From positions 1 through 54,836 of the forward strand of contig JAISFR010000095.1 in assembly GCA_031263565.1 (NCBI GenBank): 54,836 bases of DNA, in the 5' to 3' direction. The position numbers and the translations under genes were made by a program. The notes below the pieces were generated by a model. That model made no database searches, was not told the DNA's origin, and was given only the letters and a program-made list of their open reading frames with translations. Origin of the DNA: Candidatus Adiutrix sp. (GTDB taxonomy: Bacteria > Desulfobacterota > Desulfarculia > Adiutricales > Adiutricaceae). Positions 1-54,836 of this stretch are shown in pieces (the stretch's first letter is position 1; every line of letters begins with the position of its first letter).

Positions 1-297
1 GTCATGATGAAGCGTTGAAGAGGCTTTGTTCCGGTTTGCCTCAGGCGGCTTTTGGCGTCCCCGCTTCGGCGTTTCTTTGATGAAGAAGAACCTCTATATT
101 TATACAGTTCGGTTGCGGCGTAGACGGTTTCGCCGCCTTCGGCCTTGACGATGTTGATGACGCGTTGACATGACGTTGACCAATGCCATATAAAATGATA
201 AAATTCTTTCCTTATCAGAGCAGGCTGATTATCAGGCGCCGTTCCCTTTTCAGGGTCGGCCGCCCGCCGGCAGCCAGTTCACCGGAAGGATGGAATA
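1..297. other. Intergenic region upstream of glgP
   Basis: No gene is supported here. A minus-strand frame between about 1 and 180 stays open and reads like ordinary protein, but it has no visible start codon and matches nothing I recognise, so it is not called. The right half becomes AT-rich and carries the glgP promoter described separately. Confidence 0.5.
165..194 (+). promoter_or_regulatory. Sigma-70-type promoter for glgP
   Basis: TTGACA at 165-170 and TATAAA at 189-194 are separated by 18 bases, close to the housekeeping consensus. Transcription would start near 201, leaving a leader of about 95 bases before the glgP start at 298. This is read from sequence only; no transcript evidence is available. 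Confidence 0.6.
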
Positions 298-2838
298 ATG
301 AGAGCCAAACAGGAATTTAAAGTCGTCCCCCGTTTCCCTGAGAAGATGGAGCCCTTAAGGCGCATGGCCTACAACGTCATCTTCAGCTGGCAGAACAATA
401 TCCGCGATATTTTCCAGCGCATAGATCCCAAACTCTGGGACGATTCGGGGCACAACCCGGTGGCCTTCATGGGCCAGGTCAGCCAGGAACGCCTGGAATG
501 CCTGGTGGGCGACCTGGGTTTCATGTCCCAACTGGAAGAGGCGGCCAACCGTTTTGACAAATACATGGCCGCGCCCAAAATCGGCGACGGACGGACCTGC
601 GTGGCCTATTTCTCAGCCGAATTCGGCCTGACCACCTGCGTGCCCATCTATTCAGGAGGCCTGGGCATGCTGGCCGGCGACCATCTGAAGTCGGCCTCGG
701 ATCTCAATATCCCCCTGGTGGGCATGGGCCTGCTCTATCAGGAAGGCTATTTCTCCCAGTATCTCAACAACGACGGCTGGCAGATGGAACGTTACCCGGC
801 CAACGACTTCGACAACATGCCCGTCACCCGGGTGCCGGGGGCCGACGGCCGGCAGATCAAGGTGGAGGTCAATTTCAAAGGCCGGCCGGTCAGCATCGCC
901 GTCTGGTGCGTCCAGGTGGGCCGGATACCCCTCTATCTCCTGGACACCGATCTGGACGAGAACCCGCCCGACATCCGGGGCACCACGGCCCAACTCTACG
1001 GCGGCGACCGGGAGACCCGCATCCGTCAGGAAATCGTTTTGGGCATCGGCGGGGTCCGGGCGCTTAAGGCCATCGGCCTGACCCCCACGGTCATCCATAT
1101 GAACGAAGGCCACAGCGCCTTCTCGGCCCTGGAGCGCATCGCCCTCTTGCGCAAGGATTTCGGCCTGTCCTTCGACGCCGCCCGGGAAGTGGTCCAGGCC
1201 TCCACGGTTTTCACCACCCACACCCCGGTGCCGGCCGGCAACGACACCTTCGACCCGGAACTGGCCCGGGCCTATTTCGAGGAATACTCCAAGGAACTGG
1301 GCATCAACTGGCGGGTGCTCCTGGGCTACGGCCGCATCAACCCCCGCGACGAAGGCGAAGCCTTCGGGGTCACCCCCCTGTCGCTGAGGCTGTCGGCCCA
1401 CGCCAACGGGGTCAGCCGGCTTCACGGCGAAGTCAGCCGCCGCATGTGGCAGAACATCTGGCCCAAAAACCCGGTGGAAGATACCCCCATCGACTACGTC
1501 ACCAACGGCATCCACGTCTCTTCCTGGGCCTCCCGGGAGATCGCCCGTCTTTACGACCGCTACCTGGGCGCCGACTGGAACGAGGACCGCAACCCCCAGC
1601 ACATCTGGCGGCAAATCAGACAGATCCCTCTGTCGGAATTGTGGCGCGCCCATGAAAATTGCCGGGGCCGCCTGGTGGCCTTCACCCGCCGGGCCCTCTT
1701 CAAGCAGTTGAAAGCCCAGGGGGCGGGCACCGACACTCTGCGCCAGAGCATGGAAGTGCTCTCGCCCGACACTTTGACCATCGGCTTTGCCCGCCGCTTC
1801 GCCACCTACAAGCGGGCCACCCTCCTCTTCCGCGACCCAGGCCGCCTGGACAAGATCATCAACAACCCGGCCCGGCCCATCCAACTCATCATTGCCGGCA
1901 AGGCCCACCCCCAGGACAACGAAGGCAAGGCCTTCATCAAGCAGATCATTCATCTGGCCCGGGAACCGCGTTTCAGCAACCGCATTGTTTTTCTGGAAAA
2001 CTATAACATGCGCATGGCCAGCCTTTTGGTCTCCGGCTGCGACGTCTGGCTCAACAACCCGCGCCGGCCGCTGGAAGCCTGCGGCACCAGCGGCATGAAG
2101 GCCACGGCCAACGGCGTCCTGAACCTCTCGGTACTCGACGGCTGGTGGGATGAGGGTTATGCCCCGGAATACGGCTGGGCCATCGGTCAGGGCGAAGTGG
2201 ACCACAACCATGAGCTGCAGGATGAAACCGAGGCCCAGGCTCTCTATAACCTTTTGGAAAAGCAGGTGGCCCCCCTCTTCTACCAGCGCACCTCCGACGG
2301 CCTGCCGCAGCTCTGGTGCGAGATGATGCGGGGCAGCATCTGCGACCTGGTGCCGCGTTTCAGTTCCCACCGCATGGTCATTGATTACTACGAACGTTTT
2401 TACAAGCCCTCCTCGGAACGTTTTGACGGCCTGACCCGGGACAATTTCCGGGAAGCCGCGGCCCGGGCCGACTGGCGGCAGAAGTTGATGACCAGTTGGA
2501 GCGATATGAGCATCACCGGCATTTCCTCCAACGCCGACCAGGGCAGCCTCAACGTGGGCGACGAGATCGAATTCCGCGCCGAAGTGCGCCTGGGCTCGTT
2601 GAGCCCTGAAGACATTACCGTGGAAGCCTATTACGGCCATCTGGATCACATGGGCGAATTCATCGACCGCAACACCCTGCCCCTGAGCCCGGAAAACGAT
2701 CTGGGCGGCGGGGTCCGGCGCTTCAAGAACAGCGTGGCCTGCCGCAGCACCGGCAAGTTCGGCTATACTGTCCGGGTGACCCCCAGCCAGGCCCGCCTGG
2801 CCAACACCTTTGTCATGGGCCTGGTCTCCTGGGCCTGA
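298..2838 (+). CDS. glgP: Alpha-glucan (glycogen/maltodextrin) phosphorylase
   Basis: This 846-residue cytoplasmic enzyme belongs to glycosyltransferase family 35. It splits alpha-1,4-glucans with phosphate to release glucose-1-phosphate and so mobilises stored glycogen. The first ~110 residues match the DUF3417 domain found in the shorter bacterial and archaeal phosphorylases. The PLP site is clear: [14 protein letters not shown] places the Schiff-base lysine at K601, in the family position. NEGHSAF and [12 protein letters not shown] are further conserved catalytic-domain blocks. The ATG at 298 follows a GGAAGGA ribosome-binding sequence. The gene stands alone behind its own promoter, with no other glycogen gene in view. 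Substrate preference (glycogen or maltodextrin) cannot be told from sequence. Confidence 0.93.
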
Positions 2839-2897
2839 TCAAGGCCCGGCCAGGCTGAAAATTTCCACTTCGAAAGAAAAGGAGCGACCACAAGCCC

Positions 2898-3653
2898 ATG
2901 TGTGCCGCCAACGCCAGCCGGGCAAGCCGGCCCGTCGATCCCAAGCGTCTCCTGAGACCTCAAACCAGACTGGATATCATCCTGAATACGGACTTCATGA
3001 CCGGACAGTCCGATGTCCGCAGTTCCATGATCCTGGACATCACCCCCGACTATGTGGTGGCCGCCCAGAGCGACCCGCCGATTCTCAAATCCATGGTGGA
3101 CCGCATTGTGGAGGCCACTATCGTCCACCATGACTTTCTGACCTATCAGTCCACCCGCTGGGGCTGGAGCAGCCGGCTTCTGAACCTGAACAACGACTAT
3201 CGCATTAACCCCAAGGACCCCCAGTCGGTCATGGTCTCGGCCGTCTATCTGAGTCTGCCGGGCCCCAAAGGGCTCCAGAAAAGCAATGTCCGCCAGGCCT
3301 ACCGGCTGGATGCCGGCAGCGGCGGACGCATCAAAGTTGAAATGTCCCCGGCCCCGGTCAGCCTTCTGAATTTTTCAGCCGGCGGGATGATGCTGGCCAC
3401 TCCGGCCCCGCCCAAATACAACCTGGGGCACGAAGTCGACTACAGCCTGCTCTTTCCGGCCGACGGGTCGCTGGACCAAACCACCATCCGGGGTCGGGCC
3501 GTGGTGGTGCGCCTGGAATACGAGCCGGGCGAAGCCAAGGCCAAACTGGGCCTCAAATTTCTGGACCTCAGCCCCGAAACCTTCCGCAACCTGGAAAAAG
3601 TCATCAACTACTACATGCTGGAAGAACAGCGCCGACGCAACCGGGAATTTTAG
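2898..3653 (+). CDS. PilZ-domain protein, probable c-di-GMP effector
   Basis: This is a 251-residue soluble protein. The C-terminal ~120 residues form a PilZ domain: RQAYR (R132, R136) is the RxxxR c-di-GMP-binding motif, and NFSAGG from N158 is the companion D/NxSxxG motif. Both arms are intact, so nucleotide binding is likely. The N-terminal ~125 residues resemble the YcgR-type flanking domain that often precedes PilZ, but this is a weak match by eye. The target is unknown. Its stop overlaps the stop of the convergent acyltransferase gene by 4 bases. The window also encodes a GGDEF cyclase and an HD-GYP phosphodiesterase about 45 kb away that could feed this receptor. The start is uncertain because the only purine-rich stretch lies about 13 bases upstream. 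Confidence 0.8.
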   Translation: MCAANASRASRPVDPKRLLRPQTRLDIILNTDFMTGQSDVRSSMILDITPDYVVAAQSDPPILKSMVDRIVEATIVHHDFLTYQSTRWGWSSRLLNLNNDYRINPKDPQSVMVSAVYLSLPGPKGLQKSNVRQAYRLDAGSGGRIKVEMSPAPVSLLNFSAGGMMLATPAPPKYNLGHEVDYSLLFPADGSLDQTTIRGRAVVVRLEYEPGEAKAKLGLKFLDLSPETFRNLEKVINYYMLEEQRRRNREF

Positions 3654-4345
3654 GGCCGGTCACGGACATCGGCCCAACGCTCCAGTTCCAGTTCGGCCTC
3701 GCGGACGGCGGCGGAAATTTCCGCGCCCAGAACGCGGCTCTGCCGATGCCCCGGCCAGCGGGCGGCCTCCGGCGGCAGATAGACCGGCGGGCGGAAAGCG
3801 ATGACCAGCCTGGAGCCGGGCAGGGCCAGCCGGTTCTTGCTCCAGCTTTTTTTGAAAGTGCAGGCCCGGGAAACGGCCACCCCCAGAGGCACCAGCGGCC
3901 GCCCGGTTTTGGCCGCCAGATAGGCCGCCCCGGGTTTGGCCACCTGATAAGGCCCCTTGGGCCCGTCGGCGGCCAAGGCCACATTATGCCCGCTCTCCAG
4001 GGCTTTTTTCATGGCCAGAAGCCCGGCCGCCCCGCCCCGGGAAGAAGAGCCCCGGATAGGCCGGTGACCCAGAACCGAAAAAGTCCGGCTTAAAATGTCG
4101 CCGTCCCGGGACTGGCTGACCAGGATGCTGGCCTTCATCTGCGGCAGGGTCGGCAAAAGGCAGAGATCGTCGCCATGCCAGTGGGCCATGATGATCGGCC
4201 CGATTTCCTCCAGATTCGGATGATTGATCAGCCGCAGCCTCACTGTGGCGTAAAGGGCCTTGGAAAAGCGCCCCAGCCAGGCCGGCCAGTCCAGGGGAAA
4301 ATGGGCCCGGCCGCCGTTCCGATTATTATCCAGAACTTCCGACAT
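3650..4345 (-). CDS. DUF374 lysophospholipid acyltransferase-like protein
   Basis: A 231-residue protein of the DUF374 branch of the LPLAT acyltransferase superfamily. It has a HWHGDD block in the position of the HxxxxD motif, followed by SRDGDI, RGSSSRGG and AADGPKGP, which are the family's hallmark blocks. Proteins of this kind often sit near lipid A or envelope genes and are thought to acylate a lipid, but the substrate is not established. It has no signal peptide and is probably a peripheral inner-membrane protein. It lies 10 bases downstream of the ABC exporter permease and is presumably the last gene of that operon. Confidence 0.8.
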   Translation of the reverse strand: MSEVLDNNRNGGRAHFPLDWPAWLGRFSKALYATVRLRLINHPNLEEIGPIIMAHWHGDDLCLLPTLPQMKASILVSQSRDGDILSRTFSVLGHRPIRGSSSRGGAAGLLAMKKALESGHNVALAADGPKGPYQVAKPGAAYLAAKTGRPLVPLGVAVSRACTFKKSWSKNRLALPGSRLVIAFRPPVYLPPEAARWPGHRQSRVLGAEISAAVREAELELERWADVRDRP

Positions 4346-4355
4346 AGTCTCCGAT

Positions 4356-6083
4356 TCAGCCCTCGTCGTTTCCTTCCTTCAAGGCCTTGAGCCCCTGCCG
4401 CATGGGGACGAGCATCAATAAAACGCAGATCGCGGCGGCGGCCAGCAGCAACAGGACCGCCACAGCCAGGGCGCCGGCCCCCGGCTGCCAGCGGCGGGAG
4501 CCCCGTTCCATATTCAAAAACAGAACCACCGGCCAGGACGAAAGCCCGATGACCGCCACGCTGCTCAGGCTGGAACTGACCATGTAGATCAGACCGCCGT
4601 AGCCGGTGGGGGCCTGGGCCGGATTGGCGGCGTCAAAGCGGGGAAAACGTCCTCCCAGGCCGATGGCCAGGGCGCAGAGGCCAGGAGTCAGGGCCATAAT
4701 GATCAGAACGGCCGAAATATTCATGACCGGGCCGACGTCCAGATAGCGGTTGCCGAAAATGATCAGCATCAGGGAGATCAGCCAGATGGGCGGCAGCCAG
4801 AGCCAGAATTTGATCCACAGAAAATCTTTCAGGCTCATGGGCGCGGCCTTGATGATCCAATAGGCGAAGCCCTCCCCGGAAATGGAGGGAAAGGCGAAAC
4901 GCAGGGCCAGGGTGGCGGCCACCAGGGCCACCAGGGCCATGTTGAGAAAGGCGAAGGAATTTTCCAGCACAAAAGCCCCGGCCGGAAAGCGCCCCAGATT
5001 GAGGACGGAAAAGTTGTAGAGATAGATGACCAGCAGAGCGGCCAGGAGCAGCAGTTGGGACCACTGGGCGTTATCCCGGAAAAAGGTTTTCAGGTCTTTG
5101 GTGACCAGGGCCCGCCGCGCCGGCTTCATTAAAGAGGTCAGAAAACGCCAGGCCCGGCCGAACAGGGCTAAGGTCACGGTGTCGCTCCCCCGCCGGCGGA
5201 AGCTGCCGGAAAGGCTTTTATTATAGCCCGGCCAGTAGAGAAACTGAGCCAGATACGAAGTCAGCACGGCCAGGGCCGCAGCCGTGCTCCACAAAAGGGC
5301 CAGCCACCAGATAAAGCTCATGGGCCCCGGCAGGCCGCTCAGTTCCGGCCAGACCGCCTCCACGGCCCATTCGGTGGGCAGGAGGATGGAACTCGGGCTT
5401 TGGAGATTGGCCAGATAGGCGGCGGCGCTCATGAAGCCGGCCGGGTTGACCAGCTCTTCCGGCCTCATCAGGCGAAAGGCGATATAGAGACCGCAAAAAC
5501 CCACGATGGCCGCCAGGCCCATGATCTCCCGGGCCCGGCGGGCCGGAAAGACGTTGACCAGCGCCATCACCAGCATCTGGCTGACATAGCCGGCGCCGGC
5601 CAGAAGAGGCCCGGTGGCCAGAGGCGCGGCCAGGTAATAGGTCCAGGGCGCTTTAAAGACATAGCCGTAGGCCAGGAAGACGGGCAACATGAAGGCCGCC
5701 GGCATCCAGGCGCTGACCAGGAGCGCCTGCCCGCTGCGGGCCCAGAAAAGACTTTCCAGACTGATGGGCGCAGCCATCAGAAGGTCCAGGTCCTTGGACA
5801 GGAAAAAGCCGGACAGCGAAGAGATCATGGCCGAAAACATCAAAAGTGCGGCCCCGGAGATCCACAAAAGGCCAAGGAATTTGCGGCACAAAAGGTCGCC
5901 GATGACGTCGGCGCCTCGGAGATTGCCCAGGACCCTGACCGCGAAAACAAAAACCAGCGCCCAGACCACCAGGGTAAAGAGGGCCACGAAAATGGCCCGG
6001 GTGCGCCCGCCCTGGCCGGGGCGGCGGATTATATTTCTCAAACCGATGATTCCGGGCTTCATCAAAACGATCCAGGCCGGCAT
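4356..6083 (-). CDS. ABC exporter permease subunit
   Basis: This is a 575-residue, highly hydrophobic protein with about 12-14 predicted membrane segments and no ATPase motif. It resembles ABC-2-type or 'putative ABC exporter' permeases. It starts at an ATG with an AGGAGG site 5 bases upstream, 57 bases after the stop of the ATPase gene that would power it. A basic region near residues 290-320 (GSFRRRGSD and following) separates two membrane bundles, suggesting an internally duplicated permease that works as one large subunit. The substrate is unknown. Its neighbours (lytic transglycosylase, anchored periplasmic protein, acyltransferase) hint at an envelope component. Confidence 0.8.
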   Translation of the reverse strand: MPAWIVLMKPGIIGLRNIIRRPGQGGRTRAIFVALFTLVVWALVFVFAVRVLGNLRGADVIGDLLCRKFLGLLWISGAALLMFSAMISSLSGFFLSKDLDLLMAAPISLESLFWARSGQALLVSAWMPAAFMLPVFLAYGYVFKAPWTYYLAAPLATGPLLAGAGYVSQMLVMALVNVFPARRAREIMGLAAIVGFCGLYIAFRLMRPEELVNPAGFMSAAAYLANLQSPSSILLPTEWAVEAVWPELSGLPGPMSFIWWLALLWSTAAALAVLTSYLAQFLYWPGYNKSLSGSFRRRGSDTVTLALFGRAWRFLTSLMKPARRALVTKDLKTFFRDNAQWSQLLLLAALLVIYLYNFSVLNLGRFPAGAFVLENSFAFLNMALVALVAATLALRFAFPSISGEGFAYWIIKAAPMSLKDFLWIKFWLWLPPIWLISLMLIIFGNRYLDVGPVMNISAVLIIMALTPGLCALAIGLGGRFPRFDAANPAQAPTGYGGLIYMVSSSLSSVAVIGLSSWPVVLFLNMERGSRRWQPGAGALAVAVLLLLAAAAICVLLMLVPMRQGLKALKEGNDEG

Positions 6084-6140
6084 CGGAGCCTCCTTCAGAT
6101 ATTAAAATTCAGGACAATTTCTATTTACCAGACAGAGCCA

Positions 6141-6899
6141 TCAGGAAGTGAAGACTTCGCTCAGCAGTTGAGGGGCGCCGCCGTCGGTTATTTTCAAAAA
6201 AACGTCCTCCAGGTCGCCGTCCTGGCCGCTGCGGGCCCGCAGTTCGTCCTCGGTGCCCACCGCCTTGAGCCGACCCTTGGAGATGATGCCGATGCGGTGG
6301 CAAAGGCGGGAGGCCAGGCTCATGGTGTGGGTCGAGATTAAAATGGCCACGCCCTCTTTTTCGGCCAGGTGTTTGAAAATATCCAAGACCAGCTTGGCCC
6401 CCCGGGGGTCGAGCCCGACAATGGGCTCATCCACCACCAGAATCCTGGGCCCGGGCAAGAGGGCGCCGGCCATGATCAGGCGCTGCTTCATGCCGTGGGA
6501 ATAGTTGTCGATCAGATCCTCGCTCCAGTCCAGGAGCTCAAACAGAGTCAGGAGCTTGGGGCCGCGGGCTTCCAGAACCTTCCGGGGCACGGCATAGAGG
6601 TCGGCCAGAAACTCGAAAAATTCCCAGCCGGAAAGTTTTTCGTAGAGAAAGGGGCGGTCGGGAATATAGCCCACCAGACGCTTGGCCAGAGCGGGTTCTT
6701 TGGCCAGGTCGTGGCCGCCGAGGATGATCTGCCCGCTGGTGGGGGCCAGGGCGCCGGCCACCATGCGTATGGTGGTGGTCTTGCCGGCGCCGTTAGGCCC
6801 CAGAAAACCGAATATCTCGCCGGCCGCCACGGTCAGGCTCAGATCGTCGACCGCCGTATGCCGCTGGTAGCGCTTGCTCAGACGCCTGATTTCAATCAT
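6141..6899 (-). CDS. ABC transporter ATP-binding protein
   Basis: A 252-residue nucleotide-binding subunit. Walker A is GPNGAGKTT (K40), the signature is YSHGMKQRL and Walker B is ILVVDEPIVGLDP. The SHGM form of the signature and the EPIVGLD Walker B are typical of the ABC-2 exporter (NatA/CcmA-like) branch rather than of importers. A short C-terminal extension follows the H-loop (ISTHTMS). It lies just upstream of the permease, so the two almost certainly form one exporter. The start at 6899 has AGAGG about 7 bases upstream. Confidence 0.9.
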   Translation of the reverse strand: MIEIRRLSKRYQRHTAVDDLSLTVAAGEIFGFLGPNGAGKTTTIRMVAGALAPTSGQIILGGHDLAKEPALAKRLVGYIPDRPFLYEKLSGWEFFEFLADLYAVPRKVLEARGPKLLTLFELLDWSEDLIDNYSHGMKQRLIMAGALLPGPRILVVDEPIVGLDPRGAKLVLDIFKHLAEKEGVAILISTHTMSLASRLCHRIGIISKGRLKAVGTEDELRARSGQDGDLEDVFLKITDGGAPQLLSEVFTS

Positions 6900-6931
6900 G
6901 AGGGAACCTCTGAAAATTTTATTACAGGCCC

Positions 6932-7879
6932 TTATTCGGCCTTTCCCCCGTTGAAGGCCGGGGACTCGGCGGCCTCCCGGGCCCGGTCTATTATTCTTTT
7001 CAATTCCTTACTGTTCAAGAGACCCGCCAGAGCCGGCGGCGGGACCAGGGGGCTGATTTCGGCCTGGGCCTGCCAGATCTCATCCACCCGCTCCAGGCGG
7101 AAGCCGCCCCCCTCTTCCTCGAAGACTCGGCCGTAGCGGTCGATGAGCAGCCGGGCGCCGACCGGGCCTTCGCCCAGGCGGACCCGGAAACCCGGCTGTT
7201 CGCGCCCGATTTCCGGGTCATAAACCGGGGCCTGGCCTTCCAGCCTGACCGCCAGAGGTCTGAGGCCGCGGCTGAAGGGCTCCAGAACCGTCAGGGCGTA
7301 ATTGCCGTTTCTGGTCAAGCCCAGATAACTGAGATAGGAAGGCAGGAACTGAGTCAGGACCGGACCGGCCGGAGCCTTGAGACTGACCGGCCGCTGAAAA
7401 TCCAAATGCCGGGCGTAGTCGCCCAGAAGATGGCCGTATTGCTCCAAAAAATCGACCAGCAGCGGCCCGTAGTCACCCAGGCTGACTTCCAGATTCAGGA
7501 ACTCGTCCCGGACCAGGCCGCGCTCGACAACGGTCAGGGGCCCGGCCTGGACGATGAGGCTGAATTCAAGAAGATTCATGGTCCTGTCAAAAATGGCCTG
7601 GACACTGGAGCTGATTTGAATCTTCCGGTCTTGAACCATCAGTTCGGCCGTCAGGCTCTGCCCGCCCTGATAGCCGCCCTCGGGCAGGCGGCGCAGGTTC
7701 TTGCTGGCCCAGCCGATTTTCTGCGAGCCATAGTTCAGGCTGTAATATTCCAGGCTGTCGGGCAAAAAGGCGGCATCGATTTTCTCCGGCACCGGCCAGG
7801 TGCGGCTCTCGTGCCACCACCAGCCCATCAGGCCGGCCCAGATAAGCAGAACTATTATTTTCAGGCTGTTTTTTAGCAT
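6932..7879 (-). CDS. Membrane-anchored protein of unknown function in the exporter operon
   Basis: A 315-residue protein that I cannot assign. A single hydrophobic N-terminal segment (residues ~7-20, IVLLIWAGLMGWWW) is followed by about 290 hydrophilic residues with beta-type alternation, so it is probably an inner-membrane-anchored periplasmic protein. The block SLNYGSQKIGWA followed by strands resembles proteins annotated only as transglutaminase-associated or hypothetical, which is not strong enough for a call. It sits 11 bases downstream of the PHP gene and 32 bases upstream of the ABC ATPase, so it is probably co-transcribed and may act as a periplasmic partner of the exporter. The start has GAGGG 7 bases upstream. 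Confidence 0.6.
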   Translation of the reverse strand: MLKNSLKIIVLLIWAGLMGWWWHESRTWPVPEKIDAAFLPDSLEYYSLNYGSQKIGWASKNLRRLPEGGYQGGQSLTAELMVQDRKIQISSSVQAIFDRTMNLLEFSLIVQAGPLTVVERGLVRDEFLNLEVSLGDYGPLLVDFLEQYGHLLGDYARHLDFQRPVSLKAPAGPVLTQFLPSYLSYLGLTRNGNYALTVLEPFSRGLRPLAVRLEGQAPVYDPEIGREQPGFRVRLGEGPVGARLLIDRYGRVFEEEGGGFRLERVDEIWQAQAEISPLVPPPALAGLLNSKELKRIIDRAREAAESPAFNGGKAE

Positions 7880-7889
7880 GGGCAGACCC

Positions 7890-8576
7890 TCAGAGAGGTC
7901 CGTAAAGCCGCTGACGGAAGGTTTCAGCCAGAAGGGCGGCGTGGCGCATCAATCCCAGGTATTCATCGTCATCAAGGCCGGCGCCGAGGGCCACGGCCCG
8001 CTGTCCGCCGGGATTATAAAAGTCGCCGGGGGCGTGGCCGTCGGAATTGATCAGCATTTTCGCCCCCTGCCTCCTGGCCAGTTTAACGACCAGGCCATTG
8101 GTCAGGCAGTGACCCTGGCGGCCGCTTATCTCCAGGTAAACGCCGCATTCGGCGGCCAGGGCCGCCTCCTCTTCGCTCAAAAGCCCGGGGTGGGCCAAGA
8201 TGTCCGCCCCGGCTTCAATGGCCGCCCGGTTGGTGCCCGGGGCCACCGGTTCGGCCAGGCTTTCCCCGTGCACCACCACATGGCTGGCGCCCAGTTCCCT
8301 GGCCCGCGCAATCAGGCCGCCGATGAGCGGCGGGGGCACATGGGTGATTTCCACCCCGGGCAGCACCAGAAGATCGCCCAGAGAGCCGTTGAGGGCCAGA
8401 GCCGAGGCCCGGGCCTTAATCAGGGTGCCTTCCAAAGTGCCGTGATCCACATGATCGGCCAGACCCAGCACCCGATAGCCGGCCACCTGTACCCGGCGGG
8501 CCAGTTCGGCCGGCACCAGGGCGCCGTCGGAAAGCAGGCTGTGAGTATGAAAATCTATGACCGCCGGGGCGTCCAT
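7890..8576 (-). CDS. PHP-domain metal-dependent phosphoesterase (histidinol-phosphatase-like)
   Basis: A 228-residue soluble protein of the PHP superfamily. The metal-binding opening DFHTHSLLSDG, then LADHVDH, a VHGES segment, HPGLL and a late SDGHAPGDF give the expected string of His/Asp/Glu ligands for a trinuclear metal site. This subfamily is usually annotated 'histidinol phosphate phosphatase domain-containing protein', but no other histidine genes lie nearby, so the true substrate is uncertain. It starts 6 bases after the stop of the lytic transglycosylase and is probably translationally coupled to it. Confidence 0.8.
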   Translation of the reverse strand: MDAPAVIDFHTHSLLSDGALVPAELARRVQVAGYRVLGLADHVDHGTLEGTLIKARASALALNGSLGDLLVLPGVEITHVPPPLIGGLIARARELGASHVVVHGESLAEPVAPGTNRAAIEAGADILAHPGLLSEEEAALAAECGVYLEISGRQGHCLTNGLVVKLARRQGAKMLINSDGHAPGDFYNPGGQRAVALGAGLDDDEYLGLMRHAALLAETFRQRLYGPL

Positions 8577-8582
8577 TTGGCC

Positions 8583-9776
8583 CTACTTGTTCTTGGCCAG
8601 ATAATCGGCCACATAAAGAACGGTGTTGACGTAAATGCCGCTCTTGTTGTACTTCATGACCACCGCCCGACGCTGTTCCTCGCTCATCCGGCCCCCGGTC
8701 CAGCCGTGGCTTTTCAGGAAATGGCCGATGCTGAAGATGGCGTCGGTCTTGTCAAAGAGATCGACCCGGCCGTCGCGGTTGCCGTCCACCCCGTATTTCA
8801 GGACATTGGAGGGCATAAACTGGCCCCAGCCCACCGCCCCGAAGATGGAAGAGGGAAAAGCGGTCAGGTCATGGCCGTTCCGGAAGGAATAAGTCATCAA
8901 AGCGGCCAGTTCGTTCAGGGCCCAGTCGCCGCGCCTGACGGCCGTCTCCTCAAGAAAGCGCCGCGACTCCCGGTCTTTGTCCAGGTCGGACACCGCCGCC
9001 TGAACCACTGAAAAATCAGAAGCCGCGGCGGCCATGGAGGCCAGCATGTCGGCGGCCTTGTATCGGCCTAAAAATTCTCCGTAGCGGGTTTCCACCCACA
9101 TGATGGCCGCGGCCAGTTCGCCGGGCACATTGTATTCCCGGCTCATGCGCTGAAAAATCTCCCGATCGGCCTGATAGAGGCCTTTGATCTTGGCCAGAGC
9201 CGCGGCATTGGTGAACTGGGTATGGGTGGCGGTGCGCGACGCTTTCCGGGCCGGGGGCGGGCTGTATTCCGAAAGAGGCCGCAGGGCCCGGCCCTTCATG
9301 GCCCGGTTGACGGCCGCCAAGGTGGCCGGGGAGACCTGGCCGTCGCGACCCAGGTGCCGGTCGGTCTGAAACTTGATGATGGCGTCTTTGGTATCCGGCC
9401 CGCCCCGTCCGTCGATGCGGATTTCGTAACCCAGTTGGAACAGTTTCTCCTGAATTTCCTTGATCAGGTCCGATCGGAAATAAATGGGATAGAGTTCCTT
9501 GAGCTTGGCGGCCATGGGCCCGCTAGTGTAGTTCAGATTGGGGGAGCGGAAGACCGCCTCCAACTGCTCCTGACTGAAGCCCCGCTGCGAGAGCTTCCCG
9601 GCCGGCCCTTTCCAGGGCTCCGGGATGCGGGACAGATTCAGGCTTCTGACGGCCGGAGCCGCCGGAGAACCGGTCGTGGAGCCGCCGGTGGTCTTGGTCC
9701 CCAGGCAGCCGCTCAGCAAAAGGCAGAAAAAGAGCGAAGTCAGGCCCGAGAGGCATCTTTTGAAATCAGCGGACAT
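8583..9776 (-). CDS. Lytic murein transglycosylase (MltB-type lipoprotein) with peptidoglycan-binding domain
   Basis: A 397-residue lipoprotein that cleaves peptidoglycan glycan strands to 1,6-anhydro ends. The signal sequence ends in a lipobox (LLLSGC). A peptidoglycan-binding helix bundle follows (LGYEIRIDGRGGPDT), placed before rather than after the catalytic domain. The catalytic block VETRYGEFLG carries the family's general-acid glutamate. GAVGWGQFMPSN and DGNRDGRVDLFD match the MltB substrate groove and calcium-binding EF loop. The ATG at 9776 is preferred to the TTG one codon earlier. It heads an operon with the PHP protein, the anchored unknown and the ABC exporter. Confidence 0.88.
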   Translation of the reverse strand: MSADFKRCLSGLTSLFFCLLLSGCLGTKTTGGSTTGSPAAPAVRSLNLSRIPEPWKGPAGKLSQRGFSQEQLEAVFRSPNLNYTSGPMAAKLKELYPIYFRSDLIKEIQEKLFQLGYEIRIDGRGGPDTKDAIIKFQTDRHLGRDGQVSPATLAAVNRAMKGRALRPLSEYSPPPARKASRTATHTQFTNAAALAKIKGLYQADREIFQRMSREYNVPGELAAAIMWVETRYGEFLGRYKAADMLASMAAAASDFSVVQAAVSDLDKDRESRRFLEETAVRRGDWALNELAALMTYSFRNGHDLTAFPSSIFGAVGWGQFMPSNVLKYGVDGNRDGRVDLFDKTDAIFSIGHFLKSHGWTGGRMSEEQRRAVVMKYNKSGIYVNTVLYVADYLAKNK

Positions 9777-9863
9777 CAATTTTTTTACTTCTCATCAGGC
9801 GGCCGCGCCGGGCGACGGCCGCCGAATCGCTCAAGGCGTTCAGGCGACGGTTCACGCCGTGCG

Positions 9864-10541
9864 CTACCTCAGGACAATGGTCTTTTTGATGGCTTTGACC
9901 ACATCCTCGGGCTTGTCCATGACCGTAAAAGTATCCAGGTCGTCAGGGGTGATGTATTCGGAGCCCAGCATTCTCTCTCTCATCCAGCCCACCAGCCCGC
10001 CCCAGTAGTCCGAGCCCATCAGGAAAGCGGGGAACGGCCGGATGCGCTGGGTCTGGATCAAGGTCAGGGCTTCGAAAAGTTCATCCAGGGTGCCGAAACC
10101 TCCGGGCAGGATGACATAGGCCTGGCTGTATTTGACGAAAACCACCTTGCGGATGAAAAAATAGTGAAAATCCAATTGCAGGTTGGCGTAGGGATTGGGC
10201 AACTGCTCGTGGGGCAGTTCGATGTTCAGGCCGATGGACAGGCCCCCGGCTTCGGTGGCCCCTTTGTTGGCCGCGGCCATAACCCCGTCCCCGCCGCCGG
10301 AAATGACCCCGAAGCCGTTCCGGGCCAGAAGCCGGGCCAGTTCCTCGGCCATCCGACATTCGGGGGACTCCGGATCGGAGCGGGCCGAACCGAAGATGCT
10401 GACGCAGGGCCCGGCTTCGCTCATGGCCGTGAAAGCCTTGACGAATTCGGCAAGAATCGAGAACATGCGCCAGGACTCGCCGGCGCCCAGGGCGTTGACT
10501 GGGTAAGGGTCATTGCCAAAGCGTTTCAATCGGTCGGACAT
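9864..10541 (-). CDS. LOG-family nucleotide monophosphate nucleosidase
   Basis: A 225-residue Rossmann-fold protein of the TIGR00730/LOG family. It carries the catalytic signatures SGGGDGVMAAANKGA and PGGFGTLDELFE. Characterised members hydrolyse nucleoside 5'-monophosphates to ribose-5-phosphate and free base: cytokinin activation in plants, and pyrimidine/purine nucleotide salvage (PpnN) in bacteria. The start at 10541 is preferred because a GGAG sequence lies about 8 bases upstream; a longer frame begins at 10589. It lies 87 bases upstream of the lytic transglycosylase gene on the same strand. Confidence 0.85.
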   Translation of the reverse strand: MSDRLKRFGNDPYPVNALGAGESWRMFSILAEFVKAFTAMSEAGPCVSIFGSARSDPESPECRMAEELARLLARNGFGVISGGGDGVMAAANKGATEAGGLSIGLNIELPHEQLPNPYANLQLDFHYFFIRKVVFVKYSQAYVILPGGFGTLDELFEALTLIQTQRIRPFPAFLMGSDYWGGLVGWMRERMLGSEYITPDDLDTFTVMDKPEDVVKAIKKTIVLR

Positions 10542-10773
10542 ATGGCTGCTCCAGGTCGCAAAGGCGCAATTTCCGCTGTCCCGCTTCATTTCCGGCGAGA
10601 CAACTGCCTATTATAACACAAAGCCGGGGCCAAAGGCCATAATGACTTTTAACTTTCAAGCTGGCCAGGGCCTGCGCATCCCTATGCGGTCAGATGTCAA
10701 AATAGGAAGTGAAGGCGGGCTTACTTTTTAAGTGTTATGAAGCGCCAGGCGAGCGGGCGAACAGGGGGGCGTT

Positions 10774-10802
10774 GCCGGAGGCGGAAAATGTCCGCCTCCG
10801 GC
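10774..10802. terminator. Strong GC-rich hairpin between LOG and adh genes
   Basis: A perfect 12-bp stem (10774-10785 with 10791-10802) closes a 5-base loop. On the plus strand it is followed 4 bases later by six T residues, a classical intrinsic terminator. On the minus strand it lies about 60 bases beyond the stop of the alcohol dehydrogenase gene but is followed by AACGCC, so there it would act as a 3' stabilising hairpin or a weak terminator. Confidence 0.6.
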
Positions 10803-10862
10803 CCGTGTTTTTTGACGTCCGGCCGGTTTAGGCCCTGAACGGGGCCTTGAGGCGGGGCCGGC

Positions 10863-11918
10863 TCAGATGGTGACGACCGGCTTGATCAGGTCGCGGGGCT
10901 TGTCCTTCATCAGCAGCAGGCCCTTCTCAATCTGGTCGAAGCCTTTGAGGCGGTGAGTCAGGAGGGGGCTCACGTCCAATTTCTTATACTTCAGCAAGTT
11001 GCTGAGCCGCTCCATGTTCTTGCGGCCGCCGGGCATCAGTCCGCCGATGATGCGGATGTGGCCCATGCCCAGACCCCAGTCGACCCGGTTGACCTTGATG
11101 TATTCGCCGGAGCCCAGGTAGTTGATGTTGGAGATGATGCCGGCCGGGCGGATGATCTTCATGGCCTGCTCGAAGGCCTCCAAGGTGCCGCCGGCGATGA
11201 TGACCTTATCGACCGGCTTGCCGCCGGTGGCGGTCTTGATCTGCTCGACGATGTCGCCGGCCTTGTAGTCGACGGTGTCGGTGGCCCCGTAGAACCTGGC
11301 GGCCTTCTGGCAAATATCCCTGGAGCCCACGGCGATGATCCGGCCGGCGCCTCTGAGGTTGGCCCCGGCCACGGCCATCAGACCCACCGGGCCGATGCCG
11401 ATGACCACCACGCATTCGCCGTAGGACACCTCGGCGTTGTCGGCGCCGTGGAAGCCCGTGGGGACCATGTCGGAGAGCATGACGCCCTCCTCAACGCTCA
11501 CGTTGTCGGGGAGCAGGGCCAGATTGCCGTCGGCCTGGATGACCTGGAAATACTCGCCGAAAACGCCGTCGCGGACGTTGGAGAACTGCCAACCCAGGAG
11601 CATGCCGCCGGAGTGCTGATGGAAGCCCATCTGGCTCTCCACCGTTTCCCAGTAGGGGGTGATGGCCGGGATGATGACCTTGTCGCCCGGCTTGAAGTCC
11701 TTGACCAGTGAGCCGACCTCGACCACTTCGCCCACCGCCTCGTGGCCCAGAATGAGGTCGCGCCGATCGCCCAAGGCGGCCTCCCAGACCGTGTGCACGT
11801 CCGAGGTGCACGGCGAGATGGCCAGAGGCTTGACTAAGGCGTCCATTGGTCCGATGGCCGGTTTAGGCTTCTCAATCCAACCGACCTTGTTGAGCGTGAG
11901 CATCGCAAAACCCTTCAT
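10863..11918 (-). CDS. adh: NADP-dependent secondary alcohol dehydrogenase (zinc MDR family)
   Basis: A 351-residue cytoplasmic enzyme interconverting secondary alcohols or aldehydes and their ketones with NADP(H). From memory it matches Thermoanaerobacter brockii and Clostridium beijerinckii secondary ADH almost block for block, starting with [17 protein letters not shown]. Catalytic zinc ligands C37 (SPCTSD), H59 (LGHE) and the aspartate of [10 protein letters not shown] are present. The structural-zinc cysteine cluster of liver-type ADH is absent, as in those relatives. AVGSRDI and DYKAG match the NADP-specific pocket. The start is set by GAGGAG 6-7 bases before the ATG at 11918; the frame stays open 51 codons upstream. 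It stands alone beside an AT-rich mobile-element remnant, so recent acquisition is plausible. Confidence 0.92.
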
Positions 11919-11996
11919 GACTAACTCCTCGAGTGTCGCAGTGGCTGTCACCACCGCGGGAAGGCGCCGCCAAGCTCGGTTGGCGGCGTTTGGTTG

Positions 11997-12165
11997 GTGC
12001 GCCCGGCCGGGCGCAGCCACTTGGGGGTGGAAGTCCCTTACAGGTCCGACCAGGGGAACTGTCAGCCGCACGGCAAGGGTGTCCGCCGCACGGTGTTTGG
12101 GGGAGACAGCGAGGGGACCCCGCCTCCTGCCTGATGACCGCCGGGAGGCGTCTCCGCAACGGCCT
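11997..12165 (+). mobile_element. 5' remnant of a bacterial group II intron (domain I)
   Basis: The stretch opens with GTGCGCCCGG and continues through GGGCGCAG, GGTGGAAGTCCC, TTACAGG, GGGGAACTGTCAGCC and GCAAGGGTGTCC. These are the ordered conserved blocks at the 5' end of bacterial group II introns. After about 170 bases the similarity stops, and no reverse transcriptase or domain V follows, so it is a truncated, non-functional piece. It lies 78 bases upstream of the adh start codon, on the opposite strand. The left boundary (GTGCG) is firm; the right boundary is approximate. A related 3' end occurs at the right end of the window. Confidence 0.75.
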
Positions 12166-12183
12166 TAAACTAGTACCATACAC

Positions 12184-12221
12184 AGCTTTAAATTTCGTTC
12201 AAAGCAACGAAATTTAAAGCT
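12184..12221. repeat. Perfect 16-bp inverted repeat
   Basis: Two 16-base arms (12184-12199 and 12206-12221) are exact reverse complements around a 6-base loop, CAAAGC. The stem is mostly A/T, with AACG/CGTT at its top. There is no T-run after it, so it is not a typical terminator; a mobile-element end, operator or folded RNA are alternatives. Confidence 0.7.
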
Positions 12222-12227
12222 CCGGAT

Positions 12228-12258
12228 CGCCGGGCAAAAATGCAATTTTTACCCGGCG
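12228..12258. repeat. Second inverted repeat, GC base with A/T top
   Basis: CGCCGGG at 12228-12234 pairs with CCCGGCG at 12252-12258, and AAAAAT pairs with ATTTTT above one C/A mismatch, leaving a 3-base loop. It starts only 6 bases after the preceding palindrome. Either strand could fold; the role is unknown. Confidence 0.65.
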
Positions 12259-12522
12259 CACGCCAAAAAGCCTGATTAAAAAAGTCATTCTAATTCTAAA
12301 AAACTTGGTATGTAATAAAGCCTCTTTCAAGGAGACAAGTTTGGCTTGATTACTTCACAATCAGCATTTCAATTCACGGTTTAAACCTTTATTACGGAGG
12401 ATCGTTGACCATTAGGGGGGGTGATGGCCTGAGCTGCGGATACGGATGGAAAACAGCTGTAAGAGTCCCGTCAACTGACGAGTAACTCCAAAGATTATTG
12501 AAATAAAAGCTAAATAATAAGC

Positions 12523-12560
<38 letters not shown>

Positions 12561-12893
12561 CAAAGCATAAGCCAATTTTCAGTTAGGCTGTCTTTTTTTA
12601 TATTGGAAAGCTCATTTAACGATAGCATATGGATATTCCAAATAAATTCAGCAACAGTCGGGTTTTGGGCCTGGCTGGACAGCCAAATAGGACCTGAGGC
12701 CAAGTCCCATTTCTTTGCTCCTCTTATTCCAAAGAAAATAATAGTTTTCTCCAGCCGATCAATATTTTGATTCGTCTACCAGGCATGGCGTTAATAAAAA
12801 TTTTTCCAATAAAAAAATTTTATCATAAACCAGGGGAGGTGTCAATAAAAGAATCTATTGATTCCCACTTTGAGAATTACCGGCAGTCCTGTC

Positions 12894-12922
12894 TTGTGAT
12901 GTAAGCCCGACTAGTGTATTAT
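12894..12922 (+). promoter_or_regulatory. Sigma-70-type promoter for the siroheme/heme gene cluster
   Basis: TTGTGA at 12894-12899 and TATTAT at 12917-12922 are 17 bases apart. Transcription would begin near 12929, downstream of the alternative GTG at 12914, which supports the ATG at 12965 as the true start of the next gene. Confidence 0.5.
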
Positions 12923-12964
12923 AAGCCAATAGGGATTGTCAGGCCCTTTTTGACGCGGGGGATA

Positions 12965-13642
12965 ATGTTTCCCATAAATCTGCATCTTGCGGGGCGAAAA
13001 GTTCTGATCCTGGGCGCCGGGCAGGTTGGCCGCCGCAAGCTGGCCAAACTGCTCAGAGCCGGGGCCCTGGTGACGGTGGTGGAAAAGAGCCCCGACCAGG
13101 AACTGACGGCCCTGGCCCGGGAAGGTTTTCTGGAACTAAGCCCGAATTTCCGGCCGGAACTGCTGGAGGGGGCGGAACTTATGCTGGCCGCCTCTTCCGA
13201 TGCCGCCTTGAATCAGGAGGCGGCGGCCCTGGCCAGGTCCAGGGGCATCTGGGTCAACCTGGCCGACTGCCCTGAGCTTTCTGATTTTACCCTGCCGGCC
13301 CTGGTGGAGCAAGGCGATTTCCTTCTGGCCGTCTCCACCGGAGGCGGCAGCCCGGCTCTGGCGGCCGCAGTGGCCGTTGAGCTTCGCCAGCGCTATGGTC
13401 CGGAATATGGCCTTCTGAGCAGCCTTCTGGGCCGCCTGAGGCCGCAAATTATGGCTTCGGATCTGACGGCCGGCCAAAGGAAGGCCGTCTTCAGTCGACT
13501 GGCGGCCTCTGAAGAGCTGCGCCAGGCGCTGGCGGCCGGCGCCGGAGAAAAAATATTGCCGGTGCTGGAAGAACTGCTCAAGCCCCTGAGGCCGGCGCGG
13601 CTTCCGGAGCTGATCGGCAATTTAGACTCTGTCAATAAATGA
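12965..13642 (+). CDS. Precorrin-2 dehydrogenase / sirohydrochlorin ferrochelatase (siroheme synthase, Met8p/CysG-N type)
   Basis: A 225-residue protein that oxidises precorrin-2 to sirohydrochlorin with NAD+ and, in many relatives, inserts iron to make siroheme. The NAD-binding loop LGAGQVGRRK begins at L16. VNLADCPELSDF carries the catalytic aspartate of the family, followed by AVSTGGGSPALA. A C-terminal helical dimerisation domain completes the Met8p-like length; the CysG methyltransferase half is absent. The ATG at 12965 has GGGGG just upstream and lies after the predicted promoter. It precedes hemA, a common pairing for controlling the shared tetrapyrrole trunk. Confidence 0.87.
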   Translation: MFPINLHLAGRKVLILGAGQVGRRKLAKLLRAGALVTVVEKSPDQELTALAREGFLELSPNFRPELLEGAELMLAASSDAALNQEAAALARSRGIWVNLADCPELSDFTLPALVEQGDFLLAVSTGGGSPALAAAVAVELRQRYGPEYGLLSSLLGRLRPQIMASDLTAGQRKAVFSRLAASEELRQALAAGAGEKILPVLEELLKPLRPARLPELIGNLDSVNK

Positions 13643-13690
13643 CCTGTACCTCTCCCTGGCGGCCAGGCCAGGAAAACGTACAGGTCATTT
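13637..13690. terminator. Long hairpin spanning the stop of the siroheme gene
   Basis: A perfect 13-bp inverted repeat (13637-13649 with 13678-13690) starts inside the last codons of the siroheme gene. Its 28-base loop holds a further CCTGG/CCAGG stem. The outer arms start with AAAT and end with ATTT, so a partial bidirectional terminator is possible. Because hemA lacks an obvious promoter, it may instead regulate read-through or protect the transcript. Confidence 0.45.
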
Positions 13691-13775
13691 CCTGACAGCC
13701 CTTTGTTGAACACTCAGAATCCCCGGGAGATCTGAATATGTGCGGAAATTCCCATTAGCCAGGCCGGGTTTGATT

Positions 13776-15098
13776 ATGGACTTCCTAATTGTAGGCGTCA
13801 GCCACCAACGGGCGCCGCTGGACATACGTGAAAAATTTTCCGGCCGTGACAATCTCGAGGAACTCCTCTACCAGATTCAGGTAGGGGACGGGGTTCTGAA
13901 CGAATTATTGATTCTCTCGACCTGCAACCGTCTGGAAATTCTGGCGGCCGGCCAGCGGGCCGAAGAAGTCCGGCGGGCCATTGTGGGTTCCCTGGCCGCG
14001 ATTTCCGGGCTGGCTGAAGAAGATTTCGGGCCTTACAGCCATGAATTTAGGGGTCTTGAGGCCGCCCATCACCTGTTCCGGGTGGCGGCCAGCCTCGATT
14101 CCCTGGTTTTGGGCGAACCCCAGATTCTGGGTCAGGTCAAGGAAGCCTACCGTCGGGCTCTGGATCATCGCCGGGCCGGGCTTTTGGTGACCAAGCTGAT
14201 GCACCGCTGCTTCAGGGCGGCCAAGAGAGTTCGCAGTGAAACCACCCTGGCCGGGGGCACGGTTTCCGTGGCCGGAGCGGCCGTGGCCCTGGCCCGCAAC
14301 CTCAGCGGCGGGCGCCTGTCCGAATCTTCGACGCTGCTTTTGGGGGCCGGGCCCATGGCGGCCCTGGCCGCCGCCAACCTTAAGAAAAACCCTCCGGCCA
14401 GACTGACCGTCATGAACCGCAGCCAGGACCGGGCCAGGCTTCTGGCCGCCAAACACGGCGCCGCTGTCCGCCCCTGGGAAGAACTGGAAGAGGCCCTGGC
14501 CGAAGCCGACCTGGTCATCGCCGCCACCGGAGCGCCCCACCCTATCCTGACTTCGGAGCGGCTGGCTGAAATTCAGCCCGGACGCGCCGACCGCCCCCTG
14601 ATCATCATCGATATCGGGGTGCCCCGCAATGTGGCCCATGACGTCAAACGCCTCCCCAACCTGATTTTGCGCAATATCGACGACCTCAACGAAGTGGTCT
14701 GGGAAAGCCGGATTTCGCGACAGGAAGCCGCCGACCGGGCCGAGGCCATCATCGGAGAGGAAGTGGCCAAGTTCGCCCACTGGCTGGAATCCCTGGTCAG
14801 CCAGCCCACGGTCAGCGCCCTGACCCGCAAAGCTGAAAGCATCCGCCGCCTGGAACTGGAACGCACCCTGAGCCAGCACCAGTTCAGCCCGGAACAGGCC
14901 GCTTCCCTGGAGGCCATGACCAGCGCCCTGGTGCGGCGCTTACTGCACGACCCCCTGGTTTTCATCAAAAGCCACCAGCCGGATGATGAGCCGGCCTGTC
15001 CGGGAGCCGGCGAAAGCTGCCGGCCTCACGGCCGCTGCCTCGATTCCCTGCGCCGGGCCTTCAAACTGGAGCCCGGGAGATCACCTCACGGACAATGA
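13776..15098 (+). CDS. hemA: Glutamyl-tRNA reductase
   Basis: A 440-residue enzyme that reduces glutamyl-tRNA(Glu) to glutamate-1-semialdehyde with NADPH, the first committed step of C5-pathway tetrapyrrole synthesis. FLIVGVSHQRAPLDIRE opens the catalytic domain and STCNRLEI carries the nucleophile C50. GAGPMAALAA is the NADPH-binding loop, and a helical dimerisation domain follows. The C-terminal tail is unusually cysteine-rich (CPGAGESC, then CRPHGRC), which is not part of the standard fold. The ATG at 13776 fits the family N-terminus better than the GTG at 13740. The stop overlaps the RluA start by 4 bases (ATGA). Confidence 0.95.
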   Translation: MDFLIVGVSHQRAPLDIREKFSGRDNLEELLYQIQVGDGVLNELLILSTCNRLEILAAGQRAEEVRRAIVGSLAAISGLAEEDFGPYSHEFRGLEAAHHLFRVAASLDSLVLGEPQILGQVKEAYRRALDHRRAGLLVTKLMHRCFRAAKRVRSETTLAGGTVSVAGAAVALARNLSGGRLSESSTLLLGAGPMAALAAANLKKNPPARLTVMNRSQDRARLLAAKHGAAVRPWEELEEALAEADLVIAATGAPHPILTSERLAEIQPGRADRPLIIIDIGVPRNVAHDVKRLPNLILRNIDDLNEVVWESRISRQEAADRAEAIIGEEVAKFAHWLESLVSQPTVSALTRKAESIRRLELERTLSQHQFSPEQAASLEAMTSALVRRLLHDPLVFIKSHQPDDEPACPGAGESCRPHGRCLDSLRRAFKLEPGRSPHGQ

Positions 15099-16078
15099 CT
15101 TTGGATCCAGCCGCGATTTTTGACCGGCCCCGACCGGCGCCGACGCCCGGGCGGCCTTTTCAGCCTTTTCCCGAACCGTATTTAAGCGGACCGATAATCG
15201 CCCATTGGACCGGGAAAACCGCCGCCGCCCTGGTGGCCCGCCTGGCCCGGGTCTCTCCGGAGGAAGCCGCCGTTCTGGTTGAATTCGGCTCCTTCTGGCT
15301 GGATGACCGGCCCTGCCTTGAGCCTGAAAAAAATCTGGCCGGACATCGTCATTTTCGCTTCAATCCCCCCAGCTACGGGCCCCTCAAATTTTATGAAGCC
15401 GACCCCGGCCGCATAGTCTACGAAGATGCGGAACTTCTGGTTTACAACAAGGAATCGGGCCGGCCGTCCCAGGCCGTGCCTCACGACGCCCACAACAATA
15501 CCCTGGCCGCGCTGAACCGCCTGATTAGGGCCCGGGGCGACCAGCCGGCCCTCTGGCTGGTCCACCGGCTGGACGCCGACACTTCCGGACTTTTGTTGAT
15601 GGCCAAGGCCAAAGAGGCGGCCGGGAAGCTGGGCCAGGCTTTTCAGGAAGGCCGGGTGGCCAAAAAATACCTGGCCCTGGGGCTGGGGGCCGCCCCGGAG
15701 CGGGAAAAATTTACCATTGAAGCGCCCCTGGCCAAGGAAGGCCGGCGATATGTGGTCCGCCCCCAGGGACCGGGCCTTTCGGCCCGCACTGAGTTCCAGG
15801 CCTTGTCGGCTGCGGATTGGGGCTCCCCAAAGGGCCTGAAGCAGGTCTTGTTCCAGGCCCGGCCGCTGACCGGCCGCACCCATCAGATACGCCTGCATCT
15901 GGCCTGGGCCGGCTGGCCGATTGTGGGCGACCGCTTCTACGGCCGCCGCGAAATAGAAGAGGAGAGCCCGGCGCCAAGGCTGATGCTGGCCTCCGCCGCC
16001 CTGTCGTTCCTTCACCCGCGCTCAGAGCAGATGATCGAGATCAGCCTCTTCACCGGGACATGCTCAGCCGGTAAATAG
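15095..16078 (+). CDS. RluA-family RNA pseudouridine synthase
   Basis: A 327-residue enzyme that isomerises specific uridines in rRNA or tRNA. The catalytic block HRLDADTSGLLL carries the essential aspartate, and TGRTHQIRLHL is the second conserved block. The N-terminal ~100 residues before YEDAELLVYNKESG may hold a reduced S4-like region. The precise target (RluA, RluC or RluD type) cannot be fixed from sequence. Its start overlaps the hemA stop, indicating translational coupling. Its 3' end overlaps the convergent HtrA gene by 29 bases. Confidence 0.88.
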   Translation: MTLDPAAIFDRPRPAPTPGRPFQPFPEPYLSGPIIAHWTGKTAAALVARLARVSPEEAAVLVEFGSFWLDDRPCLEPEKNLAGHRHFRFNPPSYGPLKFYEADPGRIVYEDAELLVYNKESGRPSQAVPHDAHNNTLAALNRLIRARGDQPALWLVHRLDADTSGLLLMAKAKEAAGKLGQAFQEGRVAKKYLALGLGAAPEREKFTIEAPLAKEGRRYVVRPQGPGLSARTEFQALSAADWGSPKGLKQVLFQARPLTGRTHQIRLHLAWAGWPIVGDRFYGRREIEEESPAPRLMLASAALSFLHPRSEQMIEISLFTGTCSAGK

Positions 16079-17426
16079 TCCGGCCCCGCTGAAACGACAG
16101 GCTCACCGTCGTTTGAAAGCGGGTTTCCATTACGGCCCTGGCCAGATCGGCCCGGCTGACGACCTCCCGCCCGCCGAAAATCAAGAGCAGATCACCTGCC
16201 CGCAGGCCGAGGGCCTGGGCCGGGGAACGGTCCGCCGGAGCTTCCAGGAACAGGCGGCCCCGGCGCTCACTGACCTTGATCCCGAAAAGCCGCCAGGCCA
16301 GGTCCAAGGCCTCGGCTTCGCTGACCGCCCGGGGCGTCAGAGTCAGGGTCAGGGGCCGCTGGTCGCGCAGGATTTCGGCTTTGACGGACTGCCCGGGGCT
16401 CAGGCTGTTCAGAATCATTTCGTAATCGGCAATGGCGGCCGTGGGCGAACCGTCCAGACGCATCAAAAGGTCGCCTTTTTCAAGGCCACCCAGATCGCCC
16501 GGCCCGCCGTCCTTGACGGCCACCACCAGGCAGCCGGTTTCACCCTGGCGGGGGCGGCCGGCCCCGGCCAGCTCCAGCCCCAGATCGAGCGCGGCGCCCT
16601 GGTTTTCTCCCCGCATCAGGCGGGCTGTTATGCGCCTGACCTGGCCCGAGGGGATGGCGAAACCCAGGCCCTCGCCCTGGGCGTGAATGGCGGTGTTGAT
16701 GCCGATGACCTCGCCGTGGAGGTTCAGAAGCGGGCCGCCGGAATTGCCGGGGTTGATGGAAGCGTCGGTCTGGATCAGATCGCTCAGCGCCCCGCCCTGG
16801 GAAGTCCCGGACAGGGAGCGGCCCGTGGCGCTGACCACCCCGGTGGTGGCCGTGTGAGAGAGGCCGAAGGGATTGCCGATGGCGATGACCGTTTCGCCGA
16901 TCATCAAGCCTTCGCTGTCGCCCAGCTCAAGCTCGGCCAGGGCTTGGGAACTGTTGACCGACAGGACGGCCAGATCGAAACGCGGATCGGCCCCCAGCAC
17001 CTTGGCCGGCAGCTCCCGGCCGTCGTTCAGGGTCACGGTCAGGCGGCTGGCCCCCCGGACCACGTGCTCGTTGGTGACGATCAAGCCCCTGGCCCCGTCA
17101 ATGACCACCCCGGAACCCAAAGAAAGGCCCGGCCGGGCCCGCCACATGTCACCGAAAAAACGGTCAAAAAATTGGTCGCGAAAGGGGTCGCGGCTGCGGC
17201 CATTGACCTGGGCGTAAACGCTGACCACGGCCGGGCGGGCCTTTTCAATGGCCGCCACAATGGGGGTGCGGCGGCCTTCGGCGCCGGCCGCTCCGGGCCG
17301 CAAGGGCTCGTAGGGAGAACTGTCGCCGAGGGCCAGAGGACCGGTCAGCAGAAAAAGAATCATGAAAAAAGCGGTCGCCGGGAAGAAAAGGCGACTTTTA
17401 TCCAGGGCGTGGCGCATATGCTTCAC
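16050..17426 (-). CDS. HtrA/DegP-type periplasmic serine protease with two PDZ domains
   Basis: A 458-residue secreted protease and chaperone that degrades misfolded envelope proteins. A signal peptide (residues ~13-33, FFPATAFFMILFLLTG) is followed by a trypsin-like domain with the full triad: H121 in TNEHVV, D151 in DPRFDLAVL and S229 in NPGNSGGP. Two PDZ domains follow, around residues 285-370 and 375-458. The GTG at 17426 overlaps the htpX stop (TAGTG); an ATG three codons later is an alternative that keeps the signal peptide. Tandem placement with htpX joins periplasmic and inner-membrane protein quality control in one operon. Confidence 0.92.
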   Translation of the reverse strand: MKHMRHALDKSRLFFPATAFFMILFLLTGPLALGDSSPYEPLRPGAAGAEGRRTPIVAAIEKARPAVVSVYAQVNGRSRDPFRDQFFDRFFGDMWRARPGLSLGSGVVIDGARGLIVTNEHVVRGASRLTVTLNDGRELPAKVLGADPRFDLAVLSVNSSQALAELELGDSEGLMIGETVIAIGNPFGLSHTATTGVVSATGRSLSGTSQGGALSDLIQTDASINPGNSGGPLLNLHGEVIGINTAIHAQGEGLGFAIPSGQVRRITARLMRGENQGAALDLGLELAGAGRPRQGETGCLVVAVKDGGPGDLGGLEKGDLLMRLDGSPTAAIADYEMILNSLSPGQSVKAEILRDQRPLTLTLTPRAVSEAEALDLAWRLFGIKVSERRGRLFLEAPADRSPAQALGLRAGDLLLIFGGREVVSRADLARAVMETRFQTTVSLSFQRGRTIYRLSMSR

Positions 17427-18277
17427 TACAGGATCTCGCCGCGCAGGCGGGCGATGCGTTCCTCAACGGGGGGATGGGTGGCGAAAAGGTTGCTGAGGGA
17501 ACGCGAGCTCAGGGGATTGACGATATACATGTGGGCCGTGTTGGGGCCGGCGGCCCGGGGCGCCTGGCGGCAGTTGGCCAGTTTATTCAAGGCCGAGGCC
17601 AACCCGTAAGGAGTGCCGGCAATATCGGCCCCCCCGTCGTCGGCCAGATATTCCCGGGAGCGGGAGATGGCCGCCTGGATGAGCATGGCGGCCAAGGGCG
17701 CCAGAATGGCCATCAGCAGCACGGCAATGGGGTTGCCGCCCTCGCCGTCGCGGCGGCCGCCCGCGAACAGGAAGCCGAATTTGGCCATGTTGGCCAGCAA
17801 CATGATGGCCCCGGCCATGACCGCCGCCACCGAACCCACCAGGATATCGCGGTTTTTAATGTGGGTCAGTTCGTGGGACAGCACCCCGGCCAGCTCTTCC
17901 CGGTTCATGATGGATAACAGGCCCGTGGTCACGGCCACCACCCCGTTGGCCGGATTGCGGCCAGTGGCGAAGGCGTTGGGGGCCGGATCATCCACAACGG
18001 CCACCCGGGGGGTGGGCAGCCCGGCCCGCCCGGCCAGATGGGCCACCAGTTCGCAGAGTTCCGGGGCGTCCCGGGGACCGACCAGCCGGGCCCTGGTCTG
18101 GGCCAGAACCATATCGGCCGAAAACCACCAGAGGCCCAGGTTCATGATCAGGGCCACGACCAGGGCCGTCTTCAACCCGTCGTTGCCGCCCAGGGCCTGA
18201 CCGAAGAACATGACCACGATGACCATTAAAATCTGCAGAACCGCGGTTCTGAATCGATTGTGCAGTTGATGGGTCAT
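17426..18277 (-). CDS. htpX: HtpX-family membrane zinc metalloprotease
   Basis: A 283-residue inner-membrane M48 protease that clears damaged membrane proteins. Two N-terminal membrane segments (around 15-30 and 38-53) precede the catalytic domain. HELTH gives zinc ligands H135 and H139 with catalytic E136, and SREYLADD supplies the third ligand E209. Two further hydrophobic segments lie at about 148-165 and 183-203. Length and order match the family. Its stop overlaps the HtrA start, and it begins 8 bases after the stop of the metallo-beta-lactamase-fold gene. Confidence 0.93.
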   Translation of the reverse strand: MTHQLHNRFRTAVLQILMVIVVMFFGQALGGNDGLKTALVVALIMNLGLWWFSADMVLAQTRARLVGPRDAPELCELVAHLAGRAGLPTPRVAVVDDPAPNAFATGRNPANGVVAVTTGLLSIMNREELAGVLSHELTHIKNRDILVGSVAAVMAGAIMLLANMAKFGFLFAGGRRDGEGGNPIAVLLMAILAPLAAMLIQAAISRSREYLADDGGADIAGTPYGLASALNKLANCRQAPRAAGPNTAHMYIVNPLSSRSLSNLFATHPPVEERIARLRGEIL

Positions 18278-18284
18278 AATATTG

Positions 18285-18947
18285 TCACCGGAAATAGGCT
18301 TTCACCGCCTGAAAATTGGCGGCGACCTTGTCGGCGCCGATGATGCTGGGGCCGTGGCCGGGCAGAAGGATATCCACATCCGGCAGGGCGGCCAGACGGG
18401 CGATGCTGCCGGCCAGAGCCTGGTGGTCGCCGCCTTTGAAGTCGCTGCGGCCCACCGAGTGGGCGAAGATCACGTCGCCGCTGATCAGGACTTTGGCCTC
18501 GGGCCAGTGGAGGCACAGACTGCCGGGGGTATGCCCCGGCGAGAGGTAAAGCTCAAGGGTTTTGTCGCCCAGATTCAGGGGACCGGGCTCCAACTGGCGG
18601 CCGAGGCTGCCTTGAGGATAGTCCAGACCCATCCAGGGGAAAAAATCCCGCCCGAATTCGTTCAGAAATTCGGCCTCAATGCCGCTCATGGCCTGGGTGG
18701 CCCCGTATTCGAACTCCAGAATCTCGCCGGCCTCCATATGGTCGGGATGGCAGTGGGTGTGCAGCACCAGAGATATGTCGGCCGGGCTCAGGCCGTCGGC
18801 CTCAATCTGCCTGACCAACTGCGGCCAGAGGTGTTTGTGGCCGGGGTCGATGAGCACTTTTTCCGGGCCGTCGATGATTATGGAGTTGCAATTATTTTCG
18901 CTGAAAGAAGTGAAGGGGTAGAAATAGACTGACGGGGCGATTTGCAT
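18285..18947 (-). CDS. Metallo-beta-lactamase-fold hydrolase (glyoxalase II-like)
   Basis: A 220-residue soluble protein. LHTHCHPDHMEAG is the HxHxDH metal motif (H65, H67, D69, H70). SPGHTPGS, SGDVIFAHS and LPGHGPS supply the remaining ligands of a two-metal site. It is short for a full glyoxalase II and lacks that enzyme's C-terminal glutathione-binding domain, so the substrate is unknown. The start at 18947 is chosen for its excellent AGGAGG 8 bases upstream, although the frame is open much further. It is the first gene of a probable MBL-htpX-htrA operon. Confidence 0.85.
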   Translation of the reverse strand: MQIAPSVYFYPFTSFSENNCNSIIIDGPEKVLIDPGHKHLWPQLVRQIEADGLSPADISLVLHTHCHPDHMEAGEILEFEYGATQAMSGIEAEFLNEFGRDFFPWMGLDYPQGSLGRQLEPGPLNLGDKTLELYLSPGHTPGSLCLHWPEAKVLISGDVIFAHSVGRSDFKGGDHQALAGSIARLAALPDVDILLPGHGPSIIGADKVAANFQAVKAYFR

Positions 18948-19065
18948 CTTGAAGCCTCCTGGGGCCGATATAAAACATCCACACAGTAAGATATAAGGCC
19001 GAAGAGCCCCTCCGTCAAGGTTTGAGGGGAAGAAAGAGCGGCCGCTGGCGGCGCCTGGAGATTGT

Positions 19066-20556
19066 TCATTCTTCGACGGATTGGCCAGTTCCGGCCAGGG
19101 CCGGCCGGCTCTGCATAAAAGCTTCGGCCCGGTCCTGGGCGTTCTGGCGCAGGTCGTAGTAGTAAAAGGCATAATCCCCGGCCGGATAGGCCCAGCCGGG
19201 AAAATGGTCGCTCAGGTACTGGTCGCCGGAGACGGTGGAGCACTCCACCACCCCGCGCCCCAGGTTGACCCGGGCGTCGGCGAAGTCTCTGACCATGGAC
19301 TCCCCGCCGAAAATGCTCAGATTGGCCCCCCGGCTCTGATTGGCCCGGGCCGGACGCTGGCTCCGGCTCCAGTTGATGGGGTTGATGGCCACGGACTGGG
19401 GCAAAAGCGCCGGGCTGGCGCCCCCCTGCCTGGGGGCCTCGGTATTGTAGGAAATGATCACCCCGACGTCATCCCGCCGCTCGGCGAAGCGGAGATGGTC
19501 GTTGTCGTTCAGAAAATCGCTGTTCACCGAATAGCCCAGGGCGTAGGCGGCCACCATCCGGCCGCGGGCGGCCGGGTTGATGTTCTTTAAATAATGGGAC
19601 AGGATGCCGGCCAGGAGGGTGGCCGTGCCCTGGCCATGGGCGGCCAGGATGTAAGGGCGGCCGCCATTGTGGTTTTTCAGGTAATAATCAAAGGCGGCCA
19701 CCGAATCCGAAACGGAGGCCGAGAGCCTGGAAAGCCGGTCCTGAGGGCTTAAGCCCAGAAAAACCACTGAATTGGCCTGGCTGTAATAAGGCGCATAGAG
19801 ATTGCCGACCGTCTCGAAAACTCCGGCCTGAAAGCTGGCCAGTTCCCTGGCCTTCTGCCGCATGCCGGGATCGCCCGGTCCGCAGAGCGCCCCGCCCTGC
19901 CCGGCCCGGGCGCAGGCGCCGGGGTAAAGATAAAAGACATCCACCGAACGATCCGGAGAGTCGGGCCGCATCAGCCAGTTGTCGCCCTGGCTGTAGTCGC
20001 CGGCGCCGGCCGCATAGGACCAGGCCGGCGCCGGAGGCGCGGACGGCGCCAAGGGCGCGTAAGCCCCCGAAACCGGGGGGGCGGGACTTTCATAGACCGG
20101 GGGCGGGGGGGAATAATCGGCGGCCGGAGCCGGCGGCTGATATTCATCGGTCGCGGCGGGGTAGTCATAAGCCCCGGGATCGGGCAGATCCAGCCCGCCG
20201 GAAGCCGGCGGCCGCGCCTCATTTCGCTCCGGCAGATCGAGGCTCCCGGAAGCCGGCGGCCCGGCCGGAGCCGCCTGGTCATAAGGAGTCTGGTCATAGG
20301 GAGTCTGGTCATAGGGCGGAGGCGGAGAGACGAAAGCATCGGCCTCCGGCAGGTCGAGCCGGCCCGAGGCCGGCCCCGGAGCGGCCGGCGGAGCGCTCTC
20401 GCTGAAATCATCCTCCGAGGGATCGAAACTGTCGAAACTGCGGTACATGGAGTCGGTCTGGGCCTCGATCGGCGAGCCCGAGACCAACAGGCAGATCACT
20501 ATCAAGGCCAGCCGGGCGCCGAGCCCGGCTGTTTTTTTCACTCGCTCGTCAGTCAT
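19066..20556 (-). CDS. Secreted DUF3089 alpha/beta-hydrolase-like protein lacking the nucleophile serine
   Basis: A 496-residue exported protein. After a signal peptide (residues ~14-32) comes a Pro/Ser/Asp-rich linker of about 140 residues with three copies of an SGxLDLP motif and a YDQTPYDQTPYDQ repeat. The C-terminal ~310 residues match DUF3089: VDVFYLYPGACA, LYAPYYSQAN, a GRPYILAAHGQG elbow and late CSTVSGDQYLSDH. In most relatives the elbow reads HSQG with Ser as nucleophile; here the codon is GGC, giving HGQG. The protein is therefore probably not a classical esterase, or uses another mechanism. It lies 48 bases downstream of guaA and may share its transcript. Confidence 0.75.
   Translation of the reverse strand: MTDERVKKTAGLGARLALIVICLLVSGSPIEAQTDSMYRSFDSFDPSEDDFSESAPPAAPGPASGRLDLPEADAFVSPPPPYDQTPYDQTPYDQAAPAGPPASGSLDLPERNEARPPASGGLDLPDPGAYDYPAATDEYQPPAPAADYSPPPPVYESPAPPVSGAYAPLAPSAPPAPAWSYAAGAGDYSQGDNWLMRPDSPDRSVDVFYLYPGACARAGQGGALCGPGDPGMRQKARELASFQAGVFETVGNLYAPYYSQANSVVFLGLSPQDRLSRLSASVSDSVAAFDYYLKNHNGGRPYILAAHGQGTATLLAGILSHYLKNINPAARGRMVAAYALGYSVNSDFLNDNDHLRFAERRDDVGVIISYNTEAPRQGGASPALLPQSVAINPINWSRSQRPARANQSRGANLSIFGGESMVRDFADARVNLGRGVVECSTVSGDQYLSDHFPGWAYPAGDYAFYYYDLRQNAQDRAEAFMQSRPALAGTGQSVEE
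20273..20317. repeat. 15-bp tandem repeat in the DUF3089 linker
   Basis: Three near-identical 15-base units (core CTGGTCATA) run head to tail and encode the repeated YDQTP pentapeptide. Being in-frame, copy-number change would lengthen or shorten the linker without breaking the gene. Confidence 0.75.
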
Positions 20557-20603
20557 CCTTCATCCCGTGCCAATTAAGAGGTTCCCTTTAGACAAACTCC
20601 GCC

Positions 20604-22139
20604 TTACTCCCATTCGATGGTGCCGGGCGGCTTGGGGGAAATGTCGTAGACCACCCGGTTGACTCCGTTCACTTCGTTGATGATGCGGCGGGAGAGGATT
20701 TCCAGGAAATCGTAGGGCAGGCGCGACCAGTCGGCGGTCATGGCGTCGACGCTGTTGACGGCCCGAATGGCCACCACGTTTTCGTAGGTCCGGCCGTCGC
20801 CCATGACTCCCACGGTCTTTAAGGGCAAAAGCACGGCAAAGCCCTGCCAGATCTTGCGATACCAGCCGCTGGCCTTGAGTTCCTCCTGAACGATGGCGTC
20901 GGCCCGGCGCAAGGTCTCCAGCTTTTCGCGGTCCACGGCCCCGATAATCCGGATGGCCAGACCAGGGCCGGGAAAAGGCTGGCGCCAGATGAATTCCTCG
21001 GGCAGGCCCAGCTCGGCGGCCACGCCCCGCACCTCGTCTTTAAAGAGCTCCCGCAGAGGTTCGACCAGGGCCAGATTCATCTTTTCCGGCAGGCCGCCCA
21101 CGTTGTGATGGCTTTTGATCATGACCGAAGGCCCCAAGGGCGAGACGGATTCAATGACGTCCGGATAAATGGTGCCCTGGGCCAGGAAATCGACCCGGCC
21201 CAGTTTGGCGGCCTCTTTTTCGAAAACCTCGATAAAGGTCCGGCCGATGATCTTGCGCTTTTCCTCGGGGTTTTCCACTCCGGCCAGACGGCCGAGGAAG
21301 AGTTCGGAGGCCTCGACCACGGTCAGGTTCAATTTGTGGTGCGGGGCGATGCGGTCCCGGACCTCGGCCGCCTCGTCCTGGCGCAAGAGCCCGTGATCCA
21401 CAAAGATGCAGTGGAGTTTGGCGCCGATGGCCCGGTTGAGCAGCACGGCCACCACCGTGGAGTCCACCCCCCCGGACAGGGCGCAGATGACCTGGCCGCC
21501 GCCGACCTGTTTCCTGATCCCGGCCAGGGAACTTTCGACGAAGGAGGCCATGTTCCAGTCGGCCCTGAGCCCGGCCAGTCCGAGGAAATTTTTGATCAGC
21601 CCCGCGCCGATCTCGCTGTGGTGAACTTCCGGGTGAAACTGGACGCCGTAAATACGGCGCAGCTCATCACCCACGGCGGCCACTTGGACATTTTTGGTCC
21701 GGGCCAGGACTGTAAAGCCGGCCGGGGCGGTCTCCACCTTGTCGCCATGGGACATCCAGACCCGGGATTTTACGGCCAGACCTTCAAAGAGAGGACTCGG
21801 AGCGGTCAGTTCCAACTCGGCCGGGCCGTATTCCCGGTCTTCGGAATGGGCCAGGCTCCCGCCCAACTGGTGGGCCAGAAGCTGGAGGCCATAGCAGATG
21901 CCCAAAACCGGAACGCCGAGCTCCAAGAGCGCCGGGTTGAAGTCCGGGGCGCCGGCCTGGCCCACGCTGCAGGGGCCGCCGGAGAGAATAAGCGCCCCGG
22001 GGTCGCGTTCCCGGATTTCTTCGGCCGTGGCCCAGGAAGGCAATATCTCCGAATAGACGCCGGCCTCCCGCACCCGTCGGGCGATAAGCTGGGTGACCTG
22101 CGACCCGTAGTCGATTATCAGAACCTTGTTTCGAGGCAT
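20604..22139 (-). CDS. guaA: GMP synthase (glutamine-hydrolysing)
   Basis: A 511-residue enzyme converting XMP, glutamine and ATP to GMP. The N-terminal class I amidotransferase has its nucleophile C82 (LGICYGLQ) and the His/Glu pair H169 and E171 in QFHPEV. The ATP pyrophosphatase loop LSGGVDST lies at 221-228. The C-terminal dimerisation domain ends in the canonical KPPGTIEWE. The start has AGGGAG 6 bases upstream. guaB is not adjacent. A hairpin and a TATAAT element occur in the ~120-base leader. Confidence 0.97.
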
Positions 22140-22166
22140 ATCCGGCTCCCTGTAAAAGCATCATCA

Positions 22167-22197
22167 GGGGAAGACCTGAAGGTCTCAGAGCTTCCCC
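22167..22197 (-). promoter_or_regulatory. Hairpin in the guaA leader
   Basis: GGGGAAG at 22167-22173 pairs with CTTCCCC at 22191-22197, and an inner GACC/GGTC stem closes a four-base loop. On the minus strand it lies about 28 bases before the guaA ATG. It has no T-run. It could influence guaA translation, but a purine riboswitch is not recognisable. Confidence 0.35.
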
Positions 22198-22264
22198 CGG
22201 GGCCTAAGCGTCAGGCGACCCCGGCGCCTTGCTATTTGGCCGGAGATCAGTTACATTGATTAAA

Positions 22265-22270
22265 ATTATA
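22265..22270 (-). promoter_or_regulatory. Probable -10 element for guaA
   Basis: A perfect TATAAT on the minus strand lies in the AT-rich divergent gap between guaA and the PNPOx-like gene. No good -35 element sits at 16-18 bases; a TTGACC is present but only 14 bases away. Transcription would start near 22258. Confidence 0.35.
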
Positions 22271-22381
22271 ACTACATAATTCAGGGTCAATGTCCACGAG
22301 GCCCTGGGCCATAATAATGGACCCGGAGCTGAAAATCAAGAAGCCTGTCTTTTTTGGCGGTTGAACGAAAGGAACCGGAGA

Positions 22382-22780
22382 ATGAACGAAGTTCTGGAAT
22401 TTTTGAAGGCCAGCAAGGTCTTTTTCATGGCCACGGCCAGCGGCGACGAGCCGAAAGTTCGCCCTTTGGGCTTTGTTATGGAATATGAAGGCCAAATTTA
22501 CTTCGGGGTGGGCCGGCAGAAGGATGTTTACAAGCAGATGAAGGCCAACCCCAAGGTGGAAATCACCGCGGTCAGCCAAGACGCCAAATGGGTCCGCCTC
22601 CACGGCTCGGCGGTCTTCGACGAGCGACCGGAAGTTTTTGAAGCGGCCGTCCTGGCTCTGCCGGTCTTAAAGGACATGTACGGCGACCCGGCCGGCCCCC
22701 GCCTGGGCGCTTTTTATTTAGAAGGCGCCGAAGCCGTTTTCTACGATATGCAGGGCAACGCCCGCCAAGTCGCTCTGTAA
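22382..22780 (+). CDS. Pyridoxamine 5'-phosphate oxidase-like FMN-binding protein
   Basis: A 132-residue protein with the split-barrel fold of the PNPOx-like family. ATASGDEPKVRPLGFV matches the FMN-contacting first strands, and YFGVGRQKDVYKQMKANPKV is the typical second block. It is much shorter than true PdxH and lacks its C-terminal substrate residues, so it is more likely a flavin- or F420-dependent reductase of small molecules or a nitroimidazole-resistance-like protein. The ATG at 22382 matches the family start. It diverges from guaA. Confidence 0.8.
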   Translation: MNEVLEFLKASKVFFMATASGDEPKVRPLGFVMEYEGQIYFGVGRQKDVYKQMKANPKVEITAVSQDAKWVRLHGSAVFDERPEVFEAAVLALPVLKDMYGDPAGPRLGAFYLEGAEAVFYDMQGNARQVAL

Positions 22781-22924
22781 GCCGCTTTAACCGACACGGC
22801 CGGCGAGGGCTCAGGCCACCGCCAGCCATTTTTTTATTTACCCAAATTCAACCGGGAGTATAATAGCTTACACTTAAGTCTGTCGGCGGTCGGCGAAACC
22901 GAAAGGCGCGCAAACAGGAAATTC

Positions 22925-23389
22925 ATGGCCCTGATCTGGAAAACCAAGACCGACATCGGCGCCCAACGCGACCGGAGACCGGGCGGCGAAGGCCTCTTGC
23001 CTCGCGACCCCGACAGCCTGCCTTCCAATGCGGCCATGCGCCACGAGGCCATGCTCATCAATGAAGTGACCCTGGTTCTGGCCGAAAAGCGCACTTCCCT
23101 GTCGGTCATGCGCACCGGCATAGCCATCCTGGCCCTGCCGGTTTCGGTCTTTAGTGTGCTGGTGGTCATATCCCGCTATTATGACCCGATGAAGGTTATG
23201 TATCTACTGGGGCCCCTGTTGGGGATCTGCCTGATACTGACCGCCCTGGGCGCCTATATGATCGGCAAATCACTCAAACGCGTGGCCCAGCTCAACCGGG
23301 TGGTGGCGGCCCTGAAAAGGCAGAACCGCAGCCTGCGTGAATTGTGCGTGGCCATGGATGATCTGGTGGGTCCCGACAATGATTTCTGA
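22925..23389 (+). CDS. Small DUF202-like membrane protein
   Basis: A 154-residue protein with two hydrophobic segments (about residues 63-82 and 92-115) joined by a short loop. The block LAEKRTSLSVMRTGIAIL before the first segment resembles the ANERTFLAWLRT signature of DUF202/YidH proteins, whose role is unknown. The C-terminal ~35 residues are basic and probably helical (VAALKRQNRSLRELC). It stands between the PNPOx-like gene and hpt, with gaps of about 140 bases on either side. Confidence 0.55.
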   Translation: MALIWKTKTDIGAQRDRRPGGEGLLPRDPDSLPSNAAMRHEAMLINEVTLVLAEKRTSLSVMRTGIAILALPVSVFSVLVVISRYYDPMKVMYLLGPLLGICLILTALGAYMIGKSLKRVAQLNRVVAALKRQNRSLRELCVAMDDLVGPDNDF

Positions 23390-23424
23390 GAATCGCTCGA
23401 CTATAGTGCCATAGTCCGAATCGG

Positions 23425-23453
23425 TTGACGAATATTAAATAATCAGGTAACAT
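23425..23453 (+). promoter_or_regulatory. Sigma-70-type promoter for hpt
   Basis: TTGACG at 23425-23430 and TAACAT at 23448-23453 are 17 bases apart in an AT-rich gap. Transcription would start near 23460, which argues against the TTG at 23474 and for the ATGs at 23525 or 23537 as the hpt start. Confidence 0.5.
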
Positions 23454-23536
23454 TTTAGTTTGGTTTAATCTGATTGAGAAGCTTGAGAGAGTTTTCGGGC
23501 CGGCCCGACAGGGTCGGCGGCGCAATGGGGTCAAGG

Positions 23537-24082
23537 ATGTCAAATAAAACCCTTTTATATACAGCCGAACAAATTGCCGCCCGGGTCGGGCAACTGGGCT
23601 CGGACATCAAGGCCGACTATGAGAAAATTCTGGACCCGGAAGAACAGCTCCTGGCCGTCGGGGTCTTGAACGGCGCTTTTATCTTTATGGCCGACCTCTT
23701 GCGCGCCGTGGGCGGTCTGCCGGTGGAGGTCGATTTTGTCCGCCTTTCCAGCTATCAGGACCGGGACAGTTCATCGGCTGAAGTGGTCATGACCAAAAAT
23801 CTGGAAAAGGAAATCAAGGGCCGCCATGTTCTGGTGATCGAGGATATCGCCGACTGCGGACTGACCCTGGCCTGGCTTCTGGAATTTTTAAAAAAGCGCC
23901 GGCCGGCCTCGCTGAAGGTGGCGGTGGCGGTCGACAAGCGGGCCCGCCGGGAAACCGTGGTGGGGCTAGATTATGTCGGTTTCAAACTGGAAGATGGTTT
24001 TTTGGTGGGTTACGGGCTGGATTACGCGGAAAGATACCGGAATCTGGCCGACATCTATCAGATGGAAACCGGCGGCCATTGA
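23537..24082 (+). CDS. hpt: Hypoxanthine (guanine) phosphoribosyltransferase
   Basis: A 181-residue purine salvage enzyme joining hypoxanthine or guanine to PRPP. LNGAFIFMADLLR and VIEDIADCGLTL are the conserved blocks; the latter is the PRPP loop, with an unusual Ala-Asp-Cys where most relatives have Ile-Asp-Thr or Val-Asp-Thr. VAVDKRARR and GLDYAERYRNL complete the family pattern. The ATG at 23537 has GGGG 6 bases upstream; the ATG at 23525 is also possible. Together with guaA 1.4 kb away it gives a local purine theme, though the two are not co-transcribed. Confidence 0.9.
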   Translation: MSNKTLLYTAEQIAARVGQLGSDIKADYEKILDPEEQLLAVGVLNGAFIFMADLLRAVGGLPVEVDFVRLSSYQDRDSSSAEVVMTKNLEKEIKGRHVLVIEDIADCGLTLAWLLEFLKKRRPASLKVAVAVDKRARRETVVGLDYVGFKLEDGFLVGYGLDYAERYRNLADIYQMETGGH

Positions 24083-24097
24083 GTTGGAGGACCTCAG

Positions 24098-25699
24098 ATG
24101 ATCATAACTTGCGGTCAGTGTCAGGCAAAGTTCAAAGTCGCCCCTGAACAGATCAAGGAAAGCGGCTCCAAGGTCCGCTGCTCCAACTGCCAATATGTTT
24201 TCATGGTCTATCGGCCCCAGAAGCCCGCCGGGACGGACGTTTCCCAAGCCGCCGCCGATCCCGCCCCTTTGGCGGACGAGGGCTTCGGCCAGTCGGGCGG
24301 GGACCCCGAAGCCCTGACCGCGGCCGCCGCGGATCTGGCCCGCGACGCTCTGGACAAGTATCTGCGCTCTCTGGAAGAGCGGGACGGCGACCAGCCGGCT
24401 TCCGGGCCGCCGGCGGAAGACGATAATCTGGTCGACGCTTATGATGATGATTTTCAGGACCCGGAAGACGGCCTGGACCAATACGTGGCCACAGAGGATG
24501 AGGGGCCTCATCTGCGGCCCCCCGGCGACCGCCTGTCTTTGAAGGAACGGCGTGACCGCCGCCGCCGTCTCTACTCCGACCTGGAAAAGAAGCCTCCGGA
24601 GGACGCGCTTGAGGAGCCGGAGGACCTCTACGAAGATTTCGGCGATGAGGGGGGCCGCCCGCCTTTACGCCGCACGGCCCGCCCCCGCCGGGCGGTCCCG
24701 GCGCCGGCCGAGGAATCAGAGACCGGGGAAGACGAAGCCCCTGAAAATTATGACGACTATGACGAGTCGGCGGAATATGACGACAGCGCCGAGCCTTACG
24801 ACGAAACTGAAGATTACGATGAAGCCGGGGACTACGGCGACGAAGAATATGACGAGTCGGCCGACGATGACGGATCCGGGGAAGACGACGGCTACGACGA
24901 GTCTGAAGGCTATGACGATTATGACCAAGAGCGCGACCAGGCCGACGCCGGGGCGGCCCGGCCGCTCAGGTCAGGCCTCGGCGGCCGGTCCGGGGCCCTG
25001 GGGCTGGGCCACAACCCGGCCGAGGGCGGCCGATATATCGACGACGCCGACTACAATCCCAGAAGTTCAGCCCCCAGTTATGGGGCTCTGCGTGAGCCCA
25101 CGACCATCAGGGCCGCCGTGGAAAGGGCCGCCGGCCGCTCGCCGATCCGCCTGATAGCGGCCCTGGTCATCTTGGCGGTCATCCTGGGCGGAGCCATTTT
25201 TTACCTCACCCGGCCCGGGCCCACGGCCCTGTCTGACGGGGGAAACCAGAGCGCCGGAAACCCTGAAGGCGAAACCGGACGAGGCGGCGACGACCCCAAC
25301 GGCAAGGAGCATATCACTTTTGCCGCCCAGCAGTCGCCCAGCCATTTTATAAGGGACAACATACACGCCGGAAAAATTCTGGTCATCACCGGCATGGTGC
25401 GCAACAGTTACCCTGAAAACCGGAGTTTTATCCGCTTGCGCGGGCACATTCTTTCAGCGGAGGGGGCCACCCTGGCCGACCGCTATGTTTTTGCCGGCAA
25501 CATGATCTCTGAAGAGGATCTGGCGCAACTGCCAATGTCTGAAATTCTGATCCGACTGTCCCTCAACGCTGGCCAGAACGGAGTGAACATGAACATTCCG
25601 CCGGAACACGAGATCCCCTTCATGATGGTCTTTGACAAACTGCCCGACGGCATGGCCGAATACCGTATCGATCCGGTCGGCTCTTCCCCCGCCAATTGA
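24098..25699 (+). CDS. Zinc-ribbon (MJ0042) / DUF3426 membrane protein with acidic-tyrosine tract
   Basis: A 533-residue protein in four parts. Residues 1-40 form an MJ0042-type zinc ribbon with CGQC and CSNC pairs. A long disordered middle follows, in which about residues 205-285 consist almost wholly of Asp, Glu and Tyr (YDDYDESAEYDD and similar). A single membrane segment (around 345-367, LIAALVILAVILGGAIFYL) precedes a C-terminal DUF3426 domain with GMVRNSYPENRSFI. The topology is probably cytoplasmic ribbon and acidic tract with the DUF3426 domain outside. Relatives are common in deltaproteobacteria but uncharacterised. The start has GGAGG 7 bases upstream, and a strong terminator follows. 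Confidence 0.75.
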   Translation: MIITCGQCQAKFKVAPEQIKESGSKVRCSNCQYVFMVYRPQKPAGTDVSQAAADPAPLADEGFGQSGGDPEALTAAAADLARDALDKYLRSLEERDGDQPASGPPAEDDNLVDAYDDDFQDPEDGLDQYVATEDEGPHLRPPGDRLSLKERRDRRRRLYSDLEKKPPEDALEEPEDLYEDFGDEGGRPPLRRTARPRRAVPAPAEESETGEDEAPENYDDYDESAEYDDSAEPYDETEDYDEAGDYGDEEYDESADDDGSGEDDGYDESEGYDDYDQERDQADAGAARPLRSGLGGRSGALGLGHNPAEGGRYIDDADYNPRSSAPSYGALREPTTIRAAVERAAGRSPIRLIAALVILAVILGGAIFYLTRPGPTALSDGGNQSAGNPEGETGRGGDDPNGKEHITFAAQQSPSHFIRDNIHAGKILVITGMVRNSYPENRSFIRLRGHILSAEGATLADRYVFAGNMISEEDLAQLPMSEILIRLSLNAGQNGVNMNIPPEHEIPFMMVFDKLPDGMAEYRIDPVGSSPAN

Positions 25700-25731
25700 G
25701 CCGCGTGGCGGAAGAGCAGGCTATCGCCACC

Positions 25732-25769
25732 CGCCGCGCGGCTATATCCGGCTGCGCGGCGTTTTTTTT
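25732..25769 (+). terminator. Intrinsic terminator after the zinc-ribbon/DUF3426 gene
   Basis: CGCCGCGC at 25732-25739 pairs with GCGCGGCG at 25754-25761 and is followed by eight T residues at 62-69. It separates the hpt and zinc-ribbon genes from the fusion gene downstream. Confidence 0.8.
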
Positions 25770-25802
25770 CGGGAAGCTTGACTCGGAATTAAGGGCATGC
25801 CA

Positions 25803-28229
25803 ATGAAAAGCGAAATCGGGTCACTGCTCAGCAAACCGGCCCTGTCTTTCTTCAGGCGTTTTGACTTCGTCAAATTCATGTCTTCCCTGGCCGAGCGGGA
25901 GCCCGGGGCCGGCTATATCCAACGGACCGAAACGCCCCCGCCCGGATTTGCCGACCAGGCCGACATCAGCCGCCTGGCCGCGGACCTGGCCGAGCGCTCC
26001 CTGGCTGAAAAGGGTGAGCCGGCCAGCCGCCAGGAACTGGAAACCCAGGCCGGACTCATCTCCTGCCGCTATGACGCCGATCTGCACCGCATGCTGAGGG
26101 CGGGCGTCAGCAACATCATCACCCGGCTCTTCGAATCCCGCGATCCCGGGAAACTCTTCATTTCGCATAACGGCCGGGAACTTCTGAACCTGCCCCGCCT
26201 GCGCCGGGCGGTGGCCGACGGCCGGGGGGTGGTTTATCTCATCAACCATTCCTCCCATTGGGACGAGTTCATCTTCAACGTCTTTCTGGATCACAACGGG
26301 CTCGGCATGCCCCTTTTCGCCGCCGGGCAAAACATGATGGCCACCCCCAGCCTGACCCGCATCTTCATGGTCGGCTCCTACGTCATTCTGCGCAGCGGGG
26401 CCAGCCGGACCTATCTCTCCACCCTCTTTCATTACTGCCAGGCCCTGGGGGAACTCGGGAAGCCCCAGGGCATCTTCCTGGAGGCCTGGTCCGGCGGAGC
26501 CCGGACCCGCGACGGGAGCCTCCGCTACCCCCGCCGGCTCATCGCCCTTCAGGGGGCCCTGGCCGCCCGCAACGATGTTCTGGTTCAGCCGGTGGTCATC
26601 AGCTACAGCCGGATCCCCGAAGACCTGGGGCTTTCCGAAGGGCGCAGCCTGGCTTCCTGGCTCAACGGGCACCACATGTTCCGCGAGCTTCTCAAGCGAC
26701 CCTGGCAGCCCGGGGAAAGCCTGATCAGGGGTTTGCAAAATCTCTACGGGCGAACCTATGTCGGCTTCGGCCGGGGCCGCCTGGTCTCGGAACTGGCCGA
26801 GGAACTGGCCGGGCAGAGCGGCAGCGAACTGACCCTGGATGAATACGCCTCCCTCTACGCCATCCGCGAAATCGCCCGGGACAAAAAAATCATGACCAGC
26901 CAGGTGGCCGCCCGGGCCCTGAGTCTGGCCGGGAAGAAATACCCGGCTCTGAACGAGGCCGCGGCCCGGGCCATCGGCGAAATAAGCGACTATCACCAGC
27001 GCACCTTTGGCCAGGATCCGGATTTCGAGGATTTCTTCAATGAACATGAACTGGCCGAAGCCCTGGACGACGGGCTGAAATCGCTGCGCATGCGCCAGGT
27101 CATCGGCCGGCGCCCCCTCATTCCGCGCCGCCTGCCTAAAATAAAGGCCCCCCACGGCCTGGCCTATTACGCCACCCACGCCGACCGGCGGCTTTACAGC
27201 CCCTCGGCCAAGGAAAATTTCGTGGTCTGCGGTTCCGGCCCCTGGGCCTTCGGCCTGGTCTCCTACCTGGGCCGGCGCACCCTGGGCGACAAAAAATACA
27301 ACAACTCCAGCCTGACTCTCTATGACCGGGATAAGGAGGCCATGACCCATCTGGCCTATGAACGCACTTTGGGAGAGTACTTTCCGGACTGGCGGCTGCC
27401 TAAAAACGTCTTCCCCACCCACGACCACACCGCCGCTTTCCGCAAGGCCACCGAAGTGGTGGTGGCCGTGCCCCCCCAGCAGATGGACGAGACCCTGAAA
27501 GTCATTCTGCGCGAAGCCCGGGAGCTGCGCAGTCTGATCATCGCCAGCCGGGGCTTTGATCCCCAGTCCCACCGGCTGACCATGCAGATCGCCTGGGAAG
27601 CGGCTGTGGCCGCCGGCCGGCCCAAAACCAGCATCCTGGCCTTGAGCGGGCCCTTCAGCCCCCTGGCCCTGACAGGCGACGAGGGCGGCCTCTGGACCCT
27701 GGCCGGCGAGGTTCGCGGGGGCCGGGCCTCGGAAGCCCTGCTTTTCAAATTCGGCCGTTTTCGGGTCACTACCAGCTCCGATCCCATCGGGCTGCAGATG
27801 ACCGCCGCCCTGGCCGACGCCTATGCCCTCTACGGCCTTTTCAGCGGCCGGCAGAAAAAACTGCGCGGCCAGCCTCTGGAGATGGCCGCTTTCGTGCGTG
27901 AAATCAGCGCCGAAGCCAAAAACCTGACCCTGGCCCTCGGCGGCCAGCCCCAGACTTTTGAAGCCGACAACCCGGCCTGGGTCTCGGAATTCATTATCCG
28001 CCTCATGAGCGGCCCCGGCCCCTCCCCCAACTGGCTCAATGCCCTGAAGGCCGACCAGCCCCCCGGGGAGCTGGTCCCGGCCCGCAAGGAATTGGCCGAA
28101 AAATGGCCCGACCCCTGGGTCACGGGTTATTTCTCCATTCATTCGGCCTATCTGACCGCCAAGCATCTGGGCTTGACCCTCCCCCATCTGGAGGAGGCCA
28201 ACCGCATTTTCTGGGCCGCGGGCGGCTGA
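25803..28229 (+). CDS. Fusion of a PlsB-like glycerol-3-phosphate acyltransferase and a GpsA-like dehydrogenase
   Basis: An 808-residue two-part protein. The first ~450 residues carry the acyltransferase motifs: HSSHWD (H149, D154), then SYVILRSGASRT, FLEAWSGGARTRDG and VQPVVISYSRIPE, as in PlsB/GPAT. From about residue 470 the protein resembles NAD(P)-dependent glycerol-3-phosphate dehydrogenase: VVCGSGPWAFG (G477, G479) is the dinucleotide loop, followed by LPKNVFPTHD, VVVAVPP, IIASRGFD and LSGPFSP. The catalytic-lysine block, normally GALKN, reads AALAD here, so the lysine is replaced by A671. The dehydrogenase half may therefore be inactive or regulatory. The ATG at 25803 has AAGGG 7 bases upstream and is preferred to 25797. 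It abuts the BtuC-like gene. Confidence 0.8.
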   Translation: MKSEIGSLLSKPALSFFRRFDFVKFMSSLAEREPGAGYIQRTETPPPGFADQADISRLAADLAERSLAEKGEPASRQELETQAGLISCRYDADLHRMLRAGVSNIITRLFESRDPGKLFISHNGRELLNLPRLRRAVADGRGVVYLINHSSHWDEFIFNVFLDHNGLGMPLFAAGQNMMATPSLTRIFMVGSYVILRSGASRTYLSTLFHYCQALGELGKPQGIFLEAWSGGARTRDGSLRYPRRLIALQGALAARNDVLVQPVVISYSRIPEDLGLSEGRSLASWLNGHHMFRELLKRPWQPGESLIRGLQNLYGRTYVGFGRGRLVSELAEELAGQSGSELTLDEYASLYAIREIARDKKIMTSQVAARALSLAGKKYPALNEAAARAIGEISDYHQRTFGQDPDFEDFFNEHELAEALDDGLKSLRMRQVIGRRPLIPRRLPKIKAPHGLAYYATHADRRLYSPSAKENFVVCGSGPWAFGLVSYLGRRTLGDKKYNNSSLTLYDRDKEAMTHLAYERTLGEYFPDWRLPKNVFPTHDHTAAFRKATEVVVAVPPQQMDETLKVILREARELRSLIIASRGFDPQSHRLTMQIAWEAAVAAGRPKTSILALSGPFSPLALTGDEGGLWTLAGEVRGGRASEALLFKFGRFRVTTSSDPIGLQMTAALADAYALYGLFSGRQKKLRGQPLEMAAFVREISAEAKNLTLALGGQPQTFEADNPAWVSEFIIRLMSGPGPSPNWLNALKADQPPGELVPARKELAEKWPDPWVTGYFSIHSAYLTAKHLGLTLPHLEEANRIFWAAGG

Positions 28230-28231
28230 GC

Positions 28232-29299
28232 ATGAAGGCCGCCGCCGTCAGCCGTCCGCTCTGGCGTTCGCCCTTCAGTCTGGGTCTGGTCCTGGCGGGA
28301 ATCCTGGTCCTGGTCCTGGCCTGGTCGGTCAATTCCGGCTACATGCCCCTGGAGTCCGGAGAAATTCTGGAGCTCATCCGCAGCCGGATTCCGGGCGGCC
28401 TCCCCGGGCCGGATGAAAGCCGGGCCGTGGTGCTGTTGGAGGTCCGTCTGCCCAGGCTGCTCTGCGCCATTCTGGCCGGCGCCGCCCTGGGCCTGTCCGG
28501 AGCCATTTTTCAGGGCCTGTTGCTGAACCCCCTGGCCGACCCTTACACCCTGGGGGTTTCCTCGGGGGCGGCCTGCGGGGCGGCCATCGTCATCGTCCTG
28601 AATCTCCTGCTTCCGGGCCTCCCCTTTCTGGGCTCCGCCTGGTCTCTGACCCTGGGCGCCTTCCTGACGGCCAGCCTGACCCTGGCCCTGGTCATCGCCC
28701 TGGCCCGCGACGAACAGAAGCACTTGTCGCCCACCAACCTGATTCTGGCCGGGGTCATCATGTCGGCCATTTTGTCGGCGGCCATCAGCTTCATCAAATA
28801 TCTGGCCGGGGACCAGGTCAGTTCCATCGTCTTCTGGCTCCTGGGCAGTTTTCAGGCCCGCACCTGGAACGACGCGGCCATTGTGCTGATTTTCTTCCTG
28901 CCGGCCCTCCTGGCCGCCCTGTGGTCGGCGGTGGATCTGAACATCATGACCCTGGGGCTCAGGTCGGCCGAAACTCTGGGCGTCAACACCCGCCGGGTGC
29001 GCCTGAGGCTCTTGGCGGCCGCCTCGCTGGCGGCCTCGGCCGCCGTATCGGTGGCCGGCATCATCGGTTTCGTGGGGCTGATCGTGCCCCACCTGGTCAG
29101 ACTGATCAGCGGCCCCGATCACCGGACTTTGCTCCCCCTGTCGGCCCTGGGCGGCGCGCTGTTGCTCCTGGCCGCCGACAGCGCCGTCAGGGTGCTGCTG
29201 CCCGGGGAAATTCCGGTGGGCGTCTTGACCGCCCTGCTGGCCGGGCCGGTCTTTCTGGTTATTTTTCGAAAGCGCCTGGGGCGACCGGCGGATGACTGA
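28232..29299 (+). CDS. FecCD/BtuC-family ABC importer permease
   Basis: A 355-residue protein with about 9-10 membrane segments, the permease half of a vitamin B12, heme or siderophore importer. Family blocks include VRLPRLLCAILAGAALGLSG near the N-terminus, NPLADPYTLGVSSGA, and GFVGLIVPHLVR, which contacts the ATPase. The ATG at 28232 follows the fusion gene stop by 2 bases, so the two are probably coupled although the functions look unrelated. Its 3' end overlaps the ATPase gene by 8 bases. Proximity to cobI suggests a corrinoid or cobalt complex as cargo. Confidence 0.9.
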   Translation: MKAAAVSRPLWRSPFSLGLVLAGILVLVLAWSVNSGYMPLESGEILELIRSRIPGGLPGPDESRAVVLLEVRLPRLLCAILAGAALGLSGAIFQGLLLNPLADPYTLGVSSGAACGAAIVIVLNLLLPGLPFLGSAWSLTLGAFLTASLTLALVIALARDEQKHLSPTNLILAGVIMSAILSAAISFIKYLAGDQVSSIVFWLLGSFQARTWNDAAIVLIFFLPALLAALWSAVDLNIMTLGLRSAETLGVNTRRVRLRLLAAASLAASAAVSVAGIIGFVGLIVPHLVRLISGPDHRTLLPLSALGGALLLLAADSAVRVLLPGEIPVGVLTALLAGPVFLVIFRKRLGRPADD

Positions 29300-30095
29300 C
29301 GGCCCCTGGATCAGCGTGCGCGGCCTGGGCTTCGCCCACGGCCCTCAAACCGTCCTGACGGATATTGATCTGGAGTTCCGCCAGGGGCGCCATTATATCC
29401 TGGCCGGCCCCAACGGCGCCGGCAAAAGCACCCTGATGGACCTGTTGGCCAACTTGAAAAAACCGGCCGCAGGGAGCATAATGGTCCAGGGACGTCTCAT
29501 CGGCGACTACCGCCCCCTGGACCTGGCCAGGACTCTGGCCCTGGCTCCGCAGGACTTTCGCCTTGATTTCTCCTTCACCGTGCTCGAAGTGGCGGCCATG
29601 GGCCGCCGGCCCTACCTGGGCCGCTGGGGGCGGCTGAGCCCCGAAGACCACGCGGCGGTGGACCGGGCCCTCGGGGAACTGGATCTCGCTCCCCTGGCCT
29701 TGAAAGCGGTGACCGCCCTGTCCGGCGGCGAGCGCCGGAGAGTGATCGCCGCCCGGGCCCTGGCCCAGGAAACCCCGATTCTCCTTCTGGACGAGCCCAC
29801 TTCAGGGCTGGATATCGCCCACAGTCTGGCCCTGATGGCTCTGGCCCGAAAAAAAGCCGAAAGCGGGGCCCTGGTCATCACCGTCACTCACGACCTGAAT
29901 CTGGCCGCCGCTTTCGGCCACGAATTCGTTTTTCTGAAAAAAGGCCGCCTGATGGCCGCCGGGGCCACCGCCCAAACCTTCAACTCCGAAGTGCTCGGCC
30001 TGGTCTACGAGGCCGAGGCCCGGGTGAAGCGGGACGAATTCGCCGGAGGACCGGCGGCCAGCTTCCGGTTAGGCGGCCAAGCTGAAAGGAAATAA
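29292..30095 (+). CDS. FecE/BtuD-type ABC importer ATPase
   Basis: A 267-residue nucleotide-binding subunit. GPNGAGKST is Walker A, LSGGERRRV is the signature, ILLLDEPTSGLDI is Walker B and VTHDLN is the H-loop. The block PAAGSIMVQGRLIGDY is typical of the iron-chelate/B12 importer branch. It overlaps the permease gene and lies 17 bases upstream of the binding-protein gene, so the three form a complete importer. Confidence 0.92.
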   Translation: MTDGPWISVRGLGFAHGPQTVLTDIDLEFRQGRHYILAGPNGAGKSTLMDLLANLKKPAAGSIMVQGRLIGDYRPLDLARTLALAPQDFRLDFSFTVLEVAAMGRRPYLGRWGRLSPEDHAAVDRALGELDLAPLALKAVTALSGGERRRVIAARALAQETPILLLDEPTSGLDIAHSLALMALARKKAESGALVITVTHDLNLAAAFGHEFVFLKKGRLMAAGATAQTFNSEVLGLVYEAEARVKRDEFAGGPAASFRLGGQAERK

Positions 30096-30111
30096 GTCCG
30101 GGAGGAAAAAG

Positions 30112-31164
30112 ATGAAAAAAGCATTGCGGCTGACCGTGGCCCTGGCCCTGCTGATAACCGCCGCCCCGCCCCTTTCGTTCAGCGCCGAAGAAAAGGCCCG
30201 GCCCCGGATCATCAGCCTCTATGCCGCCCATACCGAAGTGCTCCTGCGCCTGGGCGCCCGGGATAATCTGGTCGGGGTCTCGGCCCAGGAAAGCTACAGC
30301 GGCCCGGAAACCGAAGGCCGGCGGCCCCCGGTCTTCACCATGCACGACGATGTGGAAAAATTTCTGGCGGCCAAACCCGATCTGGTGCTGATGAGGCTCA
30401 TGCACAAAGCCTCGGCCCCCCACCTGGTCGCCGCCCTGGAAAACTCCGGGGTCAGGGTCTACGCCGCCCAAGTGGTCAAGGCCGGCGATCTCTATAAATA
30501 CTGGCGGAATCTGGCCGCCCTGGTGGGTCGGGAAAAAGAGGCCGAAAAGATGATCGCCGATTTCGACGCCCGGGTCAGCCTCTACCATAAAGCCGCCCAG
30601 GCGCGGGCCGAGCGTGACAAGCCGGGCGTTTTTCTGGAAGCTGTTCACGAACAGGTGAAAACCTTCACCCCTGATTCGCTGCCGGTCTGGCTGGTGGAAC
30701 TGGCCGGCGCCAAGAACGTGGCCGCCGACGCCAAGCCCCATTCCCCCAAACTCGTCGTCGCCAATTACGGGCCGGAGCGGCTGCTGGCCAAGGCCGACCA
30801 GGTCGATATCCTTATATCCCAGATGGGGCCCATGAACACCACATCCTTAAAGCAGGTCAAAACCCGCAGGATCTACCGGACCCTCAAGGCCGTCAAGGAA
30901 GGGCGGGTCTATAAGATTTCCGAAGCTATCCTGAGCCGCCCCACCCCTTCGCTCCTGGCCGGCCTGGAGCAAATGGCCGCCTGGACCGGCCTGGAGGTCG
31001 AGGTTCCCCTCTCTTCGGGAACTGAAAGCCTGACGGACGGGCCGGCGCCCGATGAAGAACTTGCGGCTCTGCCGCCCTCCCAAAACGAAGGAGACCGGAA
31101 CCCGGCCGCCGTCATCATTGACCATGACGGGGATGGCCGATCATCAAGCGCTAAGGAGCCCTAA
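30112..31164 (+). CDS. Periplasmic substrate-binding protein of a BtuF/iron-chelate-type importer
   Basis: A 350-residue protein with a signal peptide ending at about residue 24 (PPLSFSAEE). The mature part is a class III periplasmic binding fold: RIISLYAAHTEVLLRLGA, then a long linking helix and a second lobe ending in ILSRPTPSLLAGLEQMA. It has a Pro/Asp-rich tail of about 50 residues beyond the usual fold, including DHDGDGRSS, with no known role. The start has a strong GGGAGG. The cargo is inferred to be a corrinoid or cobalt-related ligand from the neighbouring cobI; siderophore or heme cannot be excluded. Confidence 0.85.
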   Translation: MKKALRLTVALALLITAAPPLSFSAEEKARPRIISLYAAHTEVLLRLGARDNLVGVSAQESYSGPETEGRRPPVFTMHDDVEKFLAAKPDLVLMRLMHKASAPHLVAALENSGVRVYAAQVVKAGDLYKYWRNLAALVGREKEAEKMIADFDARVSLYHKAAQARAERDKPGVFLEAVHEQVKTFTPDSLPVWLVELAGAKNVAADAKPHSPKLVVANYGPERLLAKADQVDILISQMGPMNTTSLKQVKTRRIYRTLKAVKEGRVYKISEAILSRPTPSLLAGLEQMAAWTGLEVEVPLSSGTESLTDGPAPDEELAALPPSQNEGDRNPAAVIIDHDGDGRSSSAKEP

Positions 31165-31171
31165 TTTCCCA

Positions 31172-31894
31172 ATGATTGAAAAAATCGGAACCCTCTATGG
31201 CATCGGCGTCGGCCCCGGCGACCCGGAACTGTTGACCATCAAAGCCGCCCGAGTTCTGGGCCAGGTCGATCTGGTCTTTACGGCCGCCTCGCCCGGCAAT
31301 GACTATTCCATCGCCCAGCAGATCGCCCAGCCCCATCTGAAGCCCGGCATTGAAGTCAGGCGGCTCAACTTCCCCATGGTGGGGGACCGGGAAACCCTGA
31401 CCCGGGTCTGGCGGGCCAATGCCGAGGAAATCGCCGGTGTGCTCAGGGAAGGCCTGTCGGCCGCCTTCCTGACTCTGGGGGATCCGCTGACCTACAGCAC
31501 TTACGGCTATGTGCTGCCCTATCTGGCCGAAATGCTGCCCCAGGGGCAGATCCGCACCATCCCGGGCATCACCTCTTACCAGATGGCCGCCGCCCGGCAC
31601 AACCAACCCCTGGTCACCGGCCTGGAATCCCTGACCATCATGAGCGGGGTGGAAGACCCGGAAAAACTGGGGCGGCTCCTCACCCAGACCGACAACGTGG
31701 CCATTCTGAAGACCTACCGGTCCTATGAAGGCATTGTGGCCATGCTGAAAGAAAAAAATCAGCTCAAAAACGCCACCCTCTATTCCAGGGTGGGCCTGCC
31801 GGATGAGGAAATCCATGTTGACCTGGAAAAAGACCCGGTGGCTAAACCGCCCTATCTGTCCCTGATGATCGTCAAAACCGGCGGGAAGCTTTAG
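31172..31894 (+). CDS. cobI: Precorrin-2 C20-methyltransferase
   Basis: A 240-residue SAM-dependent enzyme that methylates C20 of precorrin-2 (or the cobalt form, CbiL) in cobalamin synthesis. GIGVGPGDPELLTIKAARVL is the signature opening; LTLGDPLTYSTYGYV and TIPGITSYQMAAA are the other family blocks. Length is normal. The ATG at 31172 matches the family start, with AAGGAG about 13 bases upstream. It overlaps nothing and follows the importer by 7 bases. Both this enzyme and the siroheme enzyme at 12965 draw on precorrin-2. Confidence 0.9.
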   Translation: MIEKIGTLYGIGVGPGDPELLTIKAARVLGQVDLVFTAASPGNDYSIAQQIAQPHLKPGIEVRRLNFPMVGDRETLTRVWRANAEEIAGVLREGLSAAFLTLGDPLTYSTYGYVLPYLAEMLPQGQIRTIPGITSYQMAAARHNQPLVTGLESLTIMSGVEDPEKLGRLLTQTDNVAILKTYRSYEGIVAMLKEKNQLKNATLYSRVGLPDEEIHVDLEKDPVAKPPYLSLMIVKTGGKL

Positions 31895-31916
31895 GAAGCT
31901 TGCAGACAACCAAGAA

Positions 31917-32975
31917 GTGACTCGGTCCAAAAAAAAGAGCCAATCGCTGCTGATTCCCACAGGGACCGCGGTCCTGGGCACTTTAGCGGCTCTGGCCGTC
32001 TGGCCGGCGGAGACCGGCGAGTTCCTGCGCCCGGCCCATCTGGCCCACAAGGTGGGCTGGCCTATGCTCCGGGCCATGTTTTTCATGAGTCTGGGGCTGA
32101 CGGCGGCCATGCTCATCGAAGCCCTGGGCTGGACCGAACGGCTGGGGCGCCTGGCCGCGCCCCTGACCCGCCGGGCCCGACTGCCGCGGGTGGCCGGGGC
32201 CAGCTTCACCACGGCCCTGGTCTCCAATCCGGCGGCCAACGCCCTGTTGTCGGAAGCGCTGGAGAAAAAGGAGATCAGCCCCGGAGTCCTGGCGGTGGCC
32301 AACCTTTTGAACGGCTCCTGGCCGTCTTTCATCGTTCATCTGCCCAGCACCCTGGTGGTGGCCGCCTCCCTGGCCGGGCGGGCCGGGCTGGCCTACACCG
32401 GCATCATGTTCAGCGCGGCCACCTTGCGCCTTCTGGGCGCCGCCGCCCTGGGCCGGCTGCTTCTGCCGCCTAACTCGGAGACCCCGGCCAAGGCTCCGCC
32501 GCCGGAGAGAAAAAAACTGGCCCAAATCTGGCCCGGGCTGCGCCGGCGTCTGCTCTGGCGTCTGAGCACCCTGTTGGGCGTGGCCATCCCGGTTTATTAC
32601 CTGATCACCCTGGCCGCCGACCTGGGATTTTTAAGCGCCCTGGAAAAATATTCGGCCGCCAGCCTGCCGGACTTTTTCCTGCCGGCCGAGGCGGCCGCTC
32701 TCATTGTTTTCTCCCTGACCGCCGAATTCTCTTCAGGTTTCGCGGCCGCCGGCGCCCTGATTCAGAATTCCACCCTCACCGTGGCCCAAGCCGCCGCCGC
32801 CCTGATCATCGGCAACATCATCGCCACGCCCGTTCGGGTGCTGCGCTGGCAACTGGCGGCTTTTCTGGGCTTTTTCCGGCTTCGGCTGGGTTTGATTCTC
32901 ATCTTCTGCAATCAGGCCTTTCGGGTTCTGAGCCTGATCCTGGCGCTTCTTCTTTTCTGGCGGATCTTCGGTTGA
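31917..32975 (+). CDS. Nucleoside-recognition (Gate) domain membrane protein
   Basis: A 352-residue polytopic protein with roughly eight membrane segments. It resembles 'nucleoside recognition' or spore-maturation-type Gate proteins: TTALVSNPAANALLSEALEK and the later SLTAEFSSGFAAAGALI match the duplicated Gate motif. The function of the family is unsettled; transport roles have been suggested. It begins with GTG 22 bases after cobI, so a role in corrinoid or metal handling is possible but is only an inference from context. Confidence 0.65.
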   Translation: MTRSKKKSQSLLIPTGTAVLGTLAALAVWPAETGEFLRPAHLAHKVGWPMLRAMFFMSLGLTAAMLIEALGWTERLGRLAAPLTRRARLPRVAGASFTTALVSNPAANALLSEALEKKEISPGVLAVANLLNGSWPSFIVHLPSTLVVAASLAGRAGLAYTGIMFSAATLRLLGAAALGRLLLPPNSETPAKAPPPERKKLAQIWPGLRRRLLWRLSTLLGVAIPVYYLITLAADLGFLSALEKYSAASLPDFFLPAEAAALIVFSLTAEFSSGFAAAGALIQNSTLTVAQAAAALIIGNIIATPVRVLRWQLAAFLGFFRLRLGLILIFCNQAFRVLSLILALLLFWRIFG

Positions 32976-32996
32976 ACCCCGGACCGCCGGCTATCC

Positions 32997-33407
32997 TCAG
33001 GGAAATTCCTCAACCGCCTGGCGCTCGTAAATATCCGTAATCTCCCGGACCTGCCCCCGAAGTACGACAAAAGTGCGGGCCAGATCATGACAGACCACCG
33101 TGGCCAGGTTGGGGTTCTCGGGCTGAAACTCGGCGTCCAGGCAGCCCCGGACCAGCCGCCGGACATTTTCCGTGGACTGGACCGCATATTGACGGGTCTG
33201 ATAGGCCGACCACTGGGCCATGGCGAAAATGCCGCCCATCAGGACCACCACCACGCTGAAGACCGCCAGTCTGAGCCTGAACAGATCTCTCTCCTGGCGA
33301 GCCCAGCGCGCCGGCCGGGCGCCTTCCAGGGGGCGGCCGCAGTGGGGGCAGCCGGGGGCCAGGTCGGAAACGTCTTTCCCGCAGTCGGGGCAGCTCATCA
33401 GGGGCAT
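32997..33407 (-). CDS. Small zinc-ribbon membrane protein
   Basis: A 136-residue protein. The N-terminus holds a double CxxC zinc ribbon (CPDCG and CPHCG), followed by a basic stretch and one membrane segment (about residues 45-65, LAVFSVVVVLMGGIFAM). About 70 extracytoplasmic residues follow with two cysteines and no recognised domain. The ATG at 33407 has GGAG 8 bases upstream. It diverges from def and converges with the Gate-domain gene. Function unknown. Confidence 0.65.
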   Translation of the reverse strand: MPLMSCPDCGKDVSDLAPGCPHCGRPLEGARPARWARQERDLFRLRLAVFSVVVVLMGGIFAMAQWSAYQTRQYAVQSTENVRRLVRGCLDAEFQPENPNLATVVCHDLARTFVVLRGQVREITDIYERQAVEEFP

Positions 33408-33586
33408 GGGGTTTTCTCCGGCGGCCCCGCCAAAAGACGCGGAGGCCTTCAGGTTCTGATAATTTATCGGAAAAAGGAGCCGACAGCATGAATCAGAAAG
33501 ATCACCGGGCATATTTTAGCATATCCAGGGATGAACAGAACTGTTTGTTCCCTGGAAGGCCGCCCTGCTGCGCAAGCCCCGCGCTC

Positions 33587-33615
33587 TTGTCAAGCGGCCC
33601 TTTTCGACTTATATT
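33587..33615 (+). promoter_or_regulatory. Sigma-70-type promoter for def-fmt-rsmB
   Basis: TTGTCA at 33587-33592 and TATATT at 33610-33615 are 17 bases apart. Transcription would start near 33622, about 30 bases before the def start. Confidence 0.55.
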
Positions 33616-33652
33616 ATAAGCATTGCTCCAATTCCAGTTGTGAGGACAAGCC

Positions 33653-34174
33653 ATGGCGATACTGCCGATTCTGAAATACCCCGACCCGCTTCTGCGGGAG
33701 AAGTCAAAGGAAGTGGAGCTTTTCGACGACGGGTTGAAGGCTCTGGCCGCCGATATGGCCGAAACCATGCTGGAAGCGCCCGGGGCCGGTCTGGCCGCGC
33801 CGCAGGTGGGCCGCCTGACGCGGATGATCGTCATCGCCGGAGCCGGCAACGACGAAGATTTTGACGAGCGGGTGCTGACCCTGGTCAACCCCCGCATCAC
33901 CTGGTCCGGTGGGGAACAGGTTTATAACGAAGGCTGCCTGTCGGTTCTTGACTACAGCGAAAACGTCATCAGGGCCGGGGAAGTCGAAGTCCAGGCCCGG
34001 GATCTCGACGGCCGGCCTTTCACCATCACGGCCGACGGCCGCCGGGCGGTCATTTTGCAGCATGAAATCGACCACCTGGACGGCATTTTGTTTCTCGACC
34101 GCATCTCCAGTCTGAAACGCGACATCTACAAACGAAAACTAAAAAAAATCATGAAAGAGTCGGCCGATGCCTGA
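33653..34174 (+). CDS. def: Peptide deformylase
   Basis: A 173-residue metalloenzyme that removes the formyl group from nascent protein N-termini. All three family motifs are intact: GAGLAAPQVG, EGCLSV with the metal-binding cysteine, and QHEIDHLDG with two metal histidines and the catalytic glutamate. Length is normal. Its 3' end overlaps fmt by 8 bases, in the common bacterial order def-fmt-rsmB. Confidence 0.96.
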   Translation: MAILPILKYPDPLLREKSKEVELFDDGLKALAADMAETMLEAPGAGLAAPQVGRLTRMIVIAGAGNDEDFDERVLTLVNPRITWSGGEQVYNEGCLSVLDYSENVIRAGEVEVQARDLDGRPFTITADGRRAVILQHEIDHLDGILFLDRISSLKRDIYKRKLKKIMKESADA

Positions 34175-35111
34175 GGTCTCGCCCTGGCGCATCATCTTCT
34201 TCGGCAGCGCCGAATTTTCCCTGCCGGCCTTGAAGGCTTTAAGCCGGGGGCCTGATCAGGTGGTTCTGGCGGTCACCCCGCCGCCGGCCCCGGCCGGACG
34301 GGGCCGGAAGCTGCGCCCCTCGCCGGTCGCCGGGGAAGCCGGGCGGCTGGGCTTGGCCCATCTGGAAGCCAAATCTCTCAAAAACCCTGAAACATTGAAT
34401 AAAATCCGCAAGGCCCGGCCGGATCTGCTGGTTGTGGCCGCTTTCGGCGCTTTTCTGCCTGAGGAACTGCTGACCCTCGGCCCCCACCCCCCCCTGAATA
34501 TCCACCCCTCCCTGCTGCCCCGCCACCGGGGGGCGGCGCCGGTCAACTGGAGCCTGATTCAAGGCGATTCCGAAGTCGGGGTTTCCATCATATTTCTGGA
34601 AAAAGAAATGGACGCCGGACCCATCCTCAGCCAAAGCTCTTTTCCCCGGCAAAGCTCGGAGGGCGCCGCGGCCTGGGAAAGCCGACTGGCTGAAGCCGGC
34701 GCCCGGGACCTGATGAAAGTTATTGCCGATTTAAAACAGGGGACCGCGGTCCCCCGCCCCCAGAACCAGGCCCTGGCCACGGTCAACCGCCTTCTGCGCA
34801 AAGAAGACGGCCGGGTGGATTTCAGCCGCCCGGCCGCCGAACTGGCCGGGCTGATCAACGGGGTCGACCCCTGGCCGGGCGCCCAGAGCTCTTTTAAGGG
34901 AAAAAATCTGAAACTTTTCGGCGCCTCGGCGGTGGACGACCCGGACCAAACGTCGCCCCCCGGCCGGGTGCGGGGTCCGGGGCCAAACGGCCAATTGCTG
35001 GTGGCCACCGGCCGGGGGCTTTTGAGCCTGTCCGAAATTCAACCTGAAGGCAAAAAGCGTATGCCGGCCGCCGACTTTCTGCGCGGCTACCGGCCGGAGC
35101 GTTTGGGCTGA
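34167..35111 (+). CDS. fmt: Methionyl-tRNA formyltransferase
   Basis: A 314-residue enzyme that formylates initiator Met-tRNA using 10-formyltetrahydrofolate. FFGSAEFSLPALKAL opens the formyltransferase domain. NIHPSLLPRHRGAAP holds the catalytic Asn and His, and EKEMDAGPIL the catalytic Asp. A C-terminal OB-like domain follows. It overlaps def, so production of formylating and deformylating activities is coupled. Confidence 0.96.
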   Translation: MPEVSPWRIIFFGSAEFSLPALKALSRGPDQVVLAVTPPPAPAGRGRKLRPSPVAGEAGRLGLAHLEAKSLKNPETLNKIRKARPDLLVVAAFGAFLPEELLTLGPHPPLNIHPSLLPRHRGAAPVNWSLIQGDSEVGVSIIFLEKEMDAGPILSQSSFPRQSSEGAAAWESRLAEAGARDLMKVIADLKQGTAVPRPQNQALATVNRLLRKEDGRVDFSRPAAELAGLINGVDPWPGAQSSFKGKNLKLFGASAVDDPDQTSPPGRVRGPGPNGQLLVATGRGLLSLSEIQPEGKKRMPAADFLRGYRPERLG

Positions 35112-35116
35112 GCCTT

Positions 35117-36520
35117 ATGAAAAATAAAAACCGGCCGGCCCGCAAACCAGCCGCCCGCAAGTCGCCCCGGGATGCTCCGGCCCTGGCCGGCAACCCCCGC
35201 CTGGCCGCCTTTCTGGCTTTGAAAGAGCCGGGGCGGGACCGGAGCCCGGAAGAGAGCCTGGCCCGGCACGGGCTCCTGCTGAGCCCCAGGGATCTGGCTC
35301 TGGCCACCGCCATGGTCTATGAAGTCCTCAGGCATCGGGCCTATTTGAACTGGCTCTTAAAATCCCGCCTCAGCGCCGGGCGGACCGAGGCGGAGGTGGC
35401 CCTGGTTCTGGAGCTCGGCCTGGCCCAACTGCTCTATTTCGACCGGCTGGGCGAGCACGCGGCCGTTTCGGAAACCGTGGCCCTGGCCAAGGCGGTAATC
35501 CCCGGCCGTCACGGCTTGGTCAACGCTGTCCTGCGCGGCCTTTTAAGAGACCGGGCAGGCGGTCTGGCCTGGCCGCCCCGGCCGCCGGTCAGCGGCGACA
35601 GCGCCCGCGATCTGGCCCTGGCTCACAGTTACCCGCCCTGGCTGGTGCGGCGGCTGGTCGGCCAATTGGGCCCGGAGGAAAGCGCGGCCCTCCTGGCCGC
35701 CGGCAATCGCCCCACCCCGCCGACCCTCAGAATAAACCCGACCCGAATCAGCCGCGAAGAGCTCAAAGCCCGGCTGCCCTTTCCCAGTGAAGAGACCCCG
35801 CTGTCCCCGTGGGGTCTGGCGGCCGCCGGCTTTGCCGGCCGCCCCCTGGACTGGCCGGGCTACGCCGAAGGATTTTTCGCCATTCAGGACGAGGCCTCCC
35901 AGTTGATCGGCCTTTTGAGCGGCCCCCTGCCGCCGGGCGCCGCCGTTCTGGACGCCTGCGCCGGGCTGGGCGGCAAAGCCCTGCACCTGGCCGCCCTGAA
36001 CCCCCGGGCCACGATCACCGCCCGGGACAGAGATCCGGCCAAACTGGAACTTTTAGAGCGGGAGATCAGCCGCCTGGGCCTGAACAATCTGCGAACGGAA
36101 AGCGCCGACCTGCTCGAATCCCGGCCGGTAGCCGAAAAATTCGACCTGGTCCTGGTCGACGCTCCCTGCAGCGGCCTGGGCGTCATCCGCCGCCGACCGG
36201 ATCTCAAATGGAATAAAAACGAGGATGATCTGTCCAGGCTGGCTGAACTGCAGTTAAGCCTGCTGGAAAAAGCCGCCGGCCTGGTCAAGGCCGGCGGCCG
36301 CCTGATTTACGGCGTCTGCAGCTTCAGCCGGGAAGAAGGCCCCGAAGCGGCGGAAAAATTCCTGGCCGGCCAACCGGACTTTGCCCCGCTGGAAACCGAA
36401 TCCTGGCCGGAAAAGCTGCGGCCCTGGCTCTCCCCAGCCGGTCACCTGACCCTCTGGCCTCACCGGCAGCACTGCGACGGCTTCTTCTGGGCGGTCTTCG
36501 TCCGCCGCTCCCGGCCCTGA
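35117..36520 (+). CDS. rsmB: 16S rRNA m5C967 methyltransferase
   Basis: A 467-residue SAM-dependent RNA methyltransferase. The first ~140 residues form a NusB-like RNA-binding domain. LDACAGLGGKALHLAAL is the SAM motif. DAPCSGLGVIRRRPDLKW and VCSFSREEG carry the two cysteines of the m5C mechanism. A basic N-terminal extension (NKNRPARKPAARKS) precedes the domain. It follows fmt by 5 bases as the last gene of the def operon. Confidence 0.92.
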   Translation: MKNKNRPARKPAARKSPRDAPALAGNPRLAAFLALKEPGRDRSPEESLARHGLLLSPRDLALATAMVYEVLRHRAYLNWLLKSRLSAGRTEAEVALVLELGLAQLLYFDRLGEHAAVSETVALAKAVIPGRHGLVNAVLRGLLRDRAGGLAWPPRPPVSGDSARDLALAHSYPPWLVRRLVGQLGPEESAALLAAGNRPTPPTLRINPTRISREELKARLPFPSEETPLSPWGLAAAGFAGRPLDWPGYAEGFFAIQDEASQLIGLLSGPLPPGAAVLDACAGLGGKALHLAALNPRATITARDRDPAKLELLEREISRLGLNNLRTESADLLESRPVAEKFDLVLVDAPCSGLGVIRRRPDLKWNKNEDDLSRLAELQLSLLEKAAGLVKAGGRLIYGVCSFSREEGPEAAEKFLAGQPDFAPLETESWPEKLRPWLSPAGHLTLWPHRQHCDGFFWAVFVRRSRP

Positions 36521-36528
36521 CTGGTCAA

Positions 36529-36557
36529 TTGACATAAAGACAAAAAGTGGTTAAATA
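36529..36557 (+). promoter_or_regulatory. Sigma-70-type promoter for the UbiA/radical SAM pair
   Basis: TTGACA at 36529-36534 and TAAATA at 36552-36557 are 17 bases apart, just after the rsmB stop. Transcription would start near 36564, making the pair a separate transcription unit. Confidence 0.6.
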
Positions 36558-36609
36558 AGGGCAGAGCCGACAAATAATTACTGACGGCGCCATGGCCCGG
36601 GGACAAATT

Positions 36610-37608
36610 ATGAAAGTAATCAGAATAATCAAGTTCTGGATGATCAACGCCCGCTACCACGCCCTGGTTCAAAGCTTATGGCCGGCCGGGCTGGCGGTTT
36701 GCCTGGCCGCCGGACAGGATGATTTTTCACCTGCTCTGGCCCTGCTGGCCGTGGCCGGAGTTGAACTGGGACATATGGGCCTGAACCTTTTCGATGATTA
36801 TTTTGACTATCGCCACCAGAACCAGGGCTATCGCGAGCTGATGGCCAGGGCGGGCCTGCGGGCCCGCATCGCCAAATGCCCTTACCTGATTTCAGGCGCG
36901 GTCACCCTCAGGCAACTGTTGGCCGCCTGTCTGCTTTTCTGCGGCCTGGCTCTGCTGGCCGGGCTGGTTATTTTTCTGGACCGGGGCCGGCCCGTTTTGT
37001 GGTTGGCCCTGACCATGGCGGTTCTGGGGCTGGCCTATTCCGGCCGGCCCCTGCGACTGAGCTATCGGGGCCTGGGCGAAATTGAAATCGGTCTGGTTTT
37101 TGGCCCCTTGCTGATGGGCGGCGTCTATTACTCGGCCTGCGGCCGGTTCGACCCGGCGCTTACGCTGATCTCGGCGCCCGTGGGTCTGTTGGTGATGAAT
37201 ATTGTCTACGTGCACGCCATCATGGATTTGGAGCCCGACCTCCGGGTGGGCAAGATGACCCTGGCCGGGCTGCTCGGCAGCCCTTCGGCCCGCCTGTCAG
37301 TGCTGGCCCTGGTTCTGGGTTTGCCGTATCTGCTGGTCAGCCTGGGGGCGGCCGCCGGGTATCTGAATCGGGCCTGTCTGCTGGTCTGGCTCACTTTTCC
37401 GCTGGCGGTGGTGCTGTTCAGGCTGATGCTCCAGTACGTGCGCGATCCTTCGCTCCCGGCGGCCCGCCGCTTCTGGATGGGGCCGATGAGCCGCTGGGAA
37501 GCGGCCACGGCCAACGGCATCGAATGGTTCATGCTGCGGTGGTATCTGGCTCGCAATCTGCTGTGGTCTTTTTGCCTGGCCGTCATGGCCGCCGGCCTCA
37601 TCGGCTGA
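36610..37608 (+). CDS. UbiA-family prenyltransferase
   Basis: A 332-residue inner-membrane enzyme with about nine membrane segments that transfers a prenyl chain to an acceptor ring. The first Asp-rich motif is NLFDDYFD (N59, D62, D66), matching NxxDxxxD; the second is MDLEPDLRVGK, where DxExD is usual. The general pattern is nearest MenA/UbiA-type quinone enzymes, but no quinone gene adjoins it. The ATG at 36610 has GGGGA 7 bases upstream. It is followed 22 bases later by a radical SAM gene with a strong ribosome-binding site, suggesting a common product. Confidence 0.82.
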   Translation: MKVIRIIKFWMINARYHALVQSLWPAGLAVCLAAGQDDFSPALALLAVAGVELGHMGLNLFDDYFDYRHQNQGYRELMARAGLRARIAKCPYLISGAVTLRQLLAACLLFCGLALLAGLVIFLDRGRPVLWLALTMAVLGLAYSGRPLRLSYRGLGEIEIGLVFGPLLMGGVYYSACGRFDPALTLISAPVGLLVMNIVYVHAIMDLEPDLRVGKMTLAGLLGSPSARLSVLALVLGLPYLLVSLGAAAGYLNRACLLVWLTFPLAVVLFRLMLQYVRDPSLPAARRFWMGPMSRWEAATANGIEWFMLRWYLARNLLWSFCLAVMAAGLIG

Positions 37609-37630
37609 ATATTTCCGGGAGGGACTTGAA

Positions 37631-38530
37631 ATGCGAAAATTGGTCCACCTGGCCTCATGGTTTCTGCGGGCCCGTTTTCTGGGCCGGCAGGCCCCTTTGC
37701 AAACCGTGCTGTTCGTCAACAATCAATGCAACCTGGCCTGTCGCCACTGCAACATCTACAGCCGGGAGTCGCCCATCGTCAAAAGCTATGAAACCATTCG
37801 GGAGGAATTGGATTATGCCTATTCGCTGGGTTCCCGCTTCGTCGATTTTGAGGGCGGCGAACCATTTTTATGGCGCGACGGCGCCCATGATCTGAACAGC
37901 CTGATTCGTCTGGCCCAAGCTGTGGGTTTTTATTCGACCACCGTGACCACCAATGCCCAACTGCCCTTTCAGGGCTGCCAGGCCGATTCCATCTGGGTCA
38001 GCCTGGACGGTTTAGGGCCGGTTCACGATTTGATCAGGGGCGAAGGCGCTTTTGACCGCCTGGTCAAAAATATAGCTTCCTGCGGCCATCGGCGCTTGAG
38101 CGTCAACATGGTCATTAATCGGCTCAATCGCAGTCATGTGGCGGAGACCATCGACTTCGCGGCCGCCAACCCCCATATCAAATCCATTTCCCTGAATTTC
38201 CACACGCCTTTTCCGGGCACTGAAGATCTGTTTCTGGACTGGGAGAGCCGCAACCTGGTGATAGACGAAATCATCGAGTTGAAAAAAAGGGGCCGGCCCG
38301 TCATGAACTCGCTTTCCGGACTGAAGCTGATGAAGGGCGCGGATTTCACGAAACGCTGCTGGGTGACCAACTTCATCATGCCTGACGGCCGCCGCCTGTC
38401 GGAATGCCAGGGACGGAGCGCCGGAATCTGCGATCGCTGCGGCTTCTGCATGGCTGGGGAGATGAACAGCGTTTTCAGCTTCAAGCCCGATACCATCCTG
38501 GCCGGCCTGAATCTGAGGGTGGGCCGTTAG
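37631..38530 (+). CDS. Radical SAM protein paired with a UbiA prenyltransferase
   Basis: A 299-residue enzyme using a 4Fe-4S cluster and S-adenosylmethionine. The CxxxCxxC motif is C33, C37, C40 (NQCNLACRHCN). FEGGEPFL matches the GGEP SAM contact. A C-terminal set of four cysteines (ECQGRSAGICDRCGFC) could bind a second cluster, as in SPASM or twitch proteins. The reaction is unknown. Its place directly after the prenyltransferase suggests that it modifies the same quinone or isoprenoid, or a peptide. The start has GGGAGG upstream. The gene ends 14 bases from the convergent response regulator. Confidence 0.82.
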   Translation: MRKLVHLASWFLRARFLGRQAPLQTVLFVNNQCNLACRHCNIYSRESPIVKSYETIREELDYAYSLGSRFVDFEGGEPFLWRDGAHDLNSLIRLAQAVGFYSTTVTTNAQLPFQGCQADSIWVSLDGLGPVHDLIRGEGAFDRLVKNIASCGHRRLSVNMVINRLNRSHVAETIDFAAANPHIKSISLNFHTPFPGTEDLFLDWESRNLVIDEIIELKKRGRPVMNSLSGLKLMKGADFTKRCWVTNFIMPDGRRLSECQGRSAGICDRCGFCMAGEMNSVFSFKPDTILAGLNLRVGR

Positions 38531-38543
38531 GGGCTTATAAGCC

Positions 38544-38903
38544 TTACTGATCGTTAAGGAGTTCGGCTATTCTGGTCTTCAGTTCCGCCAAATCGAAGCT
38601 CTTGATGACGTATTGGTCGGCGGCGACGGACTTGAGGTCGTCTTTGAAAGTGTCGTAAGCCGAACAGAGAATCACCGGCAGATCATAGAATTTGTTGCGG
38701 AGGTCCTGCAGGAGGTCCAGGCCGTTGTAGTCCACCATCTTGATGTCCAGAACCACCAGGTCCGGCTTTTCCCGCTCAACGCGTTCCAGAAGGTTCAACC
38801 CGCCTTCGGCGGTGATGACCTCATAGCCTTCCTCGCTTAACTCCTCGGCATATAACATTCGGATATGGGCTTCATCGTCAACCACTAAAATCTTCTTCGG
38901 CAT
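38544..38903 (-). CDS. Stand-alone CheY-like response regulator
   Basis: A 119-residue receiver domain with no output domain. Acidic pocket D9 and D10, phospho-acceptor D53 (VVLDIKM), switch S81 and lysine K101 are all present, so it should be phosphorylatable. No histidine kinase lies in the window, so the partner is unknown. The start has AAGGAG 6 bases upstream, and a good promoter precedes it. Confidence 0.92.
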   Translation of the reverse strand: MPKKILVVDDEAHIRMLYAEELSEEGYEVITAEGGLNLLERVEREKPDLVVLDIKMVDYNGLDLLQDLRNKFYDLPVILCSAYDTFKDDLKSVAADQYVIKSFDLAELKTRIAELLNDQ

Positions 38904-38986
38904 GTCCGTCTCCTTGGCGCGGCTTTAAATCAGCGACTGTTCAGAGCGCCGACCGGCATTTCCAATCAGTCTGAAATTTACGATAT

Positions 38987-39015
38987 ATTATAGCAGACTT
39001 AAGGCCCGGCGGCAA
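38987..39015 (-). promoter_or_regulatory. Sigma-70-type promoter for the response regulator
   Basis: On the minus strand TTGCCG (39010-39015) and a perfect TATAAT (38987-38992) are 17 bases apart. Transcription would start near 38980, leaving a leader of about 75 bases. Confidence 0.55.
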
Positions 39016-39022
39016 GTGTCCC

Positions 39023-40012
39023 TCAGGCCGCCAGAACGGTCAGCCAGTAATTCTCAAAAGCCAGTTCGGCTTTGACGAAGCGGTCCAGGCTGTCGCCCAG
39101 TTTACCGAGAGCCGCGTTGACGGCGCTCAAGCGCCGGGCCTCAAGGCGGGGCGCCCAGAGTCTCTGGGCCGGGCCCGGCGGGGGGCCTTCCAGGGCGCCG
39201 GCCCCGGCCGCCGCCAGGCGGGCGCACTCCCGCCACCACAGGCGCATCAGGTTCAACAGGTAGGGAAAGCGCTCTTCTTCGACCGCGTTTTTCCTGACCC
39301 AGCCGACGGCCAGACTCAGGCGTTCAGGGCCGCTGTCGGCGCCCAGTATCAGGTTTAAATCTTCCCAGTCGCTCATGGCCCTTTCGGCGTCAAGCTCCAG
39401 GGCCGGCCCCAGGGCCCCGGCCGAAAGAGCGGCCAAGAGCCTGGCCGGCGGGCCCGAGAGGCCGCGCCGCTCGGCCAGGGTCTTCAGGATCAGCCCGGTC
39501 GGCAGCGGCGGCAGATTCAGACGCAGGCAGCGGGACAGGATGGTGCTCATCACTTCGGCCTCCGAGGCGCTGGTCAGGACCAGGAGCGAATCAGGCGGGG
39601 GCTCTTCCAGGGTCTTCAACAGGGCGTTGCCCTGGTCGGGCCCCAGGCGGTCGGCTTCTCTGATAATGAAGACCTTTACCCGGCCTTCAAAAGGCCGGAA
39701 GGCCATCTCCTGGCGCAGAGCCTGGACCTCGTCCATTTTAATCTGACGGGAGCGGCCGCTGGGGGACAGGGTTTTGAGGTCGGGGTGGATGTCCCTGGCC
39801 ACTTTCAGGCAGGCGGGGCAGGCCCCGCAGGGGGCGCCGTCCGCTTCAGGGGCGGCGCAGTTCAGGGCGGCGGCCAGGGCCCGGGCCAGGCTGTTTTTGC
39901 CGCCTCCGCGCGGACCGGTCAGCAAAAGAGCGTGGGGCAGACGCCCGGCCCCGATCATGGCGCTGAGGGTTCCTCCCAGGCCCCTGTCCAGTCCCAATAA
40001 TCCCCAGGGCAT
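39023..40012 (-). CDS. holB: DNA polymerase III delta' subunit
   Basis: A 329-residue clamp-loader subunit. GPRGGGKNS at 33-41 is a Walker A-like loop with K39. Zinc cysteines C52, C62, C65 and C68 form the small zinc module typical of clamp loaders. STILSRCLRL carries the SRC motif with the arginine finger. Its start follows the YhaM-like gene's stop directly, so the two are coupled. Confidence 0.9.
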   Translation of the reverse strand: MPWGLLGLDRGLGGTLSAMIGAGRLPHALLLTGPRGGGKNSLARALAAALNCAAPEADGAPCGACPACLKVARDIHPDLKTLSPSGRSRQIKMDEVQALRQEMAFRPFEGRVKVFIIREADRLGPDQGNALLKTLEEPPPDSLLVLTSASEAEVMSTILSRCLRLNLPPLPTGLILKTLAERRGLSGPPARLLAALSAGALGPALELDAERAMSDWEDLNLILGADSGPERLSLAVGWVRKNAVEEERFPYLLNLMRLWWRECARLAAAGAGALEGPPPGPAQRLWAPRLEARRLSAVNAALGKLGDSLDRFVKAELAFENYWLTVLAA

Positions 40013-41116
40013 CTAGAAGAGCCTGCCTTCGCCCTGCGGATTTTCTTCGTCGGCCGGGTCTTTTTCCGCCGCCTCCGGGGGGGCTTCGTCTTCGGCGCCC
40101 TCGCCCTCGCTTCTGGCCAGCGGTTTTTCCGGCTCCTGGCTTTCGGCCGGCGGGGCCGGGAAATCGGGGGTCCGGCGGTAGTGGGAGCCGAAGAGGCGAT
40201 GATAGGCGCTCCAGCCCTCTTCATTGCTCTCGGCCTTGATGAAGGAGTCGATGGCTTCCATCTTGGCGTCGAGATTGTCGAGATGGTGAAGAACCATGGC
40301 TTCCAGCAATTGGGGGCGGACCGGGGCGCCGTATTCCGGTTCGCCGTGGTGGCTCAGGATAAGGTGCTGCAGAAGCAGCAGCTTTTCCGTTGGAAAACCG
40401 GGCAGAGACTCGGCCAGACGGCCCAGAAATTCGCTGCCCATGACCAGATGCCCTTTCAGGCGGCCCGGGCTGGAATAATCCACTTTCGGCGGCGGAGTGA
40501 ATTCCCAGACCTTGCCCAGATCGTGGAGAATGGCACCGGCCGTAAGTAAAGCGGCGTTAAGCTTCGGATAATGGGCGGCCACCCCGGCCGCCAGGCGGCC
40601 CACCGAGAGGCTGTGCTCCAAAAGGCCGTGCAGATAGGCGTGGTGGAGACTCTTGGCCGCCGGCAGGCCATAAAAGAGCTCCCCGAGATCCGGCCAACGC
40701 AGGGCTGCGGAAACCAGACGGCGGAAATCATCGTCGGGGATGCTTTCCACCAGAATCCACAATTCGGCTTTCATCTCTTCCAGGGGGCGGGGGGCGGCTT
40801 TCAGATAGTCGGGCCAGTGGATCTCGTCCGGCGCCAGGGGCCGGGCCTCGCGGATGATGAACTGGGGAGCCGAGCGGTAGCTGTCCACATAGCCCCGGAC
40901 CAGGACCACCGTGCCTTCGGCCAGCTTCGGGGCCAGGGCCTCGGCCGCGTCCCAGACCTTGGCGGCGATGCGCCCGCTGCGGTCGGCCAGTTCCACGTTC
41001 AGATAGAGGCCGCCCCGGTTGGTGCGCCCCCGCCCCAGACTTTCCACCAGAAAGGGGGCTTCGCCTTCCCGGCCAATTTCCAGGTCTTTGACGAAAACGT
41101 GCTTGGCGGTCGCCAT
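40013..41116 (-). CDS. YhaM-type 3'-5' exoribonuclease (OB-fold plus HD domain)
   Basis: A 367-residue protein. Residues 1-95 form an OB-fold nucleic-acid-binding domain (LELADRSGRI-like strands). Residues ~140-310 form an HD phosphohydrolase domain with HGLLEHSL, AILHDLGKVWEF and HHGEPEYG metal ligands. It matches Bacillus YhaM/CbfI-type nucleases acting 3' to 5' on RNA and single-stranded DNA. The C-terminal ~60 residues are a Pro/Glu-rich acidic tail. The ATG at 41116 fits the family start; the frame stays open 26 codons upstream. Confidence 0.82.
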   Translation of the reverse strand: MATAKHVFVKDLEIGREGEAPFLVESLGRGRTNRGGLYLNVELADRSGRIAAKVWDAAEALAPKLAEGTVVLVRGYVDSYRSAPQFIIREARPLAPDEIHWPDYLKAAPRPLEEMKAELWILVESIPDDDFRRLVSAALRWPDLGELFYGLPAAKSLHHAYLHGLLEHSLSVGRLAAGVAAHYPKLNAALLTAGAILHDLGKVWEFTPPPKVDYSSPGRLKGHLVMGSEFLGRLAESLPGFPTEKLLLLQHLILSHHGEPEYGAPVRPQLLEAMVLHHLDNLDAKMEAIDSFIKAESNEEGWSAYHRLFGSHYRRTPDFPAPPAESQEPEKPLARSEGEGAEDEAPPEAAEKDPADEENPQGEGRLF

Positions 41117-41377
41117 ATGCCTGAAGCCTCCAAATCTGCCTGCCGGAATCCCTGAAAATCTAATTTTCAGCGCGGCTCTTCTCTTGGAGCACAATTACCA
41201 GAAAGAGGGCGGGCTGTCAAATCCGCCTGGGGCTCAAACCTTGATTTTGTTCGGGAAAACACTGGCTTTCCGGCCGCCGGCCGTTGTCGGACGACAAAGG
41301 GCTTGGCATGGGCGGCGATGTATGGTAATCAGTAGATAGCGTATGAACAAAAGCGCGCTGCCCGGAATGGAAAGGAC

Positions 41378-41878
41378 ATGAGCATGACTTCACAAAATCC
41401 GGAGCCCCTGGTTCAAGGGCCGCCGGAGGAACAGAGCCCCGAGACGGTCGGCGGCGCGGTTCGCCCGGGCATTTACCTGGAAGAGAAAAAGAGCAGCATC
41501 GGCACCGGCGGTACGGCCAGGATGACCGAATACCGCACTTTCTGGGTTACCTTGAGCATTGATGAAAAAAGCGCGGTCATGGTGCTGCTGGACGACGACT
41601 TCAAGCCCACGGCCATCAGGGAAACTTTCAGCCGCGAGATCATTCTGGGCGACGGCTGGCACTTTATTGCCGAAGGAGAAAAGCGTTATCAGCGGCTGCG
41701 GCCCCATCTGGACCGGCTGCTGGCCCCGCCCCGGACCCCGGCCGCTCCCCAAGCCGCCCCGGCCAAAGGCGGCGGCAACTGGTGGGACGGCGGCGGCGAA
41801 GTCAAAGACCCTTTCGCCCTGGACCGCAAAAGCAAGGCCAGACCAGTGCCCAAAAAGGGCGGCTGGTGGGATAAATAG
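41378..41878 (+). CDS. Protein of unknown function with C-terminal WWD motifs
   Basis: A 166-residue soluble protein that I do not recognise. The middle (about residues 50-115) is a compact mixed alpha/beta region containing TEYRTFWVTLSIDEKSAVMV and FSREIILGDGWHFIAEG. A Pro/Ala linker follows, then a tail with two WWD elements (NWWDGGG and GGWWDK) at its very end, which could dock onto a partner. The start has GGAAAGG just upstream; a second ATG two codons on is equally likely. Its stop is 9 bases from the next small gene. Confidence 0.55.
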   Translation: MSMTSQNPEPLVQGPPEEQSPETVGGAVRPGIYLEEKKSSIGTGGTARMTEYRTFWVTLSIDEKSAVMVLLDDDFKPTAIRETFSREIILGDGWHFIAEGEKRYQRLRPHLDRLLAPPRTPAAPQAAPAKGGGNWWDGGGEVKDPFALDRKSKARPVPKKGGWWDK

Positions 41879-41887
41879 ACTGTTCCC

Positions 41888-42160
41888 ATGAAAATACAGC
41901 ACAAACACGAATTTGTGGAAATTTATACCGGACCCCTGGCCCACGGGCTGGACCGGGAGAGCGACTTGGCCACCTTACAGGTTTATCTGCAAAAAATATC
42001 CGACGACGACTTGATGGCCAAGCTTTTGCCCCGACTGAGCCAGAAGGAGATCGACGGCTTTTTCAATCTTCTCGCCGTCACCCTCCGCCGCCATTTCAGC
42101 GAAGAAGAGTATCACGAGCTTTTTTTGAGGGATTTTCCCGAAGGGCCGCGGCAGTTTTGA
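41888..42160 (+). CDS. Small protein of unknown function upstream of the ComM-like gene
   Basis: A 90-residue soluble, acidic, probably helical protein with no recognised domain. YLQKISDDDLMAKLLPRLSQ and FNLLAVTLRRHFSEEEYHEL look like two helical hairpins. Spacing of 9 bases after the preceding gene and 47 bases before the ComM-like gene places it in the same transcript. Confidence 0.5.
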   Translation: MKIQHKHEFVEIYTGPLAHGLDRESDLATLQVYLQKISDDDLMAKLLPRLSQKEIDGFFNLLAVTLRRHFSEEEYHELFLRDFPEGPRQF

Positions 42161-42207
42161 AAAAGCGAGCCCTCTTTTCATTCTGGCTAAGGAAGCCATA
42201 ATCAATC

Positions 42208-43740
42208 GTGCTGGGCCAGGTCATCAGCGGCACCCTTCTGGGCATTGACGGACTGAAGATTGAGGTCCAGGTGGATCTCTCCGGCGGTCTGCCGCGCTTT
42301 GACACCGTGGGCCTGCCCGAAGGCGCGGTCCGCGAGAGCAAGGACCGGGTCAAGGCCGCCTTGAAGCATCAGGGCTACCCCTTTCCAGGGGAACGGGTGA
42401 CGGTCAACCTGGCCCCGGCCGATATCCGCAAGGAGGGGGCCGCCTTTGACCTGCCCATTGCCGTGGGTCTCCTGATGGCCCAGGGCCTTTTGGAACCGCA
42501 AAATGTGGCCGAACAGCTCCTGGTGGGCGAATTGGGCCTCAGCGGCGAACTGAGGCCCATCCGGGGCGCTCTGGCTTTGGCCATGACCGCCCGCGAGGCG
42601 GGTCTGCGCGGCCTGATCCTGCCCCGGGCCAATGCCCTGGAGGCGGCCGTGGCCACCGGCCTGGAGGTTCGCCCGGCCGACAGCCTGGGGCAGGTGGTCG
42701 ATTTTTTGAAAGGCCGGGCCGAACTGCCGCCCCTGCCGCCGGCCACCGGTTTGGACCAGGCCCCGGAAGACGAGTCCGGCCCGGATCTGGCCGAGGTGCG
42801 CGGCCAGGAAAGGGCCAAGCGGGCCCTGACCGTAGCCGCCGCCGGAGGCCACAATCTGCTCCTGATCGGCCCGCCGGGCAGCGGCAAGACCATGCTGGCC
42901 CAGCGCCTGCCCTCGATTCTGCCGCCGCTGGGCTTTGAGGAGGCCGTGGAAACCACCAAGATCTACAGCGCGGTGGGCCGTTCCCCGGAAAACCGGCCCC
43001 TGGTGACCGCCCGGCCTTTCCGCAGCCCCCACCACACCATCTCCGACATCGGCCTCATCGGCGGCGGGCGCTATCCCCGGCCCGGCGAGGTCTCCCTGGC
43101 CCATAACGGAGTGCTCTTCCTGGACGAACTGCCGGAATTCAAAAAAAGCGTGCTCGAGGTTCTGCGCCAGCCCCTGGAAGACGGCCTGGTCTCGGTGGCC
43201 CGGGCGTCCTCAAGCCTGGTTTTCCCGTCCCGCTTTATGCTGGTGGCGGCCATGAACCCCTGCCCCTGCGGCTATCTGGGCGATGCCCGCCGGAAATGCC
43301 GCTGCCCGGAGAAGGACATCCACAAATACCGGGCCCGGGTCTCCGGCCCCCTCCTGGACCGCCTGGACATCCATCTGGAGGCCCCGGCCGTCAATTACGA
43401 GGATCTGGCCTCCGACCTCCCGGTGCTGGATTCCCGAACCGTCCGCCAGCAGGTGAGCCGGGCCCGGGCCATCCAGGCCGAACGATTCGCCGGCCGGGGC
43501 CTTTACGTCAACGCCCAGATGTCCAGCGGACAGGTCCGCAAGTGGGCCCCTTTAGGCTCCGGGGCCCAAAAACTTCTGGCCGGCGCCATGAAACAACTGG
43601 GCTTTTCAGCCCGGGCCTATACCCGCATCATCAAGCTGGCCCGGACTATCGCCGACCTGGAAGCCGCCGCGGATATCGCTCCGCCCCATCTGGCCGAAGC
43701 CATCAGCTACCGGGCGCTGGACCGCAACGTCCCCGACTGA
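42208..43740 (+). CDS. comM: YifB/ComM-family Mg-chelatase-like AAA+ ATPase
   Basis: A 510-residue protein. The N-terminal Lon-S5-like domain (FDTVGLPEGAVRESKDRV) precedes an Mg-chelatase-type AAA+ core with Walker A GPPGSGKTML, Walker B LFLDELPEF and the cysteine block NPCPCGYLGD, and a C-terminal Mg_chelatase_C domain (SARAYTRIIKLARTIADL). In Vibrio, ComM promotes branch migration during natural transformation. The gene starts with GTG; AAGGAA lies upstream. Its stop overlaps the start of the secreted leucine-rich-repeat gene by one base (TGATG). Confidence 0.93.
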   Translation: MLGQVISGTLLGIDGLKIEVQVDLSGGLPRFDTVGLPEGAVRESKDRVKAALKHQGYPFPGERVTVNLAPADIRKEGAAFDLPIAVGLLMAQGLLEPQNVAEQLLVGELGLSGELRPIRGALALAMTAREAGLRGLILPRANALEAAVATGLEVRPADSLGQVVDFLKGRAELPPLPPATGLDQAPEDESGPDLAEVRGQERAKRALTVAAAGGHNLLLIGPPGSGKTMLAQRLPSILPPLGFEEAVETTKIYSAVGRSPENRPLVTARPFRSPHHTISDIGLIGGGRYPRPGEVSLAHNGVLFLDELPEFKKSVLEVLRQPLEDGLVSVARASSSLVFPSRFMLVAAMNPCPCGYLGDARRKCRCPEKDIHKYRARVSGPLLDRLDIHLEAPAVNYEDLASDLPVLDSRTVRQQVSRARAIQAERFAGRGLYVNAQMSSGQVRKWAPLGSGAQKLLAGAMKQLGFSARAYTRIIKLARTIADLEAAADIAPPHLAEAISYRALDRNVPD

Positions 43741-45125
43741 TGACCGGCCGCCGCCCATATTTATTCCCGGCCCTGGCCCTGCTGGGGCTGCTGACCGCCC
43801 TGCCCTTGTCGGCCCAGAAAGCTGATCAGGCCTATGAGTCAAGGGCCCAGGAAGTGCTGGCCGCGCTTTCCCGCATCAACGGGCTGGACGGCCTGAACCC
43901 CGACACCCCAGGCGCCTGGCCGGAGCTCACGGACCCGGGCGCCCTGACCGCCCCCGGCCGTTCGGCCCGGGGCGCGGCCTGGCAACGCGGTCAGAACCCG
44001 GCCAGCCTGGAAAGCCTGGTTCTGGTCGGGCAAGGCCTGGCCCGGGTGGCCGATTTCAGCGGCCTGAGGTCCCTGGTCCGGCTGGAATTGACCGATAACG
44101 CCCTAAGGGGCCTGAACCTGGCCGGCGACAGCGCCCTGGTCATTCTGGCCGCCGGGCGGAATCAGCTCAAAAACCTGGACCTCGGCTCCTGCCCGAATCT
44201 GGAACTCTTAGCTCTTTCCGACAATCAACTGGAAAAACTGGAGCCGGCTTCGGCCCCCCGCCTGAAAGCGCTCCAGGCGGCCATGAACCGCCTGACGGCC
44301 CTTGACCTCCGGGGCAACCCGGAACTGGTCCGCCTGGATTTGGCCAATAATCAACTGACCGGCCTGGATCTTTCCGGCAACCCGGCTCTGAGCCTTTTGT
44401 CGCTGTCTTACAACCGGCTGAAATACCTGAACCTGTCGGCCAACCCGCTTCTGACCGATCTGGGGCTCAGGGACAATGAGCTGAAACGCCTGGATCTGGG
44501 CGCCAATCCCTTTCTGAGCGAACTGAACGTCAGCCGCAATCAATTGACGGAACTGGATCTCGGCCGGGCGGCCGCTTTGCGCCGGCTGGCGGCCGGGCAA
44601 AACCTCATCGCCGGGCTGGATCTCTCGGCCAACCCCAGGCTCGAAAGCCTCGATCTCCAGGCTAACCCTCTGACCGAAATCAGAACCGGCCAAAATGAGC
44701 TGGCCGAACTGAGCACCCTGAATCTGGACGGCTGCCGCCTGCCCCTGTCCAAGCTGGCCTTCTGGTCCGGCCGGGCCCGGCTTCGCGGCCGCCTGGGCAA
44801 CCAGGAAAAGGTTTTATTCGAATATAAATGCCTGGCGCCGGATGAACCCCTGGACCTTTCCGGCGAAATGAGCATTGACGGGCAGCCCACGGCCTTTCAA
44901 GTTCTGACCGAAAAAAGGCGGCGGGTCAAGCCGGATGATTATGAAATTGCCGAAGGCTTGATCCGCTTCAAGAAACCCGGCCGCTACCTGGTGGAAATGA
45001 CTAACGGCCGGGTCTTGTCCAGCGAGAGCAAGCGGGCCGGCGGCCAACTGCGGGCCTATAAGGCCAGGGCCGTCACCGGCCTGGTGGAAGTGGCTTCACA
45101 GCCCCTAAGCGACAAAAACCATTAA
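43740..45125 (+). CDS. Secreted leucine-rich-repeat protein
   Basis: A 461-residue exported protein. A signal peptide (residues ~8-25, FPALALLGLLTALPLSAQ) is followed by about a dozen repeats of 21 residues of the form LxxLDLSxNPxLxxLxLxxNxL, between about residues 100 and 330. A C-terminal beta-rich domain of about 130 residues follows (GRYLVEMTNGRV). The start at 43740 overlaps the ComM stop; the same frame is open far upstream inside ComM, but those residues are antisense-like proline-rich noise. The next gene is a paralogue without a signal peptide. The repeats suggest a protein-binding surface in the periplasm or outside. Confidence 0.8.
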   Translation: MTGRRPYLFPALALLGLLTALPLSAQKADQAYESRAQEVLAALSRINGLDGLNPDTPGAWPELTDPGALTAPGRSARGAAWQRGQNPASLESLVLVGQGLARVADFSGLRSLVRLELTDNALRGLNLAGDSALVILAAGRNQLKNLDLGSCPNLELLALSDNQLEKLEPASAPRLKALQAAMNRLTALDLRGNPELVRLDLANNQLTGLDLSGNPALSLLSLSYNRLKYLNLSANPLLTDLGLRDNELKRLDLGANPFLSELNVSRNQLTELDLGRAAALRRLAAGQNLIAGLDLSANPRLESLDLQANPLTEIRTGQNELAELSTLNLDGCRLPLSKLAFWSGRARLRGRLGNQEKVLFEYKCLAPDEPLDLSGEMSIDGQPTAFQVLTEKRRRVKPDDYEIAEGLIRFKKPGRYLVEMTNGRVLSSESKRAGGQLRAYKARAVTGLVEVASQPLSDKNH

Positions 45126-45184
45126 TTGCCGAACAGTATCCATTATTCAGACCATCGGAAATTAGGAGAATCCCGGTAAAAGCC

Positions 45185-46810
45185 ATGCCCGGCCGTCGAA
45201 AAAAAAATCTCAGCCGTTTTGAACGCTTCCGCCGCTGGATGTTCGGCAGCGGTCATCTCGGTTACGACCCCGAGGCCAGGGAATTGTTTCGCCGTCTGGC
45301 CGAGGCCAACGGCTTTGATCTCTGGCCCCCGGACCGTTCGGCCGAGTGGGAGGTCAGCCCGGATCTCAGCCTCCACCAGGGGGTGGAGTGGCGCGACCAA
45401 AGCCGGGAAGAGATGCTGGGCCTGAACCTGAGCGCGCAGGGCCTGTGGGGTCTTCTGGACCTGAGCGGCCTGACCGCCCTGGAGCGGCTCTACCTGGCCG
45501 GCAACGAGCTTGAGGCCCTGCGGCTGGACGACAATGACGGTCTGAAGGAACTGGATCTGGCCGGCAACCGGGTTTTTCGCCTCAATCTCCGGGGCGCGCC
45601 CAATCTGGAGGATCTGGATCTCAGCGCCAACCGGCTGACCAGCCTGGATCTGTCCCAAAACCGCCATCTGGTCTCGGTCTGCGTCAGTGACAATCGCCTG
45701 ATCGAGCTGGATCTGTCCGGGGCGCTCAAACTGCGGCGGCTGCTGGCCGACAGCAATCAACTGACGGAAATAAGGGTCGATAAATGCCCGGATCTGACTT
45801 TTCTGGCGGTCTTTGAAAACCGCCTGTCAGATCTCGACCTGAGCCGCAACGCTCTTTTGGAGACTTTGAGCGCGTCCGACAACCAATTGCGCGGCCTGGA
45901 CCTGACCCATAACCCTCATCTGGCCTACCTCAACGTCTACAATACCGGTCTGAGCGAACTCGACCTGCGCCTCAATTCTCAACTCTGGTATTTGGTGGCG
46001 GTCGGCAATCAACTGGAGGAACTGGATCTCTCCGGCCAGAGGCATCTGACTCATCTGGCGCTTTCCGGCAACCTCCTGGCCGCTCTGGAAGTGGGCCGCA
46101 ACAAGAACCTGCGCACCCTGGACGTGGCCGACAACCGCCTGGAGAGCCTGGATCTGACCCCCAACCAAAATCTCTGGTACGTCTACGCGGCTCTCAACCG
46201 GCTGCGGGAACTGGATCTTTCGGCCAACCCCCATCTTTTGATCCTGGACGTCAGCCAGAACCGCCTGACGGGTCTCCAACTGGCCCGCTGCCCCAAACTC
46301 CAGCGTCTTCTGGCGGCCGACAATCAAATCGGGCGGCTGGACGTCAGCCACAACCCGGACCTGGAGCGTCTCTTCGTCACCCGCAACCCCCTGGAGAACA
46401 TCCACTTCGGCCCTCACCGCCACAAGCGGCTCAAGGAGGTGGACCTGAGCGAAGGGCGCCTGCCTTTGAGCGTTCTGAAAAAATGCGTGGGGCGCGGTTC
46501 GGAACTGACCCTTCTGGGCCCCCAGAACCAGGTCTTTTTTGAGGAACTGAAGCTTCCGGCCGGCCCGGGCTGCCGCCTGGATCTGTCTTCCGAAGCCTCC
46601 TTCGAATCCTGCCCCTCCAGCTTCACGGTCCTGAACGAAAACCGGGAACCGGCGCCCCCCTCCCTGGCCAGGGTCGAAGGCGGTCTGGTTTATTTCCGGC
46701 GGCCCGGCCGCTATCAGGTGCGGATCAGCCATCCCCTCGTCGTCTCCAACACACCCGGGCATTTTGAGCCGGCCCAGGTTTTCACCGGCTGGATCGAGGT
46801 AACCGGCTGA
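45185..46810 (+). CDS. Leucine-rich-repeat protein, paralogue without signal peptide
   Basis: A 541-residue protein. A basic start (MPGRRKKNLSRFERFRRW) and an ~80-residue N-terminal region precede about 16 repeats of the same 21-residue LxxLDLSxNPxL type, up to about residue 430. The C-terminal domain aligns by eye with that of the upstream gene: GRLPLSVL, LDLSSEASF, SFTVLNENR, RRPGRYQV and TGWIEV all have counterparts. No signal peptide or membrane segment is visible, so it is probably cytoplasmic, unlike its neighbour. The ribosome-binding site is weak. It converges with the GGDEF gene across a strong terminator. Confidence 0.78.
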   Translation: MPGRRKKNLSRFERFRRWMFGSGHLGYDPEARELFRRLAEANGFDLWPPDRSAEWEVSPDLSLHQGVEWRDQSREEMLGLNLSAQGLWGLLDLSGLTALERLYLAGNELEALRLDDNDGLKELDLAGNRVFRLNLRGAPNLEDLDLSANRLTSLDLSQNRHLVSVCVSDNRLIELDLSGALKLRRLLADSNQLTEIRVDKCPDLTFLAVFENRLSDLDLSRNALLETLSASDNQLRGLDLTHNPHLAYLNVYNTGLSELDLRLNSQLWYLVAVGNQLEELDLSGQRHLTHLALSGNLLAALEVGRNKNLRTLDVADNRLESLDLTPNQNLWYVYAALNRLRELDLSANPHLLILDVSQNRLTGLQLARCPKLQRLLAADNQIGRLDVSHNPDLERLFVTRNPLENIHFGPHRHKRLKEVDLSEGRLPLSVLKKCVGRGSELTLLGPQNQVFFEELKLPAGPGCRLDLSSEASFESCPSSFTVLNENREPAPPSLARVEGGLVYFRRPGRYQVRISHPLVVSNTPGHFEPAQVFTGWIEVTG

Positions 46811-46821
46811 CGGCCAATGAA

Positions 46822-46861
46822 AAACCCCGCCGCCCAGGCGGCGGCCGGAGCGGCGGGGTTT
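46822..46861. terminator. Bidirectional terminator between LRR and GGDEF genes
   Basis: A perfect 12-bp stem (46822-46833 with 46850-46861) has AAA at its left end and TTT at its right end, so it serves both convergent genes. Confidence 0.8.
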
Positions 46862-46880
46862 GCCCGGCTTGAAATTTTTT

Positions 46881-47864
46881 TCAGGCTCCGGGCAAAAGGC
46901 TGTGGGTCCAGGGGTCGCGCTGGCGGACGGTGTTTTTGCCGGCGTGCTTGGCGTCATAGAGGGCCAGATCGGCCCGGGAGATGAACTCGCGGGAATCCTC
47001 GCCCGGGCGGTAGATGGTGCAGCCGATGCTGGCCGTGACCCGGCGCTCGATGCCGAAATCGTGCTCGGCCACCAGACGCCGGATCTTTTCAGCCACCTGC
47101 ATGGACTGGGATAGGCTGGTGTTGGGGGCGATGATGGCGAATTCCTCGCCGCCGTAGCGCACCGGGGCGTCATTCTTACGCAGCGAACGCCTCAGTATTT
47201 CGCCGATCTGGGTGAGGATGGAGTCGCCGGTCAGATGCCCGAAATCGTCGTTGATGGCCTTAAAATCGTCGATGTCCAGCATCAGCAGGGCCAGGTTGGG
47301 GGCATAGGTGCGGAGATTGGCGATCTGGTTCTGCAGAATGTCCAGAAAAGCGCCGCGGTTATAGAGTTTGGTCAGCGAGTCGTAAAGGGCCCGCTTTTTA
47401 AAGGCGTTGAGGGCGCTGGTGATTTTGCGGCGTTCCAGGAGTTCCACCCGGGCCTTGCGCAGGATGCGGACCCTTTCGGCGTATTCATCGCGCACCGCCT
47501 GAACCAGAAGGACTTTGGCCTCCTCAATCACCCGGGCGGTGGCCGTCAGCGGCACTTCTTCGCCGCCGCCGGTCTCCTCCACCCAGATGCCCGAGCAGAG
47601 GCTGGCCCCCACAGCCGGATCTTTTTCAAAAAAGTCCTCGGCCTCCTCCAGAAAAAACTCCAGCATGGGCGAATACTGCCAGGGGGCGTCGCAGTGAGAC
47701 CCGTCGTCCCCCTGGGGAAAAAGCTGGGTATAAAAACAGGGGGCCAGGCCGCAGAAGCGGTAGACCCGGGGCCCGAGACGGCGCAGAACAGCCACCTCCA
47801 TAGCCATCAGGATGTGGAAACCCAAGGCGGCAGGCGGCGGGGGAATCTTGTCGGAACTGGTCAT
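46881..47864 (-). CDS. GGDEF diguanylate cyclase
   Basis: A 327-residue soluble cyclase making c-di-GMP from two GTP. The catalytic GGEEF lies at 238-242, with metal-binding D197/D200 in LDIDDF and an intact RxxD inhibitory site at 229-232 (RKND), so product feedback is expected. The N-terminal ~150 residues are an unrecognised sensor-like region ending in a helix (EYAERVRILRKARVELLERR). Its ATG overlaps the GTPase stop by one base (TGATG), so the two are translated together. Confidence 0.92.
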   Translation of the reverse strand: MTSSDKIPPPPAALGFHILMAMEVAVLRRLGPRVYRFCGLAPCFYTQLFPQGDDGSHCDAPWQYSPMLEFFLEEAEDFFEKDPAVGASLCSGIWVEETGGGEEVPLTATARVIEEAKVLLVQAVRDEYAERVRILRKARVELLERRKITSALNAFKKRALYDSLTKLYNRGAFLDILQNQIANLRTYAPNLALLMLDIDDFKAINDDFGHLTGDSILTQIGEILRRSLRKNDAPVRYGGEEFAIIAPNTSLSQSMQVAEKIRRLVAEHDFGIERRVTASIGCTIYRPGEDSREFISRADLALYDAKHAGKNTVRQRDPWTHSLLPGA

Positions 47865-48367
47865 CAGCTTCGTCCCATCATTTTGGCCGACAGGGCGCTG
47901 AAGGCCAATTCCACGTTGAGGCCGGTGCGGGCGCTGGTCTTAAGGACCTCCAGGCCGCTGTTCTTCAGGGAGTCAATGACCTTCTCGGTAATTTCCCATT
48001 TGTCGCTGAGATCGTCTTTGTTGATGATCAACAGGTGCGGAGTGTCGTGCCCCAGGATATCGAGCGCGGTGTTGCGAAGCATCAGGGCCACCGACAGGGT
48101 CGACCCCCGGGTGCCGTCGACCACGAAGAAGAGGCCGGAGGCGCCTTTGATGTAGGAGATGTTGACCGAGTGGTAATCGTCCTGCCCTTCGAGGTCCCAG
48201 AGCATAAGGTTGAGGGTTTCCCCGCCGATGTCCAAAGTTTTTTTGCTGACTTTGACCCCCACCGAGGACAGGTAGTCATCGGAGAAGATGGAACGGACAA
48301 AGCGCTGCACCAGGGCGGTCTTGCCCACGGCCAGGGAGCCGATCATGCATATCTTCTTGCTCAACAT
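47864..48367 (-). CDS. Rab/Ras-like small GTPase
   Basis: A 167-residue single-domain GTPase. GSLAVGKT at 10-17 is the P-loop (K16), WDLEGQD at 57-63 is switch II with the Ras-type glutamine retained (Q62), NKDD at 116-119 sets guanine specificity, and TSA at 144-146 is the G5 loop. The switch I threonine is a serine (S35 in SVGV). The absence of lipidation cysteines means membrane contact must come through partners. The ATG at 48367 matches related proteins; the frame extends 33 codons upstream without family similarity. Cyanobacteria and deltaproteobacteria have similar GTPases beside OmpA-like proteins, as here. It has its own promoter. Confidence 0.88.
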   Translation of the reverse strand: MLSKKICMIGSLAVGKTALVQRFVRSIFSDDYLSSVGVKVSKKTLDIGGETLNLMLWDLEGQDDYHSVNISYIKGASGLFFVVDGTRGSTLSVALMLRNTALDILGHDTPHLLIINKDDLSDKWEITEKVIDSLKNSGLEVLKTSARTGLNVELAFSALSAKMMGRS

Positions 48368-48497
48368 GCCGCCCGCCTGCGACGTTTTATATCCCTGCCG
48401 GCCCACGGCCGACCGTAAAAAACCCTCATAAAGGATCCCGCCCGTAATTCTATACCAAAATTCCATACCAAAAGACTACTTTTAGCATAGTTTATAC

Positions 48498-48526
48498 TTT
48501 ATATCATGAAAAAATCATTTTTTCAA
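48498..48526 (-). promoter_or_regulatory. Sigma-70-type promoter for the GTPase-GGDEF pair
   Basis: On the minus strand TTGAAA (48521-48526) and TATAAA (48498-48503) are 17 bases apart. Transcription would start near 48491, giving a leader of about 125 bases before the GTPase ATG at 48367. A read-through transcript from the OmpA-like gene is also possible. Confidence 0.6.
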
Positions 48527-48553
48527 ATTCAGGGCACCGAATGAACCAGGCCG

Positions 48554-50797
48554 TCAATCCAGAGCCAGCGAGGCGCCGCGGCGGCTGAGGTGAACCCGGA
48601 GTTCGATCTTGCGGCTCACTTGATCGGCCGCGGCCCGGTCGTCCCGGCTGCGGGCTTCGGCGGCAAAGTCGGCCCCCATGCCATAAGTGGAGATGGGGAT
48701 GCTGGAGCCCCGGGCGTAAAGCATGGCGGCCAGGGTTTTGGCCCGGGCCTGACTCAACTCGTAATTGTACTTCTGGCTGCCGCTGGAATCGGTATGCCCG
48801 TAAATGGTCAGGGCCACAGCCAGATTCATTCGCCCGGCCAGTTTTTCCAAAGCCGCCAGATCGTCGACCGCCGCTCTGAGCTTGGCGGCATCTTCGGGCA
48901 GCGGCTGGTCTTTGTCGAGCGGAAAAAGAATGACCACCCGGTTGATCTCGTCGGCCAGGTTTTTAAGTTCTATGGTGTCCTGGTCGTCGCGGACCTGGCT
49001 GAAATCGGCCCGGCTGAGGCCCGGAGTGCTCAGAACTTTCTCCCGGACGGCCTCCCGCCAACCGATGGAAGCCCGGCCGTGAAGATGTAAAACATTGTTG
49101 TCGTCCAGCTCGGCTCTGACCCCGTTTTCCGGATCGACCAGCCCGCTGATGGTCACCCGGCCCAGGCCGGGCACGGCCGACAGGCGCTCGAACATCGATA
49201 AGATCCAAGTCAGCGGAACCGGCCCGCTGATGGTCAGGGTGCTGGAGCCCTGGTCAAAGACCGTGCCGAGCCCTTCGGGTTTATTGTCCTTCAAGAGCGC
49301 GGCCACTCTTTTGTCCACAATTTCCTGATCCTGGGAGATAAAGGGCAGATAAAGGATCTGGAAGCGCTCGGCGGGCAGCCCGCCGCCGATCAGGGCCTGA
49401 TCGACCGGGGCGGCCAGTTCGTCTTTCAGGCAGGTTATTTCCCAGCGCCCCAGAAGGCTGGGGACCACGCGCAGGAGAGTCAGGCCGGGGCCGGCGGCTT
49501 TTTGGTGGACCATCCGCTCCAGGCTGCGGGTTTCGAAGTATTTGCAGCCGAAAAAGCCGCCCCCAGCCAGGATGACGATCATCAGAGCCAGGGGCAGGAG
49601 GCGCAAGGCCAGGGGCAGCTTCTGGTCCTCGTCCTTGTATCGGGAAATCAGGAGGCTTTCGAGATGGCGGCCGGCTTTTTTGAAGGGTTCGGTGTCGTCT
49701 TTGAAGGAATCCAGCTCGTCGGCCAAATCCATGACCATCAGTTCCAGCGCGGCCTGCATGTCGATGCGCAGGTTGGGCGGGGCCTGGCCGCGCACCACGC
49801 AGGCCAGATAGGCCTGGGGGGCCTGGACGATGTAGACGTTGACGTCCCCGAATTCCAGGGTGTTCAGTTCCCCTTCGGCAAAGCTGTCGTTGACGAACTG
49901 CTGAATGACGGTCAGCATGGCCGCCACTTGGTCGCCTTCGGCGTCTTTGGTTTCCACGCCTTCCATGACCAGATGGATGAGCGGCAGGGCTGTGGCCGTG
50001 TGAACGAAGAAGACCTGCTCCACCTGATAATCGAGAGTGTGCAGGAGCACCACCTCGCTGAAATCCCGGCCGGTGCGCTTGGCTTCCAGGTACCATTTCA
50101 GGCCGGTCAGGGAGAAGCTTTTTTCCAGGGTGCGGCTTAAATTGTGTACCCGGCTGCGGATGCTTTCGGAGATGGAGCGGCGGATGGCCGGTCCGATGAC
50201 CGGGAAGAGATTGTCGGCCAGTTCATTGGGGTTGTTGCGAACCGAGTTGCGCACGATCTGGTTGACAGTGGGCTTTAAGACCCCGATCAGTTCGTTGTCG
50301 TGCATGACCCTCAGGCGGATGGCCTCGGTGACTACCCGGCTGAGGGCCCGGGCCAGCCGCTCGGGATCCGACAGGTGCCGGTGAAGGCTTTCCAGGCCTT
50401 CGATTTCGCGGCCCAACAAAAGGCGCCGCAGGCGCTCCAGGTCCTGATCGTCGGGCCTGGCGGCCAGGTCAGGCAATTCCGACCCGTCCTGGATTTTGAA
50501 CCCCTGGAGATAGTCGTCGGCTCGCTCCGGGGCCGGATCGTCATCCCGCGACTCGGCCTCTTCGGCGGCCGGGGCGGCCACCAGTTCGTTGACCAGGGCC
50601 AGGAGGTTTTCCTCCCGGGAGTAATCCGGGCCGGGGTCGGCCGAAGACTGTTTACCGGCCGAAAGCTCTGGCGCGGCGGAGGCGGGCTCGGCTTCGCCGC
50701 TCGGAGGGGCCGCCTGGGAATCGGCCGCCTCCGGGTTCAGCTCTTCAGGTGGAACGGACGCGCCCGCGCCCGGCCCGCGTTTTTTAAAAAAACCCAT
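48554..50797 (-). CDS. Trans-envelope OmpA-like protein with large cytoplasmic domain
   Basis: A 747-residue protein. Residues 1-115 are a Pro/Ala/Glu-rich disordered start. LERLRRLLLGREIEGL at about 121 begins a conserved cytoplasmic domain of about 270 residues (also seen in cyanobacterial OmpA-family proteins): IRRSISESIRSRV, GLKWYLEAKRTGRDFSEVVL and VVRGQAPPNLR. One membrane segment at ~395-418 is followed by a periplasmic BON-like region and a C-terminal OmpA peptidoglycan-binding domain (IYGHTDSSGSQKYN, then LSQARAKTLA). It could tie peptidoglycan to the cytoplasmic GTPase next to it. The ATG at 50797 with AGGA upstream is preferred to the TTG at 50815. Confidence 0.85.
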   Translation of the reverse strand: MGFFKKRGPGAGASVPPEELNPEAADSQAAPPSGEAEPASAAPELSAGKQSSADPGPDYSREENLLALVNELVAAPAAEEAESRDDDPAPERADDYLQGFKIQDGSELPDLAARPDDQDLERLRRLLLGREIEGLESLHRHLSDPERLARALSRVVTEAIRLRVMHDNELIGVLKPTVNQIVRNSVRNNPNELADNLFPVIGPAIRRSISESIRSRVHNLSRTLEKSFSLTGLKWYLEAKRTGRDFSEVVLLHTLDYQVEQVFFVHTATALPLIHLVMEGVETKDAEGDQVAAMLTVIQQFVNDSFAEGELNTLEFGDVNVYIVQAPQAYLACVVRGQAPPNLRIDMQAALELMVMDLADELDSFKDDTEPFKKAGRHLESLLISRYKDEDQKLPLALRLLPLALMIVILAGGGFFGCKYFETRSLERMVHQKAAGPGLTLLRVVPSLLGRWEITCLKDELAAPVDQALIGGGLPAERFQILYLPFISQDQEIVDKRVAALLKDNKPEGLGTVFDQGSSTLTISGPVPLTWILSMFERLSAVPGLGRVTISGLVDPENGVRAELDDNNVLHLHGRASIGWREAVREKVLSTPGLSRADFSQVRDDQDTIELKNLADEINRVVILFPLDKDQPLPEDAAKLRAAVDDLAALEKLAGRMNLAVALTIYGHTDSSGSQKYNYELSQARAKTLAAMLYARGSSIPISTYGMGADFAAEARSRDDRAAADQVSRKIELRVHLSRRGASLALD

Positions 50798-50954
50798 GGC
50801 CTGTCCTGATGCCAATTTTTACTTCAGAGCCGGGCAGGACCCGGGGCCAGCTCCGACGACCTTTGCTCGGCCGCCGCAATTAACCGCCCGGGTCGAATTT
50901 GATGAAAGGAAGCGTCTGTTCCCTGTAAGATTTTTCAATACCTGGAACTGGGAA

Positions 50955-51785
50955 TCAGTAGTTGTCGGCGCTGCCGACCTGGGCCACCTGAGGCAGCTCG
51001 TTTTCCGGCTCCTCTTCCCCGCCGGGCTGATATTCCTGGGGCGGCTCTTCCTGGCCGGCGGGCGCGGGGCCTTCTTCACGGTCCTGACCGGCGCCGGTCG
51101 CCAGGTTTTCATCATTCCAGGCTTTGCTGAGCCCGCCCACCATTTCCGCGAACATGCCCGACAGGGCCGCCCGATAAACCATGTCGGCACGGATTTGGGC
51201 GGCGGTCCTGGCCATGACGTTCAGGGCGTCGGCGTATTTGCTTTCGATCTTGTCGGTCAGGCTGCCGCTTTCGCTCAGCAACAGGGACCGCAGATCGCGT
51301 TCGGCGCTGTCCAGGGTGCCGCTCAGTTTGGCCAGCTTGCGCTCGAAAGTCTCGGAGGCGCTGGCCAGGTCGCCGCTCAGGCGGGCGACGGCTTCCTGCC
51401 GGTCGCGTTCTTCGGCCTTCAGGGCCTCGGCCCGTTCCCGCTGCTCAGTCTTCAGGGCCTCGGCCCGTTCCCGCTGCTCGGTCTGGATGGCTTCCAGGCG
51501 CTCGCGTTGCTCGGCCTTCTGTTCGGCCCCCCGTTCTTCATTTTCCCTTTTCAACCGGTCCAGAAGAGAGGACACTTCACTCTTCATAAAATTTTCCAGG
51601 GAATCGAGGCGTTTTCTCAAAGAGTCCTTGACGTCATGGATCTCTCTTAAAAAACGTTCTTCCTGGCGCCTGAAACGCAATTCCATGTCCTTCAACTGGG
51701 CGCCGAAGAGAATCTCGCGAACCTGTTCCATGGGGGCGTTGGCCGACTGCTGTTCTTTGGCTCCGGGGTAATTGGTCTTGTCCAT
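50955..51785 (-). CDS. Coiled-coil protein of the GTPase/OmpA-like module
   Basis: A 276-residue soluble protein. A conserved head (VREILFGAQLKDMELRF) leads into a long coiled coil from about residue 30 to 175. It includes four 11-residue repeats of the type EQRERAEALKT around residues 90-133, hendecads characteristic of extended coiled coils. A helical AALSGMFAEMVGGLSKAW segment and a Pro/Glu tail end it. Relatives with the same head occur beside OmpA-like proteins and small GTPases in other bacteria, from memory. It lies 157 bases upstream of the OmpA-like gene. The start has AGGAAC 7 bases upstream. Confidence 0.75.
   Translation of the reverse strand: MDKTNYPGAKEQQSANAPMEQVREILFGAQLKDMELRFRRQEERFLREIHDVKDSLRKRLDSLENFMKSEVSSLLDRLKRENEERGAEQKAEQRERLEAIQTEQRERAEALKTEQRERAEALKAEERDRQEAVARLSGDLASASETFERKLAKLSGTLDSAERDLRSLLLSESGSLTDKIESKYADALNVMARTAAQIRADMVYRAALSGMFAEMVGGLSKAWNDENLATGAGQDREEGPAPAGQEEPPQEYQPGGEEEPENELPQVAQVGSADNY
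51418..51516. repeat. 33-bp tandem repeat in the coiled-coil gene
   Basis: Two copies of a 33-base unit (51418-51450 and 51451-51483) are nearly identical, and a third (51484-51516) is diverged. Each encodes one hendecad of the coiled coil. Recombination between copies would change coil length by exact 11-residue steps. Confidence 0.75.
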
Positions 51786-51877
51786 GACACGTTCCTGTTC
51801 TATCTGAAGTGGCCGCCCGGCCGTCCGGGCCGGGGCGGAGGCGCGCGGCGCCTGGCTGTTCTCTAAAAAATTATTTT

Positions 51878-51906
51878 ATTTTACAATATGTAAGCGATAT
51901 TTGCAA
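51878..51906 (-). promoter_or_regulatory. Sigma-70-type promoter for the coiled-coil/OmpA-like operon
   Basis: On the minus strand TTGCAA (51901-51906) and TAAAAT (51878-51883) are 17 bases apart in a short AT-rich gap. Transcription would start near 51871, about 85 bases before the coiled-coil start. Confidence 0.5.
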
Positions 51907-51922
51907 GCCGCCGGCCGCCATT

Positions 51923-53173
51923 TCAGTATTCCCGGAAGCGTCTGCGGACGGCTTTGGCCAGGTCGAGGTTGAGCAGCAGAATATCCACCAGTTCGGGATC
52001 GAAATGATGCCCGCTTTCCTGGATCATGATCTGGCAGGCCAGGTCGCCGTCGAAAGCGTCTTTGTAGACCCGGCGCGAGGTCAGGGCGTCAAAGACGTCG
52101 GCCACCGCCGTCACCCGGCCGAAGATGGAGATTTCCTCGCCTTTTTTACCTAAAGGGCGCTCGTCCGCCCCGTGGTGGCCGGGGAGGGCCAGGCCGGTGT
52201 CGGGGTTGATCCAGCCCGGGTAGCCCCGTCCGTCCCAGCGCTCATGGTGGTTGAGGATCACCTCGTAAATCATCCGGTCCAGCTCCGAGAAAACGGGCTC
52301 GAAAAGCTTCAGCCCGATGAGCACATGTTTTTGCATCTCCTGACGCTCGTCGTGGTTCAGGCGGGTAGGCTTGTTGAGAATCTGGTCGGAGATCCCGACC
52401 TTGCCCACATCGTGCAGCATGGCCGCCATCCGCAGATGGTCGCGGTTCTTCTTGATGACGGCCGGGGTCAGTGAGCGTTTTCGGGCCCAGTCTTCATAGA
52501 GCAGGCCCGCCAGGGCGGCCACCCGTTGGGCGTGGAGGGTGGTTTCCCGGGGGTCGCGCAGTTCGGCCATCCTGACCGAGCGCAGGAGCATCTGCCGCAC
52601 CAGTTGGGCTCTTTCCAGGGCCATGGCCGCGGTTGAGGAAAAGATGATCATCAGTTCCTCGTCGTCGCGCTCGAAAGCCCGGGGCTGACCGTCTGCCGCC
52701 CGCGGATTGATTATCTGAAGAACCCCGATGGTTTCCAGCCTCAGGTCGCTTAGCGGCAGGGTCAGGATGGAGCGGGTGACATAGCCGTTTTTGCGGTCGA
52801 ATTCCGGGTCGAAACTATAGGGACTGTCCAGGTCTATGTCGTAGGCGTCGGCCACGTTCAGCGGCCGGCCTTCGCGGCCCACATAGGCGGCCAGGGAATT
52901 GCCGGTCAGGGGTATTTCCTGGTTTTTGTAGCCGGAAAAGTCTTTGGCGGACTCGCTTTTGACGAAATAATCATTCTGGCTGTAAGAAAGGAGCAGCCGG
53001 TCGCCTTCGCGGATGTAGATGGAGCCGGCCTCGGCGCCCACAAAGCGCCGCGCTTCGCTTAAGATGGTTTCCATCATGACGTCCAGGTCGGAGACCTGAT
53101 TCAAAGTGCTGGCCAAGGCCCTTAAGGCCTCGAATTTTTCGTGTTCCATCAATCCAGGCTTATTAGTGGCCAT
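51923..53173 (-). CDS. GAF-HD-GYP c-di-GMP phosphodiesterase
   Basis: A 416-residue soluble enzyme that hydrolyses c-di-GMP. A GAF sensor domain (about residues 15-190) precedes an HD-GYP domain with H254/D255 in LHDVGKVGI and GYP at 317-319 (RWDGRGYP), both intact. No membrane segment is present. The ATG at 53173 has GGAG 8 bases upstream; the frame is open 36 codons further. It lies first in the minus-strand block that ends in a GGDEF cyclase, so synthesis and breakdown of c-di-GMP flank the GTPase module. Confidence 0.92.
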   Translation of the reverse strand: MATNKPGLMEHEKFEALRALASTLNQVSDLDVMMETILSEARRFVGAEAGSIYIREGDRLLLSYSQNDYFVKSESAKDFSGYKNQEIPLTGNSLAAYVGREGRPLNVADAYDIDLDSPYSFDPEFDRKNGYVTRSILTLPLSDLRLETIGVLQIINPRAADGQPRAFERDDEELMIIFSSTAAMALERAQLVRQMLLRSVRMAELRDPRETTLHAQRVAALAGLLYEDWARKRSLTPAVIKKNRDHLRMAAMLHDVGKVGISDQILNKPTRLNHDERQEMQKHVLIGLKLFEPVFSELDRMIYEVILNHHERWDGRGYPGWINPDTGLALPGHHGADERPLGKKGEEISIFGRVTAVADVFDALTSRRVYKDAFDGDLACQIMIQESGHHFDPELVDILLLNLDLAKAVRRRFREY

Positions 53174-53755
53174 AATCCCACTCCAGGTCGACGCCGCGGC
53201 CAATTTTTGATCACTGTCCAGGTACTTTGTCCAAGCAGTGTTCAAAGTATGGCCTATAGCCTTTTTATAGCATAATAACATAATATCATAAAGCTCTTTT
53301 TATGGCCTAAACCGGGCGGCGGCCAAACTCCTGCCAGGACATATAAAATTATTGAGATGCCCGCGATCCGGAGATGGTCTGGCTTGGAAGCCCGATATCG
53401 GCGCTCCGGGCGCCAGACTGATAATCATGGAGACATTATAGTCAACTGAGGCTGAAGTCTCCAGCCAACTTTTCATGTTGGAGATAAGCAACGAAATGCT
53501 TTTGAAAAACCTGCGTCTTGTCGAGGGTGACTACTTAAAGCGCGCGGCGCTGCTTAAAGCCTGAAGGCCGGAGGCTCGCGCTCCACTGATCCGCCGGGAA
53601 AGAATTGCCTATTCGGCCTGGGTACAATAATTGCACCCAAGCCAGTGGAGTAGTTTTTTCACCCTGAAACCAAAAACGAAGCGCAGTGACGCGCTGGCCG
53701 GCCCCGATCAGGACAGGTATTCCGGAGGCCGCGCCGACAATCTAAGGAGGGATTT
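53174..53755. other. Divergent intergenic region between HD-GYP and EF-hand genes
   Basis: No gene is supported. The left part is AT-rich and presumably carries the HD-GYP promoter, but I cannot place it. CTTAAAGC occurs twice as a direct repeat (53534-53541 and 53553-53560). Several short stems are visible, such as CCAAC/GTTGG around 53466-53482. The possible sigma-54 site lies towards the right end. Confidence 0.45.
53621..53634 (+). promoter_or_regulatory. Candidate sigma-54 (-24/-12) promoter for the EF-hand gene
   Basis: GGTACAATAATTGC has the invariant GG and GC exactly 10 bases apart, with TTGCA at the -12 side, and matches the consensus at all but two defined positions. Transcription would start near 53646, about 110 bases before the gene. 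The site also lies in a near-palindrome, so an operator is an alternative. No enhancer-binding regulator is in view. Confidence 0.4.
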
Positions 53756-54484
53756 ATGAGTATTTCAGCCCTGTCTAACTCAACCTCATCCTATTGGCAG
53801 GAGCGTATAAACGCGTCCAAAGCCAAAGGAGCGGAACAGCCCCAGGATGATCTGGCCACCAAACTGTTCACCGATCTGGACATTGACGGCGACGAAGGCA
53901 TCAGCCTGGCCGAATCCGGACTGGACCAGGAAACCTATGACTCCATGGACACCGACAAGGACGGCGCCGTCAGTTTCAGCGAACTGCAGGCCGCTTTGGA
54001 ATTTCAGCAGTCGGCCATACTGGGTCAGATTCAGTTCAAGCAGCAGTCCGGCGAAGCGCCCCCGCCGCCTGACGGAGAGCAGTCTGAACAGCTCAACACC
54101 CAGGAGATATTGGCCTCCATCATGAGCGGAACGATGCCCATGGGGCCGCCTCAGGATGGAGCCGCCGCTGAAGGAGTAGATGATGCCGGCGACAGCGGCG
54201 GAGTGAGCGTAGCCGGATCAGGCCAGGGCCAATCCGAATATGATGAGATGGACAGCAACAAAGACGGGGTGGTCTCCGCCCAGGAATTGGCTGCGGCTTT
54301 GGGGCAGTTCAGCCCCTTCAGTTCCAGACTGTCAGCCAATAACAGCGCCCAGACCGGGCAGACCACCGATTCCGGCAGTAAACTGAGCCAGAATTGGCTG
54401 TCCGAACTGGCCGCTCGCCTCTACAGCTCTTCAGCCAACTACTCGATCAGTAATCTGACTCAGGGACTCAGCTTTTCCGCCTGA
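53756..54484 (+). CDS. EF-hand calcium-binding protein
   Basis: A 242-residue hydrophilic protein with three EF-hand loops: residues 42-53 (DIDGDEGISLAE), 65-76 (DTDKDGAVSFSE) and 166-177 (DSNKDGVVSAQE), each with acidic ligands at positions 1, 3, 5 and 12, allowing one Asn. A Pro/Gly/Ser-rich linker separates the first pair from the third. The C-terminus is Ser/Asn-rich and ends in a hydrophobic pattern (NLTQGLSFSA). No signal peptide is present; secretion by a non-Sec route is possible but unproven. AAGGAGG lies upstream of the ATG. It may respond to calcium as a sensor or buffer. Confidence 0.8.
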   Translation: MSISALSNSTSSYWQERINASKAKGAEQPQDDLATKLFTDLDIDGDEGISLAESGLDQETYDSMDTDKDGAVSFSELQAALEFQQSAILGQIQFKQQSGEAPPPPDGEQSEQLNTQEILASIMSGTMPMGPPQDGAAAEGVDDAGDSGGVSVAGSGQGQSEYDEMDSNKDGVVSAQELAAALGQFSPFSSRLSANNSAQTGQTTDSGSKLSQNWLSELAARLYSSSANYSISNLTQGLSFSA

Positions 54485-54720
54485 TCAGATCTAAAACAAG
54501 TTGAAGATACCAAGACCGCAGCTTCGGCCGCGGTCTTTCGTTGTGATGACCGCACGGGCAACTCCGTCGTAAGCTGGCCGTTACGCCGCATTAGTCATCG
54601 GGGACGTGAGGTCACTGGAAACAAAGGCAAAGTGAGGAACTTTGCTCATTTATCACACCATATTAATGGCCGATGGGTTGAATCAGGGGAACGATACTGG
54701 CCAGATCAGGCCCCCCCACA
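54485..54720. other. Intergenic tail between the EF-hand gene and the group II intron
   Basis: Apart from the terminator at its left end I see no gene or clear element here. It is the 3' flank of the intron lying on the minus strand. Confidence 0.5.
54512..54538 (+). terminator. Intrinsic terminator after the EF-hand gene
   Basis: AAGACCGC at 54512-54519 pairs with GCGGTCTT at 54530-54537. An inner GC/GC step closes a TTCG tetraloop, and T residues follow. Confidence 0.7.

Positions 54721-54836
<116 letters not shown>

Follow-up and report, generated by a model that had tools for sequence, protein, structure and literature searches.

A DUF3089 protein of Candidatus Adiutrix that has lost the nucleophilic serine and catalytic histidine of its family and is probably a pseudoenzyme

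The DUF3089 domain (Pfam PF11288; lipolytic family XV) is best known from esterases such as Est10, MGS0012 and EstD2, and for Est10 and MGS0012 esterase activity has been demonstrated (PMC4431682, PMC5341072). Catalytic residues have been named as well: alanine mutagenesis of MGS0012 points to a triad of Ser193, Asp360 and His375 (PMC5341072), and in Est10 the modelled catalytic serine is Ser189, within a GHSQG motif (PMC4431682). The domain is classed among the alpha/beta-hydrolases in PMC11878206, from which it is also evident that pseudoenzymes with a hydrolase fold are an already known kind. DUF3530 (PF12048) is described there as bacterial, alpha/beta-hydrolase-like, lacking a triad and thought to be non-enzymatic, and the Arb2 domain (PF09757) as an inactive hydrolase-like domain that serves protein-protein contacts (PMC11878206). 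A search of titles and the beginnings of abstracts in the open-licence literature found no DUF3089 protein named as a pseudoenzyme. Neuroligins and NDRG proteins are further hydrolase-fold pseudoenzymes, and families of this kind, Arb2 included, are mostly eukaryotic.

Here we describe a DUF3089 protein encoded in the window, by which is meant the whole stretch of 54,836 nucleotides of Candidatus Adiutrix sp. that was analysed. It belongs to the same sequence family as the family XV esterases, with 10 of 14 invariant residues kept, and it shares with Est10, for which a signal peptide is predicted, a hydrophobic N-terminal segment; it differs from these esterases in lacking both the nucleophilic serine and the catalytic histidine and in carrying a long Pro-rich linker. 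With DUF3530 it has in common a bacterial alpha/beta-hydrolase-like domain without a triad, but DUF3530 belongs to another Pfam family, whose gene neighbourhood is conserved and includes LptD (PMC11878206), whereas the window gene shows no conserved neighbourhood in the genomes compared. Arb2 is likewise hydrolase-like but constitutes a separate family, with no direct relation shown. Our reading, to which we give a probability of about 0.8, is that the protein is a DUF3089 alpha/beta-hydrolase turned pseudoenzyme, probably a non-hydrolytic binder. The gene and its main parts are as follows.

19066..20556, minus strand: DUF3089 protein, 496 aa, ATG start (open reading frame; Pfam PF11288, E=1.1e-36)
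20461..20556, minus strand: N-terminal hydrophobic segment, putative Sec signal peptide, residues 1-32 (by eye)
20401..20448, minus strand: N-terminal motif MYRSFDSFDPSEDDFS, residues 37-52, kept in the congener
19999..20400, minus strand: Pro/Ala-rich linker, residues 53-186 (composition and repeats)
19369..19944, minus strand: DUF3089 domain match, residues 205-396 (Pfam)

The PF11288 profile matches the protein with 126.8 bits, well past its curated cut-off of 23.4, and a search of NCBIfam returned nothing at E 0.01. The nearest homologue found (L003) comes from another species of the genus (genome G005), here the congener, and is identical at 200 of 297 domain residues (67%); close relatives in which the serine and histidine are intact are 37-45% identical. 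The putative signal peptide has a likely cleavage site at IEA|Q, and a similar segment in the congener ends LPA|Q, both judged by eye. The linker holds 35 Pro and 28 Ala in its 134 residues, with three ASGxLDLP boxes (LDLP at 67, 106 and 122) and a PYDQT tandem repeat (15-bp unit, 2.8 copies, 20275-20316). As an observation in its own right, the motif SFDSFDPSEDDFS (20401-20448, minus strand) has changed less from one species to the other than the linker has: 17 of 24 aligned residues are identical over residues 36-60, against 27 of 73 over residues 61-186, where the congener has diverged. The motif may serve in docking or sorting; a 56-residue query from this N-terminal stretch had no other match with E<0.2 in its own genome.

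Besides the congener, 38 homologous places were compared, comprising L004-L018 (15), L022 from Gordonibacter, L023-L037 (15), the plasmid loci L042-L047, six out of 14 plasmid records identified, and L084. Most of these were found by their likeness to the window protein, and the search with the family profile in 395 genomes from the phylum, which contributed L084 and with it one added genome (G296), is free of that bias. Conservation was counted in 32 of the homologues, leaving out L013 with its in-frame TAG, the partially matching L030, the fragment L034, L036 (frame short or disturbed), L047 (C-terminal part out of frame) and L084. The residues around which the argument turns are these.

19633..19635, minus strand: Gly308 (GGC), nucleophile elbow; Ser in all other homologues covering the elbow
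19183..19185, minus strand: Pro458 (CCG), replacing the catalytic His (alignment of homologues)
19918..19920, minus strand: Gly213 in the YPT turn, candidate oxyanion-hole residue; Thr in 31 of 32 homologues, Ser in the other

The elbow of the window protein is ILAAHGQGT, with codon 308 read as GGC from the complement of 19633-19635. The first-pass annotation had called this open reading frame, with the same coordinates and strand, and had pointed to an HGQG elbow with a GGC codon where relatives usually have HSQG, and on each of these points it was right; the serine is present in 36 of the 36 other places that cover the elbow, L034 and L036 being without coverage there. The window comes from a draft assembly (2.97 Mb, 145 contigs, 94.6% complete), and in a draft of this kind a misread or misassembled elbow has to be considered. 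Against such an error, the congener has the same residue by a different codon (elbow ILAAHGQGS, codons CAC GGT CAG GGC), and a second catalytic residue is also altered in both species. Two genomes with two glycine codons make a wrong base very unlikely, and base-calling error was rejected as an explanation, the chance that remains for it being negligible. The nucleophilic serine of GHSQG that marks a functional family XV esterase is thus absent from both proteins, which read AHGQG.

The same annotation had named what would overturn it, a true DUF3089 nucleophile at some other place that is conserved in this protein. Among the 32 homologues, however, column 308 is the sole invariant serine of the domain, and the mutagenesis and modelling papers agree on a serine nucleophile in GHSQG. 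A nucleophile elsewhere was rejected on this conservation count and we consider it very improbable.

In the same annotation the rest of the domain was thought to look intact, and in this respect the description does not hold, as the catalytic histidine has become Pro458 and the near-invariant threonine of the YPT turn has become Gly213. For the C-terminal motif GVYHxxDYxFYY the window protein has AYPAGDYAFYYY and that of the congener AFPGGDYAFYYY, with His changed to Pro in both; the distal histidine is present in all 37 of the other places that can be read at this position, only L047 being unreadable there. The triad of MGS0012 was mapped without its sequence, the nucleophile through the elbow serine as the only invariant serine, and His375 through position 458 as the only invariant histidine besides that of the elbow. 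By this mapping the histidine of a functional family XV esterase, His375 of MGS0012, corresponds to Pro458. Gly213 is common to both species, and from its place in the YPT turn we infer that the position probably contributes to the oxyanion hole.

Both species keep 10 of the 14 columns that do not vary among the 32 homologues; two columns (S308 and H458) are altered in both, and the remaining two are altered in one species each, P212 in the congener and R259 in the window. Set against the seven closest relatives alone, 74 columns are invariant, with 55 kept in both species, 12 altered in both and seven altered in one, and the 12 jointly altered columns include T213G, W215C, S308G and H458P. 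Asp461, Asp284 and the elbow His307, each found in 32 of 32 homologues, are kept in the pair. The third triad position is less easily followed: column 443, which lies 15 residues before the histidine as Asp360 does in MGS0012, is Asp in seven of seven close relatives and in 12 of 32 homologues overall; the congener also has Asp, the window protein has Ser, and the family as a whole shows no conserved acid at this position.

When 34 domain rows are placed in a maximum-likelihood tree, the window protein and its congener homologue are sisters with support of 100/100, and the pair is nested in a well-supported set of nine, within which the branching is not resolved and the other seven members keep both serine and histidine. 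The simplest account of these alignments and the tree would be that serine and histidine were lost in the common ancestor of the two species. The DUF3089 gene was found in two of the seven genomes of the genus, three of the seven being listed as less than 85% complete. Neither the window genome (G000, 94.6% complete) nor that of the congener (G005) has a second DUF3089 match, and a regulatory partnership with an active DUF3089 paralogue is unsupported, with one match in each of these carrier genomes. Searches of viral contigs and phages returned no relatives of the window protein, and a search of genome contigs returned one, L022.

Three of the homologues merit a comment of their own. L022, from Gordonibacter (Actinomycetota), falls inside the nine-row group of the window protein's relatives, and this placement suggests horizontal transfer. 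L013 (genome G049, contig 1) has its serine and histidine intact and an in-frame TAG immediately before the elbow (YN*GRP against YNQGRP), which would be either a nonsense change or a recoded codon. L047, on plasmid pRJH1 of Rhodococcus pyridinivorans, has its C-terminal part out of frame and its match region unannotated, and is possibly a pseudogene.

Loss of two catalytic residues could also be the beginning of decay, with catalysis gone and the open reading frame drifting toward a pseudogene, and the presence of the gene in only two of the seven genomes would fit such a course. Between the window and the congener the two copies have dN 0.24 and dS 1.16 (Nei-Gojobori), compared in the same two genomes with dN 0.108 and dS 0.74 for guaA and dN 0.169 and dS 0.89 for a metallo-beta-lactamase gene; the corresponding pN values of 0.21, 0.10 and 0.15 show that the DUF3089 pair evolves faster than these two neighbours in the window, which again is in favour of decay, as is the separate alteration of R259 in the window and P212 in the congener. 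Yet both copies are intact, 10 of the 14 family-invariant residues are kept in both, and omega=1 is rejected for the domain (2dlnL 177) as well as for the N-terminal motif region, residues 33-60 (2dlnL 18.7). The maximum-likelihood omega for the domain is 0.020 (bootstrap 0.000-0.103), in a fit near saturation that leaves its size uncertain, and the fit for the linker is degenerate; since dS is near saturation, we rely on the rejection of omega=1 rather than on the point estimate. Between the two species purifying selection acts on the domain, and a decaying gene, rejected on these selection tests, is an improbable explanation. The gene thus remained constrained after its catalytic residues were lost, with a protein that changes faster than those of guaA and the lactamase gene.

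The glycine had also been taken to mean that the protein might rely on another residue, and two positions within the domain are of interest in this respect.

19912..19914, minus strand: Cys215, also in the congener; Trp in all 7 close relatives, no Cys among the 32 homologues
19204..19206, minus strand: His451, also in the congener; no His in the 7 close relatives, His in 2 of the 32 homologues

Catalysis could have been repurposed, with another nucleophile such as Cys215, or an activated water, and another base such as His451. Cys215 lies two residues after Gly213, and its occurrence in both species where seven close relatives have Trp and none of 32 homologues has Cys is in keeping with this, as are the three cysteines outside the signal segment of the window protein (215, 225 and 439), the retention of Asp461, Asp284 and His307, and the His451 of both species, seven residues before Pro458 and rare elsewhere. 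But the serine and histidine of the family are both gone, and in MGS0012 loss of either residue greatly cut activity (PMC5341072); reliance on another residue is less likely because the catalytic base has been lost too. Furthermore, L009 and L015 have a histidine at 451 alongside a normal catalytic histidine, so that a histidine at this position does not by itself indicate a new base. We regard repurposed catalysis as unlikely. Judged from the alignments, Cys215 and His451 could belong to a new site, or could represent mere drift in a pocket freed from catalysis. A narrower version, in which the pocket would have been rebuilt around Cys215 and His451 to give an exported thiol-based enzyme, an acyl carrier or a ligand sensor, is a speculative one that we hold to be slightly less probable still; were it true, it would mean new chemistry in a dead esterase, on a hydrolase scaffold.

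The reading we prefer remains that of a pseudoenzyme, which the first-pass annotation had put forward as a protein used for binding and which is now well supported by the loss of two of the three published triad positions, by a second species that is altered alike and by purifying selection; on sequence grounds, both marks of a pseudoenzyme, catalytic residues lost and the protein kept by selection, are found here. The ancestor of the two species would have lost the nucleophilic serine (now Gly308) and the catalytic histidine (now Pro458), and the YPT turn, a probable part of the oxyanion hole, would have changed too, from Thr to Gly213. With serine and histidine gone no ester hydrolysis by the mechanism of the family is expected, that is, the domain would carry out no Ser-His hydrolysis. 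The protein would be exported by way of its N-terminal signal and the domain displayed on the Pro-rich linker, either in the periplasm or at the surface of the cell, where the old pocket may still serve to bind a partner protein or a ligand of an ester-like, lipid or polymeric kind. The export signal, the linker, the conserved N-terminal motif and the selection on the gene together make it likeliest that the protein acts outside the cytoplasm as a binder or a scaffold.

As DUF3089 is known for its esterases, a selected branch without nucleophile and base means that annotation based on the domain can mislead. It would furthermore offer a testable bacterial case in which an esterase fold is exported and has come to serve in binding, and relatives intact in serine and histidine are available for comparison.

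Structural comparison adds little to this. AlphaFold2 models built from two sequences are weak, with a mean pLDDT of 41 for the window protein and 37 for L022. When the weak window model is used in a Foldseek search, acyl protein thioesterases head the matches (best E 3.3e-4, with a query TM of only 0.27), a result that would agree with a hydrolase fold but proves little. Among solved structures there is no sequence match to the window protein, and the family profile finds weak matches only (best E 0.11).

The surroundings of the gene are not conserved. In the window, guaA lies upstream, 47 bases before the start of the DUF3089 gene, which is followed on its 3' side by the metallo-beta-lactamase gene and by those of an M48 protease and a trypsin-PDZ protease, every one of them on the minus strand. 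In the congener the DUF3089 gene is flanked by other reading frames, and the DUF3089 gene, guaA and the lactamase gene are each on separate contigs; in a further genome (G003) guaA and the metallo-beta-lactamase gene are ~190 kb apart. Because the neighbours vary between genomes, the surroundings point to no ligand.

Elsewhere in the window, 25797-28229 on the plus strand encodes an 810-aa protein with an acyltransferase domain, weakly PlsB-like, and a glycerol-3-phosphate dehydrogenase-like domain. It scores above the Pfam cut-offs for both domains and well under those of NCBIfam, and its make-up suggests that two phospholipid-precursor steps have been fused.

Follow-up and report, generated by a model that had tools for sequence, protein, structure and literature searches.

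The DNA analyzed here (the window, 54,836 nucleotides from Candidatus Adiutrix sp., GCA_031263565.1 JAISFR010000095.1:1-54836) carries 5 consecutive open reading frames on its minus strand. These encode a GAF-HD-GYP phosphodiesterase (start at 53281 or 53173, end at 51923), a 276-amino-acid coiled-coil protein (50955-51785), an OmpA-like trans-envelope protein (48554-50815, with its start at 50815 or 50797), a Rab-like small GTPase of the Rup family (167 amino acids, 47864-48367), and an output protein in which an N-terminal PAS-like coupling domain precedes an active-looking GGDEF domain (46881-47864). The initial annotation had listed five consecutive same-strand genes, and all were present, with domains supported by Pfam matches to HD_5 (4.5e-27), OmpA (1.6e-8), Ras (PF00071, 4.7e-27), and GGDEF (8.7e-45). 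The one-base overlap that it reported was also found, as base 47864 belongs both to the stop codon of the GTPase gene and to the start codon of the GGDEF gene. By eye, the catalytic motifs of the GTPase, GGDEF (GGEEF and the RxxD I-site), and HD and GYP were intact. The coiled-coil gene is preceded by a promoter-like site of its own (51906-51878), and a terminator-like hairpin 3' of the GGDEF gene (46827-46844, minus strand) closes the unit. On the plus strand, 2 genes for leucine-rich-repeat proteins (43296-45125 and 45185-46810) are convergent with the GGDEF gene, and a gene for an EF-hand protein (53756-54484) is divergent from the HD-GYP gene.

By comparison with relatives, the GTPase probably starts at 48367 (MLSKKICM...). 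The protein is a single-domain Ras/Rab-like GTPase with a complete set of G1-G5 motifs, including GSLAVGKT, DLEGQ, NKDD, and TSA, and its best sequence matches in the PDB were eukaryotic Rabs (E 4e-24). Alignment A1 placed Gln62 (48182-48184, minus strand) in the G3 motif, WDLEGQ.

The OmpA-like protein consists of a cytoplasmic domain, one transmembrane helix (residues ~404-425, the LRLLPLALMIVILAGGGFFG region, 49541-49606, minus strand, assigned by reading the sequence), periplasmic repeats, and an OmpA peptidoglycan-binding domain (residues 648-725, 48641-48874, minus strand; PF00691, 35.3 bits vs a cut-off of 27.2). The periplasmic part has two similar repeats in the window (residues ~520-630, minus strand) and one in most relatives; several are present in a Mesorhizobium protein (L042). 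At L137 (G149), the reading frame of the corresponding protein stays open for at least 2,357 amino acids. Conservation of a cytoplasmic domain of ~270 residues had been claimed beforehand; it was borne out by aligning 51 sequences, which come from many phyla and share 30-49% identity with the window. An arginine follows the invariant tryptophan of a GLKWR motif in at least 90% of these 51 sequences, and the window has tyrosine there (GLKWY, residues ~239-243, ~50087-50101, minus strand).

An AlphaFold2 model of the cytoplasmic domain (m396697545c97), built from the 51-sequence alignment, had a mean pLDDT of 84.6. The region predicted to be a longin domain (residues 261-394 of the protein, model residues 147-280, 49634-50035, minus strand) was mostly at 80-97, with much of it at 92-97, and its secondary-structure order in the model was bb-a-bbb-a-a. 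The first-ranked Foldseek match was Mon1-Ccz1 bound to the Rab Ypt7 (E 5.5e-5). VIA-align returned Z scores of 13.8 for Sec22b, 13.7 for Ykt6, 13.1 for Fuzzy, 11.7 for TRAPPIII, and 10.6 for Mon1-Ccz1; Ego3 (Z 10.3) and Gse1 (Z 9.9) were also matched, in alignments reaching residues 251-258 only. MglB chains stood lower in the Foldseek list and were absent from the 50 VIA-align matches listed; despite this ranking, the domain may be kin to roadblock domains. The best Pfam match of the window domain was Fuz_longin_1, the entry named 'longin domain of FUZ, MON1 and HPS1', at a sub-threshold level (E 0.014, 16.0 bits vs a cut-off of 26.1), so that no longin match exceeded the curated Pfam cut-off for this domain. 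Fuz_longin_1 was the commonest weak Pfam match among the 51 domains (3 of 51, with Robl_LC7 in 2), and a sequence-profile search of the PDB with the cytoplasmic domain found no longin or other relative. Taken together, the structural matches indicate that the cytoplasmic domain very probably has a longin fold.

In eukaryotes, longin domains of this kind bind or activate Rab GTPases. They occur also in SNAREs and coat subunits, and therefore the fold alone is no proof of GTPase regulation; eukaryotic longin GEFs, moreover, are heterodimers. A single longin domain was predicted in the cassette, and no second longin partner for it was found. Gerondopoulos et al. (PMC6864590) described the longin domains in the first position of tri-longin GEFs as having the canonical bb-a-bbb-a-a arrangement and as being needed for GEF activity. 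Because a longin fold is predicted, contact between the GTPase and the OmpA-like protein is plausible, and we lean toward, rather than insist on, a regulatory role of the longin domain on the GTPase.

The coiled-coil protein has a conserved N-terminal head, hendecad repeats, and a conserved C-terminal block. Its hendecad nature, already proposed from inspection, was confirmed by the 11-residue repeat, which appears in the DNA as a 33-bp tandem repeat of 2.1 copies. The head motif, PMEQVREILFGAQLKDMELRF (about residues 18-38, 51672-51731, minus strand), has a counterpart in the OmpA-like protein, LERLRRLLLGREIEGLESL (about residues 126-148, 50372-50440, minus strand): the head pattern (V/I)R(D/E)(I/L)LFGxQ...E resembles LRxLLLGxE...E, found where the OmpA cytoplasmic domain begins (hhalign P 4.3e-5). 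This likeness was the top score of 25,284 profile windows, at 13.3 vs a maximum of 11.5 in a small control of 60 permutations. The shared motif may mean that the coiled coil and the OmpA-like protein have a common partner. Weak matches of the coiled coil, Zorya ZorA among them, scored far under the cut-off, and we set them aside.

The order coiled coil, OmpA, GTPase, and GGDEF was found in 14 of 20 relatives' loci. Another 5 had the coiled coil and OmpA only (2 split loci and 3 near contig ends), and 1 was without a GGDEF gene. The HD-GYP gene had been proposed as a member of the module; it adjoins the module in 1 of the 20 loci (L022), the coiled-coil gene has its own promoter-like site, and we rejected HD-GYP as a core part. 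The unit is four genes: coiled coil, OmpA-like anchor, Rab-like GTPase, and GGDEF. In a scan with the GTPase alignment alone, covering one genome per species in 84,980 species, the best 80 of more than 552 loci were named. Where these named loci had enough upstream DNA, the coiled coil and the OmpA-like protein with its predicted longin domain (longin-OmpA) were present in 56 of 63, and the GTPase lacked a nearby longin-OmpA in 7. Where there was enough downstream DNA, a PAS-like output protein was present in 73 of 76. GTPase and longin-OmpA occurred together in at least 11 named phyla, which agrees with the statement in the initial annotation that the coiled-coil, OmpA, and GTPase trio recurs in other phyla. 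The co-occurrence survey suggested there was also positive, with a conserved neighborhood and coincidence of the two families across genomes: of 148 genomes from the same phylum, 7 encode the GTPase and 5 encode the longin-OmpA domain, and each of these 5 also has the GTPase (Fisher 3.8e-8, a value that ignores phylogeny and treats as independent genomes that are not fully so). Plasmid searches, one per protein, returned the identical four records. The cassette of G005 and G006 is in two pieces, the coiled coil-OmpA pair lying apart from the GTPase-GGDEF pair, and all four genes are kept. The co-occurrence and the retention of all four genes in split loci argue for joint function.

The GGDEF domain of the output protein scored 152.8 bits, above the Pfam cut-off, and has a GGEEF motif; by these sequence features the protein looks like an active diguanylate cyclase. 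Residues 1-158 were predicted by AlphaFold2 (mfe49778d9299, pLDDT 93.5) as a PAS domain with a long signaling helix, the coupling domain and helix spanning residues 12-157 (47394-47831, minus strand). Foldseek matched the model to PAS/LOV domains, and the best VIA-align match was FixL (Z 8.3). A PAS-like domain of this kind starts nearly every output protein and comes in two flavors, A and B, across other systems. The enzymes behind it were varied: among 62 output proteins there were 28 histidine-kinase-type ATPases, 11 GGDEF domains, 8 sigma-54 activators, 5 SpoIIE domains, 5 HD domains, and 4 class III cyclases. Cyclic di-GMP is one among at least 6 outputs of the cassette. Since the coupling domain heads so many enzymes, c-di-GMP is the output of the window's lineage and not the definition of the system. 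A divergent layout was seen at 2 Desulfomonile loci (L053 and L142), where one strand encodes the GTPase together with a PAS-A protein that stands alone, and the other encodes the coiled coil, OmpA, and an output protein of the PAS-B type.

Much of this arrangement has been described before. Wuichet and Søgaard-Andersen (2014; PMC4316618) defined Group 1 Rup GTPases, which have three conserved neighbors: a cytoplasmic coiled coil, a protein that combines an unknown domain with a transmembrane helix and OmpA, and an output protein with GGDEF/EAL or histidine kinase domains. The initial annotation had named no described function. That held insofar as no member had been characterized as of 2014, according to the same paper; however, the trio and its output gene had already been named Group 1 Rup. 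Among open-licence papers, no later study of Group 1 Rup systems was found. The window shares with Group 1 Rup the Rab-like GTPase, the coiled coil, the domain-TM-OmpA protein, and an output protein whose N-terminal region is conserved. It goes beyond that description in that the 'unknown' domain is predicted to be a longin and that output classes extend past GGDEF/EAL and histidine kinase.

The window also departs from Group 1 Rup in its catalytic residues. According to PMC4316618, the Group 1 Rup GTPase lacks the G3 glutamine and the output protein has an invariant glutamine within its N-terminal region; the authors suggest that this glutamine might act in trans. The window GTPase, in contrast, has the G3 glutamine. 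Its output protein has Arg136 (47457-47459, minus strand) at the site that is glutamine in nearly all other systems, presumably the invariant glutamine of the paper. Every member of the window's family seen has WD[LM]EGQ in the GTPase, and the output helix site is arginine, or serine in one. In most other systems the residue after the G3 glycine is E, D, K, R, S, or N; outside the window's family, the G3 glutamine was present only in L061, L072, and L073 among the loci compared. A few deltaproteobacterial relatives have arginine at the output helix site and GTPases without the G3 glutamine. A clean swap of glutamine between the GTPase (cis) and the output protein (trans) was rejected: loci such as L049, L051, L052, L057, and L058 have neither glutamine, L073 has both, and the changes are nested. 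On the tree each glutamine trait changes twice, with the changes nested in one clade; being so few and nested, they do not allow the correlation to be tested. A concatenated GTPase and longin tree, from which the Rup sequences of the paper were absent, placed the window inside systems of the same gene content without cis glutamine (support of 93 for a 25-row clade and 100 for 24 rows). It is possible that the trans glutamine first became arginine and that the cis glutamine was regained later, which would give the classical Ras arrangement of cis glutamine and trans arginine. Given the loci with neither or both glutamines, this order is a suggestion and not evidence.

We consider it about an even chance that the cassette works as a Rab-like GTPase relay anchored in the envelope and is a variant of the Group 1 Rup system. 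In this relay, the OmpA-like protein would span the inner membrane and bind peptidoglycan, and its cytoplasmic longin part would hold the Rab-like GTPase or regulate it in a GEF- or GAP-like manner. A change in the wall or envelope would alter the longin domain and, through it, the nucleotide state of the GTPase, which when bound to GTP would engage the output protein at its PAS-like domain. That engagement would gate the enzyme, in the window for c-di-GMP synthesis. The coiled coil, through its OmpA-like head motif, probably competes for the same partner or clusters around it. The basis of this relay is the gene content, order, conservation, co-occurrence, and interchangeable outputs of the cassette; to these and to the predicted longin and PAS folds we add, by inference, the GTPase-longin and GTPase-PAS contacts, which way the signal runs, and what the coiled coil does.

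The longin domain could instead be a platform with no GEF or GAP activity: the wall-bound longin-OmpA protein would recruit the GTPase to a site, as in MglA-like polarity, and the GTPase would bring the enzyme so that signaling is local. Longin and roadblock domains do serve as GTPase platforms (PMC6864590), the partner of MglA is a roadblock GAP/GEF (PMC10933270), and PMC4316618 portrays the parts as a single membrane-linked signaling system. However, in the loci read, no polar-motility gene was recognized next to the module, and outputs of the sigma-54 activator type do not obviously need a fixed place; we regard this possibility as unlikely. Still less probable is a reversed direction, in which sensing falls to the enzyme or to its PAS ligand, the PAS-like domain serves as a GAP for the GTPase, and the GTPase in turn affects the OmpA/coiled-coil complex and hence the envelope. 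The near-invariant glutamine in the PAS helix (arginine in the window's lineage), found where the GTPase has none of its own, would suit such a GAP, as would the proposal, made in PMC4316618, of a glutamine supplied in trans; however, the varied output enzymes are typical end points, and the cis and trans residues are not cleanly swapped. The initial annotation's own idea, a switch with c-di-GMP breakdown and synthesis at its two ends set by the GTPase, draws on the intact HD-GYP and GGDEF genes flanking the trio in the window and on HD domains fused as outputs in L054, L087, and L118, but is very improbable as the defining idea, since the HD-GYP gene is not conserved beside the module, carries a GAF domain rather than the coupling domain, and is separated by the promoter-like site of the coiled-coil gene, and since most outputs in other systems are not c-di-GMP enzymes.

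The relay, with its wall-anchored predicted longin, can be set beside three known systems. As in MglA-MglB, the gene for a prokaryotic small GTPase is accompanied by one for a protein from the related roadblock/longin group; however, the G3 motif of MglA is TVPGQ or GTPGQ according to PMC4316618, whereas that of the window GTPase is DLEGQ, and MglB is a roadblock protein whereas its counterpart in the window is a predicted longin within a trans-envelope protein. The tri-longin Rab GEFs (Mon1-Ccz1 and Fuzzy-Inturned) resemble it in the predicted bb-a-bbb-a-a fold of the first longin and the Rab-like GTPase partner, but have three longins per chain and are heterodimers; the window protein is bacterial, with one predicted longin fused to a transmembrane helix and OmpA. 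Actinobacterial conservons (CvnA-D) likewise combine a small GTPase and a signaling enzyme in a conserved operon, but with an MglA-type GTPase and an MglB homologue and without an OmpA anchor or varied PAS-coupled outputs.

The cassette is real, widespread, and already described, and the window is a lineage variant of it. New here are the longin prediction, the varied PAS-coupled outputs, the glutamine/arginine departure of the window's lineage, and the retention of genes in split cassettes. Somewhat short of even confidence, we suggest that many bacterial phyla have a transmembrane, peptidoglycan-anchored longin regulator of a Rab-like GTPase resembling the tri-longin GEFs, which would pass the envelope state to PAS-coupled outputs with a lineage-specific division of glutamine and arginine between GTPase and effector. 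With the inner part predicted as a longin, its function is now open to biochemical test, the direct one being nucleotide exchange or hydrolysis on the neighboring GTPase. The interchangeable outputs suggest a general wiring of one GTPase to many kinds of enzyme. If the longin role holds, many bacterial phyla would have a pairing of Rab and longin that is usually discussed for eukaryotes and Asgard archaea.
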